Part shown: positions 1 through 60,851 of the stretch, in pieces
How the letters are laid out: the number at the start of each line of letters is the position of its first letter
Position numbering within the stretch: the first letter of the stretch is position 1
Assembly: GCA_007695015.1 (NCBI GenBank)
Contig: REEN01000073.1
Coordinates: forward strand, 1-60,851
Direction of reading: 5' to 3'
Source: Marinilabiliales bacterium
Lineage (GTDB): Bacteria; Bacteroidota; Bacteroidia; Bacteroidales; PUMT01
Length of the DNA: 60,851 nt
Notes under the pieces: model-generated
What the model was told of the DNA's origin: nothing
Database searches by the model: none
What the model saw: only the letters and a program-made list of their open reading frames with translations
Translations under genes and position numbers: made by a program

Positions 1-2
1 AC

Positions 3-20
3 CCGGCGTCATATCGCCGG
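3..20. repeat. Small inverted repeat downstream of the S9 peptidase
   Basis: CCGGCG at 3-8 and CGCCGG at 15-20 can form a 6-bp hairpin with a 6-base loop. It lies beyond the stop codon of the S9 peptidase gene. It has no T-run in that direction, so a role as terminator is not supported. The remaining bases before the gene hold nothing else recognisable. Confidence 0.3.
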
Positions 21-86
21 CCCCCGGCACTCAGCAACCATTATGTGGTACAAGCTCCCCCAGGAACCTGGCGCCAGCCTCCGGCA

Positions 87-2264
87 TTAAAGGTTTTCAA
101 GTACAAAGTCCGTTATCCTCTCGTACATGTGCTGTGCGGCATTGCCCCTTATCCCGTGACTGTGGTTGGGGTAGAGCAGCAGCTCGAAATGCTTGCCGGC
201 AGCGATCATCCTGTCCACCATCTCGATGGTGTTCTGAAGATGCACGTTGTCGTCGGCAGTGCCGTGGATGATCATGAAATGGCCATTCAGCTTATCCACG
301 TGGTTTATAGGCGAATTATCATCGTATCCGTCAGCATTCTCCTGTGGCGTCCTCATGTACCGTTCGGTGTATATGGTGTCGTAGAACCGCCAGTTGGTTA
401 CAGGTGCGCCCGAAACCCCCAGCTTGAATACATCAGCACCTTTGGTAAGACAGAGGCCCACCATGTAGCCACCGTAGCTCCATCCGAAAATACCTATGCG
501 CGATTCATCTATCCAGCTTTTTGCCCCCATGTATTTTGCCGCCTCGATCTGATCTATGGTTTCATATTTTCCAAGCTGCAGGTATGTGGACTTCATGAAT
601 TCCTCGCCACGTGCACCCGTGCCCCGGTTGTCGACGCAGACGATCACGTAACCTTTCTGAGCCAGCATCTGGTACCAGGCACCTGCCGTGTAGGAATCCC
701 TGACAGCCTGGTGGCCGGGCCCGCCATACACATACATGAAAAGCGGGTACTCCCTGTTCTCATCGAAGTCAGGCGGTTTGATTATATAGCCGTTGAGGTC
801 AATTCCTTCTGATGTGGTGAAGGTAAAAAACTCCTTTTTGCTGAACCCGTACTCCGCCGTCACCTCTTTCAGCCTGCTGTTGTCCTCCAGAACTCTTATC
901 AGCTCTCCGCTATCATCATGCAATGTGATATTTGCCGGTGTGTTGGCATCGCTGTGGTAGTTGATATAGTATCTGAAACCGTTGCTGAACACTGCGTTGT
1001 TGGTGCCGTCCTCTGGCGTTAGCCTCCTTTTGTTCCTGCCGTTCAGTGAAATGCTGTAAACATTCCGCTGCAGCGGGGAAGTCTCCGACGAGCTGTAGTA
1101 AAGGACCCCGTTGCCGTGATCGATGCCGGTAAACCGGTCCACCTCCCATTCGCCCGATGTAACCGCGTTCAGGAACCTGCCGTTCATGTCATACAGGTAA
1201 AAATGCATCCATCCGCTTCTCTCGCTCATAACGAGAAAGTGCTTGCCGTCTTCCAGGAAAGTTATCATATTGTCGGAAGTCTCCCTTATGAAATACCGGT
1301 TGGTCTCCTCCCACAAAACTTCAGAATTACCGGTTACGGCATCGGCCAGAAGTACCTCTATATGGTTCTGGAGCCTGTTCAACCTGTAAATGGCCAGCTT
1401 TGACGGATCCCGGGTCCATTTTATGCGCGGGATATACTGGTCGGTCTCCTCCCCAATATCCATCTCTGTGAAGCTGCCTTCATGTATGTCGTATACATGA
1501 ATTGTCACCAGCGCATTCTCTTCGCCCGCCTTGGGGTACTTGAACTGGTACCAGTGCGGGTAGAGGCCGCCGTAGATGGTCATGTTGAACATCTTTACAT
1601 GGCTCTCGTCGAAGCGGTAAAAGGCAAGTTTACGGCTGTCGGGCGACCATGCGAAGGCCTTGTTGAAGCTGAACTCCTCCTCATAAACCCAGTCGGGTGC
1701 CCCGTTTATGATCTCATTCTCCTTACCGTCGGTTGTGACCTGTACCTCGCGGTTGCTCTCCAGGTCTTTGAAATACAAATTGTTTTCAAAGACAAATGCC
1801 ACCCTCCTGCCATCGGGCGAGAATGTTGCAAGCTGTGTCTTGCCCAGAGGGGACAGAGGCGTGACGGTCTCCTGCTCAATGTTCCATATAAAGAAATCGG
1901 CCCGGAAAGAGTGGCGGTAGATCTGCTCACGCCCGGTAGTGAAGAGAATAAGCCTCTCATCGCTGCAAAATTCATAATTATTGAATGAGCTGAATTCATT
2001 GCCGGGAAGCTGGTCTACAGAGAAGATAACCTCAACCTCCTCTCCGGTCCTGTAGCTGAACTTCCTGATGGTGGTTCCACCTTCCATGGTGGTGTAGTGG
2101 ATGCCGTCATTCATCGACCTTAATCCGCTTACAGTGCGGGCTGAAAAGGTGCCGTGCCTGTAGATGTCGTCAAGTGTTATTTCCCTGTTGCCGGAGCCTG
2201 AGGCCGTGCTGTTCCCCGAAAGGGTAATAAGTGTTATAAGCAGAAGTGAAATGAATTTGAACAT
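87..2264 (-). CDS. Dipeptidyl-peptidase IV-like serine peptidase (S9 family)
   Basis: Predicted exported peptidase that removes N-terminal dipeptides from oligopeptides in the periplasm. The 725-residue protein starts with a typical signal peptide (hydrophobic stretch at about residues 4-20). A long N-terminal beta-propeller part follows, with the shape of DPP IV N domains. The C-terminal alpha/beta-hydrolase domain carries the serine motif GWSYGGY (Ser596), the Asp motif GTADDNVH (Asp671) and the His motif HSHGI (His703), which is the complete S9 triad in the family order. The DWVYEEE motif near residue 190 matches the double-Glu motif that binds the substrate N terminus in DPP IV enzymes. 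The length is normal for the family. It is transcribed alone, divergently from ppdK. The exact subfamily (DPP IV or another S9B) is inferred. Confidence 0.93.
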   Translation of the reverse strand: MFKFISLLLITLITLSGNSTASGSGNREITLDDIYRHGTFSARTVSGLRSMNDGIHYTTMEGGTTIRKFSYRTGEEVEVIFSVDQLPGNEFSSFNNYEFCSDERLILFTTGREQIYRHSFRADFFIWNIEQETVTPLSPLGKTQLATFSPDGRRVAFVFENNLYFKDLESNREVQVTTDGKENEIINGAPDWVYEEEFSFNKAFAWSPDSRKLAFYRFDESHVKMFNMTIYGGLYPHWYQFKYPKAGEENALVTIHVYDIHEGSFTEMDIGEETDQYIPRIKWTRDPSKLAIYRLNRLQNHIEVLLADAVTGNSEVLWEETNRYFIRETSDNMITFLEDGKHFLVMSERSGWMHFYLYDMNGRFLNAVTSGEWEVDRFTGIDHGNGVLYYSSSETSPLQRNVYSISLNGRNKRRLTPEDGTNNAVFSNGFRYYINYHSDANTPANITLHDDSGELIRVLEDNSRLKEVTAEYGFSKKEFFTFTTSEGIDLNGYIIKPPDFDENREYPLFMYVYGGPGHQAVRDSYTAGAWYQMLAQKGYVIVCVDNRGTGARGEEFMKSTYLQLGKYETIDQIEAAKYMGAKSWIDESRIGIFGWSYGGYMVGLCLTKGADVFKLGVSGAPVTNWRFYDTIYTERYMRTPQENADGYDDNSPINHVDKLNGHFMIIHGTADDNVHLQNTIEMVDRMIAAGKHFELLLYPNHSHGIRGNAAQHMYERITDFVLENL

Positions 2265-2330
2265 GATATGAATATTTTAAGGTTGAAATTCCAAGAACGC
2301 TGATTTGTAAAGATATAGCGGAATGGTTAT

Positions 2331-2345
2331 CCCTTGCCTCAAGGG
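2331..2345. promoter_or_regulatory. Inverted repeat in the S9 peptidase / ppdK divergent region
   Basis: CCCTTG-CCT-CAAGGG is a perfect 6-3-6 inverted repeat in the 226-bp divergent intergenic region. It sits about 70 bp upstream of the peptidase start, near where a minus-strand -33 element would fall. A weak -7-like TATCTTTA lies on the minus strand at 2308-2315. It could be an operator or a chance hairpin. Confidence 0.25.
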
Positions 2346-2422
2346 ACCATAAACCTACTGTTTTTTTGCGAATTTTAAGATACGATAATATGGGTTCTCC
2401 CGGAGAATTGGTTTTTTTTTCT

Positions 2423-2430
2423 TATTTTTG
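2423..2430 (+). promoter_or_regulatory. Probable -7 promoter box for ppdK
   Basis: TATTTTTG is a full match to the Bacteroidota -7 consensus TAnnTTTG. It lies about 60 bp upstream of the ppdK start codon, in a very AT-rich stretch. No good TTTG -33 element was found at the expected distance, so the assignment rests on the -7 box alone. Confidence 0.4.
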
Positions 2431-2490
2431 GGTCAATTTTTGCAAAAAACAATGTGTTTTATTTTATAATTTATTAAAAATCAATTAACA

Positions 2491-5220
2491 ATGACAAAAA
2501 CAAAACGTGTTTACACCTTTGGGGACAAAAAAGCTGAAGGTAATGCCAGTATGAAGAACCTTCTGGGAGGCAAAGGCGCGAACCTTGCCGAGATGAATCT
2601 GATCGGGGTTCCGGTCCCTCCCGGGTTTACAATTACCACTGATGCATGTACCGAATATAATGAAGTAGGCAGGGAAAAGATTGTTGAACTTCTCAAAGAG
2701 GAGGTAGAGGCTGCAGTTAAGTATGTTGAGGATATTATGGGTGCAAAATTCGGAGATCTTGAGAATCCGTGCCTTCTTTCAGTGCGTTCAGGCGCCAGGG
2801 CATCGATGCCAGGTATGATGGATACCGTTCTTAACCTGGGTCTTAATGATGACGCTGTAAAGGGGTTGATAAAGAAAACGAATAATCCAAGATTTGTATG
2901 GGACAGCTATCGCCGTTTTATCCAGATGTACGGGGATGTTGTTATGGAGATGAAATATACTCACGAAGGGGATGAAGATCCTTTCGAGGAGATAATTGAC
3001 GAGATTAAGGAGGCAAAAGGTATAGAGCATGACGCAGATCTCACGACGGAAGATTTTCAGGAGTTGGTTAAGCGCTTCAAGGTGCTGGTAAGGGAGAGCA
3101 CCGGCAGGGACTTCCCGACCGATCCGTGGGAGCAGCTATGGGGCGGGATTATAGCCGTGTTCGAAAGCTGGAATAACCCGCGTGCCGAGTACTACAGGAT
3201 GATGCATGATATTCCGGCAGAATGGGGTACTGCTGTTAACGTGCAGGCCATGGTTTATGGTAATATGGGACAAACATCGGGTACGGGTGTTGCTTTTACC
3301 CGCGATGCTGCCACCGGCGAGGATATTTTCAACGGAGAATACCTGATCGATGCTCAGGGTGAGGATGTTGTTGCCGGAACACGTACTCCGCGCCAGATAA
3401 CACTAGAGGGTTCGAAGCGCTGGGCAAAACTGGCCAAAGTTTCAGAGGAGGAGAGGAAAGAGACATATCCGTCGCTTGAAGAGTTGATGCCCGAAATCTT
3501 TGAAGAGCTGATGGAGTACCAGCAGAAGCTGGAAGACCATTACAAAGATATGCAGGACCTTGAGTTCACTATACAGGAAGGTAAGCTTTGGATGCTGCAG
3601 ACACGAAACGGTAAGCGTACCGGATTTGCCATGGTTCAGATTGCCATAGATATGCTGAAAGACGGGCAGATTGATGAGAAAACTGCTCTTCTGCGCTGTG
3701 AGCCCAACAAGCTGAATGAGCTTCTTCACCCTGTATTTGACAAGAATGCCATTTCCGGAGCAAATGTTCTGGCCAAGGGTTTACCTGCTTCACCAGGTGC
3801 TGCAACTGGCCAGGTAGTGTTTTTTGCCGACGATGCCGAAACGTGGAGTCAGGAAGGCAAAGACGTTCTTTTGGTACGTGTTGAGACTTCACCCGAAGAC
3901 CTTAAGGGTATGAACCTTGCAAGGGGTATCCTTACTGCACGTGGCGGCATGACTTCACACGCTGCAGTTGTTGCCCGGGGTATGGGAAAATGCTGTGTTG
4001 CAGGTGCAGGTGCTATCAAGATCAGCTACAAGGACCGTACCATGACTATTGATGGAAAGGTTTACAAGGAAGGCGACTGGATTTCACTGAACGGTACAAC
4101 AGGAGAGGTATATGAAGGTAAAATAGCCACTATTGATCCTGAAGTGAGTGGTTATTTCGGACAACTTATGGACCTTGCAGAGAAGCATACAAGAATGAGT
4201 GTTCGTACTAACGCCGATACACCCAAAGATTCAACCGTTGCAAGGAATTTCGGCGCAAAGGGTATCGGACTTTGCCGTACAGAGCATATGTTCTTTGAAG
4301 GCGAACGCATATGGCCAATGCGTGAAATGATACTTGCAAAGGATGAAGCGGGTCGCCGCAAGGCACTTGAGAAACTGCTTCCTATTCAGCGTGAGGATTT
4401 TGAAGGTGTATTTGAGGCAATGCAGGATCTTCCGGTTACCATACGTTTGCTTGATCCTCCTTTGCACGAGTTTGTTCCCCATGAAGAGAAGAATCAAAAA
4501 GAGATGGCTGACAAGCTCGGTATCACACCTGAAGAGGTAAAATCCGCCGTTGACTCGCTTCATGAGTTCAACCCGATGCTCGGACACCGTGGCTGCCGTC
4601 TTGGAATAACCTATCCTGAGATAACCGAGATGCAGGCAAGGGCCATTATCGAAGCTGCACTGAACCTGAAGAAAAAGGGAATTAAAACACTGCCCGAGAT
4701 CATGATACCCCTTATAGGTACCCAGCAGGAACTAAAACTGCAGGAACAACTGGTTCGTGATACAGCAGAGAAAGTATTCGAAGAGTATGGCGACAAGGTT
4801 GAATACCTGGTAGGAACAATGATGGAGATACCAAGGGCCTGCCTTACAGCTGATAAGGTTGCAGAATCGGCCGATTTCTTCTCATTCGGCACCAATGACC
4901 TTACCCAGATGGCATTTGGCTATTCACGTGATGATGCAGGGAAATTTCTTGAAGTTTACGTGAAAAATGGCATCCTGAAACACGATCCTTTCGAGATACT
5001 TGACCAGGAAGGTGTGGGCCAGCTCGTTGAGATGGGTGTTCAGAGGGGACGTTCAACCAAGAAAGATCTTAAGATCGGTATATGCGGTGAGCATGGTGGT
5101 GAGCCCAATTCAGTTGAATTCTGCCACAAGGTTGGTATGGACTACGTCAGCTGTTCGCCTTTCCGCGTGCCTATTGCACGTCTTGCCGCTGCACAGGCTG
5201 CCATCAAGGATAAAAAATAG
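2491..5220 (+). CDS. ppdK: Pyruvate, phosphate dikinase
   Basis: Interconverts pyruvate + ATP + Pi and PEP + AMP + PPi in the cytoplasm. The 909-residue length is normal for bacterial PPDK. The N-terminal ATP-grasp domain (GGKGANLAEM near residue 28) is followed by the swivelling phospho-histidine domain with GGMTSHAAVVARGMGK, the phosphorylated residue being His490. The C-terminal PEP/pyruvate TIM barrel has GLCRTEHMFF and the catalytic CGEHGGEP motif (Cys865). The gene is followed at once by a strong intrinsic terminator and then by PEP carboxykinase, so the two PEP-forming enzymes are neighbours but probably separately transcribed. In anaerobic Bacteroidota PPDK can act in glycolysis or gluconeogenesis depending on PPi; which applies here cannot be read from the sequence. 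Confidence 0.97.
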   Translation: MTKTKRVYTFGDKKAEGNASMKNLLGGKGANLAEMNLIGVPVPPGFTITTDACTEYNEVGREKIVELLKEEVEAAVKYVEDIMGAKFGDLENPCLLSVRSGARASMPGMMDTVLNLGLNDDAVKGLIKKTNNPRFVWDSYRRFIQMYGDVVMEMKYTHEGDEDPFEEIIDEIKEAKGIEHDADLTTEDFQELVKRFKVLVRESTGRDFPTDPWEQLWGGIIAVFESWNNPRAEYYRMMHDIPAEWGTAVNVQAMVYGNMGQTSGTGVAFTRDAATGEDIFNGEYLIDAQGEDVVAGTRTPRQITLEGSKRWAKLAKVSEEERKETYPSLEELMPEIFEELMEYQQKLEDHYKDMQDLEFTIQEGKLWMLQTRNGKRTGFAMVQIAIDMLKDGQIDEKTALLRCEPNKLNELLHPVFDKNAISGANVLAKGLPASPGAATGQVVFFADDAETWSQEGKDVLLVRVETSPEDLKGMNLARGILTARGGMTSHAAVVARGMGKCCVAGAGAIKISYKDRTMTIDGKVYKEGDWISLNGTTGEVYEGKIATIDPEVSGYFGQLMDLAEKHTRMSVRTNADTPKDSTVARNFGAKGIGLCRTEHMFFEGERIWPMREMILAKDEAGRRKALEKLLPIQREDFEGVFEAMQDLPVTIRLLDPPLHEFVPHEEKNQKEMADKLGITPEEVKSAVDSLHEFNPMLGHRGCRLGITYPEITEMQARAIIEAALNLKKKGIKTLPEIMIPLIGTQQELKLQEQLVRDTAEKVFEEYGDKVEYLVGTMMEIPRACLTADKVAESADFFSFGTNDLTQMAFGYSRDDAGKFLEVYVKNGILKHDPFEILDQEGVGQLVEMGVQRGRSTKKDLKIGICGEHGGEPNSVEFCHKVGMDYVSCSPFRVPIARLAAAQAAIKDKK

Positions 5221-5245
5221 TATCACACTACCTGAATTATTAAGG

Positions 5246-5274
5246 GAGGCTGCCGGTTGTGCAGCCTCTTTTTT
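5246..5274 (+). terminator. Rho-independent terminator after ppdK
   Basis: GAGGCTGC (5246-5253) and GCAGCCTC (5261-5268) form a perfect 8-bp GC-rich stem with a 7-base loop, followed by six T residues (5269-5274). It starts 25 bp after the ppdK stop codon and separates ppdK from the PEP carboxykinase gene. Confidence 0.9.
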
Positions 5275-5426
5275 GTATATGTGCCTGGTTGTTTTTGATA
5301 TTTATACCTGCTGTGATACATGGATTTTTTGATTTTGTGATCTCCCTGCGCGTGTGTTGGGCAACATTTTTTTTTATGTCGCATATGATTACTTTAGCAT
5401 TTTTTCATCTATCGGAGGGATTAGAT

Positions 5427-7064
5427 ATGGCTGAAAGTATGCGTTATAATTTGCCGGACCTTACAAGATATGGTATAAGTGATGTAAAGGAGATATACCA
5501 TAACCCATCATGGGATGAACTTTTCGAACACGAGACGGAACCTTCCCTGACGGGATACGAAAGAGGTTTTGTGACCAATACCGGTTCTGTGGCTGTAGAT
5601 ACCGGCGAGTTTACCGGCCGGTCTCCAAAAGACAAGTATATTGTAAAGGAGCCATCATCTGAAAAGAATGTATGGTGGACAGGGGAACGTAACAAAAATG
5701 ACAACAAACCGATAACACCTGATATATGGGAGAGTGTTAAGGAGACTGCAACTAAACAGCTTTCAGGAAAAAAGCTATATGTGATGGACTGCTTTTGCGG
5801 TGCTAATAAAGACTCGAGGCTGAAAGTCAGGTTTATAATGGAAGTGGCATGGCAGGCACACTTTGTAAAGAATATGTTCATCAGGCCAACTGATGAGGAG
5901 CTGGCTGAGTTTGAGCCCGATTTTGTGACTTTCAATGCCTCAAAGGCTGTTAATCCTTATTGGAAGGAGCAGGGCCTTAATTCTGAAGTGATAGCAGCAT
6001 TTCATCTGGGTGAGAGGATGTCGGTAATACTGGGAACATGGTATGGAGGGGAGATGAAGAAGGGTATTTTCAGTGTAATGAACTATTATCTTCCTCTCAG
6101 GAATATAGCATCAATGCACTGCAGCGCAAATGTCGGCAAGGAAGGCGATACTGCTTTGTTTTTCGGATTGTCGGGAACCGGTAAAACGACTTTGTCGGCC
6201 GACCCGAAAAGGGAGCTTGTGGGTGATGATGAGCACGGCTGGGATGATAACGGTATTTTTAATTTTGAAGGAGGGTGTTATGCCAAAACGATAAAGCTGA
6301 GCAGGGAAAAGGAGCCAGATATATTTGATGCCATAAAAAGGGATGCCCTGCTGGAAAACGTTGTTTTTGACGGGCAGACAGGAGAGATTGACTACAGCGA
6401 TGCATCCAAAACTGAAAATACCAGGGTTTCATATCCCATATTCCATATTGAAAATATAGTTAAGCCGGTATCCAGGGCTGGCCATGCAAGAAAAGTAATA
6501 TTCCTAACTGCCGATGCCTTTGGAGTGTTGCCCCCTGTAGCAAAGCTGACACCGGAACAAACCCAGTACCACTTCCTGAGCGGGTTTACTGCCAAGCTTG
6601 CCGGTACTGAACGGGGTGTTTCAACTCCTCAGCCAACCTTCTCTGCATGTTTCGGGGCTGCCTTCCTTCTGCTGCATCCAACTAAGTATGCTTTCGAGCT
6701 TGTACGCAAGATGGATCAGCACGGAACTACCGCATACCTGGTTAATACGGGTTGGATAGGCGGTCCCTACGGAACCGGAAAGAGAATTGACCTTCCGGCT
6801 ACCAGGGCAATAATTGATGCTATCCTTGATGGATCAATTGATGAGGCCGAATTTGAGGAGACAATCGTTTTCAAGCTGGCTATACCCAAAAGAGTGCCGG
6901 GACTGGACAGCAGATTTCTCAATCCGAGGAATGCATGGCCCGATCCTGCTGAATGGGACAAAGCATCCAGGTCGCTGGCTGAGAAATTTGTCGAAAACTT
7001 TAAAAAATATACAGACACACCGCTGGGCAAAAGTCTTGAGGGTGTCGGTCCACGATTACTTTAA
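5427..7064 (+). CDS. pckA: Phosphoenolpyruvate carboxykinase (ATP)
   Basis: Catalyses oxaloacetate + ATP to PEP + CO2 + ADP, or the reverse anaplerotic CO2 fixation used by many fermentative Bacteroidota. The start is placed at the ATG at 5427, giving 545 residues as usual for ATP-PEPCK, because a clear ribosome-binding sequence GGAGGG (5415-5420) precedes it. An upstream in-frame ATG at 5259 lies inside the ppdK terminator hairpin. Visible motifs are TGRSPKDK near the N terminus (substrate binding), the P-loop [11 protein letters not shown] with Lys253, and the kinase-2 type GDDEHGW segment. The 3' end overlaps the convergent mazG gene by 9 bp. A weak -7-like TACTTTAG lies at 5390-5397. Confidence 0.97.
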
Positions 7065-7844
7065 CTTTGCCTCTTCCCATATAACATTCATCTCATCCAG
7101 GGTCATTTCTTTGAGGGATTTCCCTTTGGCCATGGTTTGGCTTTCCAGATAGTTGAAGCGACGGGTGAATTTCTGGTTGGTCTTTTCGAGGGCGGTCTCC
7201 GGATCAATGCCATAAAGTCGGGCTGCATTCACCAGGGAAAAGAAAAGGTCGCCGAACTCAGCCTCTGTCTTATTTTTGTCGGCCCGGTTGATTTCCTCCC
7301 TGAGTTCACCCAGTTCCTCCATAACCTTATCCCATATCTGGTGTTTCTCCTCCCAGTCAAATCCGACGCCTTTTACCTTATCCTGTATCCTGTTTGCCTT
7401 TATCAGCGCAGGCAGTGTTGCGGGAACCCCTGATAGGACAGTTTTGTTGGATTCCCTGATCTTAAGGTGCTCCCAATTCTCTTTAACCTCATTCTCGTCT
7501 GCCACTTCGGTGTCGCCAAAAACGTGCGGGTGCCTGTAAATAAGCTTGTCATTGATACTTTTGAGCACATCGTCAATATCAAATGCCTTCAGTTCAGACC
7601 CTATTTTTGAGTAGAAAACAATATGCAGCAGAAGATCTCCCAGCTCTTTTTTTACATCTTCAAGATCATTTCTGGAAATTGCTTCTGACAGCTCATAAGC
7701 CTCTTCAATAGTCAGATTTCTAAGACTTTCAAGTGTTTGAACCCTGTCCCAGGGACATTTTTCCCTGAGCTCGTCCATAATGTCAAGGAGTCTCTCAAAT
7801 TCTTTTAGTCTCTCATCCATGTTGTTATGGTTTGGGTTCTCCAT
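7056..7844 (-). CDS. mazG: Nucleoside triphosphate pyrophosphohydrolase MazG
   Basis: House-cleaning enzyme that hydrolyses (d)NTPs to NMP and PPi. The 262 residues match the length of E. coli MazG. Both halves carry the MazG fold signature: an N-terminal [12 protein letters not shown] and IEEAYEL (the metal-binding EExxE/D region), and a second copy with [10 protein letters not shown] and [10 protein letters not shown] in the C-terminal half. The gene follows the SAM hydroxide adenosyltransferase gene by only about 20 bp on the same strand, so the two probably form an operon. Its stop codon lies inside the last codons of the convergent pckA gene. The GTP-like leader MENPNHNN before MDERLKEF is not conserved in shape, so translation from the ATG eight codons further in is possible. 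Confidence 0.95.
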
Positions 7845-7866
7845 AAACCCGGGTTAATGTTTGATG

Positions 7867-8652
7867 TCATTCTTTTTCAAAAAATTTGATCCGTATTGTT
7901 GAGCTGGTGCTCAGGCTCAGCAGTTCAGCAGCATTACCACGGTTAATTGCAACCTCCAGAAGCCCCAGCGAGTTAAAAAGAACCAGTAGTTCGCCGACCG
8001 ACGTTTCACCGTAGTTCCTGTTGATCCTGTTTAATTTGTAATGGTTGCTCTGGAGCGCTATCTCAAACTGTCTGCCCCGCCCAATCCTGTCGTACAGTTC
8101 TTTGGTTATATTCGTTATGGCATTCTCGTAGGAATCGATATAAATTACACTGCCTATAATTACATCCTTGTCAATTGTTGCCCTGCGGGGGATACTCCTG
8201 GCAAGCTTTTCACGTTTTATGCCTATCTCTTCAAGGGGTACACCCGATACCAACCGGCTTGCCGCATTCACAAAAACTCCCAGGGAAATGAATCCCGGTA
8301 ATTCATTTTCTGCTGCAGTCAGTTCAACAATCGCTTCGGGCTCGTCTTTAATTATCAGCCCGAATATACCGTTGTCGTTACCTATAAGGAAATGCTCCCC
8401 GTATTTAAGCGCCACTATAGCTTCACCAGCTGAGGGCTCGCTGTTGACGCATATAAGGTGTACTGTGCCTGCGGGAAAGTGGTGATAGGAGTTTTTAACC
8501 ACAAATGCTGCTCTTGCAGTGTTGAACGGTGGTATACTGTGGGTTATATCAACTATCTGCAGGCCGGGACAGGCTGACAACAGACGGCCTTTAATTGCGC
8601 CTGTATAATAATCGTCCTTTGTCCAGTCCGTTGTGAGAGTTACAATGGGCAT
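7867..8652 (-). CDS. S-adenosyl-L-methionine hydroxide adenosyltransferase (DUF62 family)
   Basis: Family known to cleave SAM with water (hydroxide) to adenosine and methionine; related to SAM-dependent chlorinases and fluorinases. The protein opens with MPIVTLTTDW, where the conserved N-terminal Asp binds the substrate ribose, and has the family-typical VDITHSIPPFN and IGNDNGIFGL segments. The open frame extends upstream to an ATG at 8739, but that region is not family-like and a full minus-strand -7 box lies right over it (8737-8744). The start at 8652 (262 residues) is therefore preferred. It is probably co-transcribed with mazG downstream. Halogenase activity is unlikely outside specialised pathways; the hydroxide reaction is inferred from the family. 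Confidence 0.88.
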   Translation of the reverse strand: MPIVTLTTDWTKDDYYTGAIKGRLLSACPGLQIVDITHSIPPFNTARAAFVVKNSYHHFPAGTVHLICVNSEPSAGEAIVALKYGEHFLIGNDNGIFGLIIKDEPEAIVELTAAENELPGFISLGVFVNAASRLVSGVPLEEIGIKREKLARSIPRRATIDKDVIIGSVIYIDSYENAITNITKELYDRIGRGRQFEIALQSNHYKLNRINRNYGETSVGELLVLFNSLGLLEVAINRGNAAELLSLSTSSTIRIKFFEKE

Positions 8653-8721
8653 ACCGATCCTGCAGCTTGTTATTTTGCCTTCATTAGTTGATCCGGGTAT
8701 AGGCAGATGGAAAAAACTGAC

Positions 8722-8729
8722 TATTTTTG
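8722..8729 (+). promoter_or_regulatory. Probable -7 promoter box for phoH
   Basis: TATTTTTG matches TAnnTTTG in full and lies 34 bp before the phoH start. It is only 7 bp from the opposed -7 box of the DUF62-mazG operon, so the two promoters would be face to face and could interfere. Confidence 0.4.
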
Positions 8730-8736
8730 CAAGTAT

Positions 8737-8744
8737 CAAAAGTA
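8737..8744 (-). promoter_or_regulatory. Probable -7 promoter box for the DUF62-mazG operon
   Basis: Read on the minus strand this is TACTTTTG, a full match to TAnnTTTG. Transcription from it would begin near 8730, inside the upstream part of the open frame, which supports translation starting at 8652. A TTTG lies only 11 bp further upstream, too close for a normal -33 element. Confidence 0.45.
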
Positions 8745-8763
8745 AGCAATATTTGCAAAATTA

Positions 8764-9711
8764 ATGATCGAGCAGCTAATATATTTGGAAGGGGTGGAGC
8801 CGGCTCTTCTCTATGGCGTGAATAACTCCCACCTTGATAAGATCGTTTCTTTATTTCCAAAGCTCAAGGTTGTAGCAAGGGGAAATGAGATCAGGGTCTA
8901 TGGCGATGAGGAGGAGATTGCCAGGTTCGATGATTTGATCCATCTGCTTATTGAGCATCTCCAAAAATACAATAAGCTGACCGATAGCGATCTGGATCAG
9001 ATCTTCGCGGGGGAGCAACCACCCCGGGCAGCACCTGATGACCCCGAAGGAGTGCTTGTTTACGGTAATCACGGCAAGCTGATTTCAGCCCGTACGGTTA
9101 ACCAGAGGCTGCTGGCCCGGGAGTTTATTAAAAATGATCTGGTTTTTGCCATAGGGCCTGCCGGTACTGGAAAGACCTATACGGCGATTGCCCTGGCTGT
9201 AAGAGCATTCAGGAATAAGGAAGTGAAGAAGATAATACTTACAAGGCCGGCCGTCGAGGCCGGGGAGCATCTGGGCTTCCTGCCAGGTGATGTCAAGGAG
9301 AAACTTGACCCGTATTTACAGCCCCTTTACGATGCCTTGAATGATATGATACCGGTGCGGAGGCTTAAGGATTTTCTTGCCGACGGAACTGTTCAGATCG
9401 CTCCGCTTGCATATATGAGGGGCAGGACGCTCGATAATGCTGCCGTGATACTGGATGAGGCGCAGAATGCCACTACCAGTCAGCTTAAGATGTTTCTGAC
9501 CCGTATGGGAAAATCGGCAAAATTTATCGTCACAGGCGATATTACGCAAATCGACCTGCCTGACAGGAGCAAAAGCGGTTTGACCTATGCACTCAGGATA
9601 CTTAAGGATATTAATAGTTTATCTGTTGTATGGTTCGATGAACGGGATATTATAAGGCACCGCCTTGTTAAGCTGATCGTAAAAGCATATGATAAGGGCG
9701 GGGGGGATTAG
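8764..9711 (+). CDS. phoH: PhoH family ATPase
   Basis: Cytoplasmic P-loop ATPase of the PhoH/YbeZ family, whose members associate with RNA metabolism and ribosome-related functions. The 315-residue protein has an N-terminal KH-like region, then the PhoH core: Walker A GPAGTGKTYT (Lys137), Walker B ILDEAQNAT (Asp231, Glu232), and the family segment TRPAVEAGEHLGFLPGD between them. The C terminus GDITQIDLP with SGL is also typical. It is divergently transcribed from the DUF62-mazG pair. No ybeY neighbour, common in proteobacteria, is present here. The E. coli name phoH is used for the family; the cellular role is not shown by the sequence. Confidence 0.93.
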   Translation: MIEQLIYLEGVEPALLYGVNNSHLDKIVSLFPKLKVVARGNEIRVYGDEEEIARFDDLIHLLIEHLQKYNKLTDSDLDQIFAGEQPPRAAPDDPEGVLVYGNHGKLISARTVNQRLLAREFIKNDLVFAIGPAGTGKTYTAIALAVRAFRNKEVKKIILTRPAVEAGEHLGFLPGDVKEKLDPYLQPLYDALNDMIPVRRLKDFLADGTVQIAPLAYMRGRTLDNAAVILDEAQNATTSQLKMFLTRMGKSAKFIVTGDITQIDLPDRSKSGLTYALRILKDINSLSVVWFDERDIIRHRLVKLIVKAYDKGGGD

Positions 9712-9821
9712 ACCGCCTGCCGGAATATATTCCACACGGAATTTGATCTGTGTATAAATAACATATTATAATGATGTTGCAATATATAATGTTGAATAAT
9801 TTTATTAAATAACTAAATTCC

Positions 9822-10769
9822 ATGGCAGAAGCAATTGTAAAAACAAGTTTTAACTTTCCCGGCCAGAAAAGTTTGTACGTCGGAAAGGTAAGGGATGTGT
9901 ACAATATTGATGACAATTACCTGGTAATGGTGGTAACTGACCGTATTTCTGCGTTTGATGTGGTGCTGCCCGAAGGCATTCCTTACAAGGGGCAGGTGCT
10001 TAATCAGTTAGCCTCAGGATTTCTGGATGCTACCGCCGATATATTGCCAAACTGGAAAATAGCCACACCTGATCCCATGGTAACGGTGGGACACCTGGCA
10101 GAGCCTTTCAAGGTAGAAATGGTGATCAGGGGATATCTTACCGGGCATGCATGGCGGGAATACAGGTCCGGCAAACGGTCTATCTGCGGTGTGCCGCTTC
10201 CGGAAGGCATGAAGGAGCATCAGAAATTCCCCCGGCCCATATTAACTCCCACCACCAAGGCTATGGAGGGTCATGATGAGGATATATCAAAAGAGGAGAT
10301 TATAGGTCAGGGACTTGTTTCGGCCGATGATTACCGTAAACTTGAGGAGTATACATATGCGCTTTTTGAGCGCGGTACCCGGATGGCTGCCGATAAGGGG
10401 CTGATACTCGTAGACACCAAGTATGAATTTGGTAAAAAAGATGGCGTAATATACCTTATAGATGAGATCCATACACCCGATTCATCCAGGTATTTCTATT
10501 CAGCAGGATACGAAGACAGACTTGCCAGGGACGAGCCCCAAAAGCAGTTATCCAAGGAATTTGTAAGGGAATGGCTTATTGAGAAAGGCTTCCAGGGTCG
10601 TGCGGGGCAGCAGGTTCCCGAAATGAACAGGGAGATCGTTGAAAGGATTTCACAACGGTACATAGAATTGTATGAAAGCATTACCGGCGATAAGTTTGTT
10701 CCGTCCAAATCTGCTGGTATTCCTTCAAGGATAGAAAGTAACGTACTCGATTTCCTGGCAGGTCTTTAA
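9822..10769 (+). CDS. purC: Phosphoribosylaminoimidazole-succinocarboxamide synthase
   Basis: Seventh-to-eighth step of purine synthesis: joins CAIR and aspartate with ATP to give SAICAR. The 315-residue protein is of the longer SAICAR synthetase type. Recognisable segments are GKVRDVYN (ATP-binding start), [24 protein letters not shown], the conserved [12 protein letters not shown] and the substrate-binding [11 protein letters not shown] followed by [12 protein letters not shown] -7-like box TAATGTTG (7 of 8 positions) lies at 9787-9794. The oxidoreductase cluster starts only 40 bp downstream on the same strand and could be read through from here. Confidence 0.97.
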
Positions 10770-10784
10770 TTTCTGTGCTATAAA

Positions 10785-10797
10785 TACATGTCATGTA
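10785..10797. promoter_or_regulatory. Short palindrome before the oxidoreductase cluster
   Basis: TACATG-T-CATGTA is a perfect odd palindrome located 12 bp before the first gene of the bifurcation-type oxidoreductase cluster. It might be an operator; there is no T-run to make it a terminator. No full -7 box was seen in this short gap. Confidence 0.25.
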
Positions 10798-10809
10798 ACT
10801 GGCCTTATA

Positions 10810-11340
10810 ATGCGTGCTGAAAGAATAAAAATAAAGAGGCAGGATCTGGTGACGGATGGAAAATGTGACACCACTTTGCTTGACGAAGTGATAAGGAAGT
10901 ATTCAGGTAAAAAAGGGATCATGATCCCGGTTCTGCAGGAGACACAGAAGATTTTCGGCTACATACCCCGCGAAGCCTTTCTCAGGTTGTCTGACGAGCT
11001 GGCCCTGAATCTGAGTGACATGTACGGAGTTGTTACATTTTATGCCCAATTCAGGTTGTCACCGGTAGGTCGTCACATTATCAGGGTTTGCCATGGTACT
11101 GCCTGTCATGTTCAGAGTGCCGGGGAGATCACCGGAGCGCTGGAGGAGGCCCTGAATGTAAAAGACGGTGGTACTACCAAAGACGGATTGTTCACCCTTG
11201 AATCAGTTGCCTGCCTGGGATGCTGCTCACTGGCCCCGGTAATGATGATTGGTGAGGATACCTATGGTAAGCTAACGGGCAAGGATGCTGTAAGGGTTAT
11301 TAAAAATATCAGAATCGATGAAAAAGAACTGCCTGTTTGA
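10810..11340 (+). CDS. NuoE/HydC-like [2Fe-2S] subunit (thioredoxin-like ferredoxin)
   Basis: Small subunit of an NAD-linked oxidoreductase, homologous in shape to NuoE, HydC and HndA. The 176-residue protein has an N-terminal helical part (EVIRKYSGKKGIMIPVLQETQKIFGYIP) and a thioredoxin-like domain binding one [2Fe-2S] cluster through Cys94, Cys99, Cys135 and Cys139 (CHGTAC and CLGCC motifs). It is the first of three tightly ordered genes, and the next begins within about 15 bp. In bifurcating enzymes this subunit pairs with the HydB/NuoF-like flavoprotein to form the core; that role is inferred from gene order and motifs. Confidence 0.93.
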   Translation: MRAERIKIKRQDLVTDGKCDTTLLDEVIRKYSGKKGIMIPVLQETQKIFGYIPREAFLRLSDELALNLSDMYGVVTFYAQFRLSPVGRHIIRVCHGTACHVQSAGEITGALEEALNVKDGGTTKDGLFTLESVACLGCCSLAPVMMIGEDTYGKLTGKDAVRVIKNIRIDEKELPV

Positions 11341-11355
11341 TAATTGTCGCTCAAA

Positions 11356-13134
11356 ATGACTAAACCTAAGGTAATAGTAGGGCTTGGCAGCTGCGGCATT
11401 GCCGCCGGCGCCGGGAAAGTGTATGAAGTGATAAGGTCACTTAAGGAGGCGGAGAACATGGATTTTTCGCTTTCGCGGACAAGCTGTTCGGGAATGTGCT
11501 ACCGCGAACCTCTCGTTGAGATTATTGATGAGACAGGCTGGTACCTTTATGGCGGGATCGATGAGGACAGGGCTGTTGAACTGCTCAACAACCATGTAGC
11601 AAACGGCAATCCAGTAAGCGATTACATTGTATGCACCGATCTCTATGATACTCCCGACAGCAGGTTTTTCAAAAACCAGGTTAAGATAGCCCTGCGTAAC
11701 TGTGGCAGGATAGATCCCGAAAGGATAGGTGACTATGAAGCACGTGGCGGATATGAGGCTTTGAGAAAGATCATAACCGGCAAGTTAAGTCCCCTTTCCA
11801 TAATAAAAGAAGTGACAGCCAGCGGGTTACGTGGCAGGGGAGGAGGGGGGTTCCCGACCGGACTGAAATGGAAATTTACCCACGACAACAAATCGTCTGA
11901 AAAATTTGTGATATGCAATGCAGATGAGGGCGATCCGGGTGCTTTTATGGACCGGTCACTGCTTGAAGGAGATCCCCACTCGGTTATTGAGGGTATGATA
12001 ATAGCTGCACTGGCCGTTGAAGCTTCGGCCGGTATTATTTATTGCCGTGCAGAGTACCCCCTGGCGCTCAGGCGGCTGGATATTGCAATAAACCAGTCAA
12101 GGGACAGGGGATACCTTGGTAAGGGCATACTTGGGCATGGAGGTATAAACTTTGATATATCGGTAAAGGAGGGTGCCGGCGCTTTTGTGTGCGGTGAGGA
12201 GACTGCACTGATAGCCTCCGTGGAGGGCTTCCGGGGTATGCCGGGCAAGAGGCCTCCCTTCCCCGCTGAATCGGGGCTATGGAAAAAACCTACAAACATC
12301 AATAATGTCGAAACTTTTGCCAGCATACCGTGGATCATATCTGAAGGTGCATCCAGGTATGCAGCATACGGTACTGAGAAGAGCAAGGGCACAAAGGTTT
12401 TTGCCCTTGCCGGGAAGATAAGGCATGGGGGCCTTGTAGAGGTGCCTATGGGGATAACCATAAAGGATATAGTGTTTGGACTGGGTGGTGGCATCCCGGG
12501 CGACAAAAACTTCAAGGCAGTTCAACTCGGCGGTCCGTCAGGCGGCTGTATCCCTGCATGGCTGGCAGACACTCCGGTTGACTATGAATCGGTAAATGCC
12601 ACAGGTGCAATTATGGGTTCCGGGGGTATGGTTGTGATGGACGAAACTACCTGCATGGTTGATATTGCACGGTTCTTTCTTGATTTTACCGCCAGGGAAT
12701 CCTGCGGAAAATGCACATTCTGCCGGATCGGGACCATGAGGATGCTGGAGATACTGGAACGGATCACCAAAGGTTCCGGAGAAAAGGATGACATCGGCAA
12801 GCTTGAGGAGCTGGCTGAGCAGATCAAAGAGGGTTCGTTATGCGGACTGGGACAGACGGCGCCTAACCCCGTGCTTACCACAATCAGGTATTTCAGGGAT
12901 GAATATGAGGCACACATAAACATGAAAAAATGTCCTGCAAAAGTCTGCAAGCAGTTGCTGAGGTATGAAGTAAACGTAACTAACTGTACCGGATGTACTG
13001 TCTGTGCCAGGAATTGTCCCGTTGATGCCATATCAGGTGAACGAAAGCAGGTTCATTTCATAGATCAGGATATTTGCACCCGTTGCGGCATATGTTATTC
13101 AAAGTGCCGTTTCGAAGCAATAACTGTCAACTGA
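11356..13134 (+). CDS. NuoF/HydB-like NAD-binding flavoprotein with extra Fe-S domains
   Basis: Carries the NADH site, FMN and several clusters. Reading from the ATG at 11356 (592 residues), the N-terminal thioredoxin-like segment has Cys13, Cys44 and Cys48. The NuoF core has the flavin/NAD loops GRGGGGFPTG (160-169), CNADEGDPGAF (187-197) and GAGAFVCGEETALI (273-286). The N3-type [4Fe-4S] ligands are Cys450, Cys453, Cys456 and Cys496. Two C-terminal ferredoxin clusters follow (Cys544/547/550/554 and Cys574/577/580/584). The extra N-terminal and C-terminal Fe-S domains are found in bifurcating HydB/HndC and NAD-dependent formate dehydrogenase beta subunits and are absent from ordinary NuoF. 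A TTG four codons upstream (11344) is an alternative start. Confidence 0.93.
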   Translation: MTKPKVIVGLGSCGIAAGAGKVYEVIRSLKEAENMDFSLSRTSCSGMCYREPLVEIIDETGWYLYGGIDEDRAVELLNNHVANGNPVSDYIVCTDLYDTPDSRFFKNQVKIALRNCGRIDPERIGDYEARGGYEALRKIITGKLSPLSIIKEVTASGLRGRGGGGFPTGLKWKFTHDNKSSEKFVICNADEGDPGAFMDRSLLEGDPHSVIEGMIIAALAVEASAGIIYCRAEYPLALRRLDIAINQSRDRGYLGKGILGHGGINFDISVKEGAGAFVCGEETALIASVEGFRGMPGKRPPFPAESGLWKKPTNINNVETFASIPWIISEGASRYAAYGTEKSKGTKVFALAGKIRHGGLVEVPMGITIKDIVFGLGGGIPGDKNFKAVQLGGPSGGCIPAWLADTPVDYESVNATGAIMGSGGMVVMDETTCMVDIARFFLDFTARESCGKCTFCRIGTMRMLEILERITKGSGEKDDIGKLEELAEQIKEGSLCGLGQTAPNPVLTTIRYFRDEYEAHINMKKCPAKVCKQLLRYEVNVTNCTGCTVCARNCPVDAISGERKQVHFIDQDICTRCGICYSKCRFEAITVN

Positions 13135-13204
13135 TTAACTGTGTGCATATCCGGCCTGAAAGGGACATTTATCTTACTTTTATATTACTATTCGGGTTTT
13201 TAAG

Positions 13205-16200
13205 ATGGAGCAGATCAACATCATAATCAATGAAAAGACATTAACCGGCAATCCTGGTGAAACGATCATGGAGCTTGCGGGGCGGAACGGTATAAAAATA
13301 CCCTCTCTCTGCCATGACCGCAGGCTGGTACCTTTTTCATCATGCTACGTATGCGTTGTGGAGGTGGAGGGAGGACGGGGTTTGCAGCCAGCCTGCTCCA
13401 CAAGGATCACTGAGGGTATGGTTATATCAACCGACAGCCCGAAAGTGCAAAAATCCCGGAAAACGTCACTGGACCTTCTGCTGAGTAATCATTACGCTGA
13501 TTGCCTTGCGCCGTGCACGCAAACCTGTCCGGCCGGCGTTGATGTACAGGGTTATATCTCTCTTATCGAAAAGGGGCTATATTCTGAGGCGGTAGCGCTT
13601 ATCAGGGAGGTCAACCCCCTTACAGCAATATGCGGTCGCGTTTGTGTCAGGCCCTGTGAGGTTGCATGCCGGCGCAACCTGCTCGATGAGGGATCAGCAG
13701 TGGGTATAGATTACCTCAAGCGTTTTGCATCTGACCGTGATATGGGATCACCTTCACCCTGGATGCCTGATATTCCCGAACCGACCGGTAAGAAAGTAGC
13801 CATAATTGGTGCCGGTCCGGGCGGACTTTCTGCTGCATGGTTCCTGCAGCGCAAAGGCCATAAGTGTGACATCTACGAGGCAAATCCCCATCCCGGCGGA
13901 TGGCTGCGTTACGGTATACCCGAATACCGCCTGCCCAATGATATCATTCAGAAGGAGGTGGATGCAATAACAGGGCTTGGCGCTGAGATATTTGTCAACC
14001 GCAGGTTTGGTGCTGATCTCAGCTATGGCGAAATCAGGGATAAATATGATGCACTCATAATTACCATCGGATCGCAACGCGGAACTCTCCTTGGTTGCCG
14101 GGGCGAAGAAGCCGAGGGTGTTTTCTCAGGCATAGATTTCCTTCGCAATATGGAAATGACCGGCCAGCGTTATGATTTCACAGGAAAGAAAGTTGCAGTG
14201 GTCGGAGGCGGAAATACTGCGATGGACTGCTGCAGGACATCGGTCAGGTGTGGGGCTGAGAAAGTTTATGTTATCTACAGGCGCACTGAAAAGGAGATGC
14301 CGGCCAATCCGATCGAGATACATGAATCAAAGGTTGAGGGGGTTGAATATATGTTTCTGTCAAATCCGGTGTCGGTCAACAAGAATGATGATGGCGTTGT
14401 CAGGTCTGTTACGTGTATCAGGATGAAGCAGGGAGAACCCGACGATTCCGGGCGCAGGCGTCCGGTGCCGGTTAAAGGATCTGAGTTTGAGGTCGAGGTT
14501 GACTACATACTTGCCGCAATAGGACAAAAGACAGATGTGGATTTCCTTGAGGATGTCAACAGCCATGCTGCTGAAGGAAAGCTGGAAGTTAACAGGTGGG
14601 GCGATATTGTAGCTGATCCTGGTACTTTACAGACAGGTATCCATTCGGTTTTTGCTGCCGGAGACGGGGTTACGGGACCGGCGACCATAATAGAGGCCGT
14701 TGCACAGGCTCGTACTGCAGCAACAGGATGCCACCAGTACCTTACAGGCTTGCCTGTTGAACCCGTTAAGCCGGAGTTTTTGAGCAGGAAAGAGAATATG
14801 AAAGAGGTAACAGCGGGGATGTTAGAAAACCGTTATATAAAACAACAGAGGCAGGAAATGCCTGTTCTTCCGGCCGACAAGCGGAATAATTTTGATGAGG
14901 TGGAGCTTGGTTATGAGAGTGATGAGGTAGCCCTGAGAGAAACGGCGCGATGTATGGAGTGCGGATGCACGGAATTATATGCCTGTGAGCTCAGGCGCCT
15001 GTCCGATGAATACGGAGCCGGACAGAACATATATGGAGGATCATTCCGGGATGATGAACCCGATTATTCACATCCCTATATAGAACTGGACAACAATAAA
15101 TGTATCCTGTGTGCAAGATGTGTTCGCATCTGCAATGAGCTTGCCGGGGCAAATGCATTGGGACTGGTTCAAAGGGGTTTCAGCACATATGTTGCTCCGG
15201 CCCTGGGCAACTCTCTTACTGATACCAGGTGTGATTCTTGCGGACTCTGCATTTCAACCTGCCCGACCGGCGCTATAACCGAAAATGTGCCCTTTAAGCC
15301 ATCTCCCCTGAAATGGGATACAGTCCGCACAATCTGCAATTATTGCTCTGTCGGCTGCAAGATTATCCTTCACCACAGGTCGGGATTTGTTATGAGGGTG
15401 ACCGGCGCCAGGGGTGAGGTTAACGACGATGGCAATATTTGCAGGTATGCGATGTTTGGTTACAGGTACATCAACGACAGTAGCAGGATAAAAACACCTC
15501 TGCTCAGGGAAAACGGAAGGTTTATTCCCGTCTCCTTTGAAAAGGCTATCAGCCTGGCCGCTCAAAAGATCAGGGAGTCATCACCCGGAGAAAGCGCGTT
15601 TTTTGGCGGAGCCAGGCTTTCCAATGAAGAGCTCTATCTTATACAGAAGCTGGCGAGGGCCGGGGCAGGTACAGGCAATACAGGCAGCTTTCATTACCTT
15701 GGACGGGGAACAGGCTACAGGTATGCTGCAGATGTTGCCACCCCCATTGATCAACTGGACGGGGCCTCCAGGATATATCTTTTGGGGGCTGATCCGGGTG
15801 CCGGCAACCCGGTGCCCGGCTTCACGGTTAACAGGTTACGTAAGGTTAAGGGTGTTCCTGTTGAGTTTATCACGACACAAAGCTCATCTCCTATGGAATA
15901 TAAGGTAGACAGGGTTTGGAGAATTGCGTCATATTATCATTTTGTGAAAGCCCTGAGCCATTATTACCTTGACAGGGGAATGGAGAACAGGCTTTACATC
16001 AATGACAATTGTACCGGTTTCGACAAGTACAGGGAAGAACTCCTTTCAGAGGACTTCGCTGACATATTCAGGGAAACCGGTTTAAGCAGCATTGACAGTT
16101 TCGAGGAGTTTGCGCAAACTTATAATAAAGAGACCAATGCCATTATCATCTTCCAGGAATGCGAGGTCTCCGATGCTGTCTGCCTTGAACTCCTGAATTT

Positions 16201-16909
16201 GGCAATGATTACCGGTAAACTTGGAAAGATATCCATGGGGCTGTTAGCCCTTAAGGAGAAGAACAACTCACAGGGCCTGTTTGATATGGGTGTATTCCCC
16301 GGAATACTGCCGGGCTCGGCCGGTCAGTTTTCCAGCGAAGCGGAGGCTCATATTGCCGGGATATGGGGATTGGACCGGATACCTGGTGCCAGGGAAAATG
16401 ATCTGATCCGGATGCTCGATTCCGGAGCGCTGAAGAACCTGTTCATTTTTGGTGAAGATCCGCTTGGATGTGCTGTTGACCGGAACCGGACCGGTAAGTG
16501 GCTGTCATCTGCCGGTTTTACCATGGTCCAGGATTATTTCATGAGTGAAACGGCAGAAATGGCCGACCTTGTTCTGCCTGCATCCTTACCGGCTGAGACA
16601 GGCGGGACATACAGCAATACAGGCAAGGTGATCCAGCAGTTTGAAAAATTCTTTGATCCACCCGGAAAATATCCAGGCTGGATGCAGTTGATCTCGCTTA
16701 TGGATCATCTTGGCATAAAAAACGGTAGAAGTCCCGAAGAGATCAGGAATGAGATCTTTTCAGTTCTCTCATGTTGCAGAGCTCCCGGACCTTATCAGTT
16801 ACGGACAACTAACGGGGATAACGCAAACTTGATGTTCAGTCACGGTTGTGACTACCTTGTCAAACGTTTTGATAAGGAGTATAAGGATGCATTCCGCAAC
16901 CAGGTTTGA
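13205..16909 (+). CDS. Fusion large subunit: [2Fe-2S] + GltD/NfnB-like NADPH-FAD module + ferredoxins + molybdopterin-type domain
   Basis: Very large (1234 residues) redox subunit. Order of domains: [2Fe-2S] ferredoxin (Cys36, 47, 50, 64); GltD/dihydropyrimidine-dehydrogenase-type Cys-rich helical domain (about 95-180); FAD Rossmann motif GAGPGG (202-207) and NADPH motif GGGNTA (334-339), closing with AAGDGVTGPATIIEA (484-498); two [4Fe-4S] ferredoxin sites (Cys633/636/639/643 and Cys676/679/682/686); then the [4Fe-4S]-molybdopterin domain with Cys711, 714, 718 and 746. The place where formate dehydrogenases carry catalytic Cys or Sec (about 825-835, NTGSFHYLGRG) has neither, and no in-frame TGA exists. 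The usual C-terminal molybdopterin dinucleotide-binding domain also seems absent. With the two preceding genes it probably forms an NADH/NADPH/ferredoxin oxidoreductase; the reaction is not established. Confidence 0.88.
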   Translation: MEQINIIINEKTLTGNPGETIMELAGRNGIKIPSLCHDRRLVPFSSCYVCVVEVEGGRGLQPACSTRITEGMVISTDSPKVQKSRKTSLDLLLSNHYADCLAPCTQTCPAGVDVQGYISLIEKGLYSEAVALIREVNPLTAICGRVCVRPCEVACRRNLLDEGSAVGIDYLKRFASDRDMGSPSPWMPDIPEPTGKKVAIIGAGPGGLSAAWFLQRKGHKCDIYEANPHPGGWLRYGIPEYRLPNDIIQKEVDAITGLGAEIFVNRRFGADLSYGEIRDKYDALIITIGSQRGTLLGCRGEEAEGVFSGIDFLRNMEMTGQRYDFTGKKVAVVGGGNTAMDCCRTSVRCGAEKVYVIYRRTEKEMPANPIEIHESKVEGVEYMFLSNPVSVNKNDDGVVRSVTCIRMKQGEPDDSGRRRPVPVKGSEFEVEVDYILAAIGQKTDVDFLEDVNSHAAEGKLEVNRWGDIVADPGTLQTGIHSVFAAGDGVTGPATIIEAVAQARTAATGCHQYLTGLPVEPVKPEFLSRKENMKEVTAGMLENRYIKQQRQEMPVLPADKRNNFDEVELGYESDEVALRETARCMECGCTELYACELRRLSDEYGAGQNIYGGSFRDDEPDYSHPYIELDNNKCILCARCVRICNELAGANALGLVQRGFSTYVAPALGNSLTDTRCDSCGLCISTCPTGAITENVPFKPSPLKWDTVRTICNYCSVGCKIILHHRSGFVMRVTGARGEVNDDGNICRYAMFGYRYINDSSRIKTPLLRENGRFIPVSFEKAISLAAQKIRESSPGESAFFGGARLSNEELYLIQKLARAGAGTGNTGSFHYLGRGTGYRYAADVATPIDQLDGASRIYLLGADPGAGNPVPGFTVNRLRKVKGVPVEFITTQSSSPMEYKVDRVWRIASYYHFVKALSHYYLDRGMENRLYINDNCTGFDKYREELLSEDFADIFRETGLSSIDSFEEFAQTYNKETNAIIIFQECEVSDAVCLELLNLAMITGKLGKISMGLLALKEKNNSQGLFDMGVFPGILPGSAGQFSSEAEAHIAGIWGLDRIPGARENDLIRMLDSGALKNLFIFGEDPLGCAVDRNRTGKWLSSAGFTMVQDYFMSETAEMADLVLPASLPAETGGTYSNTGKVIQQFEKFFDPPGKYPGWMQLISLMDHLGIKNGRSPEEIRNEIFSVLSCCRAPGPYQLRTTNGDNANLMFSHGCDYLVKRFDKEYKDAFRNQV

Positions 16910-16983
16910 ACTTGATATTGACAGTTTTATTGGTTATCATTGTATGTTGTCCGTTACAACTGCAATAACAAAAATCAACGGCT

Positions 16984-17439
16984 ATGAAGCAGTTCAGCAC
17001 CATAGATGAAATACTCGACTTTGCAATAAGCCTTGAGCAGGATGCAGTCGATTTTTACAAACAGCTTGCCAGAAATTCCCTCACACCCGATATGAAACAG
17101 GTATTCGAGCAGTTTGCGAGGGAGGAGATCGGACATAAGGTCAGGCTTACTGAGGTTCGCGACCAGGGACTTTATAAAATGGAGCCTGAGGATGTACCCG
17201 ATTTGCAGATTGCTGATTATCTTGTCAGCATAAAGCCCTCTCCTGAAATGAGCTATAGTGACGCATTGGTTCTTGCTATGAAAAGGGAGAAGGCGGCATT
17301 CAAGCTCTATATGGACCTCTCTGAACGAGCACCGGATCAGGATATGAAATCACTTTTTTTGTCACTTGCCATTGAAGAATCGAAGCATAAGCTGCGTTTT
17401 GAGCTGGAATACGATGAATATGTACTCAGGGATAATTAA
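16984..17439 (+). CDS. Ferritin-like / rubrerythrin-type diiron protein
   Basis: A 151-residue four-helix protein of the rubrerythrin/ferritin-like group without a rubredoxin domain. Two ExxH-type metal ligand motifs are visible, EEIGHK near residue 48 and EESKHK near residue 131, with additional acidic residues in the partner helices (EQDAVDFY, MKREKAAFKLY). Such proteins usually reduce peroxide or handle iron in anaerobes. It follows the oxidoreductase cluster by 74 bp on the same strand, so a link to redox defence is plausible but inferred. Confidence 0.85.
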   Translation: MKQFSTIDEILDFAISLEQDAVDFYKQLARNSLTPDMKQVFEQFAREEIGHKVRLTEVRDQGLYKMEPEDVPDLQIADYLVSIKPSPEMSYSDALVLAMKREKAAFKLYMDLSERAPDQDMKSLFLSLAIEESKHKLRFELEYDEYVLRDN

Positions 17440-17477
17440 TATAGTGTCAAAACTGTTCCACTTTTGCATTGATTTAG

Positions 17478-17485
17478 TAATTTTG
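17478..17485 (+). promoter_or_regulatory. Probable -7 promoter box for the LysM-periplasmic-binding gene
   Basis: TAATTTTG is a full TAnnTTTG match 44 bp before the start codon. No -33 TTTG lies at the normal distance. Confidence 0.4.
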
Positions 17486-17529
17486 TCCGGTTGTATATGA
17501 TCAGCCCCTGAAAGATAATATTCTACCGT

Positions 17530-19479
17530 ATGTTTATAAAATATTTTTTAATTATTATTTGCGGCATCCTGTTTCATGCCGGGGTTAATGCACAAACAGA
17601 ACCGGTAGAAGTGACCAGGTCGGATGACAGGATCGTCATAGGAGGGGAAGTTTACTATATCCACGTTGTCAAAACGGGCCAGACACTTTATTCGATAAGC
17701 CGTGTATATAATGTTCCGCAAAAGGAGCTTATGCTGGAAAACCCCACGCTGTATGTCACAGACCTGCAGGCGGGACAGACGCTTAAGATTCCCTTCCGTC
17801 CCGAGCCAGAAGAAGAAGTTGTTGATCATGACCCGGGAGGCGACTATATACTGCATACAATTGAGCCGGGGCAGACGCTTTTCTTCCTGTCCCGAACCTA
17901 CGACGTGGGTGTTGATGAGATAAAAAAACATAACCCCGGCATTGATGAGGACGACCTGCAGATAAACCAGATTGTAAGAATTCCCTCGAAAAGGGTCTTT
18001 ATTTCCAGAGAGGGGTTTCCTACACGTGACGATAAATATATTCACCATAAAGTAGAAAGAGGAGAGACAATCTCTTCCATTTCGCGCCTTTACGATGTGC
18101 CCGCCAGAGATATACGCCGTTCAAATGAAAAACTGATGTGGGGACTTAAATACGGCGAATATATCAGAATTCCCAGGTATACTGTCGATGAGGAGGAGCC
18201 TCCTGCCGATACTGATGTTCTGGCCGACGAGCTGCCAGACGATCCATGGCAGCCTGATCTGTATGACCCGGAAATTGTAAGTGATGCTGCCTGTATTGGT
18301 TTTGAATATGAAGAATACGGGAGGCCCTATCGGGTATCCCTTCTCCTGCCACTATATCTTGAGAGGAACTGGCCGGTGGAGCTGCCTGATACAGTCGATA
18401 TGGAAGAAGCTGCCGACCTCTATCCTGAATATGTGCTTTCCGTTGATGAACTTTACCAAGGTACAGTTCCTTTCCTGGAGTTTTATGAAGGTGCAAGGCT
18501 TGCCGTTGACTCTCTTGTCCGTGCCGGACTTTCGGTAGTTCTTAATGTGTACGATACGGAACGCAGCACCGAAAAAGTCAGCGAAATCCTGAAAGACAGG
18601 GAATTCAGACAGAGTGACCTTGTGATCGGACCGGTTTACCCGGAAAATATGAGAATAGTATCTGAATGGGCCAGGGATAACAGGGTCAATATTGTATCCC
18701 CCCTTACCTCAAGGAGGGAGTTTATTTCAGATAATCCATATCTTTTTCAGGTTACGCCCTCATCTGCCTCCGTGTTTGAGCAGGCTTCCATCTTCATCTC
18801 CAACTTTCCCTCATCCAATTTTGTATTGATCCATAGGGATGATCCATGGGAAGGAGTTCTTATTGAAGATTTCAAAAGCAGCATCTTCAGGCATTTTTCC
18901 TACAATTCTAACTTCGAGAACCTGGTCTTTAAGGAGGTTATCTACACCGATGCCACCGTTAATATTGAGCAGTCGCTTGTCACTGAGGGCAGCAATATTA
19001 TTATTGTGCCTTCAACCGACCAGGCTTTTGTCTCAAATATACTGATGAGGCTGAATATCCTTAGCAGGAACTATGATATCACTATATTCGGCATGAATGA
19101 ATGGCAGAGGTTTTCCAATATAGAGGTGGAGTACCTCCATAATATGGAGTTTCATTTTGCATCACCCTACTATATTGATTATGGCGACCCGAATGTCAGA
19201 CGTTTCCTCGCCCTGTTCAGGGATAAGTATAAAACCGAGCCTTTACATTACGGATTTCATGGTTATGATATTATGTTCTACTTCCTGCAGGCGATGAAGA
19301 GATACGGACCGGACTTCCGGGATTGTCTGCCTGTAATGCGAACCGATCTGTTGCAGGCTGACTATCTGTTTCGTAAGACAGGCCACGGAAGTGGTCTTGA
19401 AAACAACGGCATCTCCATTGTCAGGTACCGTAAGGATATGAATATTGAAAGGCTCGGACTTAATGCCAGGACACCATGA
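17530..19479 (+). CDS. LysM-repeat protein fused to a periplasmic ligand-binding domain
   Basis: Exported protein of 649 residues. After a signal peptide (about 1-21) come three LysM peptidoglycan-binding modules at about residues 42-88, 104-149 and 168-214; each has the pattern xxVxxGxTLxxISRxYxV ... NP ... L ... G ... IP. An acidic linker leads to a type I periplasmic-binding fold (about 255-640) resembling branched-chain amino-acid or receptor ligand-binding proteins, with the typical VIGPVYPEN and INIVSPLTS-type segments. Such fusions are widespread in Bacteroidota but their ligand is not known. No ABC permease of the matching type is next to it; the convergent permease downstream is of the FtsX/MacB type. 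Confidence 0.88.
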   Translation: MFIKYFLIIICGILFHAGVNAQTEPVEVTRSDDRIVIGGEVYYIHVVKTGQTLYSISRVYNVPQKELMLENPTLYVTDLQAGQTLKIPFRPEPEEEVVDHDPGGDYILHTIEPGQTLFFLSRTYDVGVDEIKKHNPGIDEDDLQINQIVRIPSKRVFISREGFPTRDDKYIHHKVERGETISSISRLYDVPARDIRRSNEKLMWGLKYGEYIRIPRYTVDEEEPPADTDVLADELPDDPWQPDLYDPEIVSDAACIGFEYEEYGRPYRVSLLLPLYLERNWPVELPDTVDMEEAADLYPEYVLSVDELYQGTVPFLEFYEGARLAVDSLVRAGLSVVLNVYDTERSTEKVSEILKDREFRQSDLVIGPVYPENMRIVSEWARDNRVNIVSPLTSRREFISDNPYLFQVTPSSASVFEQASIFISNFPSSNFVLIHRDDPWEGVLIEDFKSSIFRHFSYNSNFENLVFKEVIYTDATVNIEQSLVTEGSNIIIVPSTDQAFVSNILMRLNILSRNYDITIFGMNEWQRFSNIEVEYLHNMEFHFASPYYIDYGDPNVRRFLALFRDKYKTEPLHYGFHGYDIMFYFLQAMKRYGPDFRDCLPVMRTDLLQADYLFRKTGHGSGLENNGISIVRYRKDMNIERLGLNARTP

Positions 19480-19492
19480 TATTACCGGTCGT

Positions 19493-19566
19493 GAGTATCC
19501 TGACCGCATGGCTTGTCATTCATATCTGAGTACCCTGCCCGCATGGCTTGTCATTCATATCTGAGT
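19493..19566. repeat. 35-bp tandem duplication spanning a gene end
   Basis: Two head-to-tail 35-bp units (19493-19527 and 19528-19562) differ at only two positions, and a short third start follows. A 28-bp core is identical in both (19504-19531 and 19539-19566). The second unit contains the last codons and stop of the minus-strand permease gene (RYE-stop), so the first unit is an extra copy of that gene end placed downstream of it. Confidence 0.9.
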
Positions 19567-21920
19567 GCTTCAACCGGATTTGTCCCTGCCGCCCTTAATG
19601 CAAGACCGGTAATGGTAATCATTGCTACCAGCAGGGCAATGGCTCCGCCTGCAAGAAACATCCATATTTCCAAATCAACACGGTAGGCAAAATTGCCGAG
19701 CCACCTTTCCATCATAAACCAGGCAGCAGGCCACGCAATCACGTTTGCAAGCAGCACCCACTGTCCCATATCCCTGTACATTATCAGCAGGATCGAAGAT
19801 ACTGATGAACCCATTGCTTTCCTGATACCGATCTCTTTGGTCTTTCTCAATATCGTGAAAGAGGTTAGCGAGTAAAGTCCCATAACAGAGACTATTACGG
19901 CTAGGATTGCCGACATGCTTATCAGTCTCCCGGTCCGTTCCTCCGCATCATAACTGATTTGCAGCCTGTCATCCATAAACTCCCAGGTAAAGACATAATC
20001 AGGGTCAAATTCGATGAAGGTAGCCTCAATTAATTCTATGGCAGCGGGTATATCATGCGTCCCGATCCTGATTGAAATAAAGCTAATGTGATTTGAGTAC
20101 CTGGTATGCACAATCGGTTTTATCGGTTCGTGCAGCGTCTCAAAGTGAAAATCACTCACAACCCCGATAATTGTTCCCCGGTCCTGCCAGACATAAACAT
20201 CCGTTCCAATTGCCTCCTCCAGTCCAAGTGCCTTTTTAGCTGCCTGGTTTATAACAAAACTGTTCCTGTCACTCTCACTCCCTTCGGCAAAGCTCCTTCC
20301 TTCAATTATTGGTATCCGGTAGGTTTCGAAGTAATTATCCTGCACCCTGTTTTCATATATCATTACCGCATCATCTCTGCTGCCCGATGCAGGCCAGCTG
20401 TTCTGAATGGTTCCCTGTTGCCCCGGTATACTCTCTGATGCGGTAACAGAGGCAACAATGCTTTTTGTCATAAGTTCATTCCTTAACGAAAGGTAGTTTT
20501 GATTTATCCGGGGTGTGAGATTCCTTACAATCAATATATTACTGCTGTCAAAACCAAGAGGCTTTGCCTGAATATAACGTATCTGGCTGTTAAGAATTAC
20601 CAGGCATATCAGGAGAAATATGGCAATGGAAAACTGAAACACTACAAGGAATATCTTCAACATGTTGCCCGGCCTGCCCGGGTTCTGGCGGCTGAATATC
20701 CTGAGCGGACTGAAGCCCGAGAGGTAGAAAGCCGGGTATGCACCTGAGCCAAATCCTGTTATCAGGGTAATTGCGACAAGAAACAGCCATAAAGAGGGAG
20801 CAAGGTAATTGACTGACAGCTCTGTGTTCAACAGGTTACCAAAGGGGTTTATCAGAAGTTCGGTGATTGTCATTGCAACCACCAGGGCCAGGAGGGTTGA
20901 CACCATAGACTCGCATATGAACTGCGTCATCAATCCTGTTCTGGAGCTTCCTGCCACCTTTCTCAGCGCTATCTCCCTGCTCCTGGTTTCCGACCGGGCT
21001 GTTACCAGGTTAATATGGTTTACGATGGCTATCAGCAGTATAAAGCCGGCCAGGAAGGAGAAAATGTATACCCAGCTTATCCTACCCCTGGGTTCCGGCT
21101 CAAACTGCAGGTGCTCTGAGTGGAGGTGGATCCTGCCAAGGGGCTGGGAAGATGAAGTTATGGTAATCCCCATGCCTTCAAGGAACTTTACATAGTACTC
21201 ATCAATAAAGTTTGCAGCCGTTGAAAGAGCAACCTGATGGTCTGCCTCTTCAGTCAGCATGAAATAGGTATAAAAGCTGAACCCCCTTCTTTCTACAAAG
21301 GCCTTCTGGTCCTGGTTAAGAGAAGCAAAGGGCATCAGCAGGTCGAAAGTGATATGTGAGTTGGATGGGATATAGTCGGTTACGGCATTCACCATGTATT
21401 CGGTTTCGTCTACAAGAATCGTTTCACCGGCAACACCGGTCCGTCCGAAGATCCGCTCGGCAGTTTCAGCCGTGATGACTACCGTACCGGGTTCTGATAA
21501 AGCGTCACTGGCATTGCCGTCAATTATCCTGAAGCTGAAAATATCGAGAAAGTCTTCATCAACTATCAGCCTCCTGTTATTAGGGAACCTGTTTTCACCT
21601 TGCCTTATTTCAACTGAAGTGTAATCGATCCGGGTTACTGCATCAATTCCCGGTACGGCATCTTTCAACAGCGGGGGCATTGTTCCGTTGGTGACCGGGG
21701 CCCTTACAGAGTGGTCGCCTGACATCTCGAGCAGGATATTGATCCGGTATATCCGTTCAAAATTATCATGAAACCTGTCATACGATAACTCATGGTTTAT
21801 ATAGAGAAAGATGATTATCGTCGCGGCAAGACCTGCTGCAAGCCCTAACAGGTTAATCAGTGCAGAACTTTTGTGCCGCATCAGGTTTCGGATCGCAGTA
21901 ATCAGGAAGTTTCTGAACAT
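19551..21920 (-). CDS. FtsX/MacB-type ABC transporter permease
   Basis: Inner-membrane protein of 789 residues with the layout of Bacteroidota MacB/YknZ-like double-FtsX permeases: a TM helix at about 20-41 (GLAAGLAATIIIFLYIN), a large periplasmic MacB-type domain, a first FtsX block of three TM helices (about 285-400), a TM near 425-447, a second periplasmic domain, and a final FtsX block (about 670-780) ending NPVEALRYE. The motif EIGIRKAMGSS near residue 695 and EIALRKVAGSS near residue 318 are the conserved cytoplasmic FtsX loops. No ATPase gene is adjacent, so its partner must be elsewhere. Such permeases act in export or mechanotransmission; the substrate is unknown. Confidence 0.92.
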   Translation of the reverse strand: MFRNFLITAIRNLMRHKSSALINLLGLAAGLAATIIIFLYINHELSYDRFHDNFERIYRINILLEMSGDHSVRAPVTNGTMPPLLKDAVPGIDAVTRIDYTSVEIRQGENRFPNNRRLIVDEDFLDIFSFRIIDGNASDALSEPGTVVITAETAERIFGRTGVAGETILVDETEYMVNAVTDYIPSNSHITFDLLMPFASLNQDQKAFVERRGFSFYTYFMLTEEADHQVALSTAANFIDEYYVKFLEGMGITITSSSQPLGRIHLHSEHLQFEPEPRGRISWVYIFSFLAGFILLIAIVNHINLVTARSETRSREIALRKVAGSSRTGLMTQFICESMVSTLLALVVAMTITELLINPFGNLLNTELSVNYLAPSLWLFLVAITLITGFGSGAYPAFYLSGFSPLRIFSRQNPGRPGNMLKIFLVVFQFSIAIFLLICLVILNSQIRYIQAKPLGFDSSNILIVRNLTPRINQNYLSLRNELMTKSIVASVTASESIPGQQGTIQNSWPASGSRDDAVMIYENRVQDNYFETYRIPIIEGRSFAEGSESDRNSFVINQAAKKALGLEEAIGTDVYVWQDRGTIIGVVSDFHFETLHEPIKPIVHTRYSNHISFISIRIGTHDIPAAIELIEATFIEFDPDYVFTWEFMDDRLQISYDAEERTGRLISMSAILAVIVSVMGLYSLTSFTILRKTKEIGIRKAMGSSVSSILLIMYRDMGQWVLLANVIAWPAAWFMMERWLGNFAYRVDLEIWMFLAGGAIALLVAMITITGLALRAAGTNPVEALRYE

Positions 21921-21952
21921 ATCAATAATTTTTATTAGTTTTATTTATTCAA

Positions 21953-21960
21953 CAAATATA
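21953..21960 (-). promoter_or_regulatory. Probable -7 promoter box for the FtsX/MacB permease
   Basis: On the minus strand TATATTTG matches TAnnTTTG in full, 33 bp before the start codon. The -33 element is not recognisable at the normal spacing. Confidence 0.4.
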
Positions 21961-22088
21961 CCATCAGTTGCAATATTCAGGCTTGTAGCAAGTTATAAAA
22001 AATGCCGGATAGTGATACAGAAAGTCAAATGTACGTAAACGGTTAATAGGTGTACGCTATCGTGCAAAAAGGCCACAGTTTAATCAGT

Positions 22089-22096
22089 TAAGTTTG
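22089..22096 (+). promoter_or_regulatory. Probable -7 promoter box for the beta-barrel / serine-hydrolase-like pair
   Basis: TAAGTTTG matches TAnnTTTG in full, 77 bp before the ATG at 22173. No clear -33 element. Confidence 0.35.
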
Positions 22097-22172
22097 AATT
22101 ATTCCGGTATCAATTATAACAAAATCAACACGAGCTACGTAAACAGACTTGAAACAGAACGAAAAGTTTCCT

Positions 22173-22970
22173 ATGAGGCCGTTTTTATTGATTTTTATTG
22201 CAGTTATTGTCATCCTTCCCGAGGCAATTGGCCAGGCTCATCTCAGGTCTCCCCAGGACCGGATTACCGGGGTTACCCTGAATATGAACTGGATGCAGAT
22301 GGCAGACAGGTATTTTTCTCCTTTGCGCTACAATGGACCGGGCGCTCAGCTTGAAATATTTTCAGTGCGCGATAATGTTACAATGCGAAGGCACCTGAAT
22401 CTTGGGGCAAAGGCTGATTATATGCTTAACCGGCATGGTTTTGAAGCTTTTTACCTGCAACCTGCCTTTTCACTGGGTCTGACATTTTTGGTTGACCCGC
22501 TTTCATCAGATAACGGATTCACCTATGCAGGCGGCAGTGCTTCTGCAATGACCAGGATGTACAGGTTTGTAAATGAGGATCCGGATAAGGTGCACTGGAC
22601 CACATCCTATACATTGGATTTTCATTATGTTTTTGACCTTGAAATAGACAGGGACAAAAAGCTCATTGCCGAACTGAAGATACCTCTTGCCGGTGCAGTA
22701 TCCAGGCCGTCTGATGATATTCAATATACATTTCAGTTCCCGGGTTTTGGCAGATACATGATAAGATTACATGAAAATATTGGATTTGCAGGACCGCATA
22801 ATATGCAGGCCCTGAACCTCAGGCTTGCCTACGATTTGTCAAGGACCAGGCGCAGGGCTTTCACTATTGGCTATGAAGTTGATTTTGCAAGGTTTTCGGA
22901 ACCGGCTCCGGTGATATATTTTTCAAATAGTATATTTTTCAGGTTTAATTATCTGGCATTTGTTTGGTAA
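22173..22970 (+). CDS. Exported beta-rich protein, probable outer-membrane barrel, unknown function
   Basis: Not recognised as a named family. The ATG at 22173 gives 265 residues beginning with a signal peptide (hydrophobic at about 4-18, ending near AIGQA); an upstream in-frame TTG is less likely. The mature part alternates polar and aromatic/hydrophobic residues in beta-strand fashion and ends in FNYLAFVW; a terminal aromatic residue is typical of outer-membrane barrels. A single base separates its stop from the start of the serine-hydrolase-like lipoprotein gene, so the two are surely co-transcribed and probably act together. A barrel is inferred from pattern only. Confidence 0.7.
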   Translation: MRPFLLIFIAVIVILPEAIGQAHLRSPQDRITGVTLNMNWMQMADRYFSPLRYNGPGAQLEIFSVRDNVTMRRHLNLGAKADYMLNRHGFEAFYLQPAFSLGLTFLVDPLSSDNGFTYAGGSASAMTRMYRFVNEDPDKVHWTTSYTLDFHYVFDLEIDRDKKLIAELKIPLAGAVSRPSDDIQYTFQFPGFGRYMIRLHENIGFAGPHNMQALNLRLAYDLSRTRRRAFTIGYEVDFARFSEPAPVIYFSNSIFFRFNYLAFVW

Positions 22971-22971
22971 T

Positions 22972-24072
22972 ATGGTACTTCAAAAGTTTCATAGAATTGC
23001 GGGCATTATCGTGACAGCACTCCTTTTGCTGAGCTCGTGCCTGCCGGATGGGAATTATAAGACTGAAAAAAATTATTTGCCCAGGGATACGGGCGACGGC
23101 TGGAAAACCTCATCTGCTGCAAACCAGGGATTTAATGAAGGTAAACTCAATGCAGTTTACGATATGATATTTGATGAAGAGAGGTTCATTACTTCCCGTT
23201 CCCTGCTGATTGCAAGAAACGGATATCTTGTGTCTGAGTCCTATCTCCGGAGCAAGGAGGATATCACCCGTAAGGAGAATATTATGGGGGTCACCAAGAG
23301 CATTACATCATTGCTGGCCGGCATTGCCTGGGATCAGGGGAGGTTAAGGTCCGGTCAGGTGATTTATAATCAAATCCCCTATTATTTTGATGGTGACAGA
23401 AACAAAAGGGATATGACAATTGACCATGCACTCACTATGAGAATCGGACTTCAATGGGACCAGAAAAAGCATACTGTCGACATGTTCAATGATAACAGGT
23501 TTCCCAGCAGCATGAGGGTGGTCCTGACCAAACCGTTTGTTTCTGAGGCTGGTACGGAGTTCTACTATAATCACGGTGCTCCGCAGCTTATAATGGGACT
23601 GATGCAGAAAGCTTTCGGGCTTTCTGAAACTGACTCTCTTGTGCACTTGCTTTTTGATCCCCTGGGTTTAGATGATTTCACATGGGAGCAGCATAACGAC
23701 GGATTGCATTTCGGCGGACTCGGTCTGCATATGAAGCCAAGGGACCTTGCAAGAATAGGACAGTTTATTCTTCAAAGGGGCTGGTGGGACGGCGTACAGG
23801 TTGTCTCGCAGGAATGGCTCAGGATTGCCACAACTCAAAAGGTTGCTCCCGAAATGACCGGATCATCGGCTTACGGTTACTACTGGTGGATTGATGATGA
23901 GAATAAAGCTTTTTACGGTAAGGGTGAGGGAGGTCAGTACCTGTATGTTGTACCGGACATGAACCTGGTGATCGTTCACACTGCCAACCCTTCAGTCGGT
24001 CATGGATACAAAGGGATAGAGCATGAAGATTTTATTTCCCTTGCGGGGATGATAATGGATGCACTGGACTAA
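22972..24072 (+). CDS. Serine-hydrolase (beta-lactamase-like) family lipoprotein, probably without nucleophile
   Basis: Belongs by shape to the class C beta-lactamase-like serine hydrolases (PF00144 type). The ATG at 22972 is preferred over an upstream TTG, giving 366 residues with a lipobox LLSSC near residue 24. The fold markers are present: LLIARNGYLVSE, the segment before the active-site helix, and the late GYYWWIDD plus GEGGQYLYVVPDMNLVIV. In the first motif, normally SxTK, the Ser is replaced by Gly (GVTK, Gly106, codon GGG at 23287). In the second motif, normally YxN, the sequence is YNH. It may therefore be a binding protein or pseudoenzyme. It is coupled to the preceding barrel-like protein. 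Confidence 0.82.
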   Translation: MVLQKFHRIAGIIVTALLLLSSCLPDGNYKTEKNYLPRDTGDGWKTSSAANQGFNEGKLNAVYDMIFDEERFITSRSLLIARNGYLVSESYLRSKEDITRKENIMGVTKSITSLLAGIAWDQGRLRSGQVIYNQIPYYFDGDRNKRDMTIDHALTMRIGLQWDQKKHTVDMFNDNRFPSSMRVVLTKPFVSEAGTEFYYNHGAPQLIMGLMQKAFGLSETDSLVHLLFDPLGLDDFTWEQHNDGLHFGGLGLHMKPRDLARIGQFILQRGWWDGVQVVSQEWLRIATTQKVAPEMTGSSAYGYYWWIDDENKAFYGKGEGGQYLYVVPDMNLVIVHTANPSVGHGYKGIEHEDFISLAGMIMDALD

Positions 24073-24376
24073 GGGTGATTTCAACTTTCAGCATCCGGTA
24101 TCGCTTTATACCCGACCTATTCTGCCAGTCAGGCACTTTCTTCTTCCAGCCAGATTGCCTGTTCTGGCAAACATGATAACTCTCCTGACAGTCATGCTGT
24201 CATTTCAATAATGACTGTATGCCTTTATAGACTAACATGTTAAATAACATGTTTTTTGGCGTTAAATCTACTTTAGTATATATTTGTATATTATTTTCGG
24301 GAATGACTTCGTTTGAATGTAAATTCTCTGTCCGGAGAGATTGAAAAAAAAATAAAAAAACCATAAAATTACCAGA
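24073..24376. other. 304-bp intergenic region upstream of susC, rich in inverted repeats
   Basis: No gene is seen. The region holds TGACAG-N5-CTGTCA (24186-24202); ACAGTCAT (24188-24195) with ATGACTGT (24211-24218), which overlaps the first and could only pair alternatively; two AACATGTT palindromes (24234-24241 and 24246-24253); and the susC promoter at 24255-24286. The AACATGTT pair with the following T-run could also serve as a weak terminator for the preceding gene pair. Confidence 0.6.
24255..24286 (+). promoter_or_regulatory. Promoter of the sus-like operon
   Basis: A -33 TTTG (24255-24258) and a -7 TATATTTG (24279-24286) are separated by 20 bp, a full match to the Bacteroidota promoter consensus. 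Transcription would start near 24293, giving a leader of about 84 bases before susC. The second AACATGTT palindrome abuts the -33 element, which suits regulator binding. Confidence 0.65.
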
Positions 24377-27331
24377 ATGATAAAGTCATTAAAAAAACTT
24401 ATTCTGTTGCTGCCGTGCCTGTTGCTGTCGCAGTACCTGCTTGTTGCACAGGAGATGCACAGGGTGACTGGTACCGTTACCGATGCAGACGGAGAAATGG
24501 TAGGGGTGAATATCATCATAAAGGGTACCACCCTAGGCACCATTACCAACTTTGAGGGCTATTATGAACTGGATGTTCCCTCCGGCAGCACTCTCCTGTT
24601 TTCCTTTGTCGGCTACAGGCCAGCCGAATATACCATAACCAGCTCACAGGTACTGGATGTTACCCTGGAGCCTGACTATGCGCGGCTTGAAGAGCTGGTG
24701 GTTATCGGTTACGGTGTCCAGAGGAAAAGCGACCTTACCGGCTCGGTCGGGCATGTCAGGGCTGATGAGCTTAATACAGGCGTACTGACCGATCCGATCC
24801 AGGGCATACAGGGAAAGATCGCAGGTGTGTCGGTTACAAAGAAGGGGGGCGATCCCAATGCTGGCTTTGATATTAAGATAAGGGGCGCCTCAAGTCTTCA
24901 GACCAGCACCAGTCCTCTTTTTGTGGTCGATGGTGTTCCTGGTGCAGATCCTACCACCATCTCCCCCGATGATATCGAATCCTTCAATGTGCTGAAGGAT
25001 GCTTCAGCCGCCGCCATCTACGGATCAAGGGGAGCGTTCGGAGTGGTGCTCATTACAACTAAAAGGGGGGCTGAAAGGGAAGGTTCACAAATTGATTTCA
25101 ATTCGTATGTGTCAACAGATTTTGTTGCCAACAGGCTTGATCTGCTCACCGGTGACGAGTACCGCGACTTTGTAGCCGGAAAGCCCGAGCTGGCTTCACA
25201 GTTTCTCGATGGAGGTGCAATGACCGACTGGCAGGATGAGATATACCGCAGGGGGCTGTCACAGAACTATAACCTTGCCTTTTCAGGTGGAGCTGATGGT
25301 ACAACCTACAGGGCTTCACTCAGCCACAGTGACTTTATGGGAGTTGTAATGGGATCCGACAAGTCCAGGACAACAGCAAGGATAAATCTTGACCAGACTG
25401 CACTTGACAACAGGCTGACCATATCCAGCAGCCTTTCGGCAACTTTTGAAAGGAATAACTACATAAGCTATGGAGGCTGGGGTTCGAACGAGATACTCTA
25501 CCAGGCTTTCCAGCGTAACCCGACCGACCCGGTAACGGACAGCGACGGGAATTTCTATGAAATTGAAAGGGTCTTCCAGTATTACAACCCTGTAAACCTG
25601 GTCGAACAGATCCATAACGAACGTGATGCCAAGAGGTATTTTGGTTTTTTGAAGGCTGACCTTGAGATCGTGACCGGCCTTACTGCAGGCGTGAACCTGG
25701 CATATACACGAAATGATGATGAGGGGTTCTACTTTGAACCAACAACAATGTACCTGGGCAATCATGATGGTTACGGCAGGCGAAACTACAACAACTATGA
25801 ATCCCGGGTACTGGAGACCACACTGAGGTATGCCAACACTTTCGATGTGCACAGCATTGAGGCGGTAGGAGGATACTCCTTCCAGGAGGAGTTCTTTACA
25901 GGCTTCAGGGCAGATGGCCGCCAGCCTTTCCTCAACTATACCCGTATGCACGACCTTTCCCTGTTCCAGTCCGTTGTAGCCGGCAGGAACATCGACTCAT
26001 ACAAATCATCCAGCCGTCTTATTTCTTTCTTTGCCCGGGGAGTCTATAACTATGATGCCAGGTATTTTCTTACCGCTACTCTCAGGCGTGACGGGTCATC
26101 AAAATTTGGTGTTGACAATGAGTGGGGTTTGTTTCCATCGGTTTCGGTGATGTGGAACCTTACAAACGAAGATTTCATGAGTGGTACGGGTGTTGTGAAC
26201 AACCTGCGTCTCAGGGCCGGATGGGGTATTACCGGTAACCAGGAAATCGGTGTTTACAATGATCTTCTCTGGTACCGGGCGGCCGGCACGGCTCCCAATT
26301 TTGAAACCGGGGAAGAATCAATACTCTTTGAGTTTGCTCACATTGCCAATACCAAGCTTAAGTGGGAAGAGAACGAGGAGATAAATATAGGAATGGACTT
26401 TGGTATTCTTGATAACAAGATATCAGGATCGTTGGACTATTTTATCAGGAATACATATGATCTCCTGGGTAATTACACTGTTCCCGTGCCACCCAACATT
26501 GCCAGCAGGGTTTGGGCCAACGTGGGAGAATTCAGGACTGCTGGCTTTGAAGCTTTTGTGCAGGCCTACCCGGTGCGGTCAGCTAATCTTGACTGGAGAA
26601 CATCATTTACTTTCCTTACCTATAATCAGCAGGTTGTAAGACTTTCTGATGACCAGTTTCCGTGGACAAGGCTGCAGACCGGTTACCTGTCAGGTCCGGG
26701 ACTTGTAGGTGATCTTAACTGGACCCAGATCGTAGATGAGGACTTTGAGATAGGTACATGGTTCATGCCCGAGTATGCCGGGTTATCAAATGACGGCAAG
26801 TTCCTTTTCTATACTGAAGCAGGCGGAGTTACCAGGAACCTGGAGCAGGCTGAAAGACGCAATGTAGGATCGGCCCAGCCCGATTTTGAACTTGGCTGGT
26901 CCAATTACGTTAACTTCCTTGATAATTTCGACCTTAATTTCACCTTCAGGGGGGTATTTGGATACCAGGTGTTCAACACGACCAGGATGATCTTCGGCAA
27001 TCCCATATTCCTTCCCACACGTAACGTTCTGAAGGACGCTATTGATGAATACGATAGGGGTCTCAACGATAATCCCAAGGTAAGCAGCTACTATCTTGAG
27101 GATGCATCCTTTATACGCCTTGACAACATATCACTGGGATATAACTTTTCCAATGTGGGGAGGTTTGAAAGGATGCGGGTTTACCTGGCATCAAACAATG
27201 TGTTCACTCTTACAAACTATACCGGGATAGACCCTGAAATATCAACAACGGGGCTGTCATTCGGTCTTGACCAGTATAATACCTATCCAAAAACCCGTAC
27301 TGTCACCCTTGGTGTTAATGTTACATTATAA
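24377..27331 (+). CDS. susC: SusC/RagA-type TonB-dependent outer-membrane transporter
   Basis: Outer-membrane channel that imports glycan oligomers, driven by TonB. The 984-residue protein has a signal peptide (to about 25, LLVAQ), a carboxypeptidase-regulatory-like N-terminal domain (VTGTVTDADGEMVGVNI, about 30-105), the SusC signature VVIGYGVQRKSDLTGSV near 110-125, a plug domain (about 130-235, with SAAAIYGSRGAFGVVLITTK), and a long 22-strand barrel ending in GVNVTL. It is followed by susD at 23 bp, the standard SusC-SusD pair. The amylase and SusE-like genes downstream indicate an alpha-glucan such as starch or glycogen as substrate; that is inferred from context. The name susC is used for the family member. 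Confidence 0.95.
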   Translation: MIKSLKKLILLLPCLLLSQYLLVAQEMHRVTGTVTDADGEMVGVNIIIKGTTLGTITNFEGYYELDVPSGSTLLFSFVGYRPAEYTITSSQVLDVTLEPDYARLEELVVIGYGVQRKSDLTGSVGHVRADELNTGVLTDPIQGIQGKIAGVSVTKKGGDPNAGFDIKIRGASSLQTSTSPLFVVDGVPGADPTTISPDDIESFNVLKDASAAAIYGSRGAFGVVLITTKRGAEREGSQIDFNSYVSTDFVANRLDLLTGDEYRDFVAGKPELASQFLDGGAMTDWQDEIYRRGLSQNYNLAFSGGADGTTYRASLSHSDFMGVVMGSDKSRTTARINLDQTALDNRLTISSSLSATFERNNYISYGGWGSNEILYQAFQRNPTDPVTDSDGNFYEIERVFQYYNPVNLVEQIHNERDAKRYFGFLKADLEIVTGLTAGVNLAYTRNDDEGFYFEPTTMYLGNHDGYGRRNYNNYESRVLETTLRYANTFDVHSIEAVGGYSFQEEFFTGFRADGRQPFLNYTRMHDLSLFQSVVAGRNIDSYKSSSRLISFFARGVYNYDARYFLTATLRRDGSSKFGVDNEWGLFPSVSVMWNLTNEDFMSGTGVVNNLRLRAGWGITGNQEIGVYNDLLWYRAAGTAPNFETGEESILFEFAHIANTKLKWEENEEINIGMDFGILDNKISGSLDYFIRNTYDLLGNYTVPVPPNIASRVWANVGEFRTAGFEAFVQAYPVRSANLDWRTSFTFLTYNQQVVRLSDDQFPWTRLQTGYLSGPGLVGDLNWTQIVDEDFEIGTWFMPEYAGLSNDGKFLFYTEAGGVTRNLEQAERRNVGSAQPDFELGWSNYVNFLDNFDLNFTFRGVFGYQVFNTTRMIFGNPIFLPTRNVLKDAIDEYDRGLNDNPKVSSYYLEDASFIRLDNISLGYNFSNVGRFERMRVYLASNNVFTLTNYTGIDPEISTTGLSFGLDQYNTYPKTRTVTLGVNVTL

Positions 27332-27354
27332 AAATATTAGCAAATAAGATAGAT

Positions 27355-28854
27355 ATGAAGAAGCTGTTAATCATTATTACAGGAATAACGTTATTCCAGA
27401 TCGGATGTACCAACCTGGACGACGTACTCTATGACAGGATCCCTGCAGATGAGTATACTGCCGACCCGATCCTGAGGATGAGTCCCATTTACAGGCCAAT
27501 GCAGGATTTCCTGGATTGGGGAGGCTGGTGGTTTGCCCAGGAACTTACCGGCGACGGAGCAACAGCACCGACACGTGCAGGAGACTGGGACGATGGCGGC
27601 AAGTGGCGGGTTCTCCATCAGCATGCATGGGACAACAACACCGAAGCTGTCAATAGTATGTGGGGCAGGTTTTACAATGGCGTTCTGGAAGCCAACAAGT
27701 TCATCGAAGAGATGGTCCCCCTTGCCGGCGATCCAATTATAGATGAAGCTATTGCCAAGGCAAGGATACTCAGGGCATATTATTTCTATCTGCTGATTGA
27801 CAATTACGGCGATGTTCCTTTTGTTACCGACTATACCGGTGCATCTGAGAGGCCCGTGAGAAATATCAGGAGTGAGATATATTATGCAATCCTTGATGAT
27901 ATTGAGGAGAGTCTTCCCCTTGTCGAGCCAAGTGCTTCAAAAACAGGTGTGAGTCGCGGAATGGTGTTTTCATTGCTTACAAAGCTATACCTTAACCATG
28001 CGGTATATACCGGAAATGAAAATGCTCAGTACTGGCAGAAAGCAGAGGCTTATGCCGACAGTGTGACAAGTCTCGGACAATACTCGCTTGAAGCAGATGC
28101 TCTCGGTCCTTTCACTACCCAAAACCAGAACTCCCCGGAGAATATCTGGGTAATTCCATTTCATGAGGATACATACCAGGGCAACAATCTCCATATGAGG
28201 ACGCTGCATTACAACAGCAACCTTACATTTGAGATGGTTGTGGGACCCTGGAATGGCTTTGCCGTCATGAAAGACCATTTTGACACCTACCAGGATAATG
28301 ACAGGCGAAAAGACGGTTTTCTTGTCGGGCAGCAATATACCTTCGGGGGCGAGCCCATAATTGACCAGGGCGCAGGCGGTGTGCCGCTGGTTTTTGACCC
28401 CTATATCCCTTCGCTTGTCATGGGTGCCGGGAATACGCCTGTTGAGATCAGGAACAGTGGTGCCCGGGTTGTAAAGTTTGAGATAAGGCGCGGAGCCAAG
28501 GATCACCTGAGCAACCATTTTCCGGTATTCAGGTATGCCGATATATTGCTAATGAAGGCAGAAGCGAGGATAAGGCAGGGGCTCAGCGGCGATGAATACG
28601 TCAACATGGTAAGGAGCCGTGCGATAGCCGGTGCCGAACCGTGGACGGATGTCACACTTGAGATGCTGCTTGAGGAGAGGGGGCGCGAGATGTTCTGGGA
28701 AGGCCACCGCCGGCAGGATCTTATAAGGTTCGGGGCATTCAACCGGTCATGGTGGGAAAAACCCGCTTCATCGGCCGACAGGAACATATTCCCGATACCT
28801 GAATGGGCGGTCGACCTTAACCCTAATCTTGCTGAACCGCCGGTATCGCTTTAA
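27355..28854 (+). CDS. susD: SusD/RagB-type surface glycan-binding lipoprotein
   Basis: Surface lipoprotein that caps the SusC channel and binds the glycan. The 499-residue protein has a lipobox FQIGC (Cys18) followed by the acidic export signal TNLDD. The alpha-helical TPR-like body shows typical SusD segments: ARILRAYYFYLLIDNYGDVPF near residue 140, KTGVSRGMVFSLLTKLYLNHA near 195, and the closing ADILLMKAEARIRQG, LLEERGREMFWEGHRRQDLIRFG and IPEWAVDLNPNL. Length and order agree with the family. Confidence 0.95.
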   Translation: MKKLLIIITGITLFQIGCTNLDDVLYDRIPADEYTADPILRMSPIYRPMQDFLDWGGWWFAQELTGDGATAPTRAGDWDDGGKWRVLHQHAWDNNTEAVNSMWGRFYNGVLEANKFIEEMVPLAGDPIIDEAIAKARILRAYYFYLLIDNYGDVPFVTDYTGASERPVRNIRSEIYYAILDDIEESLPLVEPSASKTGVSRGMVFSLLTKLYLNHAVYTGNENAQYWQKAEAYADSVTSLGQYSLEADALGPFTTQNQNSPENIWVIPFHEDTYQGNNLHMRTLHYNSNLTFEMVVGPWNGFAVMKDHFDTYQDNDRRKDGFLVGQQYTFGGEPIIDQGAGGVPLVFDPYIPSLVMGAGNTPVEIRNSGARVVKFEIRRGAKDHLSNHFPVFRYADILLMKAEARIRQGLSGDEYVNMVRSRAIAGAEPWTDVTLEMLLEERGREMFWEGHRRQDLIRFGAFNRSWWEKPASSADRNIFPIPEWAVDLNPNLAEPPVSL

Positions 28855-28906
28855 TCAGAATCTTTTTGCCCAAAATAATAACAATTAAAAACAAATCTTT
28901 TAAACT

Positions 28907-30373
28907 ATGGAAAAACTATTTAGTAATTCGCTTTTTCGTATTGCCTGGCTTTTGATAGCAGGTATGGTAACTTTCACAGCATGTGAAAAGGATGATGATG
29001 ATGATGACAACGGAATTCCCGCGGAGGATGGTATCTATATAACCGGACCCGCATCAGGCTTTGACGGACTTGTTCTTGAGGGCATGATGGATCCAGGAAG
29101 GGAAGAGGGTGAAGGCTTTGCATCCAATCCCCGCAGTGGAATGTTTGAGAAATTCCTCTACCTGGGAGCAGGAAACTTCTCAATTGTTGAAAAATCCGGA
29201 GCTGATGAGTTTGTCTACGGCTGGAAAGCCGGAACGCAGGATTCTTTTGACAATGAGGGAGAAGGAGATGAAACTGACGGACCGGTCCATTACGGCGAAT
29301 TTGCCGATGAGGGTATGGAGTTCAGTGTGGCAACCGCCGGTTTCTACCATGTTATCCTTGACAAAACCACTGGTATGGCATATTATACCAGGATCAGCCA
29401 TTGGGGTCTTATTGGCGATGCAACCGATCAGGGTTGGGCAGCCGAATACCAGATGACTGAAACAACACTGAGTGCAACTGAGGCTGCATGGGAGCTAACA
29501 GACCTTACCCTGCGTGAAAGGGGCGGTTTCAAGTTCCGCTACAACAGTGGATGGAAGATCACCACCGACGATTTTATAATCTTTGCCAATATTGGTAGCG
29601 GTGATTCGGATGCTGAATTCATAACCGGAGGAGATGTTTTTGGATATCCTGCTGATGGTGAAGGTGAATATACAGTGACCCTTGCGTGGACCATTGAGGA
29701 CGGGTTCAGTTTTTCAACCGAGAGAACAGGTGATGTTGAGCCGCTTCCCGAGTTCCCCGATGCACTCTATATGATCGGCGACGGTGTAGGAGGATGGGAA
29801 TGGGCAGACATTGACCTTCCGATGGTACCGACTGCAGGCAATAAAGATCATCTCTTCTGGAAGATCGTATGGATGGAAGCTGACGGTGGTTTCAAATTCG
29901 CTCCGCAGAGAGAGTGGGCAGGAGACTTCGGCAAGACAGGAGATGCAACCGACGGAGTATATGAAATTGGCGGCGATAACATTCCGGTGCCCGGTGTGGC
30001 AGGATACTACATGGTAGTTGTGAACCTCGAAACCGACCAGATAGCCATTGCTGATCCGCTGGTATACCTCATCGGCGAGACGATAGACAGCTGGGATACA
30101 GCTAACCCTGATGCCCTGTTTACAGTTGATAATGATAATGAGGTTATTACTATTACCAGGGATCTTGCTGCGGCAGACCTTAGGATTTATGCATGGTTTG
30201 ATGCTGTTGAAGGCTGGTTTACCGACTGGTGGCAGCATGAGTTCATCATCCTTGACGGTGAGATTGAATTCCGTGGCAGGGGTGATGACCAGGAGAGGGT
30301 ACAGGTACCTGCAGGAAACAATAAGATCGATCTCAACTTCCGCACAGGCGAAGGAACAATAACCCAGCCCTGA
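28907..30373 (+). CDS. SusE/SusF-like outer-membrane starch-binding lipoprotein
   Basis: Lipoprotein of 488 residues with lipobox TFTAC (Cys25) followed by EKDDDDDDNG, a strong surface-export signal. The body consists of repeated beta-sandwich modules of about 110 residues, each opening with a phrase like YITGP, GLIGDATDQGW, LYMIGDGVGGWEW or VYLIGETIDSW; in SusE and SusF these modules are starch-binding with aromatic platforms (the W residues at each start are visible). The position after susC-susD and before a GH13 amylase fits the role. Which of SusE or SusF it matches cannot be decided. Confidence 0.88.
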   Translation: MEKLFSNSLFRIAWLLIAGMVTFTACEKDDDDDDNGIPAEDGIYITGPASGFDGLVLEGMMDPGREEGEGFASNPRSGMFEKFLYLGAGNFSIVEKSGADEFVYGWKAGTQDSFDNEGEGDETDGPVHYGEFADEGMEFSVATAGFYHVILDKTTGMAYYTRISHWGLIGDATDQGWAAEYQMTETTLSATEAAWELTDLTLRERGGFKFRYNSGWKITTDDFIIFANIGSGDSDAEFITGGDVFGYPADGEGEYTVTLAWTIEDGFSFSTERTGDVEPLPEFPDALYMIGDGVGGWEWADIDLPMVPTAGNKDHLFWKIVWMEADGGFKFAPQREWAGDFGKTGDATDGVYEIGGDNIPVPGVAGYYMVVVNLETDQIAIADPLVYLIGETIDSWDTANPDALFTVDNDNEVITITRDLAAADLRIYAWFDAVEGWFTDWWQHEFIILDGEIEFRGRGDDQERVQVPAGNNKIDLNFRTGEGTITQP

Positions 30374-30418
30374 TCTGCAGAAGTTATTATCTGACGGTCA
30401 GGTAACTGACTGATATGT

Positions 30419-30453
30419 GAAGCGGAAGCTGTCTGATGGACAACTTCCGCTTC
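30419..30453. repeat. Strong hairpin between susE-like gene and amylase gene
   Basis: A ten-pair outer stem (30419-30428 with 30444-30453) and, after one mismatch, four inner pairs close a 5-base loop. There is no T-run after it on either strand, so it is more likely an mRNA processing or stabilising element than an intrinsic terminator. It would separate the susCDE message from that of the amylase. Confidence 0.6.
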
Positions 30454-30494
30454 TATGTTAAAAATATAACGATTCACAAATAAGTATCAAGGAT

Positions 30495-33347
30495 ATGGGT
30501 AGGAGACTTTATCCGGCAATCAGCCTGCTTTTACTATTGCATCTGGTAACCGGGGCACACGGACAGGTGGTGACGGCCGACAGGAATTTTCCGCGGCAGA
30601 CCGACGGTATAGTAATAACGTTTCATGCCGACCGGGGTGACGGGGGACTTATGGGTTTCGATGGTGACGTATATGCGCATACGGGTGTCATAACCGCTGA
30701 AAGCACGGGTCCGTCTGACTGGAAATTTGTCAAGACATCATGGGGCCAGAACACTGCCGCTACCAAACTTGACCGGGTGTCGGAGGATAAATACCGGCTT
30801 ACCATCTCGCCAGATATTAACGGGTATTATGGGATAACAGGTGAAGCGGAGGTGCTTCAGCTTGCATTTGTATTCAGGAGTGCGAACAATTCTAGAATTG
30901 GAAGGGATGCCGGAGGTGCAGATATATTTCTGCAGATATACGGTGAGGGACTGCATGCCCGGATCATCTCACCCGATATTTCACCTCTGATCGTCTCAGA
31001 GGGAGAAACCGTCGGTATTGAGGTAGCTGCATCTGAACAGTGCAATTTAAGCATATTTATCAATGATGATGAGGTTCTATCGGATTTTTCAACAGAGCTT
31101 TCATGGCAGCACAATGCTGACGAAACAGGCCAGCACTGGATATGGGTTAGAGCTGATGATGGTAGCTCCGTAGTTTACGATTCGGTCTACTATTTTGCAA
31201 AAGGGGACGTACCTGTTGCTGAATTGCCCAAAGGTGCGTTGCCGGGTGTCAATTATATTGATGACCATACCGCGGTGGTAGTCCTGCATGACCCGCCAGG
31301 CCTGAAGGAACATGTTTTCCTGACAGGTGATTTCAATGACTGGGAGCTCAGGGAGGAATGGTACATGAACAGGACTCCGGCAGGTACTCATTACTGGGTC
31401 ACCCTCAGTGACCTGGAGCCGGGCAGGGAATATGGATACCAGTTCCTTATCGATGGCGAACTCAGGATCGCCGATCCTTATACCCATAAGGTGCTTGATC
31501 CATGGCATGATAAATATATTCCTGAAACTACTTATCCCGGACTCAAACCATACCCTGAAGGGAAAACCACCGGGATAGTGAGTGTTTTGCAGACAGCCCG
31601 TGAAGAGTATCAATGGGAATCAACGGCGTTTGAACTGCCTGATATATCCGACCTGGTTATATACGAGCTGCTTATAAGGGATTTTGTCGGTACCAGCAGT
31701 ATCAATACCGTGAAAGATACACTTGATTATCTTCAGAGGCTGGGGGTCAATGCCATACAGCTGATGCCGGTAAACGAATTTGAGGGAAATGACAGCTGGG
31801 GATACAATCCTTCCTTCTATTTTGCTACTGACAAGGCCTACGGCACGAGGGAAGATTACAAGCGATTCATTGATGAATGTCACAAGAGGGGCATCGCCGT
31901 GATCCTTGATATGGTGCTGAACCATTCTTTCAGCCAGTCACCGCTGGTACAGATGTATTTCGATCCCGGGGCAGGACAATACGGACAGCCGACGGAGGAC
32001 AATCCATGGTACAATGAGGTCTGTCCCCATCCACCCTGGTGCTGGGGTTACGATTTTGACCATGAGAGTCCCTATACCCGGGAGTTTGTTGACAGGGTCA
32101 ACCGCTACTGGCTTGAGGAGTTCAGGTTCGATGGATTCAGGTTCGATTTTACCAAGGGGTTCACCAATAACCAGACTGCCAACCAGGGGGCTGCGTACGA
32201 TGCATCACGCATAGCCATACTCAAACGGATGGCCGACAGGATATGGGAAGTGAATGAGGACGCCCTGGTCATTCTTGAGCATTTTACTGAAAACTCAGAA
32301 GAGACTGTGCTTGCCGAATATGGCATGCTCCTCTGGGGTAACATGAACTATAATTACAACGAGGCCACTATGGGCTATACAGCCGGTTCCAACCTTACCG
32401 GTGCTTCATACAGATCAAGGGGATGGGATGTTCCCCACCTTATTGCCTATATGGAGAGCCATGATGAGGAGAGGCTTATGTATAAAAACCTGCAGTGGGG
32501 AAACTCATCAGGCGGTTATGATACTTCCCGGAAAGGAACCGCGCTCAGACGGATGGAGCTTGCAGCCACATTTTATTTCACCATACCGGGGCCAAAGATG
32601 ATCTGGCAGTTCGGTGAGCTGGGATATGATTATTCAATAAACCACTGTCCTGACGGAACTATAAGCGAGGATTGCCGGACTGCAAGGAAGCCTGTCAGAT
32701 GGGACTATTATGATGACTGGCAGCGCAGGAGGCTGTTTGATGTCTACTCAATGCTCATAGATTTGAAAAAGACACAGCCCGTATTTGGTACCGGAGATTT
32801 TGAGACCAGGCTGTCAGGCGCCATGAAAAGTATTCACCTCAATCATGAGGAAAACAGGGTTGCTGTATTAGGTAATTTCGGGGTAACGCCAGGAGATATA
32901 AATCCCCGGTTTCAGCAACCCGGCACCTGGTACGAATTTTTCTCAGGCGGGGAAATTGAGGTGGATGATACTGAGGCGCCCCTGACACTGCAGCCGGGTG
33001 AATACAGGCTCTATTCAACTGTTGAATTTCCTCCGCACGGGATACCCCTCTCTTCACCTGCGGTTGAGCCGGCTAACTCATTTGATGCGAGTATTTATCC
33101 AAATCCTTCCCGTGAGGGTGTGCATATCAAACTTAACCAGGAAATAAAAGGCGATGTGTCGGTCAGGGTTTATGATGTATCAGGCCGGCTGGTCTCAGTC
33201 CTGCTCAACCAGGAACTCGCCCCGGGCTTCTATGAGGTAAGCTGGGACAGGAGTACCGTGACCGGGGCAAGGGCCGGCAACGGGGTATATATAGTAAGGG
33301 TCGGTTCGGGTACACAGGTATGGTCTGACCGGGTGATCCTTTTCTGA
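30495..33347 (+). CDS. Surface/secreted alpha-amylase (GH13) with T9SS sorting domain
   Basis: Hydrolyses alpha-1,4 glucans outside the cell. The 950-residue protein has a signal peptide (to about 24), N-terminal beta domains (about 25-240), a CBM48-like beta-sandwich (about 250-340, VFLTGDFNDW and GYQFLIDGE), the GH13 barrel (about 375-790) and a C-terminal T9SS type A domain (about 865-950, SIYPNPSREGVHIK ... GNGVYIVRVGSG). Catalytic residues are Asp551 (GFRFDF), Glu595 (ILEHF) and Asp657 (ESHDEER); DMVLNHS is GH13 region I. The start follows a strong intergenic hairpin. T9SS export and a cell-surface location follow from the C-terminal tail. Substrate preference (starch, glycogen or pullulan) is not visible. 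Confidence 0.95.
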   Translation: MGRRLYPAISLLLLLHLVTGAHGQVVTADRNFPRQTDGIVITFHADRGDGGLMGFDGDVYAHTGVITAESTGPSDWKFVKTSWGQNTAATKLDRVSEDKYRLTISPDINGYYGITGEAEVLQLAFVFRSANNSRIGRDAGGADIFLQIYGEGLHARIISPDISPLIVSEGETVGIEVAASEQCNLSIFINDDEVLSDFSTELSWQHNADETGQHWIWVRADDGSSVVYDSVYYFAKGDVPVAELPKGALPGVNYIDDHTAVVVLHDPPGLKEHVFLTGDFNDWELREEWYMNRTPAGTHYWVTLSDLEPGREYGYQFLIDGELRIADPYTHKVLDPWHDKYIPETTYPGLKPYPEGKTTGIVSVLQTAREEYQWESTAFELPDISDLVIYELLIRDFVGTSSINTVKDTLDYLQRLGVNAIQLMPVNEFEGNDSWGYNPSFYFATDKAYGTREDYKRFIDECHKRGIAVILDMVLNHSFSQSPLVQMYFDPGAGQYGQPTEDNPWYNEVCPHPPWCWGYDFDHESPYTREFVDRVNRYWLEEFRFDGFRFDFTKGFTNNQTANQGAAYDASRIAILKRMADRIWEVNEDALVILEHFTENSEETVLAEYGMLLWGNMNYNYNEATMGYTAGSNLTGASYRSRGWDVPHLIAYMESHDEERLMYKNLQWGNSSGGYDTSRKGTALRRMELAATFYFTIPGPKMIWQFGELGYDYSINHCPDGTISEDCRTARKPVRWDYYDDWQRRRLFDVYSMLIDLKKTQPVFGTGDFETRLSGAMKSIHLNHEENRVAVLGNFGVTPGDINPRFQQPGTWYEFFSGGEIEVDDTEAPLTLQPGEYRLYSTVEFPPHGIPLSSPAVEPANSFDASIYPNPSREGVHIKLNQEIKGDVSVRVYDVSGRLVSVLLNQELAPGFYEVSWDRSTVTGARAGNGVYIVRVGSGTQVWSDRVILF

Positions 33348-33350
33348 TGA

Positions 33351-34832
33351 TCAGGAGAGGAAATTTTTGATATATCCGGCGGTGCTGAACTTCCTTCCGG
33401 CACCCCTTGCATTCATGTACCTGATCTTGCCGAACACCGGCCTTTCACTCCAGGCCCTGTCGTGTACACCCCCTATTGACCAGGCACAACCTGTGTAACC
33501 GTTAGGGTCGCGGCCGTCAAGCTCATATTTGTCATTCAGGTATATGGCGGTTGAAAGGGCCTCTTCGGGCGAACGGGTCCATTCCAGGATCTTCTTGGCC
33601 CAGTACATTCTCATATAGCCGTGCATTTTGCCGGTTTTGACCATTTCAGTCTGTGCTGCATTCCACAGCTGATCGTGTGTGGCGGCAAGCTCAAACTGCT
33701 CCCTGGCATACAGGTACTCCCTCTCATCTTTGCGGTGACTGTTAAGGGTCTTTTTGGCCCAGTCGGGGAAGCCCTCAAAAGAGTCATAATGCTCATTATA
33801 GTGGCAGAAATTATCTGAAAGCTCCTTTCTGACTATAAGCTCCTCAAGGAAGGCATCGCCTGAAGGGTTCTTTGGGAAATTTTTGAGTATCTCCAGCGCC
33901 ATCCGCTGGGCTGAAATATGTCCGAAATGCAGGTAGGGCGACATATCCGATACAGCTTTGGCATTTGGATCATTACGTTGTTCACCGTAACGGGAAAGCC
34001 GGTTTTCGGTGAAACCGGCAAAGGCATCCTTCGCTGCATCTTCACCGGGAACAATGGTTTCGATCTCTTTAACCGTGCTGTCGGTATTAACCAGGAATTT
34101 ACTGATAACCTCCTGCCAATCCGGTATTTTATCACCCACACCGGAAATAAGCATTTCGCAAGGCATCCTGTCACCTCTTCTCAGTTTCTCAATATAATCA
34201 TCAGATTTCCGGCCAGTTTTGATTTCCGGAGTGCCGGCGGAGTCATGATTACTTCCTGTCTTAAACCGGGGCAGCTCCGGAAACTCATCCAAAAACTCCT
34301 CAAGCAGTTTTTTGATCTTAGGCCTGAGGGTATATGCCCCGTACTCCTGTTTTCCAGATGCTACCCTGCAGGGCACAATATTGTGAGCATCCACATCGTA
34401 AAGCGGGATACTGATCTGCCTGATGAGCTCATTTTTCCACTCCTTTTTTATCTTCAGCGGATCAAAATCGGTTACCACGGCACCGGCGCCGATCCTTTTG
34501 GCAAATGCAGCTATACAATCGGGAGGGCTACCCAGAAACAGTATGAAAGGGATTCCCGCGGCTGTCAGTTTCTTCTCCACATCTGCCAGTCCCCGTAACA
34601 TAAACCCGTAATGTCTGGCATTTGCCCCCGGGTAGCTGTTCGAGACCGCAAAAGCAACCAATGGGGGTGCCCCTGTATCCGCCGCCAGCCGGGCAGCATA
34701 AAGCAGGGCCCAGTTGTCGCCAACTCTCTGGTCCCTGCTCATCCAGTATATTACAGGTCCCTTTCCCCGGCTGCTGCCATTAAGCTGCTGCACCCGCCCG
34801 GGATTTACTTTTAAGAGGGTTTCAGTGCTCAC
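33351..34832 (-). CDS. phr: Class II deoxyribodipyrimidine photolyase
   Basis: Light-driven repair of cyclobutane pyrimidine dimers in DNA, with FAD. The 493-residue protein carries class II photolyase marks: MSRDQRVGDNWALLYA near residue 30, the antenna-domain segments, and late in the sequence WNAAQTEMVKTGKMHGYMRMYWAKKILEW, LNDKYELDGRDPNGYTGCAWSIGGVHDRAW. The start codon is GTG and overlaps the stop codon of the upstream transporter gene by four bases (GTGA), so translation is coupled. It ends 3 bp from the stop of the convergent amylase gene. The coupling to an ion/amino-acid transporter is unusual and may be accidental. Confidence 0.94.
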   Translation of the reverse strand: MSTETLLKVNPGRVQQLNGSSRGKGPVIYWMSRDQRVGDNWALLYAARLAADTGAPPLVAFAVSNSYPGANARHYGFMLRGLADVEKKLTAAGIPFILFLGSPPDCIAAFAKRIGAGAVVTDFDPLKIKKEWKNELIRQISIPLYDVDAHNIVPCRVASGKQEYGAYTLRPKIKKLLEEFLDEFPELPRFKTGSNHDSAGTPEIKTGRKSDDYIEKLRRGDRMPCEMLISGVGDKIPDWQEVISKFLVNTDSTVKEIETIVPGEDAAKDAFAGFTENRLSRYGEQRNDPNAKAVSDMSPYLHFGHISAQRMALEILKNFPKNPSGDAFLEELIVRKELSDNFCHYNEHYDSFEGFPDWAKKTLNSHRKDEREYLYAREQFELAATHDQLWNAAQTEMVKTGKMHGYMRMYWAKKILEWTRSPEEALSTAIYLNDKYELDGRDPNGYTGCAWSIGGVHDRAWSERPVFGKIRYMNARGAGRKFSTAGYIKNFLS

Positions 34833-37048
34833 TTTATCTCCTTGTATTTGTTGGCATTTACGAAAATAACATTCCCGATCCCCTCATATCCCAGGAAGAA
34901 TTTTTCGCCCGACTGCTTGATCATCTCGCCCCTGAAACCGATAAGGGTAAGGCCTGCGTTGGCCGACCGTTCATTGATAAGTGTTTTGGGATTGACATCC
35001 TCCTTCATCGTTATAATCTCGATGTTGTGCAGCGATATGGGCAGCCTGCCACCCCGTATCAGTTCAACTATCTGGTTCCATGTTTCCTGTTTCTCCGTCT
35101 CCTTGCAAAGGCTGAATATCTTGATAAACCCTTTTTTCCAGTCCGGGTGACCCAGTATGATATACGAGATAAGGATCATCAGGTTGGCATTTTCGGAGTC
35201 GGTGGACTTTATCCATACATGGATGCCCTGTTTGAAATTTATAGCCTTATGAGAGTTAGCATATATACACACATCAAAGTTGCCGGACTTGACCAGGGAG
35301 TAGTTGTCAATTATCTGCAGCAACTCCGATGTGTTGCCCTGCTCATACTCGAAAAGGGCCATATTGTTCTCCATGCCGGATATGCCCGGGAGCTGGATTA
35401 TCTGTGCTATTGCAGATGTATATGAGGGAGAGATCAGGGTATCGACATATACATTGCTCTCCTCCAGTTCCGAAAGCTGGATGAGCCTTTCCAGCTTTTC
35501 TGCCGATTTTTCATGGCTGGATTTGGAGAAATATCCCTCGATAAGGTGTATATATGTAGCAAAACCGTACCGGTGGGATATCCAGGTTATCAGCTCGAAA
35601 GGCTTAGTGCGGTCAAAGGTGTTTTTTGATACGCATACCACGGCCGGCCGCCATGAGCTGCTGTGGATCTTCTTCGACTTCTGGAGATAGATCTGAATTT
35701 TCCGCGAAAGCTGGAAAAAGACCCCCTGGAAGATAACTTCCAGCCCTTTCCTGTCTTTATGATGATTTGAGATGGATGAATAGAGAATTGTAATTATCAG
35801 GAATGCCGTTAACGCAGCTGTGATGTTTATCATCAGCATCAGCCATATACTGATAAGAAATCCTGCAAGTGACAAGTACCACCGTGACCTGAACAGGGGC
35901 CTGTAAGACGGGTCTGATCCGAAATGGTTGAGAAATGAAATAAGGCAGAGGGAGCTGTATGTTATAAGGAAAAACATTGTTATCACCTGGGCGACCACGT
36001 TGAGGTTTCCCAAAATGACAAATACCATGGCGATTGAACATGTTATCAGGGTTGCATTGTAGGGTTCGTTAGTTTCACCCCGTCCCCTGGAGAAGATATA
36101 GTTAAGCTTTCGGGTGGGAAGTGACCTGTCAGCGCCCAGGGCCTGAAGTGTGCGCGGAGCAACCAGTACCGATCCCAGTGCCGACGAAAGAGTTGATGCA
36201 GCCAATCCGAGGGGTATCACAATTGGTCCGAAAAGTGCTATCCTGCTCATTATGAATTGATCATCAATTAACTCCTGTGGGGTGGCAGAGATTGCCAGCT
36301 TCCATGTTACAAAAATGTACACGAGCATGCCTATTATGGTTGCGGCAATGGTTCCAAGAGGGATTGATTTACCCGGATTTTTGAGGTCTCCAGAAAGGCC
36401 CACGCCAACAGTGATACCGGTAAAGGCCGGGAAAATGATTGCCAGTATGATATAGAATTCAGGCTGGTTGCGGAAGGTAAAGTTCATAATACCTGTGGTT
36501 CCCTCATAATCTGTTTTTCCGAGGAAAAAACAGAGAATAGAAATGAATAATATCGCAACGACAAAATAGAGGGCCTTTATACCGAGGTTAGCGCCCCTTT
36601 TCAGGATTATAGCCGACAACACCAGCATCAGTGGTACGCTGACCAGCTGCCGGGGGACCGCGATATTAAATCTGTTATAAAAAAAGTTGAATAATGGTTC
36701 GAAGGTCTCAGTAAAGGCAATAACATAAAAAGCAACGCTGATTGCCTGAGCAAAGAAGAGAGTAATACCTATTGTGGCCCCGATATTCAGTCCGAATGAC
36801 CTTGAAATTATATAGTAGACACCACCGCCTTCGACCTTTTGATTGGTAGCAATCTCAGACATTGCAAGTGCAGCCGGAACAGTAACCAGGTGGCTCACAA
36901 TAATAATCAGCAATACCCCCCAGAAACCCAGTGTTCCCGTTGCAAAACCAAATCTCAGGAACAGAATTGCCCCCAGGATGGTGGCAATTGAAGTAAAGAA
37001 TACAGGGGCAGTCCCGAACCTCCTTGCTTTATTACCGATATCTGACAT
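34829..37048 (-). CDS. APC/cation-chloride-cotransporter-type permease with C-terminal regulatory region
   Basis: Inner-membrane transporter of 739 residues. About 12 TM helices occupy residues 15-450, in the pattern of the amino acid-polyamine-organocation superfamily, with the first helix motif GAILFLRFGFATG and the conserved EIATNQKVEGGGVYYIISRSFG. This opening and the long soluble C-terminal half (450-739) fit the Na-K-Cl/K-Cl cotransporter-like bacterial group better than plain amino-acid permeases. The soluble part has alternating beta/alpha segments. Substrate (K+, Cl- or amino acids) is unresolved. It is the first gene of a coupled pair with the photolyase. Confidence 0.85.
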   Translation of the reverse strand: MSDIGNKARRFGTAPVFFTSIATILGAILFLRFGFATGTLGFWGVLLIIIVSHLVTVPAALAMSEIATNQKVEGGGVYYIISRSFGLNIGATIGITLFFAQAISVAFYVIAFTETFEPLFNFFYNRFNIAVPRQLVSVPLMLVLSAIILKRGANLGIKALYFVVAILFISILCFFLGKTDYEGTTGIMNFTFRNQPEFYIILAIIFPAFTGITVGVGLSGDLKNPGKSIPLGTIAATIIGMLVYIFVTWKLAISATPQELIDDQFIMSRIALFGPIVIPLGLAASTLSSALGSVLVAPRTLQALGADRSLPTRKLNYIFSRGRGETNEPYNATLITCSIAMVFVILGNLNVVAQVITMFFLITYSSLCLISFLNHFGSDPSYRPLFRSRWYLSLAGFLISIWLMLMINITAALTAFLIITILYSSISNHHKDRKGLEVIFQGVFFQLSRKIQIYLQKSKKIHSSSWRPAVVCVSKNTFDRTKPFELITWISHRYGFATYIHLIEGYFSKSSHEKSAEKLERLIQLSELEESNVYVDTLISPSYTSAIAQIIQLPGISGMENNMALFEYEQGNTSELLQIIDNYSLVKSGNFDVCIYANSHKAINFKQGIHVWIKSTDSENANLMILISYIILGHPDWKKGFIKIFSLCKETEKQETWNQIVELIRGGRLPISLHNIEIITMKEDVNPKTLINERSANAGLTLIGFRGEMIKQSGEKFFLGYEGIGNVIFVNANKYKEIK

Positions 37049-37164
37049 AGAGTAGGAGTGATTACTGAGGCTAAAATATTAAAAGTTCCCGATATCTTTC
37101 CAGGTACATGTAATTATGTAAATTACTCCACGCTGCTTATAACTGTACTGATTACTTATCAGCG

Positions 37165-37198
37165 AAAAAAAGTGAACCGGATTTGGTCCGGTCCACTT
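37165..37198 (-). terminator. Rho-independent terminator after the Yip1 gene
   Basis: On the minus strand AAGTG-G-ACCGGA, loop CCAAA, TCCGGT-T-CACTT forms an 11-pair stem with one mismatch, followed by seven T residues (37171 to 37165). It lies 41 bp beyond the Yip1 gene stop and insulates it from the transporter-photolyase unit. Confidence 0.88.
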
Positions 37199-37238
37199 AA
37201 TGATTTCAGGTTATAAATTTTAACTGCTGGTATTACGG

Positions 37239-37955
37239 TCAGCTTTTATGGTAATCGGATAAAAACCCGGTGTATGTTTTACCTTCTGATGGGTTCCTGT
37301 CATATGTCTGCTCACTGAAATCGTAATTCTGGAAGTCTCTCATGAACCTGTCCGCTGCCTTTCTTGTTGCCAACCCGATAAAGAAGAACAGGATCAGTAT
37401 ACCACCCAAAACGAACATGATGATCTTTGTTGTATCGATTTTGGCACCAAGCATTTTTGTCATTGCATGGAACAGCATCCAGAGAAGGTAGAGGTTTACT
37501 GCCAGACTTAAAAGTGACCCCAGAACCGGGTGTATTCCGTTGAAAATATTCATAAATGCCGATACCGGCAAGATTACCATCAGCGAAGCCTGCACGTGGA
37601 CAATAGGCTCAAAATCAGTTTTGCCGCTTGCGATGGCAACAAGGATCAGAATAATGACCGCACCAATGAACAGACCGATCAGAGCTCCAATAACTGACCA
37701 AATAAGGGCCAGGAAGCCTACTGCGCCTCCGACTGCGCCTCCCATTACTCCGCCGGCAGTGCCAATCTTAAGCAGGCTCCAGATGAAATTAAGGATTCCT
37801 GCAAGAAGTCCGTAGATAAGGGCCTTGATTATAGGGGGCCCGAAACCGCCTTCGGCTGACATTGAACTGAAATACTCCTCCGGCCTCAGGAGTGCCTGTT
37901 TCGAATTTGCAATGAATTCGTTGAAATTGAAACTTTTACTTTCCATATCTGTCAT
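37239..37955 (-). CDS. Yip1-family integral membrane protein
   Basis: A 238-residue membrane protein. After a soluble start with KQALLRPEEYFSSM near residues 17-30 (the typical lead-in of bacterial Yip1 proteins) come about five hydrophobic segments (about 45-65, 70-120, 128-165, 180-205). A Gly-rich stretch at 67-80 (GTAGGVMGGAVGGAVG) is notable. Function of bacterial Yip1 proteins is not known. It stands alone between pfkA and the transporter, with its own terminator. Translation could also start at the second Met (residue 4). Confidence 0.8.
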   Translation of the reverse strand: MTDMESKSFNFNEFIANSKQALLRPEEYFSSMSAEGGFGPPIIKALIYGLLAGILNFIWSLLKIGTAGGVMGGAVGGAVGFLALIWSVIGALIGLFIGAVIILILVAIASGKTDFEPIVHVQASLMVILPVSAFMNIFNGIHPVLGSLLSLAVNLYLLWMLFHAMTKMLGAKIDTTKIIMFVLGGILILFFFIGLATRKAADRFMRDFQNYDFSEQTYDRNPSEGKTYTGFLSDYHKS

Positions 37956-38058
37956 TTTTAGGTTTGGTGTTATGAACTGATTTAGTATTGAAACTTCAGA
38001 TAATAAAGGTAAAGAAAAATGGAACGCAATTCAAATTAATTTAATCACCCATTAAACC

Positions 38059-39153
38059 TCAGTCCCCTAATGATATGCCTATTCCCTTGGCTGTTTTGAG
38101 CAGGTTGGAGTTTTCGCCAACAAACTTGTTTTTCTGTATGGCATCTATCAGCGGGATAGATATGATATTTGGGTGCCTGTATGCCACCATCTCTCCAAAC
38201 CTCTCTTCCATAACCATTTCGAAGGCTTTGACGCCGAACTGTGTTGCCAGTATCCGGTCGTAGGCCAGTGGTATCCCACCCCTTTGAAGATGACCCAGGA
38301 CAGTAAGTCTCATGTCGGCACTCACACCAGCAGTTTTCAGCTCAGCTTCCATACGTGCGGCAGCTCCTGAAAGCCTGACATTATGGTAACCCACCTCATC
38401 GGATTTGCCGCCGCTCTGCTCGCCGCCTTTGGGTTTGGCTCCCTCGGCAATAATAATATTGGCAAACCCCTTGCCCCTTGAAAAACGCTGTTCCAGACGC
38501 TCTTTAACCTTTTCAATGTCATAGGGGATCTCGGGTATCAGGCACACCTCGGCCCCGCCTGCTATGGCCGCACTTAGAGCGATCCAACCAGCGTCCCTTC
38601 CCATTACCTCAAGTATCATGATACGATTGTGGCTTGCAGCTGTTGTTACCAGCTTGTCAACCGCCTCGGTTGCAATCTGCACTGCTGTCTGGTACCCGAA
38701 AGTGAAATCTGTAAAGGGCAGGTCATTGTCAATTGTTTTGGGCACTCCGATGATCCTGAGACCCTTTTCATAGAATGTCTGAGATATTCTCTGCGACCCG
38801 TCGCCGCCGATATTGATCACAGCATCAACACCCATGTACTGGAGCTTTCTCATCATCTCATCTGACCTGTCCACTGCGCCCCAGGTGCCGTCAAGGTTTT
38901 TAACCGGCCATTCAAAGGGTCCCCCTTTGTTGGTTGTCCCGATAATTGTGCCACCCCTGAAATGTATGCCCGATACAGCTTTCTCATCGAGCACAACGAT
39001 CTCGGTAGGCTCCTTCAGTATACCGTCAAAAGAGTTGATGCTGCCTATGATTTCCCAGTCTTTTTCCCTGGCAGCCCTTTTTACAATTGCCCTTATCACT
39101 GCATTAAGTCCGGGACAATCGCCCCCGCCTGTTGCTACTAATACTCTCTTCAT
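38059..39153 (-). CDS. pfkA: 6-phosphofructokinase
   Basis: Phosphorylates fructose 6-phosphate to fructose 1,6-bisphosphate. The 364-residue protein has GGGDCPGLNAVI at the N terminus, IGGDGSQ (116-121) and PKTIDNDLPFTDF (138-150, catalytic Asp142). Two positions decide the phosphoryl donor. At the E. coli position 104 it has Gly (Gly119), as in ATP enzymes; at position 124 it has Lys (Lys139), as in PPi enzymes. Family knowledge says this Gly/Lys mix occurs in a separate group that usually prefers ATP. It has a canonical promoter at 39281-39311. Given PPDK nearby, PPi use deserves a test. Confidence 0.95.
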   Translation of the reverse strand: MKRVLVATGGGDCPGLNAVIRAIVKRAAREKDWEIIGSINSFDGILKEPTEIVVLDEKAVSGIHFRGGTIIGTTNKGGPFEWPVKNLDGTWGAVDRSDEMMRKLQYMGVDAVINIGGDGSQRISQTFYEKGLRIIGVPKTIDNDLPFTDFTFGYQTAVQIATEAVDKLVTTAASHNRIMILEVMGRDAGWIALSAAIAGGAEVCLIPEIPYDIEKVKERLEQRFSRGKGFANIIIAEGAKPKGGEQSGGKSDEVGYHNVRLSGAAARMEAELKTAGVSADMRLTVLGHLQRGGIPLAYDRILATQFGVKAFEMVMEERFGEMVAYRHPNIISIPLIDAIQKNKFVGENSNLLKTAKGIGISLGD

Positions 39154-39280
39154 GTTTTTAATTGTTTATTGTTACCTTGAAGGGCAACCCATATCTTGTA
39201 TATTGCAGCTTATCACAGCCACGGAAGGAGTTGCCTGATTATTATTTAAGCCCACTTATGCTTTTCTTTCAGAAAGATGG

Positions 39281-39311
39281 CAAATTTAACTCTAAAACCG
39301 GTTATTGCAAA
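39281..39311 (-). promoter_or_regulatory. Promoter of pfkA
   Basis: On the minus strand a -33 TTTG (39311-39308) and a -7 TAAATTTG (39288-39281) are separated by 19 bp, a full Bacteroidota-type promoter. It predicts a leader of about 120 bases. Another -7-like TAGATTTG on the same strand (39315-39308) overlaps the -33 box. Confidence 0.6.
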
Positions 39312-39341
39312 TCTATTTTTCCAACAAACGCAATATGGTTG

Positions 39342-40199
39342 CTATCTGTAGCTAACTTCAGCAACAACCGGCCAGTGATCTGAAATAAAGATCCCGTTTT
39401 CCATCTCCTCGTCGACCCTGTAGGACAATACCCTATAATTGTCGTCAACGAAAATGAAATCAATCACCCTGGGTTCAATATCGGTCCTGAAACCGTTAAA
39501 TGTTGATTGTGCACCTGTGACAGGCTCTTCAGCTATAAGTTCTGCATTGGTGAGCCCGTTTCTTTCGGCAAAGGTATTGACCATGAATTCATAATCTTCG
39601 CTGCTTTTCCTGATATTGAAATCGCCCACCACTATTACCGGGGCATCGCCGGCAATTTCTGTAATACGATCTGCCATGAGTTCTATGCTGTTGAGCCTTG
39701 CCTGCACGCCGCGATGGTCGAAATGTGTATTGAACGCATAGATAATCTCACCGCTCTGCCTGTCTTCCAGCGCAGCCCAGCTTACAATTCTTGTAATTGC
39801 CGCATCCCAGCTTCTGCTTCCCGGAATCTCAGGTGTCTCGCTCAGCCAGAATTGTCCGTGGTCGCGCAGGTTAAACCTCTCCTCCCGGTAGTAGATCGGC
39901 GAATACTCACCCCCGGTTCTGCCGTCATCCCTTCCTGTTCCGACATAAGCATATCCGGGCATTATATCCAGAAAGTCCTCGATCTGGTTGACAAGCACCT
40001 CCTGCATGCCAACGATATCGGGTGCAGCCTCCTTCATATACGATTTAACTATAGGAATACGTGCCTCCCACCGGTTTTCCCCGTCGGCGGGATTATCAAA
40101 CCTCACGTTGAATGTCATTACCGTAAGCTCATGCTCTTTGGGACCGCAGGAAGCAATTACCAGGCACAGAGCGAAAAGTATAACTGCATAAATCTTCAT
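39342..40199 (-). CDS. Endonuclease/exonuclease/phosphatase-fold lipoprotein
   Basis: Metal-dependent phosphoesterase of the DNase I/sphingomyelinase superfamily (285 residues). The lipobox VIASC (Cys18) makes it a lipoprotein, so the substrate is outside the cytoplasm. Catalytic motifs are visible in order: MTFNVRFDNP (Asn metal/phosphate site), GMQEV (Glu metal ligand), FNTHFDHRG, VVGDFNI (Asp/Asn) and SDHWPV (Asp-His). The family includes nucleases, sphingomyelinases and inositol phosphatases, so the substrate is undecided. It stands alone. Confidence 0.9.
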   Translation of the reverse strand: MKIYAVILFALCLVIASCGPKEHELTVMTFNVRFDNPADGENRWEARIPIVKSYMKEAAPDIVGMQEVLVNQIEDFLDIMPGYAYVGTGRDDGRTGGEYSPIYYREERFNLRDHGQFWLSETPEIPGSRSWDAAITRIVSWAALEDRQSGEIIYAFNTHFDHRGVQARLNSIELMADRITEIAGDAPVIVVGDFNIRKSSEDYEFMVNTFAERNGLTNAELIAEEPVTGAQSTFNGFRTDIEPRVIDFIFVDDNYRVLSYRVDEEMENGIFISDHWPVVAEVSYR

Positions 40200-40272
40200 G
40201 GCATTTCAGGATTTTATTGATATTTCAGGTTTTATTTTATTTTGTCTGCCGACGAATGATGAAGGTTTCACG

Positions 40273-40280
40273 CAAAGGTA
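40273..40280 (-). promoter_or_regulatory. Probable -7 promoter box for the EEP-fold lipoprotein gene
   Basis: On the minus strand TACCTTTG matches TAnnTTTG in full, 74 bp before the start codon. No -33 TTTG at normal spacing. Confidence 0.35.
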
Positions 40281-40336
40281 TAAAAATAGATGCAACGATG
40301 CATTAGTATAATGGATCCCCCAACGGCAACATATTT

Positions 40337-40807
40337 TCAGTAGTATTTTCGCTGCACATTGAAGCTGTTTCCCCTGATGATCCAGCAGGGTGCATCACAA
40401 CGTGTACGTATCTTTTCAGTTCGCAGGAAGCCGCCGTCAATTGCAGTAATGATGTTGACACTGTGTCCCCTGTAGTCCGCTGAAACCGTATAATACCTGT
40501 TAACCGGGAGGACTACGCTCCAGCGTTGGGTGGAGACTGTATCGGCTATTATCAGGACCTCCTCTTCAATTCTTCCCTCGTATACCCTTACCACTACATG
40601 CCTGTTCACCTGGTTTATGGTAAGCCTGACGTCTATTTCTGCCGACGAAGGTTCACTGGTGTAGCACTCACTGCAATCCAGTACATGCCACTCTTCCGGA
40701 TTGCAGGATAAGCCCGGCAGTATAAATAATGCAAGATAGATAAGGCGGAAAAAGAATTTTCCTTTTTTACCGGCAGCTTTGTTTTTTGAGAATATATTGT
40801 GTCTCAT
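40337..40807 (-). CDS. Cys-containing lipoprotein of unknown function
   Basis: Not recognised. The 156-residue protein has a positively charged start, a hydrophobic segment (about 18-33) and a lipobox PGLSC (Cys35). The mature part has two cysteine pairs (CSEC near 44-47, and CDAPC near 138-142), which could form disulfides, and otherwise looks like a small beta-sandwich. It is 13 bp downstream of the ankyrin-repeat gene on the same strand, so the two form an operon; a joint function at the envelope is inferred. Confidence 0.7.
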   Translation of the reverse strand: MRHNIFSKNKAAGKKGKFFFRLIYLALFILPGLSCNPEEWHVLDCSECYTSEPSSAEIDVRLTINQVNRHVVVRVYEGRIEEEVLIIADTVSTQRWSVVLPVNRYYTVSADYRGHSVNIITAIDGGFLRTEKIRTRCDAPCWIIRGNSFNVQRKYY

Positions 40808-40820
40808 TACAGATTGTTAT

Positions 40821-42251
40821 TTACCAGTATGTTGTCCTGTATATCAGCGGATCCTTTCTAATCCTGAACCGGATACCTGCTTTGAGGGATAAACGGTGTC
40901 CGTGTTTGTCAATTATGTTCAGGTCAAAATATTCATAACCAACTTTGTAAAACCACCAGCTTCCTTCCTTGTAGTATCCGGCTGAGGGAACTATGTGCCA
41001 GCGGGGTTCCGGGTAGCGGTAAGTGCCCCAGTATTTTCCCTGTGAGTACATAACCCTTATACCCGCGTAGAAACCTTCGGTATTTATGGCATACGGCCGT
41101 AATATACGGATCCTTTTGTGGAGGGACCCATAAAAAAGGTGGCGCTGTTCCCAGAGCTGGTCATACCAGTTATCACTGAATTCTATAAGCACGGCCCTTC
41201 TTACCGGCCTTGTTTTCCAGCCGGCTGAGAGCAGCAGGTCGTATTTGCTGTCTTCCAGTCCGGCCTGTAACCCATGGAAATAATCGCCGGTATTGAACAT
41301 CATTCCGGCCGAAATCTGCATGGTAGCAAAGTCAGGTATTATGTTCCTCCTGATACCCTGCTCTCTCAAAAGCTCAATCAGCTCGGTATTGCCCTGCCAC
41401 CTGGCAAGGTTCATCAGGTTTTCGGTTTCGGTTAATCTGACACCCGGATCGGCGCCCTGATCGATCAATATTTCTGCAAGGTTGGCCTGGTTGTTGGCTA
41501 TTGCAATTGCCAGCGGTGTCATTCCGTCTCTTGTCCGGATATTGACATCTGCATTGTTTTCAAGCAGATAATTAGCCATATCCTCCCGTCCGAGCTGCAC
41601 GGCCATCATAAGCGGGGTAAATCCGAAATCATCCTGACTGTTTACATCGGCTCCATAGTCCAGCAGAAGCCATGCAATATCGGTCTGGGCGTAAATTGCC
41701 GCACCATGAAGCGCTGTTGCCCCTTCAGCATCACGGGTGCCGGGTTCAGCTCCAAACATGAGGAGCAACTCTGTTATATCAAAAAGGTCAAGTGAGGCCG
41801 CGTGCATGAGAGGAGTAACTCCGCCGTTATCCGGCAACCCGGTATCTGCTCCTTGCTGCAGCAGATAAAGTACGATATCGTAGTTGTTATTGATAACCGC
41901 TCCTGCCAGGGCGGTTAAGCCGTTGCGGGGCCTGGCATCCAGGTCGGCACCGCTTTCGGCCAGCAGCGCGGCAACTTCTTTATGTCCCGCGCTCGCTGCG
42001 TACATAAGTGCTGTAACCCCGTCAGCCGTAACCTGGTTTACGTCATACCCCTTTTCAATGAACAACCGCACACTGTCTGCATCACCGCGGTCTGCTGCCA
42101 TAATCAGGAACAATGATGTGTCGTTGTCCTCCTGCAGTAACAGGGTGGCCCCTGTGATCCCGGCCAGATGATTAAAGTCCGCTAAATACGCGGTAGCCGT
42201 AAATACGGTTGCGCATGCAATAATTATAGAAAGCCAGATGATCCTGAACAT
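40821..42251 (-). CDS. Periplasmic ankyrin-repeat protein with C-terminal beta-barrel-like domain
   Basis: A 476-residue exported protein. A hydrophobic segment at about 3-23 acts as signal peptide or anchor. Residues 45-310 hold about eight ankyrin repeats of about 33 residues, with the usual DxxGxTALxxAAxxGxxxxxxxLLxxGAD pattern (for example DGVTALMYAASAGHKEVAALLAE and EGATALHGAA). The last 155 residues (about 320-476) have no ankyrin features; they are rich in Tyr, Trp and Gly with alternating strands and end in an aromatic residue (TTYW), as outer-membrane barrels do. The combination is unusual. It is followed at 13 bp by a Cys-containing lipoprotein gene. Function unknown. Confidence 0.85.
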   Translation of the reverse strand: MFRIIWLSIIIACATVFTATAYLADFNHLAGITGATLLLQEDNDTSLFLIMAADRGDADSVRLFIEKGYDVNQVTADGVTALMYAASAGHKEVAALLAESGADLDARPRNGLTALAGAVINNNYDIVLYLLQQGADTGLPDNGGVTPLMHAASLDLFDITELLLMFGAEPGTRDAEGATALHGAAIYAQTDIAWLLLDYGADVNSQDDFGFTPLMMAVQLGREDMANYLLENNADVNIRTRDGMTPLAIAIANNQANLAEILIDQGADPGVRLTETENLMNLARWQGNTELIELLREQGIRRNIIPDFATMQISAGMMFNTGDYFHGLQAGLEDSKYDLLLSAGWKTRPVRRAVLIEFSDNWYDQLWEQRHLFYGSLHKRIRILRPYAINTEGFYAGIRVMYSQGKYWGTYRYPEPRWHIVPSAGYYKEGSWWFYKVGYEYFDLNIIDKHGHRLSLKAGIRFRIRKDPLIYRTTYW

Positions 42252-42491
42252 TATGAAGTCAAAAAGTCTGTCATTTGCCCGGCATTTTCAACCCCTCACA
42301 CTCAAAATATAATAAACAGCAGTATCTCCTGTGATATCCGCAGCTACTCAGGATACTGTTTATCTGAACAATTCTTGTGCCGGGTGACCGGGGATTGCTA
42401 AAATAAATCTTTTTTGGATAAAAAGATAAAAAGCTTTGGCTATAATTGTATATTTAATATCATGGAGATTTTGAAAAGTCTATAGGCGCAT

Positions 42492-43661
42492 ATGGATTTT
42501 GATTTTGACAGGATCATTGACCGCACAGGAACAGGATCGGTCAAGAAAGATGCAATGGGCGCATTTTTTGGCCGCAGTGATCTTCTGCCCATGTGGGTTG
42601 CAGATATGGACTTCAGGGTGCCGGAGTGTGTAATTGAGGCTATCAGAAAGCGCGCCGATCACGGTATTTTTGGTTACCCGGTTGTTACAGCCGGGTTTTA
42701 TGACGCAATAGTCACATGGATGAAAAAGAGGCATGGCTGGGAAGTCAGTCCCGACTGGATCCTCTTTACCCCGGGAATCGTGCCGGCCCTTACCATGTCG
42801 GTTATGGTTTATACTGAACCGGGTGACAGGGTCCTGTTGCAGTCGCCCGTATACCCGCCTTTCTTCTCTTCCATAAAAGACAACAAACGGGAGCTGGTAA
42901 ACAATACCCTGATTGAAAAGGAGGGACGGTACGTCATTGATTTTGACCGGCTGGACACCCTTCTTAAGAGCGGCGTAAAGATGATGTTCTTCTGCAACCC
43001 TCATAATCCGGCAGGGCGGGTGTGGACCAAAGAGGAGGTGTTGAAAGTGGTGGAACTTTGCAGAAATCACGATGTTGTGCTCATATCAGATGAAATACAT
43101 TCTGACCTGATCTTCAGGGAACACCGTCATATTCCTGCCCCCCTTGCCGGAGCAGGTCACGATAACATGGTCGTCTGCATGGCGCCAAGCAAGACATTCA
43201 ACCTTGCAGGCATGGCTTCCGCCTTCATGATAATTCCCGATACAGTACTCAGGAACAAGATGAAGGGATTACTGCAGAACCTCCATATACATTACGGAAG
43301 TATTTTTGGGTTGACAGCGCTCCAGGCAGCCTATGAAGGAGGTGAGGGCTGGCTTGAGGCGCTCCTTATTTACCTTAAGAAAAACCTTGATACTGTTGAG
43401 GATTTTTTTGGTGAGAAAATACCACAGATAAAGCCGGTAATACCTGAAGGAACTTACCTGGTATGGCTGGATTGCAGGAACATGGGCATGGATGATGCAG
43501 CTCTGAAGGAGTTTTTCACCGGCAGGGCACGTGTTGCAATGAATCCGGGGACCGCTTTCGGACCCGGGGGAGAGGGTTTTTACAGGATGAATGCCGGATG
43601 CCCGCGCAGTACACTATTGGAAGCTCTTGACCGAATCAGGGATGCATGGGATACCCGTTAG
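42492..43661 (+). CDS. patB: MalY/PatB-type PLP-dependent aminotransferase or C-S lyase
   Basis: Fold type I PLP enzyme of 389 residues. The opening NRTGTGSVKKD-like segment and MWVADMDF (35-42) are characteristic of MalY/PatB cystathionine beta-lyase-like proteins. PLP-binding features are FFCNPHNPAGRVW (166-178), the Asp-containing LISDEIHSDL (198-207) and the Schiff-base lysine Lys234 in SKTFNLAG. The likely reaction is cleavage of cystathionine or cysteine to a thiol, pyruvate and ammonia. The gene stands alone, convergent to trmD. The substrate is not decided. Confidence 0.9.
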   Translation: MDFDFDRIIDRTGTGSVKKDAMGAFFGRSDLLPMWVADMDFRVPECVIEAIRKRADHGIFGYPVVTAGFYDAIVTWMKKRHGWEVSPDWILFTPGIVPALTMSVMVYTEPGDRVLLQSPVYPPFFSSIKDNKRELVNNTLIEKEGRYVIDFDRLDTLLKSGVKMMFFCNPHNPAGRVWTKEEVLKVVELCRNHDVVLISDEIHSDLIFREHRHIPAPLAGAGHDNMVVCMAPSKTFNLAGMASAFMIIPDTVLRNKMKGLLQNLHIHYGSIFGLTALQAAYEGGEGWLEALLIYLKKNLDTVEDFFGEKIPQIKPVIPEGTYLVWLDCRNMGMDDAALKEFFTGRARVAMNPGTAFGPGGEGFYRMNAGCPRSTLLEALDRIRDAWDTR

Positions 43662-43670
43662 CCCCTGGCC

Positions 43671-43771
43671 ATTCCTCCTCTTTCCCTTCCGGAATATCAA
43701 TTATGGATTTGTTGAACAGGGCGTTAAGCTGCATAACTGGTTATTCCTCCTCTTTTCCTTCCAGAAGATCA
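43671..43771. repeat. Imperfect 29-bp direct repeat at the trmD 3' end
   Basis: Bases 43743-43771 (the end of trmD, encoding LEGKEEE and part of the stop) recur at 43671-43699 with 26 of 29 identical, 72 bp away. The distal copy lies in the gap between trmD and the convergent aminotransferase gene. Confidence 0.75.
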
Positions 43772-44430
43772 GGCCTTAGTTCCCTGGTGCGCTCGAGGGA
43801 TTGCTCAAGTTTCCATTCTGCGATCTTTTTTTCATTACCGGAGAGCAGTACCGGGGGAACTTCCCATCCCCTGTAGTTTGCAGGGCGGGTATAGACAGGG
43901 GGTGCCAGAAGGTTGTCCTGAAAAGAATCTGTCAGGGCGCTGGTTTCATCTGATATTGCCCCGGGGAGGAGCCTAACTGTACAATCTGTTACGACCGCCG
44001 CAGCAAGTTCACCACCGGTCAGCACGTAGTCCCCCATAGAGATCTCCATTGTGACAAGGTGGTCACGAACCCTTTGATCTATTCCTTTGTAATGTCCGCA
44101 AAGAAGTATAATATTATCAAGCGTCGAGAGCCTGTTGGCCATTTTCTGGGAAAATCTTTCTCCGTCGGGCGACAAATAGATTATTTCATCGTACTCCCTC
44201 TCTTTTGTGAGGTGCTGAACAGCGCGGTCAACAGGCTCGATCATCATCACCATCCCCGCATCACCGCTGAATGCATAGTCATCCACCCGCCTGTGCCTGT
44301 CGGTTGCAAAATCACGGATGTTGTGAACCCTTATTGTTACTGTTCCCTTGTCAGCGGCTCTTTTGATTATGGAGTGGCTCAGGAAGCTGTCCAGCAATTC
44401 AGGCAGTACAGTGAGTATATCTATACGCAT
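43741..44430 (-). CDS. trmD: tRNA (guanine-N1)-methyltransferase
   Basis: Methylates G37 of tRNAs using SAM, preventing frameshifting. The 229-residue protein has the SPOUT/TrmD marks: [17 protein letters not shown], the [13 protein letters not shown] loop, [12 protein letters not shown] and the knot segment [15 protein letters not shown]. The end of the protein, EGKEEE, is charged and lies in a region echoed by a direct repeat just downstream. It is not in the usual rpsP-rimM-trmD-rplS operon here. A full -7 box lies very close upstream. Confidence 0.95.
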
Positions 44431-44444
44431 GATGCTTTTTTATG

Positions 44445-44452
44445 CAAAAATA
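44445..44452 (-). promoter_or_regulatory. Probable -7 promoter box for trmD
   Basis: On the minus strand TATTTTTG matches TAnnTTTG in full, 14 bp before the trmD start codon, predicting a very short leader. No -33 element was found. Confidence 0.35.
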
Positions 44453-44558
44453 TAATAAAAAGGCAGAATGTACGGTCTGGATAATGAACCGGTAAGATCA
44501 CAGGCCGATTTTGTGCAATTTATGATGCCACATATTATAGGTTAAACATATATTTTCG

Positions 44559-44566
44559 TACTTTTG
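44559..44566 (+). promoter_or_regulatory. Probable -7 promoter box for the DUF349-pyrG-yidC operon
   Basis: TACTTTTG matches TAnnTTTG in full, 63 bp before the DUF349 gene start. No -33 TTTG at normal spacing. Confidence 0.4.
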
Positions 44567-44629
44567 AACCCGTTATAGACAATGGTGCTATTGGCAAGGT
44601 GAGCTTTAAACCTTGAAAAACTGCCTCGT

Positions 44630-48333
<3,704 letters not shown>

Positions 48334-48359
48334 TCTTAATATAATATATAAGCATTTTT

Positions 48360-50294
48360 ATGGACAGGAACTCAATAACAGGCATCATTCTTATTGCGCT
48401 GATACTTATAGTTTTCAGTGTTATGAACCGGCCTTCCCAGGAGGATCTTGAAGCTGCAAGGAGAAGGCAGGATTCACTGGAGATGATAAGGCAGCAGCAG
48501 ATTGAGGAAGAAGCCAGGCAGGCAGAAGCACAGACGTTGGCAGATGAGCCATTCACTGAAGATCTTTTTGAGGATGAGCCGGACTCCTTAAGCGTAATGG
48601 AGGAGCTGGTTAACCGGTATGGCGATTTTGCCCGGTCGGCCATTGGCGAAGAGAGGATATTTACCATAGAAAATGAAAATGTAAAGCTCGATGTTTCTTC
48701 CAGGGGTGGCAGGCCATGGTCTGTAGAGTTGAAGGAATTCCAGACATGGGATTCTCTTCCACTCATATTATTTGAGGGTGATAACAATATATTCGGTCTT
48801 AATTTCTTTTCACAGAACAGGAGTATTTCCACGAACACTCTCTATTTTGTTCCCGTGCCCGCAGAACAGGTTGTTTCTGTTGACGGGGGAGAGACACTTG
48901 CAATGCGGCTTTATGCAGGAGATGATAGTTACATAGAGTATGTATACAGGCTTGCTCCCGGAAGCTACATGGTTGATTTCAATATTAACATGGTGGGAAT
49001 GGACAGGTATCTGGGAGCCGGAGCCAGCTTTATTGACCTGCGATGGGAGATTGACCTTCCGGGCCAGGAGAGGGGGAGCAAGAATGAGAATAACTATTCA
49101 ACGATACAGTACAAGTTCCTTAACGATGATGTAGATAAGCTTTCCGAGCGATCTGACAGGGGGTATGAGGAGTTGCGTACCCGGATAAAGTGGATTGCAT
49201 TCAAGCAGCAGTTCTTTTCGTCCGTTCTTATTGCAGGTGATCATTTTTCAAGCGCGATTGTCGAGCAGGAGAGGATTGAGGACGGCCGTTACCTCAGGCA
49301 TTATGTGGCAGATATTCGGCTTCCGATTGAAAACAGTGCCAGGGAAGTGATTCCGATGCAGTTCTATTTCGGTCCGAACCATTACAGCACCCTCAGAGCC
49401 TATTCACAGCAATATGAAGCTGCCAACAATTATAATCCTCAATTGTACAGGATGGTGCCTCTTGGCTGGGGCATTTTCGGATGGGTAAACCGCTTTGTGG
49501 TTATACCGGTTTTCAACTTCCTTGAACGATATATCAGCAACTACGGGATCATAATACTCCTGCTCACAATTTTCATCAAGATAATTGTCTTTCCGCTGAC
49601 TTACAAGTCCTATGTCTCAACCTCAAAGATGAGGGTTCTAAAACCACAGATTGATGAGATAAATGAAAAGATTCCCAAGGATAAGGCCATGGAGAGGCAG
49701 CAGGCAACCATGAACCTGTATAAACGTGCCGGTGTTAATCCTATGGGAGGATGTCTGCCAATGCTTATACAGCTTCCTATACTGATCGCATTGTTCAGGT
49801 TCTTTCCCACCTCCTTTGAGCTGAGGCAGGAAAGCTTTTTGTGGGCCACAGACCTTTCCACATATGATTCCATACTTGACCTGCCGTTCACCATACCGTG
49901 GTACGGTGATCATGTAAGCCTGTTCACCCTGCTCATGTGTGTTTCGACGGTAATCTATACAAGGATGAATTCGCAGATGACTGCCAGCTCAAGCCAGATG
50001 CCCGGAATGCAGATGATGATGTACATGATGCCGGTTATGCTCCTGTTTATATTCAACGACTTTGCATCGGCCCTGAGTTACTACTATTTTCTTACCAATA
50101 TGATAACTTTCGGGCAGCAGGCAATCATAAAACGCTTTGTTGATGACGAGGAGCTTTTACGAAGGCTTAATGAGCACAAGAAGAAACCTGTTACCAAATC
50201 CAAGTTCCAGAAAAGGCTTGAGGAAGTAGCCAAAAAGCGCGGGGTAAAGACTCCTCCGGCTAAGGGGAAAAAGCCCGGTTCAAAAAAGAAGTAA
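48360..50294 (+). CDS. yidC: Membrane protein insertase YidC
   Basis: Inserts and folds inner-membrane proteins, with or without SecYEG. The 644-residue protein is the long, Gram-negative form: an N-terminal TM (about 7-22, GIILIALILIVFSVM), a large periplasmic beta-domain (about 90-370), then the conserved five-TM core with NYGIIILLLTIFIKIIVFPLT, the conserved YKRAGVNPMGGCLPMLIQLPI loop, and two closing TMs (LFIFNDFASALSYYYFLTN). The C-terminal tail is very basic (KKPGSKKK), as expected for ribosome contact. It is the last gene of its operon. Confidence 0.97.
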   Translation: MDRNSITGIILIALILIVFSVMNRPSQEDLEAARRRQDSLEMIRQQQIEEEARQAEAQTLADEPFTEDLFEDEPDSLSVMEELVNRYGDFARSAIGEERIFTIENENVKLDVSSRGGRPWSVELKEFQTWDSLPLILFEGDNNIFGLNFFSQNRSISTNTLYFVPVPAEQVVSVDGGETLAMRLYAGDDSYIEYVYRLAPGSYMVDFNINMVGMDRYLGAGASFIDLRWEIDLPGQERGSKNENNYSTIQYKFLNDDVDKLSERSDRGYEELRTRIKWIAFKQQFFSSVLIAGDHFSSAIVEQERIEDGRYLRHYVADIRLPIENSAREVIPMQFYFGPNHYSTLRAYSQQYEAANNYNPQLYRMVPLGWGIFGWVNRFVVIPVFNFLERYISNYGIIILLLTIFIKIIVFPLTYKSYVSTSKMRVLKPQIDEINEKIPKDKAMERQQATMNLYKRAGVNPMGGCLPMLIQLPILIALFRFFPTSFELRQESFLWATDLSTYDSILDLPFTIPWYGDHVSLFTLLMCVSTVIYTRMNSQMTASSSQMPGMQMMMYMMPVMLLFIFNDFASALSYYYFLTNMITFGQQAIIKRFVDDEELLRRLNEHKKKPVTKSKFQKRLEEVAKKRGVKTPPAKGKKPGSKKK

Positions 50295-50440
50295 CGATTC
50301 AGTCCGGGCCGGTATCTGCTAACTAAAGAGACATGTTTCGTCTGACTGTTGATCAGGCTTATAAAGGATGCAGCGTTTCAGCGCGGGGCCCTGGGGCAGT
50401 CATCATTGGCGGGCGTTCCGGTGCCAGGGCAGTAGCAAGG

Positions 50441-50905
50441 TCATTTCTCAAGTATGAATGCTTTGCCCTCAACTATGGGAAGTGATTTCCCGTTATGAAT
50501 AACCAAAGTGTAGGGGTGATAATTGCATCCATCACGCCTCTCCAGCTCAACAACCACATTAAGTGTGTCTGTCTCCAATTCATTGAGGACCAAATAGAAG
50601 GTGTCGCTCCTTCCAGTGAGACTTATCATGGGCAACTGTGCCGAGACCATCTCAACCAGGTCGCCGTCGGGTTCCGGCTCTATGTTGACAATAAGGTCAT
50701 TTCTCTGTCCATTTAACAGGTAATAGACACCAATTTCACTGGTATTATAAACTCCTGTACCAATCAGGTCTGCACCTGATTCAGCGCCTACAAGGCTGAA
50801 GCGGAAAGCATCCGGGTGAACTGAACACTCCTCTTTTTTGCACGCAATTGCAGCAATTAGTGTTGCAATTAAAATCATAAAGAAGAATAACCAATGTTTT
50901 TTCAT
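50441..50905 (-). CDS. Small lipoprotein of unknown function
   Basis: Not recognised. The 154-residue protein has a signal peptide and a lipobox IAAIAC (Cys22) followed by KKEE, an acidic/basic mix. The mature part is beta-rich. It has two further cysteines (in KKEEC and DGCNYHPYTL) that could pair. It lies 126 bp downstream of carB on the same strand with a 17-bp palindrome between them. Confidence 0.65.
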   Translation of the reverse strand: MKKHWLFFFMILIATLIAAIACKKEECSVHPDAFRFSLVGAESGADLIGTGVYNTSEIGVYYLLNGQRNDLIVNIEPEPDGDLVEMVSAQLPMISLTGRSDTFYLVLNELETDTLNVVVELERRDGCNYHPYTLVIHNGKSLPIVEGKAFILEK

Positions 50906-50954
50906 TTTATTCAGTTTAATATTGACGGGGCTGGTTGATTATGCATGACATAAT

Positions 50955-50971
50955 TATCCGGTAACCGGATA
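50955..50971. promoter_or_regulatory. 17-bp perfect palindrome between carB and the lipoprotein gene
   Basis: TATCCGGT-A-ACCGGATA is a perfect odd palindrome. It is GC-rich in its core and 50 bp before the lipoprotein gene start. On the minus strand no T-run follows, so an operator or an mRNA stem is more likely than a terminator; on the plus strand CCACCTTTTT follows, giving weak terminator potential in the opposite direction. Confidence 0.45.
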
Positions 50972-51031
50972 CCACCTTTTTACCGTGAATAATATTTTAT
51001 ACGGTTAAGGTGCCGGGAATGTTTCCATCGG

Positions 51032-54000
51032 TTACTGGTACTCACCCCAGCTTTTGATAGCCAGGTCATCAGGCTTAAGCCGGCAGATGGCATATATGAA
51101 TGCGGATGCCAGTCTAGCGTTGGTAATCAAAGGGATATTGTAATCGATTGCGGCCCGTCTGATGTGATAGTCGTTATATAATTCACCCTTGGAGAGATTT
51201 TTGGGTATGTTTATGACAAGATCAATCTTTTTGCTCTTTATATACTCCAGGGTGTTGGGGTGCTTGTCCTCATCCGGCCAGTGCAACAGGGTGCAGGGTA
51301 TACCGTTATCTTTCAGAAATTTCTGTGTACCCCTTGTTCCAAAAAGCCTGTACTCCCGTTCATGCAGCATCCTCGCACTGATCAGCATCTCGATCTTTGA
51401 CCGTGGCGGGCCGGTTGAGAGAAGGATGTTCTTTTTAGGAATGCTGTAACCGACAGAGAGCATCGCATTCAGGATTGCCTCGTAGTAATCTTCACCAAGA
51501 CAACCAACCTCACCAGTGGAAGCCATTTCAACTCCAAGCACCGGATCTGCTTTTTGTAGTCTTGAAAAAGAGAATTGGGGTGCCTTTACCCCCACATAAT
51601 CAAGCTCAAATAATGATTCTGAAGGCTTTTCAACCTTTTCGCCAAGCATTGCCCTGGTAGCAATCTCAATCAGGTTGCATTTAAGCACTTTGGATACGAA
51701 AGGAAAGCTCCTGGAGGCTCTGAGGTTACACTCTATCACTTTTATATCGTTGTCCCGGGCAAGGAACTGGATATTGAACGGGCCGCTTATATTAAGTTTT
51801 CCGGCAATCTGTTTTGAGATTCGTTTCACCCTGCGTGTTGTCTCGAGGTATAGCTTCTGAGGAGGGAATACAATGGTTGCATCGCCTGAATGGACACCGG
51901 CAAACTCAACATGTTCAGATATGGCATAAACAATGACCTCCCCGTCTTTGGCTACAGCATCGAATTCAATTTCCTTGGCATTCTCAATAAATTCTGAGAC
52001 TACCACAGGGTATTGTTTTGATACGTTGGCGGCCAGCTCCAGGAAGTGGTCAAGCTCATCGGCGTTGGATACCACGTTCATGGCGGCTCCGGACAGAACG
52101 TATGAAGGTCTTACAAGAACCGGGAAACCAACTTCGGCGGTGAACCTGTGAATATCTTTTACGGTAGTGAGCTCTTTCCACCGTGGCTGGTCAATTCCCA
52201 GGGAATCCAGCATTGATGAGAATTTATACCTGTCCTCTGCCTGATCGATGGATTCAGGACTGGTGCCCAGGATGGTGACCCCACCCTTGTATAGACGCAT
52301 TGCCAGGTTGTTCGGGATCTGTCCGCCGACAGAAACTATTGCGCCAACCGGATCTTCTATATCAATGATATCCATCACCCGCTCGTAAGTCAGTTCATCA
52401 AAATAGAGCGCGTCACATACATCATAATCAGTGCTTACCGTTTCAGGGTTGTAATTAATCATAACCGACCGCAGTCCTTTCCTGCGTATCGTCTCCACAG
52501 CGTTAACGCTGCACCAGTCAAATTCAACGCTGCTTCCTATGCGGTATGCCCCTGACCCGAGAACAACAACCGATTCCTTCCCCTCCTTCCTTATTGGATC
52601 GCTTTCCGTTCCATGATAGGTCAGGTAAAGGTAATTGGTCTGTGCGGGAAACTCAGCAGCAAGTGTATCAATCTGTTTCACTACGGGCAAAACTCCAAGT
52701 TTTTTCCTGTGCTCCCTGACAATGAGTGAATACTCTGTAGGTGCCCCGCCGGTATTCCTGCAGAGTACCCGTCCAATCTGGAAATCAGAGAATCCGGCTT
52801 TCTTGGCTTCCATAAGCAGGTTTCCGGGTACATCTTCGATCCTGCTGTATGGAGTGAGTTGGAAATGAATATCTGTAATGTTCTTAAGTTTGTAGAGGAA
52901 CCACCTGTCGATCTTTGTGAGCTCATGGATCTCGTCAATCGTGAAATTGTGTCTGAGCGCCATCGAGATTGTGAAGATGCGCATGTCGGTCGGGTTTGAT
53001 AACAGGTCTTCTATCTCGCTTCTTATATCTGTTTCAATCTCCCTGTTTTCAACAAACCCGTGCATGCCCTGTCCGATCATTCGCAGACCCTTTTGGAGGG
53101 CCTCCTCAAAGTTGCGCCCAATGGCCATTACCTCTCCAACGCTTTTCATGCTGCTCCCGATCTCCTTTGAAACGCCACTGAATTTACCCAGGTCCCATCT
53201 CGGGATCTTTACTACCACGTAGTCAAGCGCAGGCTCAAAGAATGCAGGGGTGGTGCGTGTGACCATATTCTTAAGCTCATGCAGCCCGTACCCCAGCGCA
53301 AGTTTTGCAGCGATAAATGCAAGCGGGTACCCAGTGGCCTTGGAGGCAAGTGCACTTGACCGGGACAGCCTTGCATTCACTTCTATAACCCTGTAATCTT
53401 CAGACTTAGGGTCAAGCGCGTATTGCACATTACATTCACCTACAATGCCTATATGCCTTACTATGCTTATAGCAATCTCCCTTAGCTTATGATATTCGTT
53501 GTTGGTAAGTGTTTGCGAAGGGGCCACCACAATGCTCTCACCTGTGTGAATACCCAGGGGGTCAAAGTTTTCCATGTTACATACGGTGATGCAGTTGTCA
53601 TACTGGTCACGCACCACCTCGTATTCTATCTCCTTCCACCCTTTAAGCGACTTCTCCACAAGGATCTGTTCTGTATGGGCGAATGCTTTGTTGGCAAGGC
53701 TTTCAAGTTCATTAACATTGTTGCAGAATCCGCTTCCCTGCCCCCCCAGCGCATAACCGGCCCTTATTATTACCGGGTATCCAAGCTTTTCAGCGGCTTT
53801 TTTTGCATCTTTCAGGTTGGTTACTGCCGTGCTGTTTATTGTTTTTACACCTATCTCATTCAGTTTATTAACAAAAAGCTCGCGGTCTTCCGTATTCATA
53901 ATTGCTTCAACCTGGGTACCCAGGACGCGGACCCTATTCTTTTCCAGTACCCCGCTACGGTAAAGTGCAACTCCGCAGTTCAATGCCGTCTGTCCTCCGA

Positions 54001-54268
54001 AAGCCAGCAGAATTCCCTGCGGCTTCTCCTTTTTGATCACCTTCTCAACAAAAAAAGGTGTGACGGGAAGGAAATAGATGGTGTCGGCAATGCCTTCCGA
54101 GGTCTGGACGGTTGCAATATTGGGATTTATCAGGACGGTGTGTATCCCCTCCTCCTTAAGGGCCTTGAGGGCCTGTGACCCTGAATAGTCAAATTCTCCC
54201 GCTTCACCAATTTTAAGGGCTCCGGAGCCTATTACAAGGACTTTTTTTATTTTCTTGTCGATCTTCAT
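51032..54268 (-). CDS. carB: Carbamoyl-phosphate synthase large subunit
   Basis: Makes carbamoyl phosphate from ammonia (channelled from CarA), bicarbonate and two ATP, for arginine and pyrimidine synthesis. The 1078-residue protein is full length. Two homologous ATP-grasp halves are visible: the first opens IKKVLVIGSGALKIGEAGEFDYSGSQA and the second, near residue 570, opens VVVLGSGAYRIGSSVEFDWCSVNAVE. ATP-grasp segments with VEVNARLSRSSALASKATGYPLA and IECNLRASRSFPFVSKV are in place. The C-terminal allosteric MGS-like domain follows. It is 109 bp after carA on the same strand. Confidence 0.98.
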   Translation of the reverse strand: MKIDKKIKKVLVIGSGALKIGEAGEFDYSGSQALKALKEEGIHTVLINPNIATVQTSEGIADTIYFLPVTPFFVEKVIKKEKPQGILLAFGGQTALNCGVALYRSGVLEKNRVRVLGTQVEAIMNTEDRELFVNKLNEIGVKTINSTAVTNLKDAKKAAEKLGYPVIIRAGYALGGQGSGFCNNVNELESLANKAFAHTEQILVEKSLKGWKEIEYEVVRDQYDNCITVCNMENFDPLGIHTGESIVVAPSQTLTNNEYHKLREIAISIVRHIGIVGECNVQYALDPKSEDYRVIEVNARLSRSSALASKATGYPLAFIAAKLALGYGLHELKNMVTRTTPAFFEPALDYVVVKIPRWDLGKFSGVSKEIGSSMKSVGEVMAIGRNFEEALQKGLRMIGQGMHGFVENREIETDIRSEIEDLLSNPTDMRIFTISMALRHNFTIDEIHELTKIDRWFLYKLKNITDIHFQLTPYSRIEDVPGNLLMEAKKAGFSDFQIGRVLCRNTGGAPTEYSLIVREHRKKLGVLPVVKQIDTLAAEFPAQTNYLYLTYHGTESDPIRKEGKESVVVLGSGAYRIGSSVEFDWCSVNAVETIRRKGLRSVMINYNPETVSTDYDVCDALYFDELTYERVMDIIDIEDPVGAIVSVGGQIPNNLAMRLYKGGVTILGTSPESIDQAEDRYKFSSMLDSLGIDQPRWKELTTVKDIHRFTAEVGFPVLVRPSYVLSGAAMNVVSNADELDHFLELAANVSKQYPVVVSEFIENAKEIEFDAVAKDGEVIVYAISEHVEFAGVHSGDATIVFPPQKLYLETTRRVKRISKQIAGKLNISGPFNIQFLARDNDIKVIECNLRASRSFPFVSKVLKCNLIEIATRAMLGEKVEKPSESLFELDYVGVKAPQFSFSRLQKADPVLGVEMASTGEVGCLGEDYYEAILNAMLSVGYSIPKKNILLSTGPPRSKIEMLISARMLHEREYRLFGTRGTQKFLKDNGIPCTLLHWPDEDKHPNTLEYIKSKKIDLVINIPKNLSKGELYNDYHIRRAAIDYNIPLITNARLASAFIYAICRLKPDDLAIKSWGEYQ

Positions 54269-54377
54269 TTTACAGGGCAGATTATCGTTTGATTATTGGT
54301 TATTAACCGGGCCGGCCCGAAATGTGCCATACCCGGGAAAGCAAGTAGTTGAATCAGCGAAAAAGCGGACCGGTTTC

Positions 54378-55493
54378 TCATTTTTTACTTTTTTTGAGCA
54401 TCCCGGCAAATTCATCAAAGAGAAAATCAGTGTCTGTCGGACCGCTGGCCGCTTCCGGGTGAAACTGTGTGGAGAAGAAAGGCTTCTTTTTGTGCTTTAT
54501 GCCCTCATTTGTATTGTCATTGAGATTCACAAAGAACTCTTCCCACTCTTTACCCAGTGAACCCATGTCACTGGCATAACCGTGGTTCTGCGATGTGATG
54601 AAACACCTGTTGGTATTCTTCATCAGCACTGGCTGGTTGTGGCTTCTGTGGCCGTATGGCAGCTTGTAGGTATTGCCGCCGGCAGCAAGTGCCAGGAGCT
54701 GGTTGCCAAGGCAAATGCCGAATACAGGCTTGTCACCTTCCAGTGCTTTAGAGAGGTGCTTGATAGCAGGGGTGAGTATCCGCGGATCACCCGGGCCGTT
54801 CGATATGAACAACCCGTCATAGTCCATTCCGTGGTAGTCGTAATCCCACGGCACCCTTATAACCGTAATGTCCCGGTGCATCAGCCTCCTTATGATATTT
54901 GACTTTACTCCGCAATCAACAAGCACCACTTTGTAGCTGCCTTTTCCGTAAGTAATTACTTTTTTGGTGCTTACCTTTTCCACCATATTCATCTTGTCAG
55001 TCTCAACAAAAGCCGTGTCGACATTGTCAAAGATCAGTTTTCCCGGCATAACCCCATGCTCCCTCAGATGGGTGGTGAGCGCCCTGGTATCAATACCCGA
55101 TATGGCAGGTATCTTGTTCTCTATAAGCCACCTGGACAGGGTTTTCCAGGAGTTCCAGTGGCTGCTTTCGAATGAATATTCAGAGATTACCAGTGCGGTT
55201 ATGTGAATTTTTTCAGATTCAAAATGTCGCAGCAATCCCCCCTCCTTATGCATCGGGGGTACCCCGTAGTTGCCGATAAGAGGATATGTTAGCACCAGGA
55301 TCTGTCCCTCATAGGAAGGGTCGGTGAGGCTCTCGGGATATCCCGACATTGCGGTATTGAACACTACTTCGCCTGACAGGCTCTGCCGGTATCCGAATGA
55401 TTGTCCGCTGAAAACTGTTCCGTCCTGGAGAATTAACTGCACTGGTTTGTGCAGGTCGGCTGCAAGGCCTTGATAGTTATGTTTCCCGGTCAT
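54378..55493 (-). CDS. carA: Carbamoyl-phosphate synthase small (glutaminase) subunit
   Basis: Releases ammonia from glutamine for CarB. The 371-residue protein has the CarA N-terminal domain (LILQDGTVFSGQSFG, FNTAMSGYPESLTDPSY) and a class I amidotransferase domain with nucleophile Cys261 (FGICLGNQ), His345 and Glu347 (FHPEA). It starts the carA-carB operon, with a full -7 box 69 bp upstream and an inverted repeat in the leader. Confidence 0.98.
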   Translation of the reverse strand: MTGKHNYQGLAADLHKPVQLILQDGTVFSGQSFGYRQSLSGEVVFNTAMSGYPESLTDPSYEGQILVLTYPLIGNYGVPPMHKEGGLLRHFESEKIHITALVISEYSFESSHWNSWKTLSRWLIENKIPAISGIDTRALTTHLREHGVMPGKLIFDNVDTAFVETDKMNMVEKVSTKKVITYGKGSYKVVLVDCGVKSNIIRRLMHRDITVIRVPWDYDYHGMDYDGLFISNGPGDPRILTPAIKHLSKALEGDKPVFGICLGNQLLALAAGGNTYKLPYGHRSHNQPVLMKNTNRCFITSQNHGYASDMGSLGKEWEEFFVNLNDNTNEGIKHKKKPFFSTQFHPEAASGPTDTDFLFDEFAGMLKKSKK

Positions 55494-55521
55494 TTAGTGG
55501 TTTTTTGAATTTGCATCTTCT

Positions 55522-55537
55522 TATGTTGTATAACATA
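55522..55537. promoter_or_regulatory. Inverted repeat in the carA leader
   Basis: TATGTT-GTAT-AACATA, 6-4-6, lies between the carA -7 box and its start codon. It could be an operator or a small leader hairpin in this pyrimidine/arginine operon. It does not resemble a known riboswitch. Confidence 0.3.
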
Positions 55538-55561
55538 GAGAGACAATTATGATCCGGGGTT

Positions 55562-55569
55562 CAAAAATA
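55562..55569 (-). promoter_or_regulatory. Probable -7 promoter box for carAB
   Basis: On the minus strand TATTTTTG matches TAnnTTTG in full, 69 bp before carA. No good -33 element. Confidence 0.4.
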
Positions 55570-55576
55570 CATATTT

Positions 55577-55584
55577 TATTTTTG
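55577..55584 (+). promoter_or_regulatory. Probable -7 promoter box for the TatD-tcdA operon
   Basis: TATTTTTG matches TAnnTTTG in full, about 120 bp before the TatD-like gene. It lies only 7 bp from the opposed carA box, so divergent promoters overlap here too. Confidence 0.35.
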
Positions 55585-55703
55585 TCTGATACTGTTTTAT
55601 ATAAAATACCACACGCTTTTTTTATCCTGAGGATTTATACCTTTGTCCCCGAAACAGGGAAGGCATTATTATAAGTTCTGTCAGCTGTCTGAAAATTAAA
55701 GAG

Positions 55704-56444
55704 ATGGAGTATCCGGATCCATACAATTACATACAAAAGGACAAATGGCTCAATATCCATTCTCACAAAAGGCTTTATGAAAACGAGGTTGTGGTGGTTA
55801 GCTGTACTCCCGGCGAGGCAGTTGCCGTAGCAGATACCGGTAATGTCCCTGTCTCTGCCGGAGTACATCCCTGGCATATAAGAAATAACTCCGCTGATGA
55901 TGAGCAGCTTGACCTGCTATCTGAAGCTGTCAGGAAGCCCGCCGTGATAGCTGTTGGAGAGGCCGGTCTGGACAATGCCGTCGACCTTCCGCTTGATATT
56001 CAGGAGAAGATATTCGTTGCACAGGCCCTGATTGCTGCCCGGGCCGGCAAACCTGTCATTATTCACTGCGTAAGGGCCTATCCCGATATAATCAGATTGC
56101 GCAAGCGTTTTTCTGATGCCCCGCCCTGGATAGTACACGGCTTTGGCGGTAACAGGCAGGAAGTACAACAGTTGTTGCGTCATGACATATATATTTCTCT
56201 CGGAGCTGCCTTTACTGAGGGCAGTAAGAAGATACTGGAAGCCGTCAGGGAAATCCCTCCCGGCAGGGTATTTTTTGAAACTGATGAGGCAGACACGGGA
56301 GTTGAGGATGTGTACAGTTCATATTCCCGCTTTCGCGGAATTGATCGTGAAAGTATGAGAGAACGCGTGTGGAACAATTATAAGAACGTGTTCCGGGCCG
56401 GGGAGGCAGGTCCTGATCAGTCCCGGGCAGACAAAGCAGTATGA
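55704..56444 (+). CDS. TatD-family metal-dependent hydrolase
   Basis: Metallo-hydrolase of the TatD group, whose members have DNase or exonuclease activity. The 246-residue protein carries the TIM-barrel metal ligands in order: NIHSHK (His19, His21), GEAGLD (Glu86), IIHC (His121), VHGFGG (His145) and FETDEAD (Asp194). It is slightly shorter than E. coli TatD (260). It is followed at 34 bp by tcdA, with which it forms an operon; the same pairing is common in Bacteroidota. Confidence 0.9.
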   Translation: MEYPDPYNYIQKDKWLNIHSHKRLYENEVVVVSCTPGEAVAVADTGNVPVSAGVHPWHIRNNSADDEQLDLLSEAVRKPAVIAVGEAGLDNAVDLPLDIQEKIFVAQALIAARAGKPVIIHCVRAYPDIIRLRKRFSDAPPWIVHGFGGNRQEVQQLLRHDIYISLGAAFTEGSKKILEAVREIPPGRVFFETDEADTGVEDVYSSYSRFRGIDRESMRERVWNNYKNVFRAGEAGPDQSRADKAV

Positions 56445-56478
56445 ATACGGAATAAATACTTTACCAGTAAAAGAAAGG

Positions 56479-57264
56479 ATGACTGATAGCAGGAACAGAG
56501 AAAAAGATGATGGCGATAACTGGCTTGGGAGGTTTGATCTGCTGGTTGGTGAGGAAAAGCTTGATAAGCTGAAAAGGTCCAATGTGCTGGTGGTCGGACT
56601 GGGTGGTGTGGGAGCCTATGCTGCAGAGAATATATGCCGTGCAGGTGTAGGGCAGATGACCATTGCCGATGGCGACGTTGTAAGGCCAGGCAACATAAAC
56701 AGGCAGCTGCCTGCCCTGCACAGTACGGTGGGTATGGAAAAGGCCACACTGATGGCCCGGAGGCTCGCTGATATCAATCCCTCGCTTCGGCTGAGGGTGG
56801 TCAGCCGGTTCCTGAAAGATGAAAGCCTTAATGAACTGGTCGCGTCCGAAAAGTATGATTATGTTGTTGATGCAATTGACACCCTTTCTCCCAAGATATT
56901 TCTGATTTACCGTGCACTGAGTGCCGGACTGCCACTGGTAAGCTCGATGGGGGCAGGAGGGAAGCTCGATCCCTCACAGGTTAAGGTCTGCGATATAGCC
57001 AATACATACAATTGCAGACTTGCCTTTATACTTCGCAAGAGGTTGCGCAGGCTTGGTGTAAGCAGAGGGTTCACAGCTGTTTTTTCACCCGAGCAGGTGG
57101 ATAAAAAAACCGTAATTGCCGTTAGCGGCGAACAGAACAAGAAAACCACTGTCGGCACCGTATCTTACATGCCTCCGCTGTTCGGGTGTTACTGTGCCTC
57201 GGTGGTTATAAGGGACCTGATCTCGATGCCCGGTTCGGGATTGCCAGATGAAGGCTGTTTCTGA
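56479..57264 (+). CDS. tcdA: tRNA threonylcarbamoyladenosine dehydratase
   Basis: E1-like enzyme that cyclises t6A37 in tRNA to ct6A using ATP. The 261-residue protein has the ThiF/MoeB fold: the nucleotide-binding VVGLGGVGAYAAENICRAGVG (GxGGxG at 40-45), DGDVVRPGNINRQLPAL, and the conserved VVDAIDTLSPK. The product assignment over ThiF or MoeB rests on the typical RFDLLVGEEKLDKLKRSNV opening. It follows the TatD-like gene. Confidence 0.92.
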   Translation: MTDSRNREKDDGDNWLGRFDLLVGEEKLDKLKRSNVLVVGLGGVGAYAAENICRAGVGQMTIADGDVVRPGNINRQLPALHSTVGMEKATLMARRLADINPSLRLRVVSRFLKDESLNELVASEKYDYVVDAIDTLSPKIFLIYRALSAGLPLVSSMGAGGKLDPSQVKVCDIANTYNCRLAFILRKRLRRLGVSRGFTAVFSPEQVDKKTVIAVSGEQNKKTTVGTVSYMPPLFGCYCASVVIRDLISMPGSGLPDEGCF

Positions 57265-57371
57265 TAATAATTGCATAACCGGCCCTTGGGATGCTTCCAG
57301 GTCAAGGGATGCTGTACCCTTGTAATTCCGGGTCCATAATATCAGGAAGTGACTTCCCTGTCTGGTGGATC

Positions 57372-57875
57372 CTATCCCTCCCGGTTCTCAATATCCCTTT
57401 GCAGGCCTGCCATCTTTATGGCTGTGAGTGCAGCCTCTTCTCCCTTGTTCCCGTGTTTTCCGCCCGCCCTGTCGCGTGCCTGTTCCATGTTGTCTGTGGT
57501 CAGCACGCCGAACACAAATGGCATATTGTAGTTCATGTTCAGGTCGGTTATCCCGTAGGTAACACCCTGGCATATAAAGTCGAAGTGCCGGGTTTCGCCC
57601 TGGATAACGCATCCGAGACAGATGATCGCATCAAGGTCTTCATTTTCGGCCATAAGCTGAGCTCCCAGCGTGAGTTCAAAGCTGCCCGGCACATACCTGA
57701 TGATGATGTTCTCATCGGGCGTGCCGGCCGACCGGAGTGTTTCCAGTGCACCGTCCAGCAGTGCGCCGGTAATCTCACTGTTCCATTCCGAAACAACAAT
57801 TCCGAACAGCATATCGCCTGCTTCAGGCATTTCGCCCGGCTTAATGTCAGATCTGCCTTTCAGACCGGTTCCCAT
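57372..57875 (-). CDS. ribH: 6,7-dimethyl-8-ribityllumazine synthase
   Basis: Condenses 3,4-dihydroxybutanone phosphate with ribityl-aminouracil to give lumazine, the riboflavin precursor. The 167-residue protein has [10 protein letters not shown] (substrate ring stacking), [11 protein letters not shown], the phosphate loop and catalytic His97 in GETRHFDF, and closing [12 protein letters not shown]. It lies 80 bp downstream of the TPR gene on the same strand. Confidence 0.96.
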
Positions 57876-57955
57876 AGGTGTTTATCATTTACAGATGTGC
57901 GTTCACTTCCCCGGAAGGTAAATAATCAGTATACGGCAGTTTTCCGGCGTCAGCT

Positions 57956-58657
57956 TCAGCGATTATGCCTCTCTTTTTTGAGTTGCACCCTGGCAATATA
58001 TTTCTCCGCCTCTCTTCCTTCGGTAGTTTCGGGGTATTCATCAAGGATGTTTTCGTAGGCTTCGAGAGCCTTGCCCCATTGCTCCAGTTCCTCATATACC
58101 TGTCCGGCTTTCATCCAGAAAATGGGAGAGGTGAACTCGTTGGGTCGTCTCATTGCGGCTCTCGTATAAAATGTGGCGGCCGTCTCGAGGTCACCCAGTT
58201 CGGCATAGGCATCGCCAATAGCGCCAAATGCCATGGGCGAAACCAACTGATCCCGGGAATCGAATTTTTTGAGGTGCTCAATGGCACTTTTAAACTCACC
58301 CATGTGAAGGAATGAAATCCCTGCATAGTAGTTGGCCAGGTTAGCCGTTTTTGTCGGCGCATATTCATCAATAATATCGAGGAAACCCAGGAAATTGCCG
58401 TCTCCGTATAGTGCCAGGTAGAATGAATCCCGCTCGAAATACCTTTCGGCCATGAATACCTGTGAGCGCGCCTCCTCTTCCATCGGGGCTATATAGAGAT
58501 TCCTGTATCCAAGGTAGCCGAGTACGACTACCACGATGGCAGCAACGATAATTGTCAGGCTCTTCTGGTTATCTTCAATATATTTTTCGGTCCTTGTCAG
58601 AAGGTTTTCAACTCCTTCGACCGGTTCTTCAGTGCCCTGTTTCTTCTTTTTTGACAT
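57956..58657 (-). CDS. Membrane-anchored TPR protein
   Basis: A 233-residue protein with one TM segment at about 34-50 (SLTIIVAAIVVVVLGYLGY) preceded by a basic cytoplasmic start (MSKKKKQ), and at least four tetratricopeptide-type helices on the far side (ANYYAGISFLHMGEFKSAIEHL, AFGAIGDAYAELGDLETAATFYTRAA, FWMKAGQVYEELEQWGKALEAYENIL). The layout resembles YfgM-like proteins, which work with the Sec translocon. It precedes ribH; function is not shown. Confidence 0.82.
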   Translation of the reverse strand: MSKKKKQGTEEPVEGVENLLTRTEKYIEDNQKSLTIIVAAIVVVVLGYLGYRNLYIAPMEEEARSQVFMAERYFERDSFYLALYGDGNFLGFLDIIDEYAPTKTANLANYYAGISFLHMGEFKSAIEHLKKFDSRDQLVSPMAFGAIGDAYAELGDLETAATFYTRAAMRRPNEFTSPIFWMKAGQVYEELEQWGKALEAYENILDEYPETTEGREAEKYIARVQLKKERHNR

Positions 58658-58697
58658 TTTGAGCTATAATAATTGTTATGTGTTGATTTACGGCACG

Positions 58698-58705
58698 CAA
58701 ATATA
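58698..58705 (-). promoter_or_regulatory. Probable -7 promoter box for the TPR-ribH operon
   Basis: On the minus strand TATATTTG matches TAnnTTTG in full, 40 bp before the TPR gene start, with a weaker TTTA 18 bp upstream as -33. The left arm of the 15-bp inverted repeat overlaps this -33 position. Confidence 0.45.
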
Positions 58706-58709
58706 CATG

Positions 58710-58754
58710 AAATTTTTTTCATCTAAATTACACATAGACAGATGAAAAAAATTT
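58710..58754. repeat. 15-bp inverted repeat near the TPR promoter
   Basis: The 15-bp arms at 58710-58724 and 58740-58754 are perfectly complementary, with a 15-bp spacer. Each arm carries a run of seven T or A residues, so the structure could bind a regulator or act as a bidirectional terminator-like stem. Confidence 0.6.
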
Positions 58755-58786
58755 TATGGGAAAGCGAAGCGGTTCATCCTGTAAGT

Positions 58787-58820
58787 CAAAATTTTGTTAT
58801 TTTATAAAGACAAAATTTTG
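58787..58820. promoter_or_regulatory. Pair of CAAAATTTTG palindromes upstream of recF
   Basis: Two identical 10-bp palindromes lie 24 bp apart (start to start), flanked by further related bases so that the whole segment is an imperfect larger inverted repeat. Roughly two helical turns separate them. They could be paired operator sites; the target gene is unknown. Confidence 0.4.
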
Positions 58821-59000
58821 GCTTTTTACGGGATAAATGTAATTGTTTTGGCCCTTATTTTAAAATTTTTATTGTCAAAAAGATCATTCTTGTTACACTT
58901 TGGGTTTATGACAGCAGTATAAAGATCAATTTTATCTAACTTATTACCGATTATCGATCTCATTTTCTAACTTTACAATCTAAATTACCCATGCAATAAT

Positions 59001-60080
59001 ATGTATCTCAAATTCTTATCCCTTCTCAATTTCAAGAACTTCAGCCAGGCTGAATACGATTTCAGCAGCCGGATAAACTGTTTTGCAGGTAACAATGGTG
59101 TCGGAAAGACCAACCTGCTTGATTCAATTCATTACCTTTCACTCTGCAAAAGTTTCTTCAATCCGGTCGATACCCAGAACATCAGGCACGGTGAGGAGAT
59201 GTTTGTGATACAGGGCAGGTACATAAGGGATGGCGATGAGGAGGCCATTTATTGCGGGGTTAAACGGAATGCAAAAAAGCAGTTCAGGAGGAACCGCAAG
59301 GACTACAAGAAGCTGAGCGATCATATCGGACTGATACCCCTGGTGATGATCTCACCCGGTGACAGTGTGCTTATAACCGGCGGAAGCGATGAAAGGCGGA
59401 AGTTCATGAACGGCGTCATATCCCAGTACGACAGGCAGTACCTGGAGGATGTAATAAATTATAATCATGCACTCACACAGCGCAACGTCCTTTTGAAGGA
59501 TTTTGCCAAAAAAAGATATTTTGACAGGGACTCCCTGGATATATGGACCGAACAGATGACAGGCCCGGGCAAACGGATCCATGAGAGCCGCAGGTCATTC
59601 ATTGAAAAGATGATCCCCGTTTTCAGGCGTTTTCATGAGCATCTGTCACTGGGACTGGAGGAGGTGAGTCTCAGATATGATGCCCAGCTGCACGATGCCG
59701 GTCTTGAAGATCTGATGGAGGCTGCCGTTGAGAAGGACAGGATTCTTCAGTACACCACCTGTGGTATTCACAAGGATGACCTCGATCTTACCCTGGGAGA
59801 ACATTCGATGAAAAAGAGCGGTTCACAGGGTCAGCAGAAGACCTATCTCATTGCCCTCAAGCTTGCGCAGTTTGCATTTATAAGGGATCTGAGCGGTTTT
59901 CACCCCATACTGCTCCTTGACGATATATTTGACAAGCTCGACAAGAGCCGGGTTGAACAGATCATCAGCCTGGTTTCGGAAAACAATTTCGGTCAGATAT
60001 TTATAACCGATACCAGCAGCGAAAGGCTGAACACTATCCTGAAGGATACAGGAAGGGAGTTTAAACTATTTCACCTCTGA
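59001..60080 (+). CDS. recF: DNA replication and repair protein RecF
   Basis: SMC-like ATPase that helps load RecA at gaps. The 359-residue protein has Walker A FAGNNGVGKTNLLD (Gly30 to Thr37), the RecF signature GSQGQQKTYLIALKLAQF and Walker B HPILLLDDIFDKLD near residue 305. Length is normal. The next gene, a DUF721/DciA-like protein, follows after 3 bp, a pairing often seen in bacteria. Confidence 0.96.
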   Translation: MYLKFLSLLNFKNFSQAEYDFSSRINCFAGNNGVGKTNLLDSIHYLSLCKSFFNPVDTQNIRHGEEMFVIQGRYIRDGDEEAIYCGVKRNAKKQFRRNRKDYKKLSDHIGLIPLVMISPGDSVLITGGSDERRKFMNGVISQYDRQYLEDVINYNHALTQRNVLLKDFAKKRYFDRDSLDIWTEQMTGPGKRIHESRRSFIEKMIPVFRRFHEHLSLGLEEVSLRYDAQLHDAGLEDLMEAAVEKDRILQYTTCGIHKDDLDLTLGEHSMKKSGSQGQQKTYLIALKLAQFAFIRDLSGFHPILLLDDIFDKLDKSRVEQIISLVSENNFGQIFITDTSSERLNTILKDTGREFKLFHL

Positions 60081-60083
60081 GCT

Positions 60084-60374
60084 ATGAGAAAAAGCAATAC
60101 CCAGAAAATATCCGAGGTAATATCAGAATTAGTAAAAGAGCTTAAGATCAGCCGTAAGCTGGGAGAAGCCAGGATCATAAACGCCTGGCCCCTGATTGTA
60201 GGGCCGTCCATAGCAAAGCAGACTGAGAAGATCTATATAAGGAATGGCGTTTTTTATGTTCATCTCAGGTCTCCGGTCCTCAAAACCGAGCTTTCCTACA
60301 TGAAGACCCGTATCATGGAGGTCCTCAACGAGCAGGCAGGCGAAAAGATCATCAGCAAGGTAGTGTTGCGTTAA
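60084..60374 (+). CDS. DciA-like DUF721 protein
   Basis: A 96-residue protein of the DUF721 family. DciA members load the replicative helicase in bacteria without DnaC. The opening helices (KISEVISELVKELKISRKLGEARIINAWPLIVGPSIAKQT) and the beta-rich part (EKIYIRNGVFYVHLRSPVLKTELSYMK) match the family, which also ends near VLNEQAGEKIISKVVLR. The 3-bp spacing after recF implies co-transcription. A role in helicase loading is inferred from the family. Confidence 0.88.
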   Translation: MRKSNTQKISEVISELVKELKISRKLGEARIINAWPLIVGPSIAKQTEKIYIRNGVFYVHLRSPVLKTELSYMKTRIMEVLNEQAGEKIISKVVLR

Positions 60375-60385
60375 AATTATTTTCT

Positions 60386-60829
60386 ATGGACATCTTTAAA
60401 TCCGGAACCATTGTGTTTATGATCACTGTTACCGGTATTCTCGGCACAGGTTGTGTTGAGCTGGGAATGATAGCGGACAATCAGCCGGAAGACGGATTAT
60501 ACAGCTTGAAAAACCATCAACATGCTGGCAAAAGGGATGTATATATCGAAACATCTGATGATGAAATCACTGTTTGGTCTTATACCGAAAGCTATGATGG
60601 AGATGAGATACTCAGCTTACCTTACAGGCTGGCTGAGTATGACACTGCATTCATAAGGCATGCCGACGAGTTTCTTACACTGAAAACAAGCGGCATTGAC
60701 ATTGACCTGTTGACTGTGTTATTCAAGTACAGGCCGGTTTCTTCAGGTTTTCCCCGGCAATTGAACTCCGATCTGTCGGGAGCTCTCTATATAGGTCCTG
60801 ACTTGTCCACTTTAGTGCGGCAGATTTAA
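60386..60829 (+). CDS. Putative lipoprotein of unknown function
   Basis: Not recognised with confidence. A 147-residue protein starting 11 bp after the DciA-like gene. A hydrophobic start and lipobox ILGTGC (Cys23) suggest a lipoprotein. The segment LLTVLFKYRPVSSGFPRQLNSDLSGALYIG resembles a beta-strand run from larger Bacteroidota envelope proteins, after which the protein stops, so it may be short or truncated. No alternative frame continues the likeness across the stop. The window ends 22 bp later. Confidence 0.6.
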   Translation: MDIFKSGTIVFMITVTGILGTGCVELGMIADNQPEDGLYSLKNHQHAGKRDVYIETSDDEITVWSYTESYDGDEILSLPYRLAEYDTAFIRHADEFLTLKTSGIDIDLLTVLFKYRPVSSGFPRQLNSDLSGALYIGPDLSTLVRQI

Positions 60830-60851
60830 AGATTTGAGGTATTTCAAAATC

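Follow-up and report, generated by a model that had tools for sequence, protein, structure and literature searches.

Results

Organization of the locus

The window analysed here is the whole of a 60,851 nt stretch of contig REEN01000073.1 from a Marinilabiliales bacterium. Two genes lie next to each other on its minus strand. The first (40821..42251, minus strand) is an ORF for a protein of 476 aa, referred to below as the ankyrin-barrel protein, and was characterized with Pfam and an AlphaFold2 model. The second (40337..40807, minus strand) encodes a lipoprotein of 156 aa. An earlier note on this DNA had given both ORFs, and they were found at the coordinates and on the strand that it named. 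The lipoprotein gene follows the ankyrin-barrel gene after a gap of 13 nt (40808..40820), also as that note had said, and this arrangement on one strand is compatible with an operon. The same-strand gene after the pair (39342-40199) is one that we take to be a lipoprotein gene of the endonuclease/exonuclease/phosphatase type.

Residues 1-22 of the ankyrin-barrel protein (42186..42251, minus strand) resemble a signal peptide and contain no lipobox Cys. This export signal is a hydrophobic stretch judged by eye, not by a signal-peptide predictor; the AlphaFold2 model placed a helix at residues 2-30. Eight ankyrin repeats follow at residues 45-299 (41355..42119, minus strand). They were detected by Pfam (Ank_2, E 2.7e-79), which places the protein in the ankyrin family (PF12796/PF00023), and the AlphaFold2 model showed eight helix pairs across residues 45-297. 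The model of the whole protein reached a pLDDT of 87.2 and a pTM of 0.72 with an input alignment that, as for the lipoprotein, had just 17 rows, one for the window and one for each of the 16 named loci. The earlier description of an exported protein with about eight repeats thus agrees with the Pfam match, the helix pairs and the signal read by eye. Matches to defence systems and effectors were rejected. PADLOC matches (PDC-M72A, Ankyrin, MzaA) lay on the ankyrin repeats, as did NCBIfam matches (MzaA, Dot/Icm Ank effectors), which were far under the curated cut-offs.

Repeat 4 differs from ordinary ankyrin repeats in its aromatic make-up. An alignment of 53 sequences revealed a conserved aromatic patch with an acidic residue 161 at residues 150-166 (41754..41804, minus strand). 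Residues 150, 154, 156, 157, 165 and 166, which correspond to ankyrin positions 10, 14, 16, 17, 25 and 26, were aromatic in 68, 72, 47, 64, 58 and 81 % of the sequences, and residue 161 was D or E in 47 of 53. The mean entropy at surface positions was 2.65 in repeat 4 and 2.62 in repeat 2. Since repeat 4 is not the lowest, the patch is distinctive by its aromatic content more than by overall conservation. In designed ankyrin proteins, the binding positions that are varied include 14 and 26. Judged from the alignment, the patch would be a natural place for a client to bind.

The C-terminal beta domain

The repeats are followed by a predicted outer-membrane beta-barrel domain at residues 306-463 (40863..41336, minus strand), assigned from the AlphaFold2 model, strand alternation and profile matches of relatives. 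The C-terminal 170 residues or so were helix-free in the model, and nine beta segments were predicted (308-319, 324-334, 339-347, 352-359, 362-382, 391-407, 417-429, 433-441 and 452-463). On this model the nine segments are read as eight barrel strands plus one extra segment, 352-359, in a loop hairpin. An even number of strands would leave both ends, the ankyrins and the conserved tail, in the periplasm.

The most conserved motif of the domain was Y-x-Q-x-W-E-x-R at residues 363-370 (41142..41165, minus strand), with Q365 in 51, W367 in 42, E368 in 52 and R370 in 51 of the 53 aligned sequences. R348 was also present in 51 of 53, so that the charged residues R348, E368 and R370 are nearly invariant. 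A conserved tail of 13 residues (464-476; 40824..40862, minus strand) ends in Trp. Position 472 was K or R in 42 of 51 sequences, and W476 was found in 36 of the 49 with a letter in that column. Hydrophobicity alternated along the strand positions by 2.13 Kyte-Doolittle units, compared with 0.98 +/- 0.25 for shuffled columns (53 sequences), and this value was equalled by 1 of 5,000 column shuffles. As prediction, these results bear out the earlier proposal of a barrel-like C-terminal domain with a terminal Trp. The structure prediction that had been called for gave an amphipathic all-beta domain, which is also compatible with a soluble barrel.

On a rival reading both proteins are periplasmic. 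Tethered by the lipoprotein alone, they would make up a soluble scaffold, in which the C-terminal part folds as a soluble beta-domain that is lipocalin-like. Alternation and AlphaFold2 strands fit soluble and membrane barrels alike. In Pfam searches with E up to 1, neither the barrel domain of the window nor three barrels without ankyrins described below matched an outer-membrane family; the latter matched no Pfam family, and the window's domain had no credible Pfam or NCBIfam family. However, 2 of 29 barrels of relatives matched OMP_b-brl (PF13505; best E 5.9e-4) and one matched the outer-membrane protein family Pom (PF17251) weakly (E 0.051). The charged residues R348, E368, R370, K379 and E440 are conserved, and the hydrophobic faces are rich in aromatic residues; both features occur in small outer-membrane barrels. 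We regard the soluble arrangement as unlikely. The prediction supports a domain that behaves like a small outer-membrane barrel, and that may be inserted into the membrane. No consistent NCBIfam family was found across the 29 barrels, the barrel sequence profile gave 0 matches to solved structures, and the structure search with the full ankyrin-barrel model returned a list filled by ankyrins.

The partner lipoprotein

The lipoprotein contains a lipobox Cys35 (40703..40705, minus strand) followed by N-P-E-E-W. The lipoprotein signal was read by eye rather than by a predictor, and Cys was present in the lipobox column in 45 of 47 aligned lipoproteins. The two close Cys pairs pointed out earlier were confirmed as Cys45-x2-Cys48 (40664..40675, minus strand) and Cys137-x3-Cys141 (40385..40399, minus strand). 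Cys48, Cys137 and Cys141 were each kept in 47 of 47 aligned lipoproteins, and all four Cys were found in 46 of 47 when the first was allowed at either of two positions. The pairs may form disulphides.

The AlphaFold2 model of the lipoprotein, likewise suggested by the earlier note, folded well (pLDDT 81.8, pTM 0.65). It consisted of strands only, save the signal helix and short turns, and supports a predicted beta-sandwich. Structure comparison returned generic Ig/FN3/CnaB-like sandwiches. The best Foldseek match was the copper protein CueP (E 1.0e-3), which aligned over 82 residues at 2.6 A with a VIA-align Z of 8.4. Other beta-sandwiches scored alike (top Z 8.9), indicating a common arrangement only, and CueP was rejected as a relative. 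The lipoprotein matched no Pfam or NCBIfam family, and its relatives had no family in common.

Surface lipoproteins of Capnocytophaga carry an export signal with acids at +4 and +5 and Lys at +3, according to the parts of PMC5080379 available to us. The N-P-E-E-W sequence is like this signal in its acids at +4 and +5 but is without the Lys at +3. Acidic residues at +2 to +7 averaged 1.91 in 11 family lipoproteins; the mean was 1.58 for a background of 12 further putative lipoproteins (p 0.40), which were crudely called and included at least 1 false member. An ORF of 488 aa elsewhere in the window (28907-30373) was also picked up as a lipoprotein. Its mature end would read C-E-K-D-D-D-D-D-D, which resembles acidic surface-export signals of Bacteroidota.

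Co-occurrence and gene order

We searched 295 genomes, an even sample of the order, for the lipoprotein with the single window protein and for the barrel domain with a profile. The lipoprotein was found in 81 genomes by this single-sequence query, which could miss divergent genomes with the lipoprotein only. The barrel domain was found in 84, a count that includes matches with in-frame stops (G187, G188, G194, G091) and a piece at a contig end (G291) and that refers to the barrel only, with or without ankyrins before it. Both were present in 81 genomes and the lipoprotein alone in 0. One of the 81 (G080) was barrel-positive only through a shorter paralogue, and the joint count is otherwise 80; only 92 bp separate its lipoprotein from a contig end, where a barrel gene may have been cut off. 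Three genomes had the barrel and no detectable lipoprotein (G051, with the shorter paralogue only, G065 and G187). A lipoprotein profile found nothing in these three, nor in six relatives without either gene (G002, G004, G006, G013, G014, G015).

Of 120 sampled families, 40 had the lipoprotein, and its presence was mixed in 13 of these; within the mixed families 36 of 38 genomes agreed. When the lipoprotein was shuffled within families, 73.7 +/- 1.6 genomes had both genes, with a maximum of 80 in 10,000 trials compared with the 81 observed. Conservation of the pair, which the earlier note had raised as a question, is thus indicated by the barrel in 81 of 81 lipoprotein genomes and by shuffles that never reach this number. 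An oddity of a single genome is ruled out by the 81 of 295 genomes. Plasmid cargo was rejected: the lipoprotein, the only query used, had no plasmid match, and the window's own genome contained one match to each protein of the pair. One lipoprotein match per genome was also the rule in the 295 genomes.

Searches of 60 relatives with single sequences found the lipoprotein in 23 and the barrel in 22, including a disbelieved fragment with five stops (G049). Two genomes (G039, G050) had the lipoprotein and no barrel in these searches, and the profile found the barrel in both. Single-sequence searches saw the barrel in 38 of 43 lipoprotein loci (L024-L066), and both genes were present at 16 of 16 named loci, each of which belongs to a metagenome-assembled genome.

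The pair was adjacent on one strand in 63 of 81 genomes. Among the 18 others, the lipoprotein lay near the upstream contig end in four (G253, G265, G080, G061), and in G249 the two genes shared a contig and were separated by about 2.3 kb. In the remaining 13 the barrel gene was on another contig; the lipoprotein had at least 1.9 kb upstream, and the ORFs there were not barrel genes. Both genes were nevertheless retained in these unlinked genomes. In three genomes of genus g45 (G058, G261 and G168; loci L045, L137 and L141) the lipoprotein was parted from the barrel gene and started exactly where a different long ORF ended, one of a shared type of 480-505 aa. The same ORF type beside the lipoprotein makes the relocation look ancestral to the genus.

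A larger operon was not supported, as ORF lengths around the pair differed between most named loci (only lengths were compared); L102 and L104-L106 had several flanking ORF lengths in common. A relative of the 39342-40199 gene followed the pair on its downstream side in three other members of the window's genus (G003, G009, G012) and was absent from the rest of 160 loci, whose flanks were mostly short.

Gene trees built with FastTree for 47 pairs had 12 of 44 splits in common; 1,000 shuffles of the labels gave 0.19 on average and never more than 3. Mirror-tree partial correlations with the lipoprotein were 0.23 for the barrel and 0.21 for the ankyrins (47 pairs). These values are weak, and the side that meets the lipoprotein is therefore not told apart by them.

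Paralogues and occurrence outside the order

Across the phylum, 395 genomes were sampled, some of the order included; the barrel was matched in 5 and the lipoprotein in 4, the window's genome being one in each case. After reading the ORFs, we took the barrel matches in G472, G438 and G454 (E 3e-4 to 8e-4) and the lipoprotein matches in G422 and G674 (E 5e-4 and 7e-4) to be spurious. The only convincing match besides the window's genome was G403, which has both barrel and lipoprotein. Its barrel ORF has 193 residues with a signal and no ankyrins. The lipoprotein start overlaps the barrel stop, and the lipoprotein is cut by the contig end.

Barrel paralogues without ankyrins were also found in G170 and G061 (L128 232-1017 and L129 1472-2098), whose genomes have both pair genes too. 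The L128 paralogue overlaps a long ORF with what we take to be MORN-like repeats. A shorter ankyrin-barrel paralogue of about 385 aa occurred in G051, G187, G084, G080 and G184 (L121 81-1241, L122 1273-2433, L124 951-2105, L125 843-1994 and L126 851-2005). It ends in a conserved ADKTL-type tail, and no family lipoprotein lay beside it in the stretches read.

Because the sole convincing genome outside the order has both barrel and lipoprotein and lacks the ankyrins, barrel and lipoprotein look like the core of the system, with the ankyrins as an added periplasmic arm, as far as sequence comparison goes.

Discussion

The pair recurs in uncultured Bacteroidales-type bacteria and looks like an undescribed two-part device of the cell envelope. 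We think it probable that the two proteins form an outer-membrane barrel-lipoprotein complex that couples a subunit in the outer membrane or at the surface to a periplasmic protein. The larger protein would be exported and its C-terminal domain would sit in the outer membrane as a small barrel of about eight strands, with the eight ankyrin repeats hanging in the periplasm. The lipoprotein, a predicted beta-sandwich with probably two disulphides, would be tethered to the same membrane and dock mainly on the barrel side. The ankyrin arm may hold a periplasmic client through the aromatic patch of repeat 4, and the complex could serve as anchor, scaffold or sensor. Export, eight repeats, a barrel-like domain and a conserved pair thus stand from the earlier interpretation; its ankyrin scaffold is recast, since the comparison with G403 puts barrel and lipoprotein at the centre.

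It is possible that the ankyrin-barrel protein is instead a dedicated exporter of a surface lipoprotein, similar to Slam. The repeats would capture the lipoprotein, which the barrel, possibly together with BAM, would help to flip across the outer membrane. The layout is that of Slam, with N-terminal periplasmic repeats, a C-terminal barrel and a lipoprotein gene that is often adjacent (PMC5449769, in the parts available to us). The occurrence of one lipoprotein match per genome, and of none without a barrel match among the 295 genomes, would suit such a dedicated system, and the flipping route of surface lipoproteins in Bacteroidota is given as unidentified in the sections of PMC12578637 at hand. 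However, repeats and barrel differ from those of Slam, and three genomes keep the barrel without the lipoprotein. About eight strands are also too few for a translocation pore alone. We do not favour this exporter and consider it quite unlikely. A related view, to which we give about as little credit, is that the ankyrin-barrel protein is dedicated to the assembly or flipping of a single lipoprotein and does the work of Slam in Bacteroidales with unrelated parts. In the periplasm the ankyrins would take over the lipoprotein or bind a chaperone, and the small barrel beside BAM would let the lipoprotein reach the surface. If this were true, the protein would count among the non-essential flippases that are still missing and that serve a subset of lipoproteins.

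An inhibitor or immunity protein with the lipoprotein as held partner, modelled on the Bdellovibrio ankyrin protein Bd3460, which binds and inhibits the cell's own cell-wall endopeptidases (PMC4686830, as far as its accessible text describes), is very improbable here, as the lipoprotein has no Pfam or NCBIfam family and no plasmid match, its relatives have no family in common, and the PADLOC matches are confined to the ankyrin repeats. Neither one match per genome nor wide co-occurrence resembles the turnover of toxin-immunity pairs. A role as an accessory of the T9SS was considered and not adopted. PorV was matched in 283 of 295 genomes (262 over the cut-off) and, being near-universal, hardly discriminates; the lipoprotein was found in none of the 12 genomes of the order without a PorV match.

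As a barrel-lipoprotein complex, the pair would be a minimal example, with one barrel, one lipoprotein and one periplasmic binding arm that co-occur almost perfectly in the sampled genomes. The pair also suggests a structural role in the envelope for bacterial ankyrin repeats, which are more familiar from the effectors of intracellular pathogens.

Comparison with known systems

AnkB and Cj1386 are exported bacterial ankyrin proteins. Together with Bd3460 they use ankyrin repeats as a protein-binding surface in the envelope, as proposed here; to our knowledge, none of the three has a barrel or an obligate lipoprotein. Literature searches that combined ankyrin with outer membrane, barrel, lipoprotein, periplasm or Bacteroidota, with preprints and most subscription papers outside their scope, returned no description of this architecture, in line with the earlier view that the pair had not yet been described. 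Neither BAM paper (PMC12578637, PMC12611786) uses the word ankyrin in its main text.

The OMP_b-brl family (PF13505) is all-beta and barrel-sized like the predicted domain here; the copy of the domain in the window gave no match to it. Slam proteins (DUF560, type 11 secretion) likewise have periplasmic repeats followed by a barrel, with a lipoprotein gene that is often adjacent (PMC5449769, PMC8406197, both in part). Slam combines TPRs with a 14-strand DUF560 barrel, whereas the pair described here has ankyrins and about eight strands. Pfam searches at E up to 1 gave no DUF560 match, either for the protein or for any of the 29 barrels, and ankyrins stand in place of the TPRs; a lipoprotein gene is adjacent in 63 of 81 genomes. 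The pair is not a member of the Slam family, and the likeness in layout stands.

SusC-SusD is a complex of a barrel and a surface lipoprotein in Bacteroidota. The phylum makes many such complexes, and BamG-BamH is a recent example (PMC12578637, PMC12611786). According to the accessible parts of these papers, BamG is homologous to FadL and has 14 strands, a putative operon contains BamG2 and BamH2 (PMC12578637), and conservation of both BamG and BamH extends throughout the phylum (PMC12611786). No FadL/Toluene_X Pfam match was found in the protein of the pair or the 29 barrels at E up to 1, and nine beta segments were predicted compared with 14 strands. Like the complex proposed here, BamG-BamH is an outer-membrane barrel with a lipoprotein, probably from the same phylum. 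On this partial account BamG-BamH is phylum-wide and 14-stranded, whereas the pair here combines a predicted barrel of about 158 residues with ankyrins and is seen, by its barrel, in one order, where 84 of the 295 sampled genomes have it.
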